Assembly: GCA_012522185.1 (NCBI GenBank)
Contig: JAAYKY010000055.1
Location: 1-42,013 of the forward strand
From: Flavobacteriaceae bacterium
GTDB taxonomy: Bacteria; Bacteroidota; Bacteroidia; Flavobacteriales; Weeksellaceae
Direction: 5' to 3'
DNA: 42,013 nucleotides
The position numbers were made by a program, and so were the translations under genes. Positions 1-42,013 of the stretch are shown here, one piece after another (position 1 is the stretch's first letter; every line of letters starts with the position of its first letter). Below the pieces are notes generated by a model that did not search any database, had not been told where the DNA came from, and saw nothing but the letters and a program-made list of their open reading frames with translations.

Positions 1-8
1 CCCTTATT

Positions 9-74
9 CCATAGATACTCCATAGATACTCCCAGTATACTCCCAGTCAACCCCCAGTATACTCCCAGTCAGAA
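9..74. repeat. 11-bp tandem repeat array, about six units
   Basis: Two exact copies of CCATAGATACT (9-19, 20-30) are followed by variants CCCAGTATACT (31-41), CCCAGTCAACC (42-52), CCCAGTATACT (53-63) and CCCAGTCAGAA (64-74). The period is exactly 11 bp, with a 22-bp higher-order period over 31-74. Bases 1-8 do not match the unit, so the array seems to start near 9. The period is close to one DNA helical turn. No function is assigned; it could be a slippage array or a set of phased protein sites. Confidence 0.8.
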
Positions 75-295
75 AACCCCAAAAAACCATGACATACATG
101 CATTTAAACGCCATAATAGGACAAAAAACGACATATTGCACAAAAAGCCGATACCCCAAAACGGCGAAATTTAAGCATCGATTTTTCAGCCTCAAAAACA
201 ACCAAAATCCAAGCCTCATTTTAACTTAAAAATACGGAAATTTACCTCCGAAATTCGGACAGAGATAAAGAAAAAATCACCACACAAACTTCTAG
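75..295. other. Gene-free stretch, no feature recognised
   Basis: This AT-rich stretch separates the tandem array from the IS982 remnant. A reading frame of about 70 codons crosses it on the minus strand (4-219), but its product is an aromatic-rich string partly encoded by the tandem repeat and resembles no family I know. I see no promoter, RNA gene or hairpin here. Confidence 0.5.
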
Positions 296-578
296 CCTGA
301 GTTCGATTATTAAAGATTAGATTTCAATGTTTCAAATTTCAGGGGAAGCTTTTTGGGTAGGAAGTGATAGGCAATAATGCCTGCAATCAGATTGGTTATG
401 AAATAGTTGAGCGTTTACTTTATCGGATAAGGTCATCAAGCTACCTTTCATATGGTTACGGATATTTGTGATTAAATCATAGAAATAGCCACTAAACATT
501 TGGCATCCAGAATGTTGAACACATAGCTATTTCTTGTTACATCCTACTTTTTATACAAAAAGATTAATCGAACTCAGG
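296..578 (-). mobile_element. Degraded IS982-family insertion sequence remnant
   Basis: Perfect 14-bp terminal inverted repeats (CCTGAGTTCGATTA at 296-309, its complement at 565-578) bound a 283-bp element. Minus-strand translation shows two transposase fragments in different frames. Fragment one, about 510-419, contains the stretch LITNIRNHMKGSLMTLSDK. Fragment two, about 408-310, begins NYFITNLIAG, contains IAYHFLPKK, and ends at a TAA touching the left repeat. These match the late catalytic region and the C-terminus of IS982-family DDE transposases as I know them. The N-terminal two thirds and the segment between the fragments are deleted. No target-site duplication is visible, which fits an old, immobile copy. 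Confidence 0.75.
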
Positions 579-587
579 TTAATAAGA

Positions 588-618
588 AAAGCCATCTCGG
601 TTGAATTGAAATGGCTTT
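588..618 (-). terminator. Terminator of the 638-1054 gene
   Basis: Stem AAAGCCAT/ATGGCTTT with a short loop, followed on the minus strand by a T-rich run. It lies just past the stop of the haem-b-like gene and 10 bases from the IS982 remnant. Nearly the same hairpin recurs at 1094-1124 after the next minus-strand gene. Confidence 0.65.
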
Positions 619-637
619 CAGGTATTCCAATGAGTAT

Positions 638-1054
638 TTATCCCAACCAAGCCTCCCATGGAATTCGGGAAACCACACAAGCAAGTGCTATAAGACCTAA
701 AATAGCCGGTGTAATTTTAACCACTTCAGATTTTTTCAATTTGGAATTGGCAACGGTAATTAAAATCACTGCCGCAAACATCATCAAAGGATGCTCCATG
801 GCATACAGCCGATTGATAGGATCTTTCATAGTGTTTTCTGTCCATTGCGCATAAGGAGAAACAAAATAAAGTACGACTCCCGCAATGAGTTGAATGTGAA
901 AAACGAGTGTGGTAAAGAAACTTAATTTGGTAATGAAATTATTTCTTGCCTTTTTGTTGATGGCATAATAACCGATCATCACAAAAAATAAAACGCCTGC
1001 TAACAGGGTCAGATAAGCCCAACCGCTGTGAAAATTTTGTAAAAAATTGTACAT
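638..1054 (-). CDS. Small four-helix membrane protein, cytochrome-b-like
   Basis: The 138-residue protein has four hydrophobic segments (about 12-30, 42-65, 85-105, 113-131) and almost no soluble part. Histidines sit at or in helices: HSGWAYL near residue 9, HIQLIAG near 53, EHPLMM near 88. That resembles small membrane proteins in flavobacteria often labelled cytochrome B, where such histidines may bind haem. Haem binding is an inference; no CxxCH motif is present. It is a single-gene unit with a good -7 box at 1079-1086 and its own terminator. The start is the ATG giving MYNFLQNF. Confidence 0.6.
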   Translation of the reverse strand: MYNFLQNFHSGWAYLTLLAGVLFFVMIGYYAINKKARNNFITKLSFFTTLVFHIQLIAGVVLYFVSPYAQWTENTMKDPINRLYAMEHPLMMFAAVILITVANSKLKKSEVVKITPAILGLIALACVVSRIPWEAWLG

Positions 1055-1078
1055 AATGTTTTTGCTTTTATTGCTTCA

Positions 1079-1086
1079 CAAAACTA
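1079..1086 (-). promoter_or_regulatory. -7 promoter box for the 638-1054 gene
   Basis: Read on the minus strand, TAGTTTTG fits the Bacteroidota -7 consensus TAnnTTTG in full. It lies 24 bases before the ATG. No TTG is visible at the -33 position, so only half of the promoter is supported. Confidence 0.45.
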
Positions 1087-1093
1087 TAAAAAA

Positions 1094-1124
1094 AAAGCCA
1101 TCTCGGTTGAACCGAAATGGCTTT
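1094..1124 (-). terminator. Terminator of the 1147-3558 receptor gene
   Basis: Stem AAAGCCAT/ATGGCTTT, with an inner CGGTT/AACCG pairing, followed on the minus strand by nine T residues. It ends the TonB receptor transcript and is a close copy of the hairpin at 588-618. Confidence 0.8.
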
Positions 1125-1146
1125 AGGTATTTATAACGATACTAAA

Positions 1147-3558
1147 TTAGAAGTTGAATTGGATCCCTGCGTTTACAGTTCTTCCGATCCCCCATCCGTA
1201 TCCGAATGCATCTTTTGTGATGATGTATTGCGTATTGGCAAGGTTTTTCACGTTACCTCTCAATCGTACAGACTGACGTCCAAATCTCAATTCGTAAGTA
1301 ACACCTGCGTCAAGCAACGCAAAAGGAGCTACTTCGTCTTGGATTTGAGTTTTTGGATTAAAAGTGGTTGGGTCAACCACAGCAAACATATTTGCGTAAT
1401 AGTTCATGTCAAAGTCAAATGAAAGTCTTCTTGTAACATCGAACTGAGTTCCTAATCCAAAGGTGAACTGAGCTGCTTCCGGAACTCGAACTCCTGTGAA
1501 ATCATGTTCACCCAATTCAGTCAATTGGAAAGTTTCGTTGTCTCTTTCCATTACTCTGGATAATCCATCATATTGCCAGTCACCGTAAGAAGCATAACCT
1601 CTCAAAGTCCATTTTCTAGCAAGTCTTGCCATGAAATCAACCTCAACTCCTTTGTGAACTTGTGTTACATTTGGGAATATTTTGGTATAATCAGGACCTT
1701 TTTCAGATGCACTGGTTTCAAAACGGTTGGCCCATTCTGTATGATACAAGTTTACATTCACTTTCAATGCTCTTGTGTTGTAACGGTACCCTACTTCAAA
1801 TCCTGTGATTTCTTCGTTGTCCACTTCTGGCTCATACAAATCAACCGTGTTAGGAACGAAAATATTATCAAGGAATGGCTGACGTGAATAGAATCCGGCG
1901 TTACCGAAAATCGCATGCTCATCGTTGAACTGATAAGCCAAACCTCCTTTGATGTTGTAACCTAATTTGTTTACTTTTTCTGATTCTGCTTCAGTTGCAT
2001 AGTTCCATCGGTCGATTTTCACATACGACTGATTGGAAATAGCTCCTTGTACGAATGCCGAGAAACCTCCCATTGCAAATTCAAATTGACCAAAACCTCC
2101 TTGGTAATTGATTTTCTCAGAGTTGTCATAAGCTACTCTTTGATCTTCACTTGCACTGTTGAACAAAGCGCTCCATGGATCTGCTTTGAATGATTCGTTA
2201 ACGATGTGAGGCGCAGCTCCATCATAAGCCTTTCTGTCTTGCCATCCTCTCAATCCTAAGAAATCAACCACTTGTCTGTAGTGATCTCCTTTGTAGAAAC
2301 GTAAGTCAGCTCCCACGTTGAAAGTAAAATATTCGTTGATGTCATAGTTCAAATTCGTAACCGCACCATACCAGAAGTGATTGTTCACAGAAGCACGAAT
2401 AGCTCCGTTTCTAAAATCACCACCGTTGTTACCGATTCCATCACCGTCTGCTAAGTTATTTGCATAAATCTGATCAAAATCAATTTCACCGTTTGCATTC
2501 AAAAGATTGGTCGTATTGCTTGAGCTACCCAAGTTTCCGGTTCCTCCACCTCTACCCAATGAAGCATAAACAACAGTTGACAATGACAAATCATTGTTGA
2601 TTGTCCAGTCCCAGTTCAAGTTCGCAACTGGTTTATGGTAATAGTTTCTTCTAAAGTTCAAAGCTTCTCCATTAAGGAATCCATAGGTATTATTGTATTT
2701 TTTTCCAAATCCACCTTCGGCTCCTCGATCCCACTGAGATTGAGATTTTGTCGAATAGTTTTGGTCATGCCACTGTGGCGCACCAAATACCATCAAGTTC
2801 AAATTGTGACGATCGTTTGGTTGAAATCCAACAGAGAAGAAATAACTCTGTCCCTGACCTGCTGTACCACGAGCAAACTTTCTGTGGCCTTGCCAATAGT
2901 CAAGTAACATAGAGAATCCCCATTTTCCTTGCAGTCCAGTATCATAAGAAACGGTTCCTTTGTAGTAACTATCGTTACCCATCACGAAACGAGCCATACC
3001 TCCTTTTGATTTTTCAGTCGCTTTTGTTACGATGTTCACCGTACCTCCCACTGAAGAAATCGCCAATTTAGAAGATCCTAAACCTCTTTGAATCTGGATT
3101 ACGTTGGCAACATCAGTCATAGAACTCCAGTTCGACCAATACATATTACCGTCTTCCATACCATTGATCGGCTGACCGTTCAATAAATAAGCCGTGTTGG
3201 ATTGATCAAATCCACGTAAAAACATTTTAGAATCTCCAAAACCTCCCGCTTGACCTGCTACATAAACAGAAGGAGTGTTTCTCAAAATTTCTGGAAACTC
3301 CACATTACCTACTGCTTTGTCTTGAATTTCCTGTTTAGTAATTGTCGAAACGGCTACCGGAGTTTTTCTGTCTTCCTCCAAGTCAATAATTCCTTTACCG
3401 ACAATTACAGTTTCAGTAAAAAATACATCGTCGTCCAATTCTTCCGAATCGACTACAATAGAATCCTGAACCTCAGGATCTACCTGTGCATAAGTTAAAG
3501 TCGCACCTCCCAGCATAAACAGGAAAGCCGTCTTCAATAAAGTAGAGTTTTGCCTCAT
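1147..3558 (-). CDS. TonB-dependent outer membrane receptor
   Basis: The 803-residue protein is a TonB-gated outer-membrane importer. A signal peptide (residues 1-24, cleavage after TYA) is followed by an acidic linker and then a plug domain at about 63-180, with TPVAVSTITKQEI, a PSVYV segment, LRGFDQSN and GGTVNIVTK. The rest is a 22-strand barrel ending in aromatic NAGIQFNF. It has no carboxypeptidase-regulatory-like domain, so it is closer to siderophore or cofactor receptors than to SusC. The substrate cannot be read from sequence, and no SusD partner is adjacent. It is a single-gene unit with its own terminator. A degenerate -7 box (CAACTTTG, 3585-3592) lies 27 bases upstream. Confidence 0.9.
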   Translation of the reverse strand: MRQNSTLLKTAFLFMLGGATLTYAQVDPEVQDSIVVDSEELDDDVFFTETVIVGKGIIDLEEDRKTPVAVSTITKQEIQDKAVGNVEFPEILRNTPSVYVAGQAGGFGDSKMFLRGFDQSNTAYLLNGQPINGMEDGNMYWSNWSSMTDVANVIQIQRGLGSSKLAISSVGGTVNIVTKATEKSKGGMARFVMGNDSYYKGTVSYDTGLQGKWGFSMLLDYWQGHRKFARGTAGQGQSYFFSVGFQPNDRHNLNLMVFGAPQWHDQNYSTKSQSQWDRGAEGGFGKKYNNTYGFLNGEALNFRRNYYHKPVANLNWDWTINNDLSLSTVVYASLGRGGGTGNLGSSSNTTNLLNANGEIDFDQIYANNLADGDGIGNNGGDFRNGAIRASVNNHFWYGAVTNLNYDINEYFTFNVGADLRFYKGDHYRQVVDFLGLRGWQDRKAYDGAAPHIVNESFKADPWSALFNSASEDQRVAYDNSEKINYQGGFGQFEFAMGGFSAFVQGAISNQSYVKIDRWNYATEAESEKVNKLGYNIKGGLAYQFNDEHAIFGNAGFYSRQPFLDNIFVPNTVDLYEPEVDNEEITGFEVGYRYNTRALKVNVNLYHTEWANRFETSASEKGPDYTKIFPNVTQVHKGVEVDFMARLARKWTLRGYASYGDWQYDGLSRVMERDNETFQLTELGEHDFTGVRVPEAAQFTFGLGTQFDVTRRLSFDFDMNYYANMFAVVDPTTFNPKTQIQDEVAPFALLDAGVTYELRFGRQSVRLRGNVKNLANTQYIITKDAFGYGWGIGRTVNAGIQFNF

Positions 3559-3671
3559 AACAATAATGTTTTATAATTACGGTGCAAAGTTGCAAACAGT
3601 TCCGATTATAATTGTTAACTGTCTGTTAATTTTATTAACTTGATTTCAACTTTTTGCATGAAATAAATCAG

Positions 3672-4535
3672 TTATCTCACAGCTTTTAAGCTCAAATCCT
3701 TATTGGAAGCGGAGTGTATGATGGCACCCGAAGAAATATAATCCACGCCCGTTTCAGCTACTTTTCTAATGGTCTCAAGGGTAATTCCACCCGAAGCTTC
3801 CGTTTTGCACTTACCATTGATGATTTTGACCGCCTCACGCATCTCATCATTGCTCATATTATCTAGCATAATGATGTCAACAAGATTGGTAGCCAATGCT
3901 TCTTTTACCTCATCCAGATTACGGGTTTCGACTTCTATTTTTAAATGGGTATAATAATGATCCAAATATTTACTCACCGATTCCACCGCTTGCGTAATTC
4001 CACCTGCATAATCATTGTGATTGTCTTTCAACATCACCATATCATAAAGCCCATAACGATGATTATATGCGCCTCCTATGTAAACCGCCCATTTCTCACA
4101 CATCCTAAAATTTGGAGTCGTTTTTCGGGTATCCAGAATCCGTACGTTTGTTCCTTCCACCGCTTTTACCATTTGATTGGCAAGGCTTGCAATCCCACTC
4201 ATCCTTTGCATACAGTTCAGCACTAATCGTTCTGATGTTAAAATTGAACGTGCCGAACCTTTCAGTTTCATCGCAATATCTCCTTTCCGGGCTTGTTGAC
4301 CGTCCTGCATGAAAACTTCAACCTGAAGTTTAGGATCGAAAAACTTAAAAATTTCTATGGCAAGTTCCACTCCGGCAAGCACACAATCTTCCTTGACCAA
4401 CAACTCTGCTTCTTCCTGAAGATGTTCGGGAACACTTCCCAAAGTCGAATGATCACCATCGCCCACATCTTCTCTGAAAGCTTCGGAAATAAAATGCTTC
4501 AACCGCTGATCGGTTACGTATTCAGGTCTTTTCAT
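3672..4535 (-). CDS. nadC: Nicotinate-nucleotide pyrophosphorylase (carboxylating)
   Basis: This is quinolinate phosphoribosyltransferase, joining quinolinate and PRPP to give nicotinate mononucleotide, CO2 and pyrophosphate in de novo NAD synthesis. The 287-residue length is normal. Family signatures are all present: EDVGDGD (22-28), SERLVLNCMQRMSGIA (101-116), the substrate-binding TRKTTPNFR (136-144), GGAYNHRYGLYDMVMLKDNH (154-173) and ASGGITLE near 247. No other NAD genes are in the window. It lies 69 bases after mdh, with the mdh terminator between them, so it probably has its own promoter. A near-consensus box (TATTTCTG, 4540-4547) sits four bases before the ATG. Confidence 0.96.
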   Translation of the reverse strand: MKRPEYVTDQRLKHFISEAFREDVGDGDHSTLGSVPEHLQEEAELLVKEDCVLAGVELAIEIFKFFDPKLQVEVFMQDGQQARKGDIAMKLKGSARSILTSERLVLNCMQRMSGIASLANQMVKAVEGTNVRILDTRKTTPNFRMCEKWAVYIGGAYNHRYGLYDMVMLKDNHNDYAGGITQAVESVSKYLDHYYTHLKIEVETRNLDEVKEALATNLVDIIMLDNMSNDEMREAVKIINGKCKTEASGGITLETIRKVAETGVDYISSGAIIHSASNKDLSLKAVR

Positions 4536-4551
4536 AATGCAGAAATAAAAA

Positions 4552-4579
4552 CGGTGGCTCTCAATTCAGACAGCCACCG
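4552..4579 (-). terminator. Terminator of mdh
   Basis: Eight-base-pair stem CGGTGGCT/AGCCACCG with a 12-base loop, followed on the minus strand by a T run. It sits between the mdh stop and the nadC start, so the two genes are probably separate transcripts. Confidence 0.8.
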
Positions 4580-4604
4580 CCAAATTTATTATTTTTAATT
4601 GAAT

Positions 4605-5531
4605 TTAAAATTTCAAATCGCCGTTCACCTCACGAACTGCTTGGGCAGCCGTTGCAAACTTTTCTTTTTCAGCATCGGTCAACCTGATGTCCACGATTTT
4701 TTCTACACCGTTTTTCCCGATGATCGCCGGAACACCTAAACAAATATCCGACTCTCCGTATTCGCCATCCAACATCAAAGAACAAGGAATCATCTTTTTC
4801 TGATCACATAAAATCGACTGAACCAAAACCGAAACAGCCGCTCCCGGTGCATACCAAGCTGAAGTCCCCAAAAGTTTGGTCAGAGTCGCTCCACCCACTT
4901 TGGTTTCTTCTACTACATAATTTTGCTCCTCTTCACTCAAAAATTCCGAAACCGAAACACCGTTTCTCGTCGCTTTTGAAATCAAAGGAACCATCCCCGT
5001 GTCAGAGTGAGCCGCAATCACCATACCGTCCACATCAGAAATCGGACAGTCAAGCGCTTCAGCCAAACGATATTTGAAACGAGCCGAATCCAAAGCTCCA
5101 CCCATTCCTATGATTCTTTCCTTTGGCAAACCTGAAGTTTTATGCACCAAATAAGCCATCGTGTCCATCGGATTAGAAACCACAATGATGATTACATCAG
5201 GCGAATGCTTAATCAAATTGGCCGTTACATCTTTTACAATTCCGGCGTTGATACCGATCAATTCTTCGCGTGTCATTCCGGGCTTTCTCGGTATTCCCGA
5301 TGTGATTACGGCAACTTTTGAACCGGCTGTTTTGGAATAATCTCCGGTCGTTCCGCTGATTTTTGTGTCAAATCCATTCAACGAAGCAGTCTGCATCAAA
5401 TCCATTGCTTTTCCCTCGGCAAATCCTTCTTTGATGTCCACCAAAACGACTTCCGAAGCGAAATTTTTCATTGCAATATATTCGGCACAGCTTGCGCCTA
5501 CTGCTCCTGCTCCTACAACAGTTACTTTCAT
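4605..5531 (-). CDS. mdh: Malate dehydrogenase, LDH-like type
   Basis: This NAD-dependent cytoplasmic enzyme of the TCA cycle interconverts malate and oxaloacetate. The 308 residues begin with the Rossmann motif GAGAVGA (7-13) and the NAD-selecting acidic residue in VDIKEG (31-36). The active-site loop IPRKPGMTREE (80-90) supplies the arginines that select malate over lactate. D148 and R151 lie in GGALDSARF, and catalytic His is H175. The loop around this His reads AAHSDTGMVPL rather than the GGHGDT form I know from other Bacteroidota, but the His and Asp are kept. TSAWYAPGAA further on is also typical. It ends in a strong terminator. Confidence 0.95.
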   Translation of the reverse strand: MKVTVVGAGAVGASCAEYIAMKNFASEVVLVDIKEGFAEGKAMDLMQTASLNGFDTKISGTTGDYSKTAGSKVAVITSGIPRKPGMTREELIGINAGIVKDVTANLIKHSPDVIIIVVSNPMDTMAYLVHKTSGLPKERIIGMGGALDSARFKYRLAEALDCPISDVDGMVIAAHSDTGMVPLISKATRNGVSVSEFLSEEEQNYVVEETKVGGATLTKLLGTSAWYAPGAAVSVLVQSILCDQKKMIPCSLMLDGEYGESDICLGVPAIIGKNGVEKIVDIRLTDAEKEKFATAAQAVREVNGDLKF

Positions 5532-5633
5532 GATATGTGTGATTTTTTAAATTAATTTTAGGGTTGTAAATATAATTAATTCATCCCAAACTATCTGATT
5601 TCAGACTATGATTGTTTTCAGATTCAAGTTTTT

Positions 5634-5915
5634 AAACCTGAGTTCGATTATACAAACAAAGTCAAAATTAATAAAAGTATTTGGATGCAAGGCGTATTTT
5701 TGAAGGGATAGCGGGCTATCTCGTGAAAATACAACGCAGCAGACGGATGCTTTTATGAACAGCAAAAGAATGAAACACTTTTAAACAGCAATCTGTTTCG
5801 GTTTTTCTTTCCACAATAACTTTTTATTTATCTTAATATCAAATATTCAAGAAAAATCTCACATCTCACTATTTAAAAGCGTTTTGACAAAGTTTCAATA
5901 ACCGAACTCAGGTTT
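5634..5915. mobile_element. MITE-like element sharing IS982-type inverted repeats
   Basis: Terminal inverted repeats of 17 bp (AAACCTGAGTTCGATTA at 5634-5650, complement at 5899-5915 with one mismatch) include the same 14-bp core that bounds the IS982 remnant at 296-578. The interior is unrelated to it and has no coding frame. It holds a hairpin at about 5691-5738 with GATAGC (5707-5712) facing GCTATC (5715-5720) inside longer imperfect arms. An 8-bp direct repeat AAGTTTTT flanks it (5626-5633 and 5917-5924, the right copy one base from the repeat), a plausible target duplication. Without a transposase it would need an IS982 enzyme supplied elsewhere. Confidence 0.7.
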
Positions 5916-5928
5916 GAAGTTTTTTTGG

Positions 5929-6007
5929 AGCTTTTTCCCGCTATCCGCTGCTATCTTTTTTGCTCGTTCCTCACAAAAAAGGATATCCGCTACTATCGGG
6001 GCTATGG
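5929..6007. repeat. Extragenic repeat with CTATCC / AAAGGAT hairpin
   Basis: The block holds GCTATCCGCTGCTATC followed by six T, a short spacer, six A, then GGATATCCGCTACTATC, so ATCTTTTTT can pair with AAAAAAGGAT. The same two modules in the same order occur at 28311-28330 and 28369-28390. I recall similar sequences scattered between genes in flavobacteria, but that is memory rather than a search. It directly follows the MITE-like element. Confidence 0.6.
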
Positions 6008-6035
6008 GTTTCATAAACAATTCAAAATTCACAAA

Positions 6036-6065
6036 AAATCCCTCCGGTCGCAACCGAAAGGATTT
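6036..6065 (-). terminator. Terminator of the 6103-8499 receptor gene
   Basis: Arms AAATCC/GGATTT and CGGT/ACCG around a CGCA loop, with two internal mismatches, followed on the minus strand by a T run. It lies 38 bases past the receptor stop. Confidence 0.7.
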
Positions 6066-6102
6066 CTCTTGTGATAAAAAATTATAAAAAATGAAACTTG
6101 TA

Positions 6103-8499
6103 TTAAAATCCAATTCCACCGCCGGGCGCCTGCTGATGAGACTCCTGCTGAATGTTTCGTTTGCGCACATCGCCTCCGAAATTATAAGAAAACCCAACAT
6201 ATAGTGTATGACTTTCCCAATGAAACTTCCCGATTCCCGGCACCGGATTATCGATATGTGCCTCAGCATGGAAAGTTTTGAAAATATCGCTAACTCTCGC
6301 ACTCAATGTCGCTTTCCCGTCCATAAACGTATAGCGTGCACCCAAATCCATTCGCCACATAGGCTGCATTTCTCCCTGTACAAATTTGAATTTACCTCTG
6401 TACATAATGAAGTTCTGCAAACTCAGGTTTTTCAACAAACTGAAATTATTATTGATTCGGAAGTTCCAAGGTGTTCCGGTTGATTCTTCCGTTCCAAGAT
6501 AAAATTTATTCGAAAAAACATCAAAACTCGAATTGAAACTCCACCATTTGGCCGGTCTGTAATTGGCGCTCAACTCCAATCCATAACTTTCCGAATCGTC
6601 ATAATTGACATACAATTGATTGGTAATCCGCGGATCGTTTTCATCTGTTTCCAGATAACGAAAAATCATATCGTTTACTTTGCGGTAAAAAACAGTGGCA
6701 TTCAGACTTCCGCCTTTAAACCTTTGCAAATAACCTAATTCATATGAATTCGTAAACTGCGGTTTCAGTTCTGGATTTCCCAAACTTTGCATGGTTGCCG
6801 TGCTCCATTCGGGAACCGGCGTCAATTGATTGATCCCGGGACGGTCCACTCTGCGGCTGTAATTCAATGCAATTTGTCCTCTTTCTGTGATGTCATACGT
6901 CAGAAAAGCCGACGGATAAAATTCGACATAATCATTTTCAAATTTCCCTGTTCCAGTTGGATTTACATTGTAATTTGAACCTTCCACAACCTGCTCAGCT
7001 CTTACGCCAAATTGCATCGCAAACTTCCCGAATTTCTGTCCGTAATTGGCGTAAGCCGAATAAATATCACGCGTGAAATCATAATTCACATCGGGCTGAT
7101 AATTAACAATTTCGCCTTGATCGTTGATGTAACTCAGATTTTGGGTAGAATTCATCTTACTCTCGGTTTTTTCCTGTCTGAACTGAAGTCCGGCTTCGAT
7201 TTTTCCACCGTCCACAATCTGATTGGTATAATCCAGATTGATTCGGGTATTCTCGTTGCCGCCCTCTCTTGTTTCATTGTAAAGATGCGGCGCATTTAGT
7301 TCGGGAAAACGATTGTTATAATCCCGAAAATCATCGTTTTCAGAAGTTGAGTAAATCGCATCCACCACGATATGATGATTTTCTTTTCCGAAATCCTGTT
7401 TGAAATTCAGGCTGTAATCCTGATTGTTATAAGTCCCGTCGTTTACATTCAGATTTTCATAAAAAATTCCGTTTGAATTATCCAGAACATTTGAAAAACC
7501 CATTCCACTCCCATTGTAGAAAAAGTGGCTGGTATAAAGGGTCAAAGCGGTTTTATCGCTGACGAACCAGTCAAATCCTACTTTAAATACTTGGGAAGTA
7601 TTATCGTTTTCCATATCAAAAGACTGATCAAGCAAAGTTTCATAGTTGGTAACGGTTCCGTGGAATCTGTTTTTTCCTAGATTTGCATTGTAATTTCCAA
7701 AGAAATTGAAACTCCCCGTGTTGATATTGGCATTTACCGAACCATTGTGGCGCGAATTATCACCTTGCGTATAACCCAAATCCATTCCTACATTATAACC
7801 TTGTCTTTTGTTTTTATGGGTAATGATATTGATGATTCCAGAATTCCCTTCGGGTTCATATTTCGCCGAAGGATTGGTAATGATTTCCACTTTGGAAATC
7901 GCGTTGGAAGGTAATTGTTTTAATAATTGCGCTGCGGGAATATTGGACGGTTTTCCGTCCACCATCACTTTTACATTTTCGTTTCCACGAAGAGAAAGTT
8001 CCCCTGTTTGTTGGTCCACACTAACCGAAGGAATATTGTTCAAAACCGCCGCAGCATCGGCACCGGCACTTACCAAATCCTTGCCCACGTCCACTACTCG
8101 TTTATCGATTTCGGTGCGATATTGTGAAGTTTCGGCACGGATTTCGATACCTTTCAGCATCACCATTTCATCTCCCAAAATAATCTTACCCAAATCATTT
8201 TTCAGTGCACTGATATTGATTTCCAGAACTTTATCAGCAAAACCAACCGCCATCAGCACCAATTCATATTCACCAAAAGGAACTTCGTCAATCTGAAAGT
8301 TCCCATTTTCATCGGTCATCCCGCCGGAAATCAAGTCCTGAACTTCTCCTTTTGTATAAATTTCTATTGATACAAACGGCAACCCATGTCCGGCTCCATC
8401 CTGCACCACACCAATGATCTGTCCACTTTGGTTATCACCTCCAAAAGCCCAAACGGCACTAAAAAGCAACAGCATCAAATAAACTCTTCTTAAGCTCAT
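6103..8499 (-). CDS. TonB-dependent receptor with regulatory-like N-domain
   Basis: The 798-residue protein starts with a signal peptide (about 1-19). A carboxypeptidase-regulatory-like beta-sandwich covers about 26-112 (GLPFVSIEIYTKG, GNFQIDEVPFGEYELVLMAVGF). A plug follows at about 130-228 (LNNIPSVSVDQQTGELSLRG, VEIITNPSAKYEPEGNSGIINI). The barrel that follows has the look of the outer-membrane beta-barrel family 3 (NYSRRVDRPGINQLTP near residue 555). The tail GGDVRKRNIQQESHQQAPGG is polar and glycine-rich, unlike the usual aromatic end. The substrate is unknown. An upstream gene 23 bases away encodes a lone copy of a similar N-domain and probably shares the transcript. Confidence 0.88.
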   Translation of the reverse strand: MSLRRVYLMLLLFSAVWAFGGDNQSGQIIGVVQDGAGHGLPFVSIEIYTKGEVQDLISGGMTDENGNFQIDEVPFGEYELVLMAVGFADKVLEINISALKNDLGKIILGDEMVMLKGIEIRAETSQYRTEIDKRVVDVGKDLVSAGADAAAVLNNIPSVSVDQQTGELSLRGNENVKVMVDGKPSNIPAAQLLKQLPSNAISKVEIITNPSAKYEPEGNSGIINIITHKNKRQGYNVGMDLGYTQGDNSRHNGSVNANINTGSFNFFGNYNANLGKNRFHGTVTNYETLLDQSFDMENDNTSQVFKVGFDWFVSDKTALTLYTSHFFYNGSGMGFSNVLDNSNGIFYENLNVNDGTYNNQDYSLNFKQDFGKENHHIVVDAIYSTSENDDFRDYNNRFPELNAPHLYNETREGGNENTRINLDYTNQIVDGGKIEAGLQFRQEKTESKMNSTQNLSYINDQGEIVNYQPDVNYDFTRDIYSAYANYGQKFGKFAMQFGVRAEQVVEGSNYNVNPTGTGKFENDYVEFYPSAFLTYDITERGQIALNYSRRVDRPGINQLTPVPEWSTATMQSLGNPELKPQFTNSYELGYLQRFKGGSLNATVFYRKVNDMIFRYLETDENDPRITNQLYVNYDDSESYGLELSANYRPAKWWSFNSSFDVFSNKFYLGTEESTGTPWNFRINNNFSLLKNLSLQNFIMYRGKFKFVQGEMQPMWRMDLGARYTFMDGKATLSARVSDIFKTFHAEAHIDNPVPGIGKFHWESHTLYVGFSYNFGGDVRKRNIQQESHQQAPGGGIGF

Positions 8500-8522
8500 A
8501 AATATTTTGTTTCAATTAATTT

Positions 8523-8897
8523 TTAAGATTTTTTTCCATAAATGGTCAAAGGTTCCAATAATATAACTGAACCGTTCAGATGGATTACCCCAAGGTTTTT
8601 GTCACGTCTAGTAAGAGATACGTACTGAACTTTTTCATCAAAACCATCTGCTTTTATGACCAATTTATATTCTCCGGGTTTTAGGTTTTTCAATCGAAAT
8701 CCGCCATCAAAATCGGTCACTTCCCTATAGACCAACTCATTATCACCCGTTGCTTTATAAACTTCCAATGTGGTAAATAATATACCAACTCCTGAATAGT
8801 TTTGGATTTTCCCCGTCAAATCTGCCTTGTTTGGATGAGCAATGAATAAAATACCCATCACACAAAGAATTACTAAGATTAAATTTTTATTTTTCAT
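8523..8897 (-). CDS. Stand-alone carboxypeptidase-regulatory-like domain protein
   Basis: The 124-residue protein has an N-terminal hydrophobic segment (5-20) that is either a signal peptide or an anchor. It then has one beta-sandwich domain with LTGKIQNYSGVGILFTTLEV, DGGFRLKNLKPGEYKLVIKADGF and LGVIHLNGSVILLEPLTI. This is the fold found at the N-terminus of Bacteroidota TonB receptors, including the receptor encoded 23 bases downstream. It could be a periplasmic partner of that receptor, or a truncated receptor start kept as a gene. The reading frame is intact and has its own start, which favours a working gene. Confidence 0.7.
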   Translation of the reverse strand: MKNKNLILVILCVMGILFIAHPNKADLTGKIQNYSGVGILFTTLEVYKATGDNELVYREVTDFDGGFRLKNLKPGEYKLVIKADGFDEKVQYVSLTRRDKNLGVIHLNGSVILLEPLTIYGKKS

Positions 8898-9062
8898 TTT
8901 TTCTGAATTAAATTATACAAACTACTTGGCTATACATAGTGATTAGATTTAATGAGGCTCATTTTTGTTTATAAGACGAATGGAATCTTTTATCCGTTAC
9001 AGTAAAAAATAAAATTCTATTTATTCATTTTCATTCTAAATAAACAATTAATTGAAATCTTC

Positions 9063-9070
9063 TATATTTG
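9063..9070 (+). promoter_or_regulatory. -7 promoter box for the DUF2520-kdsC-maf operon
   Basis: TATATTTG matches TAnnTTTG exactly and ends six bases before the ATG at 9077. Transcription would begin at or next to the start codon, giving a leaderless or near-leaderless mRNA. No TTG is found at a suitable -33 distance. Confidence 0.5.
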
Positions 9071-9076
9071 CTGACC

Positions 9077-9841
9077 ATGAGATCAGTAGTAATTATTGGA
9101 GCCGGTAATGTAGCTTTTCATCTGACACGTGCCTTGATTCAGAACACGGTTAATGTCAGACAGATATTTAATCGTACGCTCTACAAAGCACAAGAATTGG
9201 GCGAGGCCAACAACATAAAATACACCGATAAGATTTCGGAACTTGAAAAGGCGGATCTATATATCATTGCGGCTTCGGATTCAGCTGTAGAAGAATTATC
9301 TCATTATATTCCGTTTGACGATACATTGGTTGTTCATACTTCGGGTTCGCTAAGCACCTCTGTCTTGAAGGGAGACTACCGAAAAGGTGTATTTTACCCC
9401 TTTCAAACCTTTACCAAACGAAAAAACCTTCGTTACGAAGAAGTTCCCTTCTTTGTGGAAGCTGAAAATAAGGACGATGAAGAAGCGCTGTTTAAATTGG
9501 CCGATAAAATTTCCAATGAAGTGTATCGAGTGGATAGTGAAAAAAGACTAAAAGTTCATTTGTCGGGCATTTGGGCAAGTAATTTTGTAAATCATATGTA
9601 TCAAATCGCACAAACTATTTGCAAGGAGGCTGATTTACCGTTTGATGTACTTCGTCCACTCATCGAAGAAACCGCCAAAAAGGTTCAAGATTTGGAGCCA
9701 TTTGATGCACAAACCGGTCCTGCAAGAAGAGGTGATGAGCTAATTATCAATAAACACCTTGAAGTTTTGAAAGACTCAAGACATCAGCAATTGTATCGAT
9801 TGATTTCAGATTCCATTCTTAGAACTTACCGAAATGATTAG
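9077..9841 (+). CDS. Rossmann-fold DUF2520 domain protein
   Basis: The 254-residue protein opens with a dinucleotide-binding motif, VVIIGAGNVAFHLTRAL (residues 3-19), followed by a Rossmann-like domain to about 125. An all-helical DUF2520 domain then contains KVHLSGIWASNFVNHMYQIA. The overall shape is like ketopantoate or F420-dependent NADP reductases, but its reaction is not known to me. The start at ATG 9077 is preferred over an upstream TTG at 9068, because that TTG lies within the promoter box and adds nothing conserved. It overlaps kdsC by eight bases. The DUF2520-kdsC-maf order is, from memory, common in Bacteroidota. Confidence 0.85.
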   Translation: MRSVVIIGAGNVAFHLTRALIQNTVNVRQIFNRTLYKAQELGEANNIKYTDKISELEKADLYIIAASDSAVEELSHYIPFDDTLVVHTSGSLSTSVLKGDYRKGVFYPFQTFTKRKNLRYEEVPFFVEAENKDDEEALFKLADKISNEVYRVDSEKRLKVHLSGIWASNFVNHMYQIAQTICKEADLPFDVLRPLIEETAKKVQDLEPFDAQTGPARRGDELIINKHLEVLKDSRHQQLYRLISDSILRTYRND

Positions 9842-10361
9842 TTACAAACAAAAATTAAAAAACATCACTACTTTCATATTTGATGTGGACGGGGTATTGA
9901 CCGATGGCTCTGTCATTTTAGCTCCAACCGGAGAAATGGTTAGAACCATGCATACCAAAGATGGTTATGCTATGCAACTCGCTTTGAAAAAAGGTTTTCG
10001 AATAGCTGTTATTTCAGGAGGACGAGACAAAATGGTGGAAGAAAGATTACGTTATTTAGGCCTTAGCGATATTTATCTTGGCATTCGCGATAAATGGGAT
10101 ACCTACCAAGAATATTTGTACAGTTATAATTTGAAACCGGAAGAAATCATTTACATGGGTGATGATGTTCCGGATTTTGAGGTCATGAAAGACGTTGGGC
10201 TTGCTTGTTGTCCAAATGATGCTGCTTCGGACATTCGACTCATTTCCGAATATATTTCTTTGCTCGATGGCGGAAAAGGGTGTGTGAGAGACATCATCGA
10301 ACAAACGATGAAGGTTCAAAAAAAATGGTACGATGAAACGGACAATACGACTTCTGAATAA
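9834..10361 (+). CDS. kdsC: 3-deoxy-D-manno-octulosonate 8-phosphate phosphatase
   Basis: This small cytoplasmic HAD phosphatase removes phosphate from KDO 8-phosphate on the way to lipopolysaccharide inner core. Its 175 residues carry the DxD nucleophile in FDVDGVLTDG (16-25), HTKDGYAM, motif II in ISGGRDKMVEERLRYLG, and motif III in YMGDDVPDFEVM. GGKGCVRDIIEQ near the C-terminus is typical of the KdsC tetramer. It has no cap domain, as expected. It starts inside the end of the DUF2520 gene and is followed eight bases later by maf. A KDO-pathway isomerase, kdsD, is at 34156-35130. Confidence 0.93.
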   Translation: MISYKQKLKNITTFIFDVDGVLTDGSVILAPTGEMVRTMHTKDGYAMQLALKKGFRIAVISGGRDKMVEERLRYLGLSDIYLGIRDKWDTYQEYLYSYNLKPEEIIYMGDDVPDFEVMKDVGLACCPNDAASDIRLISEYISLLDGGKGCVRDIIEQTMKVQKKWYDETDNTTSE

Positions 10362-10369
10362 TTTAATTT

Positions 10370-10954
10370 ATGCTTTCTGAAATTTATTCCGATAAAAGAT
10401 TTTTGCTTGCTTCGAAATCTCCACGAAGACAAGAACTCTTAAAAGGACTTGGAATTGATTTTGAAATCGTTAGCATTGAAGCCGATGAAAGCTACCCAAC
10501 CCATCTCGTACGAGAAAAAATCACCGAATTCATTTCTAAATCCAAATCAAATGCCTTCCGACAGCTTGATACAGATGAAATTCTCATAACTGCCGATACC
10601 TTGGTTTGGCTCAATAATAAAATTTTAGGAAAACCTAAAACCTATCAAGAAGCATTTGAAATGCTCACTCAATTATCAGATTCGACTCATGAAGTTTTCA
10701 CTTCAGTTACTGTTAAATCCATCCGAAATCAAATGACATTTTCAGATTCCACAAAAGTAAGTTTCTCTCCAATTTCTGAAGATGAAATTCATTTCTATAT
10801 TGAAAACTTCCAACCTTTTGACAAAGCAGGTGCCTATGGAATCCAAGAATGGATTGGTTTTGCAAAGATTCTCAGCATTCAAGGTTGTTACTATAATGTT
10901 ATGGGACTACCTCTTCAGAAATTGTATTCGACGCTGGAATCCAATGAATTCTAA
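10370..10954 (+). CDS. maf: Maf-family nucleotide pyrophosphatase
   Basis: Maf proteins hydrolyse dTTP, UTP or modified nucleotides to monophosphates and are thought to clean the nucleotide pool. The 194-residue protein shows the nucleotide-binding loop LLASKSPRRQELL (12-24), ADESYP (38-43), ITADTLVW with the catalytic Asp near 76, GKPKTYQEAFEMLTQLSDSTHEV and KAGAYGIQEW. ESYP fits the dTTP/UTP (YhdE) subfamily better than the 7-methyl-GTP one; this is inference. It is the last gene of the operon and is followed by a terminator. Confidence 0.92.
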   Translation: MLSEIYSDKRFLLASKSPRRQELLKGLGIDFEIVSIEADESYPTHLVREKITEFISKSKSNAFRQLDTDEILITADTLVWLNNKILGKPKTYQEAFEMLTQLSDSTHEVFTSVTVKSIRNQMTFSDSTKVSFSPISEDEIHFYIENFQPFDKAGAYGIQEWIGFAKILSIQGCYYNVMGLPLQKLYSTLESNEF

Positions 10955-10978
10955 TGAAAAAAATGAAGGCATAAAAAA

Positions 10979-11010
10979 ACCTTATTCTCGTCTCGCGATC
11001 CGAATAAGGT
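10979..11010 (+). terminator. Terminator of the DUF2520-kdsC-maf operon
   Basis: Stem ACCTTATTC/GAATAAGGT with a 14-base loop, then a T run at 11018-11027. It lies 24 bases past the maf stop. The remaining stretch to 11173 shows nothing I can name. Confidence 0.75.
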
Positions 11011-11173
11011 CTAAATAGTTTTTTTTCCTAAAAAATCCTCTACAAATCTATGGATGAATTCCCAATTAAACAAATAAATGTTGAGATATTTTTTAACATT
11101 TAATGAGTCAAGCTCAATAAATCCCACTCCTCCTGTTGAAAATCAGAACTTAATGAAATTAGACAATAAAAAA

Positions 11174-11199
11174 ACCCGAAAACTAAAACGCTTACGGGT
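11174..11199 (-). terminator. Terminator of gyrB
   Basis: Stem ACCCG/CGGGT with a 16-base loop, followed on the minus strand by a run of seven T residues, 31 bases past the gyrB stop. Confidence 0.7.
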
Positions 11200-11229
11200 A
11201 ATTTTAATTTGATAATCTATAATCTATTC

Positions 11230-13188
<1,959 letters not shown>

Positions 13189-13192
13189 CTAA

Positions 13193-13200
13193 CAAAGATA
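13193..13200 (-). promoter_or_regulatory. -7 promoter box for gyrB
   Basis: Minus-strand TATCTTTG matches TAnnTTTG exactly and ends 25 bases before the gyrB ATG. A TTG at a suitable -33 distance is not apparent. The box abuts the T-rich tail of the rsmG terminator. Confidence 0.5.
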
Positions 13201-13208
13201 CAAAAATT

Positions 13209-13236
13209 AAAGGGATTTCGGGCTATAAAACCCTTT
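13209..13236 (-). terminator. Probable terminator of rsmG
   Basis: Six-base-pair stem AAAGGG/CCCTTT followed on the minus strand by TTAATTTTTG. It is weaker than the other terminators here because the loop is 16 bases, but it is well placed between rsmG and gyrB. Confidence 0.45.
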
Positions 13237-13271
13237 TCAAATCAATAGTTTTCAACAATTTTTGAAGTTTT

Positions 13272-13889
13272 TCACAGTGGCAGATACACCACTTTTTTGG
13301 TATCGAAAAATTCCTCTAAAAAATAATCGGAAATCGGATGAATTTCTGCTGCTTTGAAGTCTTTTAATTCCTCCGAAAGGTCGCCTCCTTTCAAGTATAA
13401 AATCCCGTTGGGAAGCGGATTTATATGTTCCTTTTTAATTTTCCCGCGCACCCATCCGACGAATTTCGGCATTTGGGTAACGGCGCGACTGACGATGAAA
13501 TCGTATTTTGAATTTAATTTCTCGACTCTTTGGCTCTCGGCTTTTACATTTTTCAATTCCAAAGCATTTGCGACTTCTGAAACGACTAATATTTTTTTCT
13601 GAATAGAATCCACCAAATGAAAATTTACTTCAGGAAATAAAATCGCCAGTGGAATCCCCGGAAAACCTCCTCCAGTTCCGACATCCAAAACTTCAGTTCC
13701 GTCTTTGAATTTCATCACTTTGGCAATTGCCAAGGAATGCAGAACGTGTTTAATATAAAGTTCATCAATGTCTTTACGCGAAATCACATTGATTTTTTCA
13801 TTCCATTCAAAATACAAATCTTTCAGTTTTGAAAGCTGCTCAATTTGCTTTTCGGATAAATCGGGAAAATATTTGAGAATTTCGTCCAT
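13272..13889 (-). CDS. rsmG: 16S rRNA (guanine-527-N7)-methyltransferase
   Basis: RsmG uses S-adenosylmethionine to methylate G527 of 16S rRNA. The 205-residue protein has the N-terminal helical part (YFPDLSEKQIEQL), then INVISRKDI and the SAM motif DVGTGGGFPGIPLAI (about 70-84). FHLVDSIQKK and FIVSRAVTQM follow. The start at ATG 13889 is preferred over a TTG one codon upstream, because it overlaps the upstream stop as TGATG, a common coupling arrangement. It therefore forms a two-gene unit with the GAF protein. The tail ends in DTKKVVYLPL, typical of the family. Confidence 0.94.
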   Translation of the reverse strand: MDEILKYFPDLSEKQIEQLSKLKDLYFEWNEKINVISRKDIDELYIKHVLHSLAIAKVMKFKDGTEVLDVGTGGGFPGIPLAILFPEVNFHLVDSIQKKILVVSEVANALELKNVKAESQRVEKLNSKYDFIVSRAVTQMPKFVGWVRGKIKKEHINPLPNGILYLKGGDLSEELKDFKAAEIHPISDYFLEEFFDTKKVVYLPL

Positions 13890-14335
13890 CAAATTATTTC
13901 AGAAACTTTTTCACAAACATAATTCAATAATTCTTCATCGGTGTCGGTAAACGGATCAATCACGTGACTATCAATATCGATTTGACCGATGTTTTCGCCG
14001 TTTTTGAAGATGGGAACCACGATTTCCGATTTGGTTTCAATGCTACAGGAAAGATAATTATCCTGCGCCGAAACATCGGGCACGACAAAAGTCTCATTGG
14101 AAACCGCAACTTGTCCGCAAATTCCTTTTCCAAACGGAATGATGGTGTGATCGGTTTCCGCACCTACATAAGGTCCTAATTTCAATTCTTCTTTCTCTCC
14201 GTTTCGGAAATAAAAGCCAACCCAATTGTAATGTGCTACTTCGTCGTGCAATAACTGACAAACTTTCTGCAATTTTACTTCTGCCGACTGATCTGCATTG
14301 AAAATCGTATCAATTCTAAGTCTTAAACGCTCCAT
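13889..14335 (-). CDS. GAF-domain free methionine (R)-sulfoxide reductase-like
   Basis: A single GAF domain of 148 residues matches the free-methionine-(R)-sulfoxide reductase family. YNWVGFYF (36-43), GKGICGQVAV with C73, DNYLSCSIETKSEIVVP with C97, and IGQIDIDSHVIDPFTD are all typical. The 24-residue spacing of the two cysteines equals that between Cys94 and Cys118 of the E. coli enzyme. The position of Cys84 is His here (residue 63), so one of the three redox cysteines is absent. The expected role is repair of free oxidised methionine in the cytoplasm. It is co-transcribed with rsmG and divergent from xrtF. Confidence 0.85.
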   Translation of the reverse strand: MERLRLRIDTIFNADQSAEVKLQKVCQLLHDEVAHYNWVGFYFRNGEKEELKLGPYVGAETDHTIIPFGKGICGQVAVSNETFVVPDVSAQDNYLSCSIETKSEIVVPIFKNGENIGQIDIDSHVIDPFTDTDEELLNYVCEKVSEII

Positions 14336-14353
14336 ACCTTCCTTTTAAGCTTA

Positions 14354-14361
14354 CAAATTTA
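14354..14361 (-). promoter_or_regulatory. -7 promoter box for the GAF-rsmG unit
   Basis: Minus-strand TAAATTTG matches TAnnTTTG exactly, 18 bases before the ATG of the GAF gene. It lies back to back with the xrtF promoter, whose -33 element starts eight bases away. Confidence 0.45.
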
Positions 14362-14367
14362 TGAAAT

Positions 14368-14395
14368 TTTGTTCGGTAATTTCTGATTAACTTTG
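14368..14395 (+). promoter_or_regulatory. xrtF promoter, -33 TTTG and -7 TAACTTTG
   Basis: TTTG at 14368-14371 and an exact -7 box TAACTTTG at 14388-14395 are separated by 16 bases, close to the published flavobacterial spacing. The ATG of xrtF follows 16 bases after the box. Confidence 0.6.
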
Positions 14396-14411
14396 TCGCA
14401 GAATCTAGACA

Positions 14412-14963
14412 ATGAAAGAATTCAAACCCGTTCTGATTTTTTTACTCAAATTCGCCGTGACGGGAATCGTTTTGGTCGTTCTTTATAATTTGTACCTGCA
14501 CCAATACCATCAATACAATCTTCCTGATCCTTATAGTCAGTTTGTGGCGGACTGCACGGTTTATTCAATGAATTCGCTGGGTTTCGACGCCATTCAGGTG
14601 GTTGATAAAACGCGACCTTGGATTTGGATTGGAATGAATAACGAATGGCTTTCTTACATCAACGAAGGTTGTAATGCGGTTTCTGTAATGATTATTTTTG
14701 TTGCTTTTATCTTTGCATTTTCTACCACTTGGAAACAAACCTTGCTTTATATTTTGGGCGGATTGATTATCATCAAAATAATGAACATCGCCCGAATTGT
14801 ATTATTGAATTATATTTTTGCTTACCACAAAGAATACGGCAAAATCGCACACGATTATCTTTTCCCGGCGATTATCTACGGAACCATTGTCGTTTTATGG
14901 ATTATTTGGGTGAAATATTTTGCATTGAAACTTAGAAACAAGTCCGATGAACAAGTGGATTAG
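14412..14963 (+). CDS. xrtF: Exosortase family protein XrtF
   Basis: This 183-residue inner-membrane protein is a flavobacterial exosortase, a predicted cysteine transpeptidase that processes C-terminal sorting signals of exported proteins. Hydrophobic segments lie at about 7-27, 88-104, 110-136 and 151-170. The catalytic triad seems complete: C87 in SYINEGCNAVSVM, R128 in MNIARIVLLNY and H147 in GKIAHDYLFP. It is short compared with classical EpsH-type exosortases, as expected for XrtF. It overlaps the next gene, its dedicated partner, by 17 bases. No protein in this window has an obvious matching sorting tail, and to my knowledge the target signal of XrtF is not established. Confidence 0.9.
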   Translation: MKEFKPVLIFLLKFAVTGIVLVVLYNLYLHQYHQYNLPDPYSQFVADCTVYSMNSLGFDAIQVVDKTRPWIWIGMNNEWLSYINEGCNAVSVMIIFVAFIFAFSTTWKQTLLYILGGLIIIKIMNIARIVLLNYIFAYHKEYGKIAHDYLFPAIIYGTIVVLWIIWVKYFALKLRNKSDEQVD

Positions 14964-15396
14964 ATATATTTTTACAGCGGTTTTAATTTTCGGATTAATT
15001 CTCGTCAGAAAATACGAAGACATTCTTTTTTACGATCCGTTTTTAGCTTTTTTCAAAGGGGATTTTCTGAATAAAGAATTTCCCGAATACGATTTAGCCC
15101 GAATAAGCATTCATATTATTTTCAGGTATTTATTGAATTCCATTTTAACTTTGGGGATCATCGGACTCCTTTTTTGGAGCTGGAAATATGTGAAATTTAC
15201 GGCTTTGGTTTTATTGGGATTTCTGCTAATCCTGCTTCCGCTTTATTTATTTATGATTGAATCTGAATTTTCAATCGGAGAAAATTTAGGGTTCTACATC
15301 CGAAGGTTTTTAATCCAACCGATGGTGTTATTGATTTTGATTCCTGCTTTTTATTACCAGAAATTTCTGAAAAATCAGAATTCGAAAGAAAATTAA
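14947..15396 (+). CDS. Exosortase F system-associated membrane protein
   Basis: The 149-residue protein has about four hydrophobic segments (5-21, 58-80, 85-106, 120-140). The extracytoplasmic loop has the run RKYEDILFYDPFLAFFKGDF, resembling the family found next to xrtF in flavobacteria. Its start lies 17 bases inside xrtF, so translation is probably coupled. Its role is unknown; co-occurrence with xrtF suggests it helps or delimits the sorting reaction. The C-terminus is a basic, polar tail. A terminator lies six bases past the stop. Confidence 0.85.
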   Translation: MNKWIRYIFTAVLIFGLILVRKYEDILFYDPFLAFFKGDFLNKEFPEYDLARISIHIIFRYLLNSILTLGIIGLLFWSWKYVKFTALVLLGFLLILLPLYLFMIESEFSIGENLGFYIRRFLIQPMVLLILIPAFYYQKFLKNQNSKEN

Positions 15397-15401
15397 TTGG
15401 G

Positions 15402-15431
15402 CAAGTCCTTAGAACTCGGACTTGTTTTTTT
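15402..15431 (+). terminator. Terminator of the xrtF operon
   Basis: Seven-base-pair stem CAAGTCC/GGACTTG (15402-15408, 15418-15424) followed by seven T residues. It overlaps the last codons of the convergent gene at 15409-15630, whose final Lys/Asn codons are the complement of the T run. Confidence 0.8.
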
Positions 15432-15630
15432 CACTCGATTTGGAAACATAAGGTTTTTTATACAACCAACCCAAAAATCCGCCAATCAAAACACCCAATC
15501 CGCCTCCGTAAAGTAATCCAAGCGCAAATTCAGGCTCGGTAATCAAATCTCCAAAGACAAATTTCCCTACAAATGAAGCTACTAAACCGATGGCGATTAG
15601 TAAAATTCCGATAATAGTTGTGTATCTCAT
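15409..15630 (-). CDS. Small two-helix membrane protein
   Basis: The 73-residue product has two hydrophobic segments (about 5-26 and 37-60) split by a short acidic loop, and a basic, Lys/Ser-rich tail. I do not recognise a family. The glycine-rich second helix (LLYGGGLGVLIGGFLGWLY) suggests close helix packing. Support that it is a gene comes from a full consensus promoter upstream (15648-15676). It is convergent with the xrtF operon and its 3' end overlaps that operon's terminator. Confidence 0.65.
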   Translation of the reverse strand: MRYTTIIGILLIAIGLVASFVGKFVFGDLITEPEFALGLLYGGGLGVLIGGFLGWLYKKPYVSKSSEKNKSEF

Positions 15631-15647
15631 AAACTAAGATTTTAATT

Positions 15648-15676
15648 CAAATTTAGTTAATTCGAAATTAACGCAA
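15648..15676 (-). promoter_or_regulatory. Promoter of the small membrane protein gene
   Basis: Read on the minus strand: TTG at 15676-15674, an 18-base spacer, then an exact -7 box TAAATTTG at 15655-15648. This fits the flavobacterial pattern TTG-N17-23-TAnnTTTG. The ATG follows 17 bases after the box. Confidence 0.65.
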
Positions 15677-15684
15677 TAAAAATA

Positions 15685-15710
15685 CCTCCAAGGTTTTGAA
15701 ACTTTGGAGG
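15685..15710 (-). terminator. Terminator of the copper-type receptor gene
   Basis: Arms CCTCCAAGGTTT and AAACTTTGGAGG pair over 12 positions with one G-T, followed on the minus strand by TATTTTTATT. A near-identical hairpin, fully paired, is at 28436-28462. Confidence 0.75.
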
Positions 15711-15713
15711 TTT

Positions 15714-15736
15714 GTGGCTTCGAGAACCTCAGCCAC
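15714..15736. repeat. 23-base bulged hairpin, copy 1
   Basis: GTGGCT-TC-GAG-AAC-CTC-AGCCAC folds into a six-pair stem, a two-base bulge, a three-pair stem and a triloop. The same design recurs at 28339-28361 with a G-C pair replaced by A-T in the outer stem. It lies between the receptor stop and the receptor's terminator, so it would be part of the receptor mRNA 3' end. Confidence 0.65.
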
Positions 15737-15772
15737 TGAGCTTATTATTCTTCTACAATCCAGAGTTGCTTT

Positions 15773-18433
15773 TTAAAAATCAATATCCACTCCGATGTAG
15801 AAACTCGCCGGCATCACGGGTGCATAGACCATTCCGCCGTCGAAATAATTTCCAAAGGGATTTTGCGCATCAATGATGGCGTGCTCTTGGGTAAATCCGG
15901 TCAGGTTTTCTGCTCCCAGATAAACACGTAAGTTTTTATTGAAATTTCTGGAAATCTGCGCATTTAAACGGAAATAGGAATCTCCGTATTCCGGCATTTG
16001 AAAAGCTACCGGATTGGACGAAGTATCGGGCAAACGCTGTTCACCCACCCATTGCAAAGTTGTATCGAAACCCCATTGGGCTCCATTAATTTTCTTCATT
16101 GTAAAATAACTTAAATTAAGGAAACCACGGTGTTTCGGGGTGAAAGGCAATTCTTTAGAGCCCGACAAATAATCGGTTTTTGTGTCGTAATATTTATAAG
16201 CCAATCTCGCTTCCAATCTGCGAACGGGTTGAAAGTCCCATTGCACCTGAAAGCTATTGGCATAAGATTTTCCGTCCAGATTATAAAACAAAATACTTTG
16301 TGGCGAATTATCCAAATCCATCACAACTTGGTTCTCGAAATCGGTACGGAATAAATCGGCTACCAAGGTACTCGTTCTACCAAAAATTCGGAATTCCTGT
16401 TGCAAACTGATTCCATAATTCCATGCAATCTCCGCATCCAAACCGTAGATATCGCCGCCGTTTTCAAGGATTTCGATTTGGCGGTTGGAAGCCAAATAAG
16501 CCTGAGACTCCGCAAAAATATTGGCTGTTCGGAATCCTTTTCCGGCCGATGCACGAAGAATGGTTTTCGGCGTGATATCGTATTTCAGATTCAATCTCGG
16601 TGTAAATTGGGTTCCGGCCAAATTATGCAAATCGACTCTCGCGCCCGCAACCACAGTGAGTTTATCTCCCGAATAAGTGTATTCGAAAAACGCTCCCGGA
16701 ACGGTTTCGTCGCGTTTGAAATTCGTCAGATTATAGATTTCATCGTAATGATCATACAAGAAACTCAATCCTGTTTTGTATTTGTGCGCGGTATTGCTGA
16801 AAATACTTTCGAAAATTAAATTCGAATAAAAAGTCCGTTGTTCGGCATCATAATTCCGCAATCCAAAATAAGATTTCTGTTCATTGTAATTGAATTGATT
16901 CATCCAACCGATGCTCTGATAAGGCTTTGCCGGAAAAATATAGCCGGTTTTGTTCCATACTTGAAATCGCTGAATGTCCACTCCGATTCCATAGGCATTT
17001 TCGGTTCCTTTGTCGGAATCTTCACGAAAATCCATTTGACCGCCCAAACGATGATCATTCACATAATTCACTCCGAAATGCGTCATTAAACCGGATTTTG
17101 TCAAATCTTCATAATTCAGCAAATATCCAACATTGATATTTCGGCCGATGGGTTGATCCATAAATCCATCATCATTGTGATCTTTCCGATCCAAAGTCGC
17201 ATTTCCGTGCAGTAAAATGGATTGCGTCCATTTGTCATTCACCGCATCATTGTGCACAAAATTTGCTTCCAATCGGGTTTCGGTATCACCAAAAAAGTTG
17301 ATGGAAGTTTTGGCTTTGTCGTGGGATTTATAAAGTTCGGTATTGATATGTCCGGCAATGGCTTCGTATCCGTTCGTAACCGAACCTCCGCCTTTGACCA
17401 ATTGAATTCCCTGAATCCATCTACCCGGAATGAAATTCATTACATAAGCGGAAGTAATTCGTCGTACTTCGGGCAAAAATTCTTTGGTCATCAAAATATA
17501 TTTCTGATCCAGCCCAAGCATTTTCAATTGTTTGGTTCCTGAAACGGCATTCGAATAAGATACATCGACCGTGGCATTGGTTTCAAAACTTTCTGACAAA
17601 TTACAGCAAGCTGCTTTCAACAATTCTCTGTCACTGATGTTTTCCATCAATCCGGCCGCTTTTTTATCAAAAGCATGTGCCGGTTTGTTGCCGGTAATCG
17701 TCACGGCGGTGAGCCCCACTAAATCATCTTCCTCTTCCAATCCATGGTCGTGTCCATCGTGTAAATCATGATGCGAAACACCATTTTCCTGCAAATGAGT
17801 TCCGGGACTATTTTCGATATTTTCCCAATCTATTTCACGGTCATAAAGACAACAAGCGGGAAGGTTTTCATAAATGGTATTTTCGGAAGTGAAAAGTTCG
17901 TTGTCGTGCCCAACTTCCGCAATTTTTCGCATAATCGCTTCTTTGGAAGTTTGATTTGGATCATAAATCAAAGTCAGAACCTTGGTTAAAACGTCCCAAG
18001 TTCCATTTGCGGAAGGAAAAGTTTTCACGGCATTTTCAATCCGGTTTTTACAGGAAATACAATTTCCACGCACCTTGATCGTTTCGGTAATCTGAATTGA
18101 ATTAGAAGGCTCCATTCGGTCGTAAAGACAACAGCCGTGAAGATTTTCATAAACCGAATCTTCGGCACGATGAAGCGCATTGTCGTGTCCAACTTTGGCA
18201 ATGTTCTTGGCAATTTCGTCCAGATTGGTTTTGGATTCATCAAATTGAACGGTCAAGATTTGAGAGCTCATATCCCAGTTTCCGTTGGCTGATGGGATTT
18301 CTTTGACGGCGTTTTCGATGCGGTCTTTGCACATTCCGCAGTTTCCACTTACTTTTAAATTAGCTGTTTTTTCCTGTGACCAAAGCATTGTCCCCAGGGT
18401 CATCAGGAATATAAATAGGATGTTTTTATACAT
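15773..18433 (-). CDS. TonB-dependent receptor with two tandem HMA domains, probable copper uptake
   Basis: The 886-residue protein has a signal peptide (1-19). Two heavy-metal-associated domains follow, with GNCGMCKDRIENAVK (C32, C35) and GNCISCKNRIENAVK (C125, C128), each trailed by VGHDN and a CCLYDR motif (101-106, 194-199). The repeat length is exactly 93 residues. A His-rich stretch, HHDLHDGHDHG (221-231), comes next, then a plug (about 238-370, with ACC at 275-277 and GGSVTNGYEAIAGHINTEL) and a barrel ending in FYIGVDIDF. HMA domains carry Cu(I) or similar metals; here they would sit in the periplasm. The Cys/His-rich exported protein is encoded 79 bases upstream. Copper as substrate is inferred from these motifs. 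Confidence 0.85.
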   Translation of the reverse strand: MYKNILFIFLMTLGTMLWSQEKTANLKVSGNCGMCKDRIENAVKEIPSANGNWDMSSQILTVQFDESKTNLDEIAKNIAKVGHDNALHRAEDSVYENLHGCCLYDRMEPSNSIQITETIKVRGNCISCKNRIENAVKTFPSANGTWDVLTKVLTLIYDPNQTSKEAIMRKIAEVGHDNELFTSENTIYENLPACCLYDREIDWENIENSPGTHLQENGVSHHDLHDGHDHGLEEEDDLVGLTAVTITGNKPAHAFDKKAAGLMENISDRELLKAACCNLSESFETNATVDVSYSNAVSGTKQLKMLGLDQKYILMTKEFLPEVRRITSAYVMNFIPGRWIQGIQLVKGGGSVTNGYEAIAGHINTELYKSHDKAKTSINFFGDTETRLEANFVHNDAVNDKWTQSILLHGNATLDRKDHNDDGFMDQPIGRNINVGYLLNYEDLTKSGLMTHFGVNYVNDHRLGGQMDFREDSDKGTENAYGIGVDIQRFQVWNKTGYIFPAKPYQSIGWMNQFNYNEQKSYFGLRNYDAEQRTFYSNLIFESIFSNTAHKYKTGLSFLYDHYDEIYNLTNFKRDETVPGAFFEYTYSGDKLTVVAGARVDLHNLAGTQFTPRLNLKYDITPKTILRASAGKGFRTANIFAESQAYLASNRQIEILENGGDIYGLDAEIAWNYGISLQQEFRIFGRTSTLVADLFRTDFENQVVMDLDNSPQSILFYNLDGKSYANSFQVQWDFQPVRRLEARLAYKYYDTKTDYLSGSKELPFTPKHRGFLNLSYFTMKKINGAQWGFDTTLQWVGEQRLPDTSSNPVAFQMPEYGDSYFRLNAQISRNFNKNLRVYLGAENLTGFTQEHAIIDAQNPFGNYFDGGMVYAPVMPASFYIGVDIDF

Positions 18434-18471
18434 TTCATTTGATTAAAATTTATATTAAATTTTCGAAATCG

Positions 18472-18489
18472 TCCCGATAGCTGTTGGGA
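18472..18489. repeat. CCCGATAG-type extragenic hairpin
   Basis: TCCCGATAGCTGTTGGGA forms a short imperfect hairpin between the Cys/His-rich gene and the receptor gene. It looks like a degenerate form of the CCCGATAGCTATCGGG palindrome that I recall as frequent between Bacteroidota genes. It could weaken read-through into the receptor gene. Confidence 0.4.
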
Positions 18490-18512
18490 TCGAAGTTCGA
18501 GATTCACTAAAA

Positions 18513-18896
18513 TCAAGAAATGTATTTGGGTGGATTCCAGAAGGAGTAGCTTAGATCTTTGATCGCCAAAGATGAATAATTATCGGATTTTAATTTTTCG
18601 AAGGAATTGATTCCAATTTCCTTTTCAGATGAATTAATTGGAATATAAACATGAAATGAAATGACCTGATGCAAATGGCAATCATGGGTTGGGCAACCCT
18701 TATCGTCGCAATTATTTTCGGTCATCGGCTCACCGGAATGGCAGCAATCATGGGATTCTTCCGAATCATCCATGGCGCAACAACTCATTTCAGACGCATG
18801 TTCTTCCACAGTCAAAACCGAGGCAAAAGAAAGCACCGGCGACAGAAAAACGAGCATCGCCAATAAAAGGGTTAGTATCTGAAATGGTTTTTTCAC
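18513..18896 (-). CDS. Exported Cys/His-rich protein, probable metal binder
   Basis: The 127-residue protein has a signal peptide (about 1-26) and then a dense metal-ligand region: CC at 39-40, CCH at 51-53, C63, C68, H71, C73, H74, H76, plus several Met residues. The C-terminal half is polar and ends in SYSFWNPPKYIS. I do not know a defined function. The ligand pattern and its position directly upstream of the HMA-receptor gene suggest copper binding in the periplasm or envelope. The start is GTG at 18896, needed for the Lys-Lys part of the signal peptide. An exact -7 box ends only five bases before it. Confidence 0.75.
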   Translation of the reverse strand: MKKPFQILTLLLAMLVFLSPVLSFASVLTVEEHASEMSCCAMDDSEESHDCCHSGEPMTENNCDDKGCPTHDCHLHQVISFHVYIPINSSEKEIGINSFEKLKSDNYSSLAIKDLSYSFWNPPKYIS

Positions 18897-18901
18897 TGAT
18901 G

Positions 18902-18909
18902 CAAAATTA
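18902..18909 (-). promoter_or_regulatory. -7 promoter box for the Cys/His-rich gene
   Basis: Minus-strand TAATTTTG matches TAnnTTTG exactly and ends five bases before the GTG start, so the transcript may be leaderless. A TTG lies 13 bases upstream, closer than the usual spacing. Confidence 0.5.
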
Positions 18910-18929
18910 CGAAAATTTATTTCAATTAG

Positions 18930-19877
18930 TTATTTCCAGAATTCCCACCATTTTTTTGGTGAATGATCTCTTTTGTTTGGATGGGGTTGGTCTGGAGTTT
19001 GGACTTTTTGTTTAGGCAAATGGTCGTTTAATACTTCTAAATAAAATTCTGTATCCTTGGGATCTATACTAAATAACCAATCTAATTGCTTTTGAGTGAA
19101 ATATTTATCAAGAAGAGGTTTCGCTTCCGGGTTTGGTAATAAAATTTCTTTGATTAAATAATCATAATTCGATTGAAATACAGACTCTTCCGGCATTTTC
19201 CCTTCCGCATCGCCTCCTACTATGTAATGATACATTTCAATCTCATTTTCAACTGCATGTGCCTGAAATATCTCAAACAGCTTGATTTGATGTTCAAAAT
19301 TTAATTTAGCTATTAAACGGCTATCCATAAACCTTAATAAATATCGGCTTCTGATGACATAATCAAAGTCTTTTAACAACTCCTCAGCTCCTACATATTT
19401 AAACCGATAAAAATCTTTTCCCTCAAAATCCTCCAATGTCAAACCGGTTGTTTCTTTAATTTGAGCTTTTATCAATTCTGTATAGTCCTGAAACTCCAAC
19501 TCGAGCGGAAGTTTTTCCCCAATCGAATGATCTTCCAAGTAAAGATTATCTTCAACTAAAAATCTTCTTTGCTCTAATTCAGATTCTTTGCTCCATTTAA
19601 AGCTAAAGTACATTGTGGATTCTTGTATAAGAAACGAGAAAACCTCATATTTCACTGATGTTCTGCCCCAAAATCCCGTTTCAAGGTCAGTTAAAATTAG
19701 CGTCGCATTTTCCAAAAAGCATACGTCAAAAATGCGGGATTTTTTATGTTTTTCGAACGCCGTTTCCCAATTGATTTTTTTTTGAAATTTCCAATAAAAT
19801 TCTAAATCCCGACCTAAATCAAATCCATCTTTATCAAAAGAATGATTTACACAAATTCCCGCTAAACTTGTCCCCAT
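18930..19877 (-). CDS. Hypothetical protein, 315 residues
   Basis: No family is recognised. There is no signal peptide or membrane segment, so it is probably cytoplasmic. The N-terminal half (1-150) is rich in beta-type and aromatic residues, with DVCFLENATLILTDLETGFWG. The middle (150-260) looks helical, with MDSRLIAKLNFEHQIKLFEIFQAHA. The tail is Pro/Lys-rich and ends in KKWWEFWK, an aromatic end seen in unrelated bacterial proteins and possibly a membrane-surface contact. The gene starts seven bases after rlmB stops, so the two are probably co-transcribed. The reading frame is intact. Confidence 0.7.
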   Translation of the reverse strand: MGTSLAGICVNHSFDKDGFDLGRDLEFYWKFQKKINWETAFEKHKKSRIFDVCFLENATLILTDLETGFWGRTSVKYEVFSFLIQESTMYFSFKWSKESELEQRRFLVEDNLYLEDHSIGEKLPLELEFQDYTELIKAQIKETTGLTLEDFEGKDFYRFKYVGAEELLKDFDYVIRSRYLLRFMDSRLIAKLNFEHQIKLFEIFQAHAVENEIEMYHYIVGGDAEGKMPEESVFQSNYDYLIKEILLPNPEAKPLLDKYFTQKQLDWLFSIDPKDTEFYLEVLNDHLPKQKVQTPDQPHPNKRDHSPKKWWEFWK

Positions 19878-19884
19878 AATTATT

Positions 19885-20631
19885 TTAATTAAAATCCGCC
19901 CTTTGCCTCACGACTTCATACAAAAATACGCCGCAGGCAACCGAAACATTGAGCGATGAAGTTTTGCCAAACATGGGCAATTTCACAATATGATCGGAAA
20001 TTTTGATGAGGTCATCGGAAATCCCGTCTTCTTCACTTCCCATCACAATCGCTGTGGGAACCGCATAATCGGCTTCGTAAATGAAATCACTTGCTTTTTC
20101 AGTCGCGCTTACGATTTGAATTCCCGATTGTTTCAAATACTGAAAAACTTTTCGAAGATTGGGTTCTTTACAAACCGGAATATTGTACAAAGCACCGGTT
20201 GAAGTTTTGACCGCATCGGCATTTACAGAAGCCGAACCTTTCTGGGGAATGATGATGGCGTCCACGCCTACGCATTCGGCTGTTCGCGCAATTGCACCGA
20301 AATTTCGGACGTCACTTACACGATCCAAAATCAAAAGAAAAGGAGTTTTTCCTTCTTCGTAAATCTGAGGCAATAAATTTTCAATCGAATAAAATTCAAT
20401 CGGAGAAAGAAAAGCAAATACGCCCTGATGGTTTTTCCGCGTCAAACGGTTTAATTTTTCCACCGGAACGTATTGGGTCGGAATTTCATATTCGGAAATC
20501 AACTTTCTCAGTTCCGAAAAAATTTCGCCCTGCAATCCTTTTTGAACAAATAATTTATCAATGGTTTTACCCGCTTCGATGGCTTCGATTACCGGTCGTA
20601 AACCAAATATCCCAGTTTCTTTTTCTTTCAT
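19885..20631 (-). CDS. rlmB: 23S rRNA (guanosine-2251-2'-O)-methyltransferase
   Basis: This SPOUT-class enzyme of the TrmH/SpoU family methylates the ribose of G2251 in the 23S rRNA peptidyl-transferase region. The 248 residues have the N-terminal substrate-binding domain (IFGLRPVIEAIEAGKTIDKLF) and RKNHQGVFAF. The knot motifs follow: RVSDVRNFGAIARTAECVG, IVMGSEEDGIS, and LPMFGKTSSLNVSVACGVFLYE. The ATG at 20631 is chosen because the family begins just before this domain; a longer frame to 20709 adds 26 residues with no counterpart. The unknown gene at 18930-19877 follows in the same unit. Confidence 0.92.
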   Translation of the reverse strand: MKEKETGIFGLRPVIEAIEAGKTIDKLFVQKGLQGEIFSELRKLISEYEIPTQYVPVEKLNRLTRKNHQGVFAFLSPIEFYSIENLLPQIYEEGKTPFLLILDRVSDVRNFGAIARTAECVGVDAIIIPQKGSASVNADAVKTSTGALYNIPVCKEPNLRKVFQYLKQSGIQIVSATEKASDFIYEADYAVPTAIVMGSEEDGISDDLIKISDHIVKLPMFGKTSSLNVSVACGVFLYEVVRQRADFN

Positions 20632-20781
20632 TCTGCGAAAATACGAATTTAGAACTTCGAATTCCGAAGTTTCGAGACAAATACACTTTAAAACTTGTGA
20701 ATATCTCAATTAGGTAAATCCTATATTTTATCCGAAATTTGCCTTCACTACCGTGGAATTTTAATCAAGAAAGAAGAAATT

Positions 20782-21576
20782 ATGCAGCAATATCTGGATT
20801 TGGCCAAACATGTAATGGAAAATGGAACTACGAAGGAAGACCGCACCGGAACGGGAACCAAAAGTGTTTTCGGATATCAAATGCGATTTGATATGCAGGA
20901 CGGATTCCCCATGATCACCACCAAAAAATTACATTTAAAATCCATCATCCATGAATTGATCTGGTTTTTAAAAGGCGATACCAATATTCAATATTTGACC
21001 GATAACGGCGTACGAATTTGGAACGAATGGGCTGATGAAAACGGGAATCTTGGTCCGGTTTATGGCCACCAATGGAGAAGTTGGGGAAAACCGAACGGCG
21101 AAACGATCGACCAGATCAAAGAAGTCATTCACCAAATCAAAACCAATCCGGATTCGAGACGAATGATCGTTTCGGCCTGGAACGTAGGCGAACTGGATCA
21201 AATGGCGCTGGCACCTTGTCATGCTTTTTTTCAGTTCTATGTAGCAGACGGCAAATTGTCCTTGCAATTGTACCAAAGAAGTGCCGATATCTTTCTGGGT
21301 GTGCCTTTCAACATTGCTTCTTATGCGCTTTTACTGAAAATGATGGCGCAGGTTTGTGATTTGAAAGAAGGTGATTTCATCCATACTTTTGGGGATGCAC
21401 ATATTTATTCGAACCATTTTGAACAAATCGAATTGCAATTGTCGCGCGACCCGAAACCGCTTCCCACGATGAAAATCAATCCCGATGTGAAAGATATTTT
21501 CGATTTCAAATTTGAGGATTTCACTTTGGAGAATTATGATCCGCATCCGCATATCAAGGGTGCTGTGGCGGTTTAA
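20782..21576 (+). CDS. thyA: Thymidylate synthase
   Basis: The enzyme converts dUMP to dTMP using methylenetetrahydrofolate and releases dihydrofolate, which FolA (24769-25263) recycles. The 264 residues equal the E. coli length. Catalytic C146 lies in [12 protein letters not shown], the phosphate-binding Arg pair in [11 protein letters not shown] (124-134), and [20 protein letters not shown] is complete. The substrate-binding [18 protein letters not shown] and the C-terminal PHIKGAVAV are also present. A weak -7-like box (TATATTTT, 20722-20729) is upstream. thyA and folA are separated by an unknown gene and a peptidase gene. Confidence 0.97.
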
Positions 21577-21614
21577 TTGATTTTTATTTAAGAATTATTC
21601 CAACAAATTAAATC

Positions 21615-22082
21615 ATGACACTGAATGAGTTTAAGCTTGATGAGACCAATCATTTCATCGCCATGGAATATTATTATTTAATTGCAAATAGAATCTATTT
21701 AATCTTGATTTTGGAAGACCAGCTTATTGGAATAAAAGCAAATGGACTCATTTCAGCTCCCAACGAATTTAGTTTTTTATTTAATGAAGTTTCTGAAGAT
21801 TTATCAAACCCAAATTCCTATTTAAATCCAAAATATATAGATAAAGTCAAGAACTTGAATTTAGTTGATGGAAGCATTTTAAAAAACAATAAAGAAAACT
21901 TCATAATTAAAAAATCTGACATTAAGTCTGCAAATTACAATCCTTACAAAAAATTTGGAATGGGACCTTATCCGCATGACGGTCGCGTAACAATTAAGAC
22001 TATAAGCAACGAAAAACGTGAGTTTATAATTCTTGGAAATCAATCAGGAAAAAAAATCTCAGAACTTATAACACAAAAGTAA
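21615..22082 (+). CDS. Hypothetical protein, 155 residues
   Basis: No family is recognised. The protein lacks a signal peptide or clear membrane segment; the run YYLIANRIYLILILEDQLIGI (20-40) reads as beta strands rather than a helix. The remainder is rich in Asn and Lys. It starts 38 bases after thyA. Its sequence is visibly more AT-rich than thyA and the peptidase gene around it, which may mean recent acquisition, although the frame is intact and the fit between neighbours is clean. It could belong to the thyA transcript. Confidence 0.55.
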   Translation: MTLNEFKLDETNHFIAMEYYYLIANRIYLILILEDQLIGIKANGLISAPNEFSFLFNEVSEDLSNPNSYLNPKYIDKVKNLNLVDGSILKNNKENFIIKKSDIKSANYNPYKKFGMGPYPHDGRVTIKTISNEKREFIILGNQSGKKISELITQK

Positions 22083-22167
22083 TTTCCACAACTTAACAAC
22101 CCATTCACAAACCGAAGTAAGATTTTTCTTTATCTTTCGACCAATTTTGGTTAAAATTCAGTTCAAA

Positions 22168-24708
22168 ATGAGAAAAGAATTATTCAGCATAGCATTTGCT
22201 TTTTGTATTTCCATCAGTGCCTATTCCCAAGTTACAGAAACTCTTCCCCCGAGTTATCGGGAAAATCAATCCAATAAAATGGAAATCTTTCGCGCCGAAG
22301 CCGAACGACTAACTGCACTTGTTCATACCAAACTCGATTTAAAGTTTGACTGGGAAAAAGAACATGTAAACGGCGAGGCCTGGATTACCGCAAGGCCTTA
22401 TTTCTACGATACAAATAAATTGATCCTCGATGCCAAAGCCATGCTGATCCACGAAGTTTCATTGGTTACGGGCAACACCAAAAAGAAATTGAATTTCACC
22501 AATGACGAATGGCAATTGTTCATCGATCTGGATAAAACCTACAAACGAAATCAAGAATACACCGTTTACATCAAATACACCGCCCGACCTAACGAAGTTA
22601 AACAAGAAGGAAGCGCTGCCATTGCCGATGCAAAGGGATTGTATTTCATCAATGCCCAAGGAACCGATCCTGACAAACCGACGCAGATCTGGACGCAAGG
22701 CGAAACTGAATCTTCTTCTTGCTGGTTCCCGACAATTGACAAACCCAATCAGAAAACTTCACAAGAAATTTACCTGACTGTTCCCGATAAATTCGTGACA
22801 CTTTCCAATGGAGAACTGGAAAAACAAACCAAAAACTCAGACGGAACCCGAACCGATTATTGGAATTTCAAAGAAAAACATGCGCCTTATTTGTTCTTTG
22901 TAGGCGTTGGTGATTATGCCATCGTGAAAGACAAATGGAAAAACATCGACGTGAACTATTATGTCGAACATGAATATGCGCCTTATGCCAAAGATATTTT
23001 CGGAAATACACCCGAAATGCTGACTTTTTTCTCGGAATTATTGAATTATGGATACCCTTGGAACAAATACCACCAAATCTCCTCAAGAGATTATATCAGT
23101 GGTGCGATGGAAAACACAACGGCTGTGCTTTTTGCAGAAGGCGTTCAGCAAAAGCCCGGTCAATTAATCGATAAAAACCGATGGGAAGGTACCATTGCAC
23201 ACGAACTTTTCCATCATTGGTTTGGGAATTTGGTCACCACCGAAAGTTGGGGAAATCTTACCGTGAACGAGTCTCTTGCGAACTATTCAGAATATTTATG
23301 GTTTGAGCATAAATACGGAAAAGACCGTGCGGAAGAAGATCGATACGACGACCTTGAAGGATATAAAATGGACCCAACGAATCTAAGTAAAAACTTGGTC
23401 CGAACTCATTACAACACTCGTGAAGATATGTTTGACGGCGTTTCCTACAACAAAGGCGGAAAAGGCGTTTTACACATGTTGAGAAGTTTCCTCGGCGATG
23501 AAGCTTTCTTTGGCGGACTTAGCAAATACCTTCACGATTACGAATACGGAACAGCCGAAGCAGTCCAAATCCGTCTGGCAATGGAAGCTGTAAGCGGACG
23601 CGATTTGAACTGGTTTTTTGACCAATGGTATTTCGCCAATGGGCATCCGCAATTAAACGTAGCTTACGATTATAATTCGGCTAATAAAAAAGTAAAACTT
23701 ACCGTAGTTCAATCCCAAAGCAATTATTTCGAATTCCCATTTGCAATTGATGTGGTGGTGGACGGTAAACCTACAAGGCATCAGGTTTGGGTAGCCAAAA
23801 AACGAGAAAACACATTTGAGTTCGATGCAGCCAAAGCTCCTGAAGTAGTCATCCCTAATGCCAATCAGGATATTTTATGCGATATAAGTGAAACCAAATC
23901 CATTGAAGCTTTTGCGGCTCAATACAAAGCAGCCAAAGATGAATTCACTTCGAGATTATTGGCGCTTGAAAAACTGAAAGATGCCCAATCCACAAACGAA
24001 ACGGCCTTGAATACTTTGGTCGAAGCGCTGAATGATCCTTACGAAGGAATTCGCGAAAGAACCATCAATTTCTTGGATGCAAATGACGCCAAAGTCAAGT
24101 CCAAAACCATTTCGGTTTTGAAAAAACTAGCAAGTTCTGATCCACGAACTCCGGTTCAGGCAGCGGCTTTGAATAAATTAGATGAAATGGGCGAAACCGA
24201 TTTAGCATTGTTTCAAAATGGATTAAAATCAAAATCTTTCAGTGTACAAGCAGCAGCAGCTGTTGGTTTATTGCGTCTGGATCCTTCGAAAGTTTCTGAA
24301 TTGCACTCACTTGAAGACGAAGTTTTGATGTCCAATGCGAAATTAATCGGTGAAATGCTTCCAACTTGGATTGCAAACAACGATAAATCCAAACTAAAAG
24401 TTGCTGCTGAAGCCGTTGCATTTTATCTATTAACAAAATACGAAGATCCGGTTTTGGGTGGAAAACTTGAACAAGGTTTTCTATGGGTTTTGAGTTCTGA
24501 TGATATGAATTCAACCCAAAAAATCGCATCCACTTATAAACAAGTGCATCGCTATTATGCAAAAGACAATCCGGGGTTGACTATGTTGCTTCGAAATTTA
24601 GTCGATCAGGCGATTTCTTTAAAAGTTCAAGCCAATCAAAAATCACCTTCGAAAAATTTTGAAGAGCAAATCCAATTACTCAATGAAACCAAGGAAGCTT
24701 TGAAATAA
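22168..24708 (+). CDS. M1-family zinc aminopeptidase, exported
   Basis: The 846-residue gluzincin removes N-terminal residues from peptides. A signal peptide (1-20, AYS before Q) indicates export. The exopeptidase motif GAMEN is at 312-316. The zinc site is H345-E-L-F-H349 with third ligand E368 in LTVNESLANYSEYLW. Beyond about 450 come a beta domain and a helical repeat region (LDANDAKVKSKTISVLKK, AAAVGLLRLDP), which resembles HEAT-like repeats. The start at ATG 22168 is preferred over a TTG seven codons earlier because it gives a proper signal peptide. A near-consensus box TATCTTTC lies at 22131-22138. Confidence 0.93.
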   Translation: MRKELFSIAFAFCISISAYSQVTETLPPSYRENQSNKMEIFRAEAERLTALVHTKLDLKFDWEKEHVNGEAWITARPYFYDTNKLILDAKAMLIHEVSLVTGNTKKKLNFTNDEWQLFIDLDKTYKRNQEYTVYIKYTARPNEVKQEGSAAIADAKGLYFINAQGTDPDKPTQIWTQGETESSSCWFPTIDKPNQKTSQEIYLTVPDKFVTLSNGELEKQTKNSDGTRTDYWNFKEKHAPYLFFVGVGDYAIVKDKWKNIDVNYYVEHEYAPYAKDIFGNTPEMLTFFSELLNYGYPWNKYHQISSRDYISGAMENTTAVLFAEGVQQKPGQLIDKNRWEGTIAHELFHHWFGNLVTTESWGNLTVNESLANYSEYLWFEHKYGKDRAEEDRYDDLEGYKMDPTNLSKNLVRTHYNTREDMFDGVSYNKGGKGVLHMLRSFLGDEAFFGGLSKYLHDYEYGTAEAVQIRLAMEAVSGRDLNWFFDQWYFANGHPQLNVAYDYNSANKKVKLTVVQSQSNYFEFPFAIDVVVDGKPTRHQVWVAKKRENTFEFDAAKAPEVVIPNANQDILCDISETKSIEAFAAQYKAAKDEFTSRLLALEKLKDAQSTNETALNTLVEALNDPYEGIRERTINFLDANDAKVKSKTISVLKKLASSDPRTPVQAAALNKLDEMGETDLALFQNGLKSKSFSVQAAAAVGLLRLDPSKVSELHSLEDEVLMSNAKLIGEMLPTWIANNDKSKLKVAAEAVAFYLLTKYEDPVLGGKLEQGFLWVLSSDDMNSTQKIASTYKQVHRYYAKDNPGLTMLLRNLVDQAISLKVQANQKSPSKNFEEQIQLLNETKEALK

Positions 24709-24768
24709 ACTGAAAATCCAGAAAGTAAATTCATTTTGCTTTCAAGTTTTAACTTAAAAATTTAAACT

Positions 24769-25263
24769 TTGAGCTTTACACTCACTATCATAGTCGCCAA
24801 AGCGGAAAACAACGTCATCGGCAATGAAAATCAGTTGATTTGGCATTTGCCGAATGATTTAAAACATTTCAAAAACCTGACGTCCGGCCATCCGATTATC
24901 ATGGGTAGAAAAACCTTTGAATCCATAGGGAAACCTCTTCCCAATCGCACAAACATTGTCATTACACGAAATTCCTATTGGAATGCTGAAGGTGTTTTGA
25001 TTGCGAACTCTTTGGATGAAGCCATTGAAAAAGCAAAAGAATTGGATCCTGAAGTTTTCATAATTGGCGGTGGAAATATTTACGAACAAGCGATGGATCT
25101 AGCCGATGTTTTGGTCGTGACAGAAGTTCATCATTCGTTTGAAGGCGACACTAAGTTCCCGGAAATCGATTTGAACATTTGGAAGGAAATTTCAAGAGAA
25201 AAATTCGGAAAAGACGAAAAGCATACGTTTGAGTATTCCTTTGTTCTTTACGAACGAATTTAA
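24769..25263 (+). CDS. folA: Dihydrofolate reductase
   Basis: FolA reduces dihydrofolate to tetrahydrofolate with NADPH, closing the thymidylate cycle with ThyA. The 164 residues include TIIVAKAENNVIGNENQLIW (6-25), catalytic D30 in HLPNDLKHFK, GHPIIMGRKTFESIG, PLPNRTNIVITRN, and the NADPH loop VFIIGGGNIYEQA. The start is a TTG: no ATG or GTG occurs before the first conserved strand, and TTG gives the normal N-terminus. The stop codon touches the stop of the convergent DUF2752 gene with no gap, so there is no room for a private terminator. Confidence 0.95.
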   Translation: MSFTLTIIVAKAENNVIGNENQLIWHLPNDLKHFKNLTSGHPIIMGRKTFESIGKPLPNRTNIVITRNSYWNAEGVLIANSLDEAIEKAKELDPEVFIIGGGNIYEQAMDLADVLVVTEVHHSFEGDTKFPEIDLNIWKEISREKFGKDEKHTFEYSFVLYERI

Positions 25264-25692
25264 TCAGGAAGGCGTAGCCAAAAGTGTAAAAGGATAAAAC
25301 GGTAGGTTTCTGATAATTCCAAAGACCAAAAGACTTATCAGAAAAATCCACAGCATCTTATTGGAAGTCAAAAAGTTTCGGGGTTTGGGTGTTTTCCAAA
25401 ACATTCTTCGAATTTCGTAGTAAAACAAAATGGCGAGATAAGGAGTGAGTAGTACAAAAAAAGCATTGTATCGAAAAGCTTCTGCCCATTCGAAATGCAA
25501 AAGATGATGCACCGAACGCTGGCCACCGCATCCCGGACAATCCAATCCCGTGAAGTCTTTGAATGTGCAGCTCAGGTAGATATTTTCCTTGTCTGAAGGA
25601 TCATTTGAATAAAAATAATAAAGCAAAACTGCCACAAGGATTAAAATCCCAATGGCAGTCATATAAAGTTTTATATTCTTTTTTTTACTCAC
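25264..25692 (-). CDS. DUF2752 membrane protein
   Basis: The 142-residue protein shows the DUF2752 signature CPGCGGQRSVHHLLHFEW, with C52 and C55 in a short loop between membrane helices. Helices are at about 10-28, 75-92 and 113-132. The first Cys-containing segment, SCTFKDFTGLDCPGCG, is typical of the family. Its function is unknown; the CxxC pair could bind a metal or act in redox chemistry. It starts five bases after the CCC-motif gene stops, and I recall these two families as neighbours in other flavobacteria. Confidence 0.88.
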   Translation of the reverse strand: MSKKKNIKLYMTAIGILILVAVLLYYFYSNDPSDKENIYLSCTFKDFTGLDCPGCGGQRSVHHLLHFEWAEAFRYNAFFVLLTPYLAILFYYEIRRMFWKTPKPRNFLTSNKMLWIFLISLLVFGIIRNLPFYPFTLLATPS

Positions 25693-25697
25693 AAATC

Positions 25698-26048
25698 TTA
25701 CAAGCCCATTTCTCGCTGATAAGCTTCAATCATTTCCATGTATCCGCCTACCCCGCCATATGCAATCAACTGAACAATGGTAATAATGATACCTAAGACT
25801 CCTAATCCAATCGAAATATAGGAAAGCGTTTTCACATTTTTGGCTGAACTTACAGCTCCCGCATAATCGCCTGCATTGAATTTCGTATTGACTTGTGTCG
25901 CAAAAACAATTGCAATGATCCCGGTAATCAAACCGATGCAGCAAGGTGAACAAAGCCCAAGAACCGTACCCACGATTGCCAAGGTCATATTATTTTCCGG
26001 TGGCGTCGAAGGTGTATCAAAGGCTGAAAACTGTTCTTGATTTTCCAT
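25698..26048 (-). CDS. CCC-motif membrane protein
   Basis: The 116-residue protein has two membrane helices (about 22-50 and 75-95). The first carries LGLCSPCCIGLITGIIAIVFA, with C33, C36 and C37. A polar loop (NTKFNAGDYAGAVSSAKNVKTLSY) connects them. This arrangement resembles small two-helix proteins annotated in flavobacteria as CCC-motif membrane proteins, distantly like the CD225/dispanin layout. The function is unknown. It heads a two-gene unit with the DUF2752 gene. Confidence 0.8.
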   Translation of the reverse strand: MENQEQFSAFDTPSTPPENNMTLAIVGTVLGLCSPCCIGLITGIIAIVFATQVNTKFNAGDYAGAVSSAKNVKTLSYISIGLGVLGIIITIVQLIAYGGVGGYMEMIEAYQREMGL

Positions 26049-26142
26049 AAAATAAATAGTTAAAGGTTTTTATTCTCACGAATTTAATAAATTCCTCTTT
26101 AGTAATCGGATTTTGAACAACTTATTTGATAAAATTCAAAGA

Positions 26143-27474
26143 CTAATGTGTAGTTTTAATTTCATTTGGGTTATGCTTGTATTTAAACACAATCGCAAAT
26201 AAAATCGTGATAATCAATGCATAAACCGCAAAAATATACCAAGAAGTCGTCCAGCCTTCCAATTGAGCAACTGGATCGGTTTGCGTATAAACATAGTGAT
26301 TTACTACTTCTCCTGCGGCAAGCATCCCGATTGTGGCACCAAATCAATTGGTCATCATCATAAACACACCTTGCGCACTTGAACGTATACTTTTATCGGT
26401 TTCCTTATCCACAAAAAGTGAACCCGATACATTGAAGAAATCAAAGGCAATCCCATACACGATCATCGACAAAACAAACATCCAAACACCCGTTCCCGGA
26501 TTCCCGACACCAAAAAGTGCAAAACGCAGGAACCAAGCAAACATCGCCATGAGCATTACTTTTTTAATTCCGAATTTTCTCAGAACAAAAGGAATCAATA
26601 AAATACAAAGTGTTTCTGAAACCTGTGAAAGCGAAATCAAAGCATTGGCATTGTTCGCCCCCCAAGTATTTGCGTATTCAGGAATTTCTTTGAAACTCGT
26701 GATAAACGGATTGGCATATCCGTTTGTAATTTGAAGTGAAACACCCAAAAACATAGAAAAGATAAAGAAAATCGCCATTTTTTTGTCTTTGAAAAGACTG
26801 AAGGCTTTCAATCCTAGTGCATCGTACAAAGTTCGTTTTTCACCCGAATTAACTACGGCAACTTTTGGAAGTGTAAACGAATAAAAGAAGAGCATCAATC
26901 CCAAAGCTCCCGATACGAAAAACTGACTGTAACTATTTTGGAAACTCGGGAAATCATTTTGATTGGAGAAATTAAGTCCAAATTGTCCGTCCGGTGTACC
27001 TGCGAAATTTACAAAAAGCATCGCACAGATAAACCCTACGGTTCCCATCGTACGAATCGGAGGAAAAGCCTTAATCGTATCATACCCATTATTGGTCAAA
27101 ACGCCATAAGCTACGGAATTGGAAAGTGCAATCGTCGGCATATAAAAAGCAACGCTTATCGAATACAAAGAAAACAAAGTTCCGAATTCCGCTTCAGCGC
27201 CCATATTCATTCCATAATATCCTGCTGATATAATGAAAATCGCTGCGATGGCATGGCAGATTCCCAATAGGCGTTGCGCCGGAATCCATCGGTCGGCAAC
27301 AATTCCCAGAATGGCCGGCATGAAAATCGAAACAATCCCCTGCATTGCATAAAAAAGTCCGATTTTCGGCCCTAGACCGATCGAACCCAAATAATTCCCC
27401 ATAGAAGTCAGATACGCACCCCAAACAGCAAACTGCAGGAAGTTCATAATGACCAATCGTAATTTTATCGACAT
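26143..27474 (-). pseudogene. Nucleoside permease, interrupted by an in-frame TGA
   Basis: The frame encodes a major-facilitator nucleoside:H+ symporter of the NupG type with about 12 helices. MSIKLRLVIMNFLQFAVWGA starts it, and ADRWIPAQRLLG and VYGIAFDFFNVSGSLFVD are typical. Codon 377 (26344-26346) is TGA, between QGVFMMMTN and FGATIGMLAAG. After it the same frame runs 66 codons to a normal stop and restores the last helices, so nothing else is broken. A single-base change from GGA (Gly) is the simplest cause; other one-base ancestors are possible. The truncated product would lack about two helices. A sequencing error cannot be excluded. It begins 17 bases after the bifunctional nuclease gene. 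Confidence 0.8.
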
Positions 27475-27491
27475 ATAAAGTGTAGTGTTAA

Positions 27492-28100
27492 TTAACGTTT
27501 ATCCAATTCGTCGCGCAGACGTGCGGCCAATTCGTAGTCCTCATTTCTGACCGCTTCTTTCATTTCTCGCTCCAGTTCCTCTTTGGTTTTGGACGAAAAA
27601 TCAAATCGCTTTTCTTGTTTGGCAACCTCTTTTTCAATTTCCCTGATAGCCGACGCAATGCTTTTTTCTTCTTTTTCCTGAACTTCCAAATGAATTCCGG
27701 CTTTTTCCATCACATTTTCCAACGCATAAATCGGTGCATCAAAACGGATGGCAAGCGCAATGGCATCAGAAGTCCGGGAATCAATTTCCTCTTCTCTTCC
27801 GTCCTTGTCCTCCATTAAAATATTCGAATAAAAAACGCCGTCCTCCAACTTATGAATAAAAACTCCCTTTACAAAAAATTGAAATGCTTGCCCCATCGAC
27901 ACAAATAAATCATGGGTCAAAGGCCGCGGTGTACGAATGTCCTTTTCAAGCGCCAATGCAATCGACTGAGCTTCAAAACTTCCAATGATGATGGGCAATT
28001 TCCGCTGACCCAATTCTTCCTCTAAAATCAAAGCATAAGCACCCGTTTGGGTTTGGCTATATGAAATGCCTTTTATGTTTAGTTTCACCAAATTCTCCAT
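27492..28100 (-). CDS. Bifunctional nuclease (BFN/DUF151) family protein with UVR motif
   Basis: The 202-residue protein has a BFN/DUF151 domain at about 1-135. It includes ALILEEELGQRKLPIIIGSFEAQSIAL, RPLTHDLFVSMGQAF and DSRTSDAIALAIRFDAPIYA. A coiled, charged linker (140-172) leads to a C-terminal UVR-type helical hairpin, EEREMKEAVRNEDYELAARLRDELDKR in outline (about 175-202). BFN proteins were named for RNase/DNase activity in plants; bacterial members are less understood. The UVR motif normally binds UvrB/UvrC-like or Clp partners. It is the first gene of a unit with the nucleoside permease, which may link nucleic acid breakdown with nucleoside uptake. Confidence 0.9.
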   Translation of the reverse strand: MENLVKLNIKGISYSQTQTGAYALILEEELGQRKLPIIIGSFEAQSIALALEKDIRTPRPLTHDLFVSMGQAFQFFVKGVFIHKLEDGVFYSNILMEDKDGREEEIDSRTSDAIALAIRFDAPIYALENVMEKAGIHLEVQEKEEKSIASAIREIEKEVAKQEKRFDFSSKTKEELEREMKEAVRNEDYELAARLRDELDKR

Positions 28101-28243
28101 CAGGCTGTAAATCTAATAAAATCTACAATTTAGGGAAATTATTTTAGTCATTAAAATCAATTTTCTTAAATCATTCAGCTTCCTACCCTTCAGCTTTTCA
28201 ACCTTTACATACCAACTCCTCTCCTCTATTTTCTATTTTCTAA

Positions 28244-28400
28244 ATTTGGGCGCATCCCGTTGCGATTCCGAAACTCTGCCCAAATCAAAACACGAACCGC
28301 AACGGGTCGGGCTATCCATTGCAATCTTTTCTTCCCTTGTGACTTCGAGGACCTCAGTCACCGGTCAGAAAAGGATTTCCACTTCTATCCCTTGCGCAAA
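28244..28400. repeat. Structured extragenic repeat with crossing helices
   Basis: This is the main content of the gene-free stretch 28101-28510. ATTTGGGC (28244-28251) pairs with GCCCAAAT (28278-28285). CCCGTTGCG (28256-28264) pairs with CGCAACGGG (28298-28306), extended by three pairs past one mismatch. The two helices cross, so they form a pseudoknot or exclude each other. Next come GCTATCCATTGCAATCTTTT (28311-28330), a 23-base hairpin (28339-28361), and AAAAGGATTTCC (28369-28380) leading to CTTCTATCCCTTGCGC. The GCTATCC and AAAAGGAT modules also occur at 5940-5997. I recall related intergenic sequences in flavobacteria; no name is known to me. Confidence 0.65.
28339..28361. repeat. 23-base bulged hairpin, copy 2
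   Basis: GTGACT-TC-GAG-GAC-CTC-AGTCAC has the same stem, bulge and triloop as 15714-15736. The fourth outer pair is A-T here and G-C there, a compensatory double change. Here the hairpin fills the loop between the CTTTT and AAAAGG arms of the larger repeat. Confidence 0.65.
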
Positions 28401-28435
28401 CTTTCTAATTCCTTCAAAAAATTTCACAAAAAAAA

Positions 28436-28462
28436 CCTCCAAGGTTTTTAAAACCTTGGAGG
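28436..28462 (-). terminator. Terminator of the lipoprotein-barrel cluster
   Basis: Arms beginning CCTCCAAGGTTTT and ending AAAACCTTGGAGG pair perfectly over 13 positions, followed on the minus strand by eight T residues. It lies 49 bases past the last barrel gene. The same hairpin, slightly diverged, ends the receptor gene at 15685-15710. Confidence 0.85.
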
Positions 28463-28510
28463 TCTGAAATTATCTTAAAACTATAGTTTCTACTTCTGCC
28501 GACTTAACTA

Positions 28511-29047
28511 CTAAAAAACAAACCCAAATCGTACATCCAAAGCCAAAATCACACCTTCAGAGCCGCCTTCTGCCCACTGATATCCGGGTCCGGTAGCTAA
28601 TTCAAAATTAAATCTATTGGATAGATTTCTTCTAAAACCATATTTAGAGGATACGGTAAAGGTTCTTAAAACATAAATATTATCTACACTACTACTCGTT
28701 GCCCAACCCGGCGTAAAATCCGTTTCTACCGCTAAGAAATTCGCGGCATTGTTCATGGTGTTTTTCCCTTTTTCAATTCTTCGGTTAAAATTATAATAAT
28801 ACCTTCCTTCCAAGCTGAATGTAGTCGTGAAAACATAATTAACGCGGTCACTCACCCAGCTACTGTAGAAAAAACCACCTTCGTAACCAATTTCCCCATT
28901 GATTGTAAAATCGGGCGAAAGCGCCTTTTCATACCCAACCCAAGCTCCGATCAAACCCAGCTTTGCACTGAAAACATCGGTTGCTTTTTCCTGAGAATAG
29001 GAAGTAATTCCAATAATTAAAAGTAAAAATAATAATGTTTTTTTCAT
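28511..29047 (-). CDS. Small outer-membrane beta-barrel protein
   Basis: The 178-residue protein has a signal peptide (1-18, TSYS before Q). It is followed by alternating hydrophobic and polar strands with turns (VGYEKALSPDFTINGEIGYEGGFFY, FSLEGRYYYNFNRR, LSNRFNFELATGPGYQW), ending in FGFVF. This is the pattern of an eight-strand porin-like barrel. No specific family is recognised. It is the third gene of a unit with another small barrel (11 bases upstream) and a large lipoprotein, and a strong terminator follows. Confidence 0.72.
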   Translation of the reverse strand: MKKTLLFLLLIIGITSYSQEKATDVFSAKLGLIGAWVGYEKALSPDFTINGEIGYEGGFFYSSWVSDRVNYVFTTTFSLEGRYYYNFNRRIEKGKNTMNNAANFLAVETDFTPGWATSSSVDNIYVLRTFTVSSKYGFRRNLSNRFNFELATGPGYQWAEGGSEGVILALDVRFGFVF

Positions 29048-29057
29048 TTCATTAGCT

Positions 29058-29624
29058 TTATAATTCTAATCCTGCACCGATTCCAAATCCATACATATTG
29101 TAATATTGAATAATTCCGGGATTTGATTCAAATTCTTTTCGTAACCCTTGATACGTGATTATTCCTTCCAGATTCAAGCATAATTCTTTATAAATCGGAA
29201 GTCTATAACCAATTCCGGCTCGGAGCAAAGGTGCAATTTTTGCCAAATCTCCAAACTGAGTTCCAACATTCAACCGAAAAATAGGAGCTTCTATTTTATC
29301 TCCACCTATACTGCTTCTTAAACTTATATAAAGTGGAACGTAAGAAATATCCGGTTGATTAATGTATTCATAACCTGTTCCTAATCCTAAAATCCAAAAT
29401 TCATCGAAACGATAACTAGCTTCAAAATTAATTCCGATCAAGCGAGAATCTCGTACATGCATTAAAAGTTCATCAGGCGTTATGTCTATTTCATCTATAT
29501 TTCCAACTACCAACGCAAATGCTTGGGCATTGAACTGAAACCCTTCAGGGCGTGCTATATTGGTTTTTTGAGAATATGCGTTTACCAAAAAACAAGAAAG
29601 TAGCCCTATAAATGCAAATTTCAT
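29058..29624 (-). CDS. Small outer-membrane beta-barrel protein
   Basis: The 188-residue protein starts with a signal peptide (1-18, NAYS before Q). It has strand-like segments such as LIGINFEASYRFDEFWILGLGTGYEYI, FRLNVGTQFGD, LRAGIGYRLPIYKELCLNLEGIITY and MYGFGIGAGLEL at the end. The layout fits an outer-membrane barrel of about eight strands. It shares no obvious close similarity with the neighbouring barrel (28511-29047). It begins four bases after the lipoprotein gene stops, so translation is likely coupled. Function unknown. Confidence 0.72.
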   Translation of the reverse strand: MKFAFIGLLSCFLVNAYSQKTNIARPEGFQFNAQAFALVVGNIDEIDITPDELLMHVRDSRLIGINFEASYRFDEFWILGLGTGYEYINQPDISYVPLYISLRSSIGGDKIEAPIFRLNVGTQFGDLAKIAPLLRAGIGYRLPIYKELCLNLEGIITYQGLRKEFESNPGIIQYYNMYGFGIGAGLEL

Positions 29625-29628
29625 TTAC

Positions 29629-31308
29629 TTAGAATTTAAATCTATTCCCATGCCATTGGCCACTCCTTTTTGCCATTCCAAATGCAGACATTCCTACTAA
29701 ACTTGGGTTTCTAAAATCCATTTCATAACTAAATGAAAAAGACCCACCTCCTGAACCTGGACCAAAATGATACGTAACTTTAGGAGTAGCAACACCCCAG
29801 TCAATGATACGTTCTTTTTTATCACAATTCGTACAATCTGTACTTAAATCATAAAACTGTGTCCATGTTGATGTAGGGGTAACAATAACAACTCCAGCTT
29901 TTTTCAAATCTTTATTATATTGAGATTGCATAAAATTTTTAACCCCATCCCATAAAGAAGAATAGAAGAAAATTCTTGCTTGTTCCTCTGTCTGAATAAG
30001 CCGATTATCAATTGCTATTTCAACTAAAACATCAACTTTATTTTTGAATGGAAGAATAGGGATTTCAGAATTACCTATATATATAGGATTATGGTTTCCC
30101 AGTTTGCTATATAGTTTACCGTCACTAGTGTAATAACGTACAGCTACATCAGCAGGCGATCCAAAATTGGAAAAATCCGCGCTATGATCAAATCGCCACG
30201 ATAAACTATTTACTCCTAAGACTACTTTATCTGTATTCTGCTTTCTCCAAATTCCGGTCCAACCTTTCTTTTGGTGTTTTACCTTAATTCCTATTGCATA
30301 AGCTAAAAACAGATTCACAGAATAATATTTAGTTTTCACACGATGATCACTATTATACTTATCTGTACACAACTTAACCGTTCCAAATAAATTCCCAAAC
30401 CATGGAGAGGATGGACTGCATACTGAGAGAGAATTCGATATTTGTGCATAATTCTCTTGTCCGCCACCGCCTGACCCACCTGAACCTCCTCCATTTCCTC
30501 CTCCGGAACCATTACCACCAGAAGATCCTCCACTATTTCCGTTGTTACCGCCATTTCCGCTTCCACCATTAGATCCTCCACCCTCTCCTGGGTCTGTACT
30601 AATGGGTGCCGTTCCACCTCCTGCCATTCTATTATACCCCTCGGAAATATAATGTTCCAATCCTTCTTCAATCTGAACCAACCCTCCATTTGGGTTATAA
30701 TCTAATTCTCCCTCTAAAGGTTCAATATTATTCACATCACCTAATGAATGGATATTGTTTTCTACCATAAAAACCTGTATCTTATGATAATGTTGGACAG
30801 GCGCAATTAAAAGTCCTTGATCTGTATATTTATATATTTTATTACCTACTTGAATTTCAGCTTCAGAATTTAAAAAACTCTCAAAAACATCTTCGCCAAC
30901 TATCTCTTCCAAATCATCAAAATGATCTAGAATATCTTCTGTTGTTGGAGCAGCTACTTTACCATATATTGTCTGAGATTTATCCAGAATATTGTCCAAA
31001 TGCTTTTCTCCGTAAAGACCCTCTGTTCTCTCATTTAAAATTGGAACTAATGAGTAAAATCCTTTATTATAGAACTCGGAACCCAAAATATCCGCCACCT
31101 CATACTCTCCCTTTTCTTTAACATCATAATAATATGCTTGAAAGGTTTCTAAATTTGGAAAATAAAGTCGTCCATCGACCACATTAATTTTACCTAAATC
31201 AATGTTTTCAGAGTTTGCTGAATCTGCTATTGACTGTAAGTCATCTTCATTACAAGAATAAAAAACAAACAGCAAATTAATTAATAGAAATAGGTTGAAA
31301 TTTTTCAT
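29629..31308 (-). CDS. Large lipoprotein with a glycine-rich linker
   Basis: The 559-residue protein has a lipoprotein signal ending FVFYSC, with C19 as lipidation site and NEDD directly after it. Acidic residues close to the Cys resemble surface-export signals of Bacteroidota lipoproteins. An N-domain (about 30-235) holds the run NSEAEIQVGNKIYKYT, a motif I have seen in other Bacteroidota surface proteins. A Gly/Ser/Asn linker covers about 243-283. The C-domain (284-559) has two Cys near its start and a CTNC pair near 500. The start at ATG 31308 is preferred over an upstream ATG 14 codons earlier, which would lengthen the signal with polar residues. It heads a unit with two barrel proteins. 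Function unknown. Confidence 0.75.
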   Translation of the reverse strand: MKNFNLFLLINLLFVFYSCNEDDLQSIADSANSENIDLGKINVVDGRLYFPNLETFQAYYYDVKEKGEYEVADILGSEFYNKGFYSLVPILNERTEGLYGEKHLDNILDKSQTIYGKVAAPTTEDILDHFDDLEEIVGEDVFESFLNSEAEIQVGNKIYKYTDQGLLIAPVQHYHKIQVFMVENNIHSLGDVNNIEPLEGELDYNPNGGLVQIEEGLEHYISEGYNRMAGGGTAPISTDPGEGGGSNGGSGNGGNNGNSGGSSGGNGSGGGNGGGSGGSGGGGQENYAQISNSLSVCSPSSPWFGNLFGTVKLCTDKYNSDHRVKTKYYSVNLFLAYAIGIKVKHQKKGWTGIWRKQNTDKVVLGVNSLSWRFDHSADFSNFGSPADVAVRYYTSDGKLYSKLGNHNPIYIGNSEIPILPFKNKVDVLVEIAIDNRLIQTEEQARIFFYSSLWDGVKNFMQSQYNKDLKKAGVVIVTPTSTWTQFYDLSTDCTNCDKKERIIDWGVATPKVTYHFGPGSGGGSFSFSYEMDFRNPSLVGMSAFGMAKRSGQWHGNRFKF

Positions 31309-31335
31309 TAGAGTAATATTTAAATAGTTAGATTT

Positions 31336-31343
31336 CAAATCTA
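31336..31343 (-). promoter_or_regulatory. -7 promoter box for the lipoprotein cluster
   Basis: Minus-strand TAGATTTG matches TAnnTTTG exactly and ends 27 bases before the ATG at 31308. It falls inside the longer alternative frame, which argues against the upstream start. No -33 TTG is apparent. Confidence 0.45.
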
Positions 31344-31416
31344 TGCTCATTTCTTAATTTCATTTATGATATTTATCACATCAAGCCTATTCTTAACTTC
31401 AGGATTATAATAAAAA

Positions 31417-31446
31417 AACCTCCCGATTTATAAAAACCGGAAGGTT
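31417..31446 (-). terminator. Terminator of etfBA
   Basis: Imperfect stem, with AACCT facing AGGTT and an inner CCG/CGG, followed on the minus strand by seven T residues. It lies 58 bases past the etfA stop. Confidence 0.7.
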
Positions 31447-31504
31447 TGATATTTAATTAATAATGAATTTTCAAATCAACTCATTTTCAAATTTTCAAAT
31501 CAAG

Positions 31505-32467
31505 TTAAGCCCCTTTGAACTTTTTCACTTCTTCAATCAATTTCGGAACGATTTCAAATGCATCGCCCACGATTCCATAATCGGCTGCTTTGAAGAAAGG
31601 TGCTTCGGCATCGCTGTTGATAACCACAATCGTTTTGGATGAATTCACTCCTGCCAAATGCTGAATGGCTCCGGAAATCCCGATGGCAATGTACAATTTC
31701 GGCGCGATGGCTTTACCGGTTTGTCCCACGTGTTCACTGTGAGGTCTCCACCCGATGTCCGCTACCGGTTTGGAAGAAGCCGTTGCTGCGCCCAATAAGG
31801 AAGCCAATTCTTCAATCATTCCCCAGTTTTCAGGACCTTTCAATCCACGTCCACCGGAAACCACGATTTCCGCTTCTTTCAAATCGATTTTATCGGTAGA
31901 AGCTTGTTCTACTTTGACTACTTTCACTTTGGAGTCCGCTTCGCTCACGGAAACATTGGCTGTTTCTTCCGTTCCTGAACTTGGGTTTTCTTTTAATCCA
32001 AAAGCATTTTGCAATACGGTCAAAACTTTTGCGCCTTCACTGACTTCAACTTTTTCAATTCCTTTTCCGGAAAAAGCTCTTCTTTCGGCTGTGAAAGGCG
32101 AAACGTTTTCAGGAGCTGAAATTAAATTCGTCACCAAAGTCGCATCGGTTTTCAATGCCAAAAGAGGTGCAAAGCTCGATGCATCGTTGGTAGCCGGAAG
32201 AACGATGGTGTCTCCGTCTTTTAAATCGGACAATACTTTTGCATAAGCATTGGGAGAGAAATTTTTCAAAGCATCGTTGGATACTTTCAAAACTTTGTCT
32301 GCACCGTATTTATATAATGAATCGGAAGATTCGCTTGCGTTGATTGCGACAGCCGTTACGGTATCTCCCGATTGGGCTGCAATGGATTTGGCATAAGAAA
32401 CTGCTTCAAATGCTGCTTTTTTATATTTTCCGTCTGCTGCGGATTCTGCGTAAACTAAAATTGCCAT
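31505..32467 (-). CDS. etfA: Electron transfer flavoprotein, alpha subunit
   Basis: EtfA carries the FAD of the ETF dimer, which passes electrons from acyl-CoA dehydrogenases and related enzymes to the quinone pool. The 320-residue protein has the N-terminal adenine-nucleotide-like domain (1-185) and the FAD domain. The latter has VVSGGRGLKGPENWGMIEELA, VADIGWRPHSEHVGQTGKAI, and APKLYIAIGISGAIQHLAGV. The Arg, Ser and Gln residues that hold FAD are kept. It follows etfB by 23 bases, the usual order etfB-etfA. No dehydrogenase gene is adjacent. Confidence 0.95.
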   Translation of the reverse strand: MAILVYAESAADGKYKKAAFEAVSYAKSIAAQSGDTVTAVAINASESSDSLYKYGADKVLKVSNDALKNFSPNAYAKVLSDLKDGDTIVLPATNDASSFAPLLALKTDATLVTNLISAPENVSPFTAERRAFSGKGIEKVEVSEGAKVLTVLQNAFGLKENPSSGTEETANVSVSEADSKVKVVKVEQASTDKIDLKEAEIVVSGGRGLKGPENWGMIEELASLLGAATASSKPVADIGWRPHSEHVGQTGKAIAPKLYIAIGISGAIQHLAGVNSSKTIVVINSDAEAPFFKAADYGIVGDAFEIVPKLIEEVKKFKGA

Positions 32468-32490
32468 TTTAAATTTTGTTTAAAGTTTGA

Positions 32491-33237
32491 TTAAATAACC
32501 TTTGCTTCTTCGTGTAAAAGTCGAACTAACTCGCCTACATTGTCCTTGTCAATCAAAGTTACATTTCCACGTTCTGCTGGTTTTGTATAACCTACCACAT
32601 TTAATTTCGAAGAAGTTTGTTCGGCTTCTACCACATTTAGTGGTTTTGTACGTGCTGCCATAATCCCGCGCATATTGGGGATTCTCAATTCGGTTTCATC
32701 CACCAAACCTTTTTGTCCGGCAATTACCACCGGGAACTGCGCTGAAATGGTTTCCTTTCCACCGTCGATTTCGCGAACGGCTTCCACCGCGTTTCCATCT
32801 ACATTCAGTCCTACACAGCCGTTTACAAATGCATAATCCAGAATTCCTGCTACAAACCCTGGAACTTCACCTCCATTGTAATCAATGGATTCACGTCCGG
32901 TCAAAACGAGGTCGTAACCTCCTTCTTTGGCTACTTTTGCAATCTGAGTTGCTACAAAAAGTCCGTCTCTTGCGTCTGCATTTACACGGATGGCGTCGTC
33001 TGCTCCAATCGCCAAAGCTTTTCTCATGACAGGTTCAACCGTCGCATCACCTACTGTCAAAACCGTAACTTTCGCACCTTGTGTTTCCTGCAACTGAACT
33101 GCACGCGTCAGACTGAATTCATCATGTGGGTTAATCACAAACTGAACACCATTTTTATCAAAAGCCTTTCCGTCTCCTGTGAAATTTATCTTTGCAGTCG
33201 TATCGGGAACACTACTGATACATACTAATATTTTCAT
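32491..33237 (-). CDS. etfB: Electron transfer flavoprotein, beta subunit
   Basis: EtfB pairs with EtfA and binds AMP as a structural cofactor. The 248 residues begin MKILVCISSVPDTTAKI and include FVINPHDEFSLTRAVQL. VLTVGDATVEPVMRKALAIGADDAIRV gives the nucleotide-binding loop, and LVLTGRESIDYNGGEVPGFVAG and the signature region near ISAQFPVVIAGQKGLVDE follow. A candidate operator palindrome (33286-33305) lies about 50-70 bases upstream of the ATG. A near-consensus -7 box (TATATTTA) lies between operator and start. It is the first gene of etfBA. Confidence 0.95.
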   Translation of the reverse strand: MKILVCISSVPDTTAKINFTGDGKAFDKNGVQFVINPHDEFSLTRAVQLQETQGAKVTVLTVGDATVEPVMRKALAIGADDAIRVNADARDGLFVATQIAKVAKEGGYDLVLTGRESIDYNGGEVPGFVAGILDYAFVNGCVGLNVDGNAVEAVREIDGGKETISAQFPVVIAGQKGLVDETELRIPNMRGIMAARTKPLNVVEAEQTSSKLNVVGYTKPAERGNVTLIDKDNVGELVRLLHEEAKVI

Positions 33238-33285
33238 TTGATATAATTTAAGTTTATAAACGCCCGTAAATATAGTGAAAAAAAT

Positions 33286-33305
33286 ATATTATGCACGCAT
33301 AGTAT
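33286..33305. promoter_or_regulatory. Candidate operator upstream of etfBA
   Basis: ATATTATGCACGCATAGTAT is a 20-bp interrupted palindrome with 8 of 10 half-site positions matching. Its core TATGC-AC-GCATA (33290-33301) is perfect apart from the two central bases. It lies between tatC and etfB, upstream of the likely etfB promoter, where a dimeric regulator could bind. The regulator is unknown and is not encoded nearby. Confidence 0.45.
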
Positions 33306-33319
33306 CTACCAGATTTTTA

Positions 33320-34156
33320 TCAGCTTTTGACCAAATCTCGTTTTTCCTTTTTGATTTGTTTATTGAACACATACTTAGTTATGAGAATGCTCAGTTCATA
33401 AAGTAGAATCAGAGGAAAAGCGGCAATCAACATACTCATCACATCGGATGGTGTGATGACGGCAGCAATGACCATAATCACCACCAAAGCATGTCTTCTA
33501 TAAGTCCTTAGGAAATGGGGTGTTAAAACTCCAATTTTCGCCAAGAAATAAGCGAAAACCGGAAATAGGAAGACAAGTCCCATTCCCAATAAACTCTGAA
33601 CAAACATGGATGTATAGCCCGACAAACGCCATTCGTTTGAAATCCCAAAGGGATTATAGGAATAAAGAAACTGAACTGAGAAAGGTAAAATAAAGAAATA
33701 ACTGAAAAGAACACCAATCAGAAAGAAAAGCGTGATGGCCAATACTGTTCCATTTGCGTGCTTTTTTTCGTTATCTGTAAGACCGGGTTTAATGAATCGC
33801 CACACCTCCCAAACAACATAAGGAACGGCAATAATTAACCCACACAATAAAATGGTATAAATCTGTGATGTAATCTGTCCAGATGGATCCAGGTTTTTAA
33901 GTTCCTTTGTATAATTAAATGAGTCGGGATAAATCGGACTTAACCCTATAGCTTCCGCCAGCGAATTCAGTGCTTGATAAGTTAAAAAGTCAGACTTCAG
34001 AGGCGCCATTATAAAATTATCGGTAATAAACCCCCAAAACACTCCGCACAATACCGCTCCGACCAAAATGGCTATAAAGGATCTGATTAGATGCCCTCTT
34101 AATTCAAAAATATGTCCTAAAAAGGACATTTCTCTTTCTTCCGTTCTCTCTGTCAT
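33320..34156 (-). CDS. tatC: Sec-independent protein translocase TatC
   Basis: TatC is the receptor subunit of the twin-arginine pathway for folded proteins. The 278 residues give six membrane helices. The cytoplasmic N-terminus carries the signal-binding FLGHIFELRGHLIRS (E18, R20), and AVPYVVWEVWRFIKPGLTDNEKKHA matches the first cytoplasmic loop. FLFPVFAYFLAKIGVLTPHFLRTYRRHALVVIMVIAAVITPSD in outline forms the helix 4-5 region. An insertion around 55-95 in the first periplasmic loop (PLKSDFLTYQALNSL, SPIYPDSFNYTKELKNL) is typical of Bacteroidota. The start overlaps the kdsD stop by one base (TAATG), so the genes are coupled. tatA is not in the window. Confidence 0.95.
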   Translation of the reverse strand: MTERTEEREMSFLGHIFELRGHLIRSFIAILVGAVLCGVFWGFITDNFIMAPLKSDFLTYQALNSLAEAIGLSPIYPDSFNYTKELKNLDPSGQITSQIYTILLCGLIIAVPYVVWEVWRFIKPGLTDNEKKHANGTVLAITLFFLIGVLFSYFFILPFSVQFLYSYNPFGISNEWRLSGYTSMFVQSLLGMGLVFLFPVFAYFLAKIGVLTPHFLRTYRRHALVVIMVIAAVITPSDVMSMLIAAFPLILLYELSILITKYVFNKQIKKEKRDLVKS

Positions 34157-35130
34157 TATCCTTCTATTCCATGTTTAATTAAAGAATGCAAATCCAAAAT
34201 CCCAAAATATTTTTTGTTTCGATCCGTAACCACTAATTGACCAATATTATAATCTCTCAATTTATAAAAAGCATCCACCGCTTTCTCATCTTTGGAAACC
34301 ATTTTTGGGTTGGCCGACAGCATATCAATTGCTGTCAAGTGCTGATATTCTTTATGTTTCTGAAGCATTCGACGCAAATCACCGTCGGTAATCACCCCTA
34401 GAATTCTTTCATCGTCCAAAACTACTGTGATACCATTTCGGCCCGAAGTCAGCGAATCAATGACTTCGTAAACTGAAGATTCGGGATTCACAAAAGGTCG
34501 TTGATAGGTATCCATTACGTCTTCCACACTCCAGAGTAGTCTTTTTCCTAAAGCTCCTCCGGGATGAAACTGAGCAAAATCCTCGCTTGTGAAGTTTTTG
34601 ATTTTCATCAGTGCAACTGCCAACGCATCTCCCATGACCAATTGAACTGTGGTGCTTGAAGTAGGTGCAAGATTGTTTGGACAAGCTTCCCTGCTGATGG
34701 CCAAGTTCAGAATCACATCGGCATGTTTTGCTAAATCCGATTCTAAATTTCCGGTCATAGCAATCAGCGCTTTTGCATTTTTTTTCAGCAGAGGCGCTAA
34801 ATCTTTAATCTCTTGACTATTTCCGCTCTTCGAAACACAAATCACAATGTCATCTTTGTCAAGCAAACCCAAATCCCCGTGAATGGCTTCGGCTGCATGA
34901 AGAAACTGACTTCTAGTTCCGGTAGAATTAAAAGTAGCAACCATTTTATTGGCGATATGTGCGCTTTTTCCAATTCCTGCCACCACTACCTTACCTTTTA
35001 AATTGCTCAATAATTGAACTGCCTGAGCAAACTCATCTCCTAAATTTTGAGCAATACGGGAAAGTTCTGTAATTTCGTCTAGAAAAACCACTTTGGCCGT
35101 TTCTATAATGTCCTGATTTTTCAAATTCAA
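34156..35130 (-). CDS. kdsD: D-arabinose 5-phosphate isomerase
   Basis: KdsD interconverts ribulose 5-phosphate and arabinose 5-phosphate, the first committed step to KDO. The 324-residue protein has a SIS domain at about 30-165 (VVVAGIGKSAHIANKMVATF, HAAEAIHGDLG, CVSKSGNSQEIKDL, LAPTSSTTVQLVMGDALAVAL). Two CBS domains follow at about 200-260 and 275-324 (VITDGDLRRML, RDYNIGQLVVTD). The start is TTG, because no ATG precedes the first conserved helix. It is divergent from recQ and coupled to tatC. kdsC is at 9834-10361, 24 kb away, so the two KDO genes are not clustered. Confidence 0.94.
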   Translation of the reverse strand: MNLKNQDIIETAKVVFLDEITELSRIAQNLGDEFAQAVQLLSNLKGKVVVAGIGKSAHIANKMVATFNSTGTRSQFLHAAEAIHGDLGLLDKDDIVICVSKSGNSQEIKDLAPLLKKNAKALIAMTGNLESDLAKHADVILNLAISREACPNNLAPTSSTTVQLVMGDALAVALMKIKNFTSEDFAQFHPGGALGKRLLWSVEDVMDTYQRPFVNPESSVYEVIDSLTSGRNGITVVLDDERILGVITDGDLRRMLQKHKEYQHLTAIDMLSANPKMVSKDEKAVDAFYKLRDYNIGQLVVTDRNKKYFGILDLHSLIKHGIEG

Positions 35131-35269
35131 AAGATTTTGCCTGTATTATTTTATTTTGTACATTAGGTCATTCGACCAAAAAAATATTTTTTTCAATTTA
35201 TTGAATTGAATTGTCAAATATAGGAACTTTGAAAAGTAGAAAAAATTTATAAATAGTCTTTTTGTTAAG

Positions 35270-37462
35270 ATGAATAGTCCAACGGAATTATCTTCCCATT
35301 TAAAAAAACATTTTGGTTTCGACCAATTTAAAGGTGAACAGGAAGAGATTATCAAAAACCTTCTTGCAGGAGAAGATGTATTTGTATTGATGCCTACAGG
35401 CGGTGGAAAGTCGCTTTGTTATCAATTACCTGCTTTAATTTCAGATGGAGTAGCGATTATCGTTTCTCCCTTAATTGCTTTGATGAAAAATCAGGTCGAT
35501 GCCGTTCGAGGAATTTCTTCGGACAACGACGTCGCCCATGTCTTGAATTCATCCTTAAATAAAACCCAAACCAAAAAGGTGATGGATGACATTCGCAGTG
35601 GTTCTACCAAGATGCTGTATGTCGCGCCCGAATCCCTGACCAAGGATGAATACACTGATTTTTTCAAAACGGTGAAAATTTCGTTTTTTGCCATTGATGA
35701 AGCGCATTGCATCTCGGAATGGGGACATGATTTCCGTCCGGAATACCGTAATCTTAAACACATCATCAACAAAATCGGGGATGCTCCCGTCATCGCACTG
35801 ACGGCGACAGCCACACCGAAAGTTCAAGAAGACATTCAGAAAACTTTGGGCATGCAAAACGCAAAGGTTTTCAAAGCATCCTTTAACCGCCCGAATCTTT
35901 TTTATGAAGTTCGTCCGAAGATCAATCAGGACAAAGAAATCGTGAAATTCGTTCACCAATACGCCGGAAAGTCAGGCGTAATCTATTGTTTAAGCAGAAA
36001 AAAAGTAGAGGATTTCGCGCAATTACTTCAGGTCAACGGGATTAAAGCCATTCCTTATCATGCCGGACTCGACTCTAAAACCCGTTCGCGCCATCAGGAT
36101 ATGTTCCTTATGGAAGAAGCCGATGTGGTGGTCGCAACCATTGCTTTTGGAATGGGGATTGACAAACCCGATGTTCGTTTTGTGATTCACTACGATATGC
36201 CCAAAAGTCTTGAAAGCTATTATCAGGAAACCGGGCGTGCCGGCCGCGATGGCGGAGAAGGTTATTGTTTGGCTTTTTATGATTACAAAGATATTGAAAA
36301 GCTGGAAAAATTCCTGGCAGCCAAACCGGTTGCAGAACGCGAAGTCGGGCTGCAACTCCTGAGCGAAGTGGTGGCTTATGCCGAAACTTCCATGTCGCGA
36401 AGGAAATTCCTTCTTCATTATTTCGGGGAAGAATTTGACGAAATAAATGGATTAGGCGCCAATATGGATGACAATATGCGCAATCCAAAAAAGATGATTG
36501 ACGTAAGGAAAGATGCCAAACTCGCATTGGAAGTCATTCTGAAAACCAAAGAAATACTTCGATTAAATGATGTGGTCAATGTATTGATGGGCAAAGAAAG
36601 CTCGATGACCAAATCTTATAATTTACAATTGGAGGATTTCTTCGGAAAAGGAAAAGAACATGAAGATTATTATTGGAAAAGCATCGTTAGACAATTGATT
36701 GTCAGAGATTATCTCGAAAAGGAAATTGAAACTTACGGTACTATTAAATTAAAAGCGAAAGCGAAAGATTTCATCAAAAAACCGGAAGAATTCTTGATTG
36801 CAGAGGATGTCGATTTGAAAAAATTATTATCGGAGGCTTCATCAGAACCGGTTCAACAAGCACCGGCTGCTTTTGACGATACCTTGCTGAAACATCTGAA
36901 AGATTTACGGAAGAAACTCGCCAAACAACACGGAATTCCGCCCTTTGCGGTTTTCCAAGATCCAAGTTTGGACGATATGACCATGCAATACCCGACCACG
37001 ATTAAAGAACTGACCAATGTTTTTGGTGTGGGCGAAGGAAAAGCCAATAAATTCGGGAAACCATTTGTGGAGTTCATCGCAAACTATGTCGAAGAAAATG
37101 ATATTGAACGTCCCGACGAAATGGTTTTCAAAGGCGTTGCAGACAAATCGAGTTACAAAGTTTACATCATTCAGAGCGTAGACCGGAAGCTGGACTTGGA
37201 AGATATGGCTGATGCCAAAAGTTTATCCATGGACGATTTATTGTCTGAAATGGAAAGCATCGTTTATCAGGGAACCAAATTGGATATCACCTATTATATA
37301 AATGATATTCTAGATGAAGATCAGCAGGAAGAAATTCACGATTTTCTGATGGAAGCAGAAAACGATTCCATGTCCAATCTGCTCAAAGAATTCGGAGATG
37401 ATTACGATGAAGAAGAATTGCGTCTGATGCGAATTAAATTCATCAATGATATTGCAAATTAG
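35270..37462 (+). CDS. recQ: ATP-dependent DNA helicase RecQ, zinc-cysteine-free type
   Basis: RecQ unwinds DNA 3' to 5' in recombination and fork repair. The 730-residue protein has Walker A MPTGGGKS (41-48), DEAH at 143-146 in AIDEAHCISEWGHDFRPEY, ALTATATPKVQEDI, and YYQETGRAGRDG. The next region, ETSMSRRKFLLHYFGEEFDE followed by GANMDDNMRNPKK, aligns with the RQC zinc site but has none of the four cysteines. A winged-helix part follows, then an HRDC domain at about 540-605 (KKLAKQHGIPPFAVFQDPSLDDM, GVGEGKANKFG). A further acidic tail of roughly 100 residues ends the protein. It is divergent from kdsD. Confidence 0.95.
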   Translation: MNSPTELSSHLKKHFGFDQFKGEQEEIIKNLLAGEDVFVLMPTGGGKSLCYQLPALISDGVAIIVSPLIALMKNQVDAVRGISSDNDVAHVLNSSLNKTQTKKVMDDIRSGSTKMLYVAPESLTKDEYTDFFKTVKISFFAIDEAHCISEWGHDFRPEYRNLKHIINKIGDAPVIALTATATPKVQEDIQKTLGMQNAKVFKASFNRPNLFYEVRPKINQDKEIVKFVHQYAGKSGVIYCLSRKKVEDFAQLLQVNGIKAIPYHAGLDSKTRSRHQDMFLMEEADVVVATIAFGMGIDKPDVRFVIHYDMPKSLESYYQETGRAGRDGGEGYCLAFYDYKDIEKLEKFLAAKPVAEREVGLQLLSEVVAYAETSMSRRKFLLHYFGEEFDEINGLGANMDDNMRNPKKMIDVRKDAKLALEVILKTKEILRLNDVVNVLMGKESSMTKSYNLQLEDFFGKGKEHEDYYWKSIVRQLIVRDYLEKEIETYGTIKLKAKAKDFIKKPEEFLIAEDVDLKKLLSEASSEPVQQAPAAFDDTLLKHLKDLRKKLAKQHGIPPFAVFQDPSLDDMTMQYPTTIKELTNVFGVGEGKANKFGKPFVEFIANYVEENDIERPDEMVFKGVADKSSYKVYIIQSVDRKLDLEDMADAKSLSMDDLLSEMESIVYQGTKLDITYYINDILDEDQQEEIHDFLMEAENDSMSNLLKEFGDDYDEEELRLMRIKFINDIAN

Positions 37463-37471
37463 CCCTACTAA

Positions 37472-37488
37472 CCTCCCGAAGTGGGAGG
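37472..37488. repeat. Small hairpin between recQ and gpmI
   Basis: CCTCCC-GAAGT-GGGAGG is a perfect six-pair stem with a five-base loop, ten bases past the recQ stop. No T run follows, so it may stabilise the mRNA end rather than terminate. Confidence 0.5.
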
Positions 37489-37520
37489 AACTTATAATTT
37501 AAATAAAAGAAATTTAATAA

Positions 37521-39038
37521 ATGAACCAAAAAGTCATGCTGATGATTTTGGACGGATGGGGAATCAATCCTGACACCAACGTTTCAGCAATCGCAAAAGC
37601 GAATACTCCTTTTATTGATAGTTGCTTAAATAATTACCCGAATGCGAGTCTCATTACTTACGGAATTGATGTTGGATTGCCCGAGGGACAAATGGGAAAT
37701 TCTGAAGTCGGACATATGAATTTAGGTGCGGGTCGTGTGGTGTATCAAAATTTAGTTCGGATCAATATGGCGGTTCAGGACAAATCTTTTTTGAAAGAAA
37801 ATGTTTTGAACTCACAGTTTCAGTTCGCTCGCGACAACAATAAAAAAGTTCATTTTATCGGGCTAACTTCCAACGGTGGCGTTCATTCGCATATTAACCA
37901 TTTATTTGGACTTCTAGAAGCTGCACACGCATACGGCTTGACTGAAAACGTTTATGTACACGCATTTACAGACGGTCGGGATTGTGATCCGCATAGCGGA
38001 AAAGGATTCATTCAGGACCTTCAGGAGCAAATGACACACACCACCGGAAAATTGGCTTCTATCATCGGGAGGTATTATTCTATGGATCGTGACAAACGCT
38101 GGGAAAGAGTCAAACGGGCGTATGATTTAATGGTAAAAGGAAAAGGAAAATCTGTCCTCAACCCACTTCAGGCTATTCAGGAATCCTATGAGGAAGGAAT
38201 TACAGACGAATTTCTGGAACCGATTATTATCGACAAAAACGGACTGATTGAGGAAGGCGATGTGGTGATTAATTTTAATTTCCGAACGGATCGAGGACGC
38301 GAAATCACCCAAGTTTTGACCCAAACCGATTTCCCTGAATTTGGAATGAAAAAACTTTCACTCCGATACATTACACTAACCAATTACGATAAAACTTTCA
38401 AAGGTGTACAAGTGGTATATGATGACAATGAAATTCCTGTTACCCTGGGCGAAGTATTGGAAAGACATGGAAAAACCCAGATTCGAATTGCAGAAACAGA
38501 GAAATATCCGCATGTGACTTTCTTCTTTTCCGGTGGTCGTGAAAAGCCATTTGAAGGAGAAAAAAGAATTTTATGTCCTTCTCCGAAAGATGTACCTACT
38601 TATGATTTAAAACCGGAAATGGCGGCATTTGAAATCACTAAAAACATCATTCCGGAAATTCAAAATCAAACCGCTGATTTTATCTGTCTAAATTTTGCCA
38701 ATACGGATATGGTCGGGCATACAGGTGTTTTTCAGGCCGCAGTAAAAGCAGCCGAAACCGTAGATCAATGCACGGAGTCGATTGTGAAAACCGCATTGGA
38801 AAACGATTATTCGGTAATCATTTTAGCAGATCATGGAAACGCCGATGTGATGGTCAATAGCGATGGTTCACCCAATACCCAACACAGCACGAATTTGGTT
38901 CCTGTAATTCTGGTTCAGAAAGAAAATAAATTCAATTTAAAAAACGGAAAATTAGGCGACATTGCTCCTACTATATTGAATTTGATGAGCCTTCCCATTC
39001 CGGAAGAAATGACGGGTGAAATTTTGCTTGATAATTAA
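37521..39038 (+). CDS. gpmI: 2,3-bisphosphoglycerate-independent phosphoglycerate mutase
   Basis: GpmI interconverts 3- and 2-phosphoglycerate in glycolysis with two manganese ions and a phosphoserine. The 505 residues are full length. The first metal Asp is D11 in MILDGWGIN and the phospho-acceptor S61 is in GQMGNSEVGHMNLGAGR. The phosphotransferase part has HAFTDGRDCDPHSG, GRYYSMDRDKRWERVKRAYD and FRTDRGREITQ. The second metal site has CLNFANTDMVGHTG and ILADHGNADVM, with a His in NTQHSTNLVP. The gene stands alone, and the promoter of the next operon lies over its final codons. Confidence 0.97.
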   Translation: MNQKVMLMILDGWGINPDTNVSAIAKANTPFIDSCLNNYPNASLITYGIDVGLPEGQMGNSEVGHMNLGAGRVVYQNLVRINMAVQDKSFLKENVLNSQFQFARDNNKKVHFIGLTSNGGVHSHINHLFGLLEAAHAYGLTENVYVHAFTDGRDCDPHSGKGFIQDLQEQMTHTTGKLASIIGRYYSMDRDKRWERVKRAYDLMVKGKGKSVLNPLQAIQESYEEGITDEFLEPIIIDKNGLIEEGDVVINFNFRTDRGREITQVLTQTDFPEFGMKKLSLRYITLTNYDKTFKGVQVVYDDNEIPVTLGEVLERHGKTQIRIAETEKYPHVTFFFSGGREKPFEGEKRILCPSPKDVPTYDLKPEMAAFEITKNIIPEIQNQTADFICLNFANTDMVGHTGVFQAAVKAAETVDQCTESIVKTALENDYSVIILADHGNADVMVNSDGSPNTQHSTNLVPVILVQKENKFNLKNGKLGDIAPTILNLMSLPIPEEMTGEILLDN

Positions 39039-39050
39039 TTTATACCTTTG
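39024..39050 (+). promoter_or_regulatory. Promoter of the HAD-map-dgkA-methyltransferase operon
   Basis: TTG at 39024-39026, a 16-base spacer, and an exact -7 box TACCTTTG at 39043-39050. The -33 element is inside the last codons of gpmI. The ATG at 39071 follows 20 bases after the box. Confidence 0.6.
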
Positions 39051-39070
39051 CAGGCTTCAGTCAAATAAAA

Positions 39071-39493
39071 ATGAAAAGTTATATAATCGCAGTCGATTTT
39101 GACGGAACCATAGTGGAAGATGCTTACCCGAGAATCGGAAAACCGATGCTCTTTGCTTTTGAGTCTTTGAAGCAACTTCAGGCACAAGGACATCGTTTGG
39201 TGCTTTGGACCTATCGTCACGGAAAAGCTCTGGAAGAAGCGGTTGAATTTTGTCGTGAAAACGGAATTGAGTTTTATGCTGTTAATTCCAGTTTTGAAGA
39301 AGAGGTTTTTGACGGCAATTCACAAAGTCGCAAAATCCATGCAGATGTTTTCATTGACGATCGCAATTTGGGCGGATTTCCCGGTTGGGGTGAAGTTGTG
39401 CAAATCATCAATAAGCGAATTGAATTTTCGATTGGTGAGCATGGAAAAGTTAAAGAAAGAAAAAAGAAAAAAAGAGGACTTTTTGGATTATGA
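39071..39493 (+). CDS. Short HAD-superfamily hydrolase (BT0820-like)
   Basis: The 140-residue protein is a capless HAD phosphatase-like enzyme. The nucleophile motif is VDFDGTIVED (D9, D11), motif II appears as LVLWTYRHGKALEEAV, and FIDDRNLGGFPGW gives the final acidic pair. It matches the short BT0820-type hydrolases of Bacteroidota; the natural substrate is unknown to me. The C-terminus is strongly basic (KVKERKKKKRGLFGL), which may touch RNA or membrane. It overlaps map by four bases (ATGA) and heads a four-gene operon. Confidence 0.85.
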   Translation: MKSYIIAVDFDGTIVEDAYPRIGKPMLFAFESLKQLQAQGHRLVLWTYRHGKALEEAVEFCRENGIEFYAVNSSFEEEVFDGNSQSRKIHADVFIDDRNLGGFPGWGEVVQIINKRIEFSIGEHGKVKERKKKKRGLFGL

Positions 39494-40305
39494 TTCATTT
39501 AAAAACCAAGGAAGAATTAGAGTTGATGTATGAATCGGCTCAGCTGGTTTCCAAAACTTTGGGGATGCTAGCAAAGGAAATCAAACCCGGTATAAAGTCG
39601 ATTGACCTCGACAAATTGGCACATGATTTCATCAAAGATCATGGTGGCGAACCAGCCTTTTTGGGGTATGGTGGTTTTCCTTATTCGCTATGTATTTCAC
39701 CCAACGAACAAGTTGTTCATGGATTTCCAAATGATGATATTTTGGAGGATGGCGACATACTTTCGGTGGATTGCGGCGTGTACATGAATGGATTTGTGGG
39801 TGACCATGCTTATACTTTTGAAGTGGGCGAAGTAGCCGATGACATCAAAAAATTACTGCGAATTACCAAAGAATCTTTGTACAAAGGAATTGAACAAGTT
39901 TTACCCGGAAATCGTGTGGGCGACATCGGTTATGCCATCCAAACTTATTGCGAAAAGGAAGGTTATGGTGTGGTGAAAGAACTGGTCGGCCATGGTGTGG
40001 GAAGAGATATGCATGAAGATCCTCAAGTTCCAAATTATGGAAGAAGAGGAACCGGAAAAGTATTGAAAGAAGGAATTGCTCTGGCCATTGAACCGATGAT
40101 CAATATGGGAACCGATAAAGTTCGTTTTCACAAAGACGGATGGACCGTAACAACACGCGACAATCAGCCGTCGGCGCATTTCGAGCATGATGTTGCCATT
40201 ATGGACGGAAAACCGACTTTGCTTTCTACATTCAAATATGTGTATGAAGCACTGGGAATTGAATCTGACGAAGAAGAACCGTTTTTGTATAAAAAACCTT
40301 CCTGA
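39490..40305 (+). CDS. map: Methionine aminopeptidase, type I
   Basis: Map removes the initiator Met from new proteins. The 271 residues show H77 in QVVHGFPNDD and metal ligands D94 and D105 in LSVDCGVYMNGFVGDHAYTF. VGHGVGRDMHEDPQVPNYG supplies the next His, and the two Glu are in LAIEPMINMG and SAHFEHDVAI. There is no N-terminal zinc-finger extension, as expected for type Ia. The C-terminus extends about 20 residues beyond the catalytic core and ends in an acidic patch. It is coupled to its neighbours on both sides (ATGA with the HAD gene, TGATG with dgkA). Confidence 0.96.
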   Translation: MIHLKTKEELELMYESAQLVSKTLGMLAKEIKPGIKSIDLDKLAHDFIKDHGGEPAFLGYGGFPYSLCISPNEQVVHGFPNDDILEDGDILSVDCGVYMNGFVGDHAYTFEVGEVADDIKKLLRITKESLYKGIEQVLPGNRVGDIGYAIQTYCEKEGYGVVKELVGHGVGRDMHEDPQVPNYGRRGTGKVLKEGIALAIEPMINMGTDKVRFHKDGWTVTTRDNQPSAHFEHDVAIMDGKPTLLSTFKYVYEALGIESDEEEPFLYKKPS

Positions 40306-40673
40306 TGTTTCGCTATCTCCGTTCGATCCGATTTGCCATAAACGGATTGCTTTATGCACTTCGGACGGAACGAAACGTTCAAATTTGGTTTGGCGTCGCC
40401 GTCCTGACTTTTCTTTTTTCAATCTGGATGGAAGCTTCCCAAACCGAACTTCTAATCATCCTCCTTTGGATGTCGCTCATCGGAACTGCTGAATACTTGA
40501 ATACTTCCATCGAGAAATTATCGGATCGGGTGACACTCGAATACGATGAAGAAATCAAGCGCGTAAAAGACATTGCGGCCGGAGCGACTTTTGTGGCATC
40601 CATCGGCGCGATTATTTCGGGGTTGATTATCTTTGTTCCGAAAATTCTGGAAAAATTTGAAATCTATCTTTAA
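40305..40673 (+). CDS. dgkA: DgkA-type diacylglycerol/undecaprenol kinase
   Basis: The 122-residue integral membrane protein has three helices (about 27-42, 48-62, 93-112). The catalytic stretch TAEYLNTSIEKLSDRV (61-76) corresponds to the ExxNTxIE motif, with E63, N66, E70 and D74. KDIAAGATFVASIGA (88-102) is the second signature. Proteins of this family phosphorylate diacylglycerol or undecaprenol with ATP. Which lipid is used here cannot be told; outside Gammaproteobacteria undecaprenol is often preferred. The ATG overlaps the map stop by one base, and its own end overlaps the next gene. Confidence 0.9.
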   Translation: MFRYLRSIRFAINGLLYALRTERNVQIWFGVAVLTFLFSIWMEASQTELLIILLWMSLIGTAEYLNTSIEKLSDRVTLEYDEEIKRVKDIAAGATFVASIGAIISGLIIFVPKILEKFEIYL

Positions 40674-41424
40674 AAAAATCATCAATATCATTCCGCGTCC
40701 CTTGCTCATCACACTCAGCATTTGGGCAAGACCGATTTTGGTTTGGATGTATCGCGGCGACAATTTCACGGATCCGATTGACGGAAAAAATTATAAAAGC
40801 TTCCTGCCCTACGGATACGAAAAACAACGTCAAAATGTGCTTTCACCGGGAACTTTATCTTTGGAAAGGCATCGTTTGATGTGGTTGTATTTGCAAAACG
40901 AAACCGATTTTTTAACTTCGAATTTGAAAGTTTTGCATATGGCGCCGGAGCAATCCTTCTACAAACGGTTTCGGACGATGAAGAATTTGAATTATATAAC
41001 TTGCGATTTGGACTCACCGATTGCCGATGTAAAAGCGGATATTCAGGATTTGCCTTTTGAAGAAAATTCTTTTGATGTGATTTTTTGCAACCATGTTTTG
41101 GAACACGTGGACAATGATCAAAAAGCTTTGTCGGAATTATTTCGGGTAATGAAACCTGGCGGATGGGGAATTCTGCAAGTTCCGATTCGTTACCAACAAG
41201 AAAAAACTTTTGAGGACCCGACGATTACCGACCGAAAAGAACGCATTGAAAAATTCGGGCAATATGACCACGTTCGGGTCTATGGAATGGATTATTATGA
41301 AAAACTAGCTGATGCCGGATTTGAAGTGGAAAAAGTCAATCTTTCCGAAAAACTTTCTGATGAAGAAATCAAAAGATTTGCTTTGGAGAAAAATGAGATT
41401 TTGCCGGTGGTGAGGAAAGTTTAA
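40633..41424 (+). CDS. SAM-dependent methyltransferase, class I
   Basis: The 263-residue protein contains a type-11 methyltransferase fold at about 98-205. The first motif is unusual (LKVLHMAPEQSFYKRF, lacking the usual glycine-rich loop). The following acidic residue is in ITCDLDSPIADVKADIQDLPFEENSFDVIFCNHVLEHV, in outline. LFRVMKPGGWGILQVPI is typical. The N-terminal part (11-40) is basic and hydrophobic and could attach to the membrane. No ATG is available before residue 39; start codons are TTG at 40633 or 40657, both overlapping dgkA. The substrate is unknown; last gene of its operon. Confidence 0.82.
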   Translation: MFRKFWKNLKSIFKKIINIIPRPLLITLSIWARPILVWMYRGDNFTDPIDGKNYKSFLPYGYEKQRQNVLSPGTLSLERHRLMWLYLQNETDFLTSNLKVLHMAPEQSFYKRFRTMKNLNYITCDLDSPIADVKADIQDLPFEENSFDVIFCNHVLEHVDNDQKALSELFRVMKPGGWGILQVPIRYQQEKTFEDPTITDRKERIEKFGQYDHVRVYGMDYYEKLADAGFEVEKVNLSEKLSDEEIKRFALEKNEILPVVRKV

Positions 41425-41430
41425 TGCAGA

Positions 41431-41477
41431 AACTTTGTCAAAGTTCTATGGACACTGAATATAACTTTGACAAAGTT
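41431..41477. terminator. Convergent terminator with 15-bp inverted repeat
   Basis: AACTTTGTCAAAGTT (41431-41445) and AACTTTGACAAAGTT (41463-41477) are perfect complements, 17 bases apart. Each arm is also nearly palindromic on its own. It lies between two convergent genes and probably serves both; no long T run follows on either side. Confidence 0.55.
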
Positions 41478-41489
41478 AGAGGTTCAAAA

Positions 41490-41858
41490 TTATTTCACCG
41501 GAAATTCAGGGACTGGTTCGGGTTCAACCATTAAAACTTCTATTTGATGAAGAAAGATAGAGTCTTCTTTATCATAAAAATCTTCTTCTGAATAAGAGTT
41601 ATCATAAAAACTGGAAATTTTGGTCAATTTTAAATCCGACTTCACTTGACTGAATTTTGCTTTTACCCAATACCAATCATCGCATATTAAAGCTTCGTCT
41701 TTTCTCTCTATTAATTGAGCATCTTTTAAGTCAAAATATCTATCGGGACGAATACTTCTTTTGTCAACCCAAATCGAATAATTTTTCTCTCCAATTTTCT
41801 CAGAAAAACTATAAAAAGAAGAATTCACACAATCCATCACAGAAGTATGAACATACAC
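41490..41858 (-). CDS. Hypothetical protein, possibly N-terminally incomplete
   Basis: The 122-residue product has no recognised family, signal peptide or membrane segment. It is rich in Ser, Asp and aromatic residues (DDWYWVKAKFSQV, YDNSYSEEDFYDKEDS) and ends in a proline/acid tail. The nearest start candidates are GTG at 41858 and ATG at 41837. The frame stays open about 14 codons further upstream (YIYILTTENHVYVH and similar) without any ATG, GTG or TTG, before two TAA codons. That hints at a lost N-terminus. The 155 bases from 41859 to the window end hold nothing else I can identify. Confidence 0.5.
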   Translation of the reverse strand: MYVHTSVMDCVNSSFYSFSEKIGEKNYSIWVDKRSIRPDRYFDLKDAQLIERKDEALICDDWYWVKAKFSQVKSDLKLTKISSFYDNSYSEEDFYDKEDSIFLHQIEVLMVEPEPVPEFPVK

Positions 41859-42013
41859 ATGATTTTCCGTCGTAAGAATATAAATGTAACCCGTAGTGCA
41901 TTATTAAACGAGATTAATTTTTAGGTTGTTAATGTTCCTGTTGAAAAGGAATTTATTGAGATATTGAATGGTTGTAAGTGTTGTAATTTTAGCCAAGATT
42001 CTGGTTTTAAATC

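Follow-up and report, generated by a model that had tools for sequence, protein, structure and literature searches.

A TonB-dependent receptor with tandem fused HMA modules and a cysteine-rich leader in Flavobacteriaceae: a candidate copper importer

The passage of copper across the outer membrane and its delivery to periplasmic enzymes is a poorly known area, and the available text of PMC12914433 still describes copper acquisition pathways as poorly characterised. In this study, a stretch of 42,013 nucleotides from a Flavobacteriaceae bacterium (assembly GCA_012522185.1, contig JAAYKY010000055.1), hereafter the window, raised the question of what a TonB receptor would carry with two HMA modules fused in line, and whether such doubling marks this lineage, as the initial annotation had thought possible. 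We give about an even chance to the reading that the receptor imports a thiol-binding metal, most likely copper(I), in a TonB-dependent manner and has fused periplasmic HMA metallochaperones and a copper-sensing leader; this reading brings known parts into a new combination.

Receptor anatomy and paired cysteines

The initial annotation had described two HMA modules, each with CxxC, VGHDN and CCLYDR, in line with a TonB receptor, and this arrangement was confirmed in an ORF of 886 amino acids with an ATG start (15773..18433; this and all receptor and leader features below lie on the minus strand), delimited by the frame itself, Pfam and a module profile. A signal peptide covers about residues 1-19 (18377..18433), as read by eye from the sequence, with an AlphaFold2 helix at residues 2-16. 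Module 1 (residues 27-106, 18116..18355) holds C32xxC35, VGHDN and CC101-102 in a β-α-β-β-α fold with pLDDT mostly 82-92, and module 2 (residues 119-199, 17837..18079), recognised by sequence, profile and AlphaFold2, repeats them as C125xxC128, VGHDN and CC194-195. These are followed by a His-containing linker of mostly low pLDDT (residues 200-240, 17714..17836), by the sequence LTAVTITG (residues 241-248, 17690..17713), which we take to resemble a TonB box, and by the plug and beta-barrel (residues 249-886, 15776..17689; Pfam, AlphaFold2 and Foldseek), in which the vicinal pair C276-C277 lies within ACCNLSE (17603..17608).

Pfam HMA (PF00403) matched the receptor in two stretches (2.6e-10, 41 bits against a cut-off of 24.8) and the TonB beta-barrel (PF00593) also exceeded its cut-off (2.5e-31); Plug (PF07715) remained under its cut-off at E 0.077 in the window receptor and matched 18 of the 29 aligned receptors at E 0.01. 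When aligned locally, the two HMA units are identical at 46 of 86 amino-acid positions and, at the nucleotide level, at 152 of 258; the alignment scores 263, whereas 1000 shuffles never exceeded 62. The exact 93-residue period noted initially stands for the window protein, where it runs from cysteine to cysteine, and does not hold in general, the profile start-to-start distance being 92-126 among 29 two-module receptors. Similarly, the His-rich stretch noted initially was found in the window receptor (seven His between residues 200 and 274) and is not a rule, since only 13 of the 29 receptors with two modules and 24 of the 43 with one have four His or more.

An AlphaFold2 model built from 29 sequences reached a mean pLDDT of 78.7 and a pTM of 0.64, with well-folded HMA units and low confidence in the linker (215-251) and the start of the plug (275-308). 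With Foldseek this model matched many TonB receptors, including OprC at 2e-22, and the barrel names no substrate because siderophore, cobalamin and copper receptors are found alike. The receptor is TonB-dependent by class, from which transport itself and its inward direction are both presumed.

All ten cysteines of the window receptor (32, 35, 101, 102, 125, 128, 194, 195, 276 and 277) fall into five pairs, namely two CxxC, two CC and the plug CC. The plug motif ACC[NDSE][LIV][AS][EG] was observed in 138/138 receptors, and the fused modules keep CxxC in 103/104 and CC in 104/104, the exception being L095, which begins inside its module as read. Past residue 25, the 29 two-module receptors contain exactly ten cysteines each, 290 in all, every one in five pairs, and the single three-module receptor contains fourteen, all paired. 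No cysteine follows the plug pair in any of the 73 fused receptors; by contrast, 12 of the 43 receptors with one module and 25 of the 65 without any have at least one cysteine outside the pairs. A series of thiol sites would be expected to show such a placement, and transfer along it is conceivable.

The cargo could instead be a chelate, siderophore or chalkophore, the HMA modules guarding the open pore or sensing metal without carrying it. The barrel is indeed as close to ferric catecholate and cobalamin receptors as to OprC, and efflux adaptors also bear tandem HMA modules; however, cysteines beyond residue 25 are confined to modules and plug in the two- and three-module receptors, and the adjacency of a partner gene goes with the ACC plug type, so we consider this alternative rather unlikely. 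As for the metal importer, the hand-over from the pore to periplasmic thiols suggested initially fits the five cysteine pairs and the stand-alone partner gene described below, its order being presumed from the sequence.

Number and origin of the fused modules

A protein search of 149 genomes, including the window's own, gave matches in 124 with an E-value no worse than 1e-30, and 55 more loci came from one named-genome scan, whose patterns bias the sample toward HMA-like peptides. After removal of duplicates and fragments, 138 receptors were left, of which 116 form the genome sample (116 of the 124 matching genomes; five were dropped as unfit rows, and G020, G021 and G131 are not included). 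Left out of the counts were L174, L179 and L182 as short, L001-L005, L035 and L036 as window copies, a paralogue or other genes, and L171 as cut by a contig end, its two modules being used in the trees. L119, the receptor of G087, is interrupted by one in-frame TGA and read as two separate frames, and was also left out. The receptor paralogue of the window's own genome (L005) carries CNVC in its plug and lacks the OprC motif.

The HMA copies per homologue, a count proposed initially, came to none in 65, one in 43, two in 29 and three in 1 of the 138 receptors, and in the genome sample to none in 49, one in 37, two in 29 and three in 1. These counts rest on the purpose-built profile, which in a set of 29 finds 13 fused receptors where Pfam HMA (E 0.01) finds 8. 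The 43 single-module receptors bear out the initial remark that one-HMA relatives exist. A doubling specific to the lineage was not upheld, as two modules occur in 29 of the 138 receptors, which spread across 12 genus codes within the same family, and three in one; in the window's genus two modules were found in 3 of 6 genomes, one of them a contig-end fragment. The closest named relatives are Moheibacter sediminis, with two modules, and Moheibacter lacus, with one, which makes Moheibacter the probable source of the window.

Where the receptor has no module, a partner gene often stands beside it. A stand-alone secreted HMA gene lies on the same strand within 1 kb of 46/65 module-less receptors (30/49 in the genome sample), the remaining 19/65 having no HMA gene within that distance. 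The stand-alone HMA proteins beside any receptor display CxxC in 63/64 and CC in the later part in 62/64, the C-terminal CC being absent in L057 and L058. CarbopepD_reg_2 matches 14 of the 29 receptors of the aligned set and, by eye, occupies in many module-less receptors the place taken by HMA in the fused ones. Epilithonimonas and Soonwooa combine one fused module with a single stand-alone gene that lies about 13-18 bp upstream. In a quick tree of the receptors, those of the window's family that carry fused modules cluster together (support 99), with the module-less L129-L133 as sister, and L147, from another family, is a separate fusion that retained CarbopepD_reg_2. From these neighbour genes, the receptor tree and the separate L147 fusion, the partner-gene fusion appears to have been made at least two times. 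The fused array looks like the product of a fusion with an operon partner gene, followed by repeat gain and loss.

An origin of the first modules from the stand-alone Epilithonimonas gene was unsupported, as those genes group apart in the module tree (support 95). Separately, in four Bacteroidetes MAG loci (L048, L051, L054 and L088) a CopZ-like ORF of about 70 amino acids separates the stand-alone HMA gene from the receptor; the ORF cluster comprises six loci.

Module number appears to change readily. The copy-number label switches at least 13 times on a tree of 121 receptors and differs even among near-identical receptors. L031, with two modules, and L109, with one, hardly differ except by one in-frame period of about 300 bp, joined at the VGHDN codons, as recombination between repeats predicts. 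In L100, modules two and three are identical at 238/243 nt and thus stem from a recent duplication. A single ancestral tandem duplication was rejected, since a clade of all first modules from 16 two-module proteins gave a p-AU of 0.00046, leaving independent duplication or gene conversion as remaining explanations of the two-module arrays. A separate clade for the modules of the window's genus has a p-AU of 0.356, yet is not the best tree, and the quick module tree itself has few columns and many open forks. Because of the label changes, the L031/L109 pair, L100 and the rejected first-module clade, we conclude that the doubling arose or was rewritten repeatedly.

Such turnover raises the alternative that extra HMA copies are a neutral repeat expansion without function, which the changes on the receptor tree, the one period lost between near-identical receptors and the recent L100 duplication would all suit. 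Nearly every copy, however, keeps CxxC and CC, and the two modules within one protein are merely 45-76% identical, so that old copies seem to be maintained; we therefore regard a neutral expansion as very unlikely.

The cysteine-rich leader

Upstream of the receptor, after a gap of 79 bp and on the same strand, we detected by profile and sequence a cysteine-rich leader ORF of 127 amino acids (18513..18896) that ends in SFWNPPKYIS and has a CutF/CruR-like anatomy. By pattern match, a -7 box of Bacteroidota type, TAATTTTG (18902..18909), stands 5 nt before the leader GTG, judged against what we take to be the consensus; a two-box promoter was not found at the window leader. A -7-type box falls within the 165 nt surrounding the start of the leader in 60/71 cases against 14/71 after one shuffle each, and a full two-box promoter in 22/71 against 1 shuffled. 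The 315-aa ORF at 18930-19877 (minus strand), between an rlmB-like gene and the leader, exceeds no family cut-off and has no match among the ORFs of the receptor loci examined. On the other side of the receptor and convergent to it, 14412-15396 (plus strand) encodes the exosortase XrtF together with the membrane protein associated with it (TIGR04128, TIGR04127); among the 138 receptor loci, the XrtF and partner ORF clusters recur in 8 and 9, e.g. L136 and L137.

With the leader profile, a leader was found upstream on the same strand in 72/73 fused loci (66/67 in the genome sample), L147 being the one without. In 75 leaders the PP precedes the stop by 3 residues in 64, 4 in 8, 2 in 2 and 5 in 1. 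CxxC is present in 58 of the 71 leaders measured, with the last CxxC 43-45 residues from PP in 47/58 and 41-48 in 56/58, over a spacer whose median identity among leaders is 20%. The window leader is one of the 13/71 without CxxC: C68-x4-C73 (CPTHDC) replaces it, and the last cysteine lies 48 residues from PP. Apart from the contig-cut fragment L008, each receptor leader contains 5-12 cysteines. No match to the window leader was obtained with DUF2946 (up to E 1), HYC_CC_PP (NF047658) or DUF6660 (PF20365), the last of which exceeds its cut-off in 3/9 related leaders.

Module-less receptors mostly have another upstream gene: HYC_CC_PP lies ahead of 50/65 by a purpose-built profile, all 3 of the 3 tested exceeding the NCBIfam cut-off. 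The PP of these proteins is 12-24 residues from the end in 47/50 and absent in 3.

A possible hairpin starts 12 nt past the stop of the window leader (18463..18500) and is weak (z -1.35 and -1.46). Across the leaders, z falls below -1 after 53/69 stops; since controls also score (HYC_CC_PP stops 34/50, fused-receptor stops 36/68, module-less-receptor stops 20/64, leader coding end 31/68, stand-alone HMA stops 7/21), the hairpin may partly be ordinary termination. A consensus over 18 leader downstream regions predicted no pairs. In a gap-free subset of 8 regions, 87.5% of the cells were paired, compared with 81.2% after shuffling, and 6 cells had a double change, compared with 1.9; this is suggestive only, because the subset was picked by eye.

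The leader profile matched in 71/119 genomes searched, many with more than one match. We examined 20 chosen stretches around such matches and scanned ten of the downstream genes. The terminal pattern is present in an ORF in 19/20 stretches (20 ORFs in total), L230 having IP for PP. Such leaders head an HMBD P-type ATPase (L222), RND pumps and a CusB-type adaptor (L221, L224 and L233), another TonB receptor (L236), and, in L218, a multicopper oxidase preceded by a DUF3347 protein whose N-terminus looks HMA-like by eye. Behind the second leader of the window's own genome (G000 C43, L217:1222-1590) come a Cys-rich ORF of 88 aa that Pfam does not match and the gene of an acetolactate decarboxylase, which is not obviously a copper gene. 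In L219:786-1172 and L233:6856-7239 the heads are His/Asp-rich, the Cys cluster is missing and the IWQPPKI end is kept, and the L233 leader before its RND pump suggests another metal. Because relatives also head efflux operons, regulation by the leader could have either sign.

It might be argued that the upstream gene encodes an ordinary secreted metal-binding protein in which WxPPK is a protein-level motif and not an arrest signal, as its Cys-rich secreted look and the failed DUF2946 assignment would allow. On the contrary, PP keeps a narrow distance from both the stop and the last CxxC despite a spacer of 20% identity, and relatives head several metal operons, which makes this alternative rather improbable. 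The leader family has the anatomy of the CutF/CruR kind (PP near the stop, a Cys motif upstream, a metal operon behind); the leader is taken to belong to the metal system of the receptor, and it is the strongest pointer to copper.

Proposed function and comparison with known systems

A copper importer is probable because a receptor with fused HMA modules sits behind a leader like known copper-sensing leaders. Copper as the metal is deduced from the kind of leader, the genes next to the leader's relatives, the relatedness of the modules to those of CusB-type adaptors and the best HMA matches. In structure, the modules best match copper ATPase domains, with zinc ATPase domains also matching; models of copper chaperones reach 39 bits, far short of the curated cut-off of 91, and there are matches to mercury models as well. 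HMA folds carry other metals as well.

The architecture might hence serve zinc or another soft metal sensed by the HMA thiols and the leader. This is consistent with the zinc ATPase domains and mercury proteins among the HMA matches, with the two leader relatives that have His/Asp-rich heads instead of a Cys cluster, one before an RND pump, and with the CutF-like leaders with His-only heads that precede HupE/UreJ genes according to the available text of PMC9973294; but the 5-12 cysteines of the receptor leaders (L008 aside) and the copper ATPase domains as best structural matches argue for copper, and we judge the zinc alternative quite improbable.

For the preferred copper importer, the following course is conceivable. 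TonB would open the plug and metal would be released to the conserved C276-C277, from which it could pass to the CxxC and CC sites in the receptor's own HMA modules and then to periplasmic acceptors. In other Bacteroidota the equivalent chaperone comes as a secreted protein of its own, its gene beside the receptor. The nascent chain of the leader may bind copper while its C-terminal WxPPK slows the ribosome, thereby setting receptor expression, and by analogy with CruR copper would turn the importer off. More tentatively, and with rather less confidence than for import as such, we propose an in-line thiol relay without free periplasmic copper, from the plug CC to one to three tethered HMA modules, in which gain and loss of repeats would tune the number of chaperones and the copper-reading nascent leader would set synthesis. 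Metal identity, import direction, relay order, stalling and copper control are all inferred.

The fusion series brings together, in a single proposed pathway, a class of Bacteroidota receptors (ACCNLSE plug) that is apparently uncharacterised, a secreted HMA protein and leaders rich in Cys. Versions with one, two and three modules occur naturally, and single-protein constructs would allow hand-over to be measured. Among the open-access papers listed, none described an HMA-TonB receptor fusion by title or abstract start, which is weak evidence of novelty, and no paper naming HYC_CC_PP or DUF6660 was found. The available parts of the R. anatipestifer OMP71 and ZntR papers do not name an HMA receptor.

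The leader is best regarded as a new member of an already known kind, since the available text of PMC9973294 already counts many CutF-like proteins in Bacteroidota, with TonB-like proteins among their commonest neighbours. They share with the family described here a signal peptide, a Cys motif, a C-terminal PP and often TonB-like genes downstream; the WxPPK family and a receptor of the window's type are not named among them in that text. The same source reports that CutF works ahead of a multicopper oxidase, in the opposite sense to CruR. CruR switches off a TonB receptor operon in the presence of copper, and has a CXXC followed by RAPP 3 residues from the end, with 45 residues between the motifs and 47 to the first Pro (available text of PMC9426467), against 43-45 in most CxxC leaders of this study. 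As described in the available parts of PMC12914433 and PMC9426467, CrtA/BfrG and CruR likewise form an operon of a leader and a TonB receptor, with a Cys sensor and PP near the stop. In contrast to CruR, the window leader is not recognised as DUF2946, and in contrast to CrtA, the window receptor has fused HMA modules; the CrtA/BfrG family of Bordetella pertussis has no conserved Cys or Met (available text of PMC12914433).

OprC of Pseudomonas aeruginosa (6fok, 6z8s) has the TonB receptor fold in common with the window receptor, for which copper import is the proposed role. The metal motif of OprC (CxxxM, HxM), from which an OprC-like receptor was proposed in Bizionia (available text of PMC11213822), is absent from the window protein, which has the CC plug motif and the HMA modules instead. 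The stand-alone secreted HMA proteins resemble the fused modules in their CxxC and later CC, but have their own gene, and upstream of their receptors lies mostly HYC_CC_PP. Some CusB-like adaptor genes are trailed by extra stand-alone HMA copies. By the purpose-built profile, CusB-like adaptors with 1-3 HMA-CC modules were found at 9 loci (L060-L066, L068 and L086), the L061 adaptor consisting by Pfam of HlyD_D23, HMBD and three HMA. Such RND adaptors (Carboxylicivirga) thus carry the same HMA module as the window receptor, in up to three copies, but at the C-terminus and in the service of efflux instead of the import proposed here.
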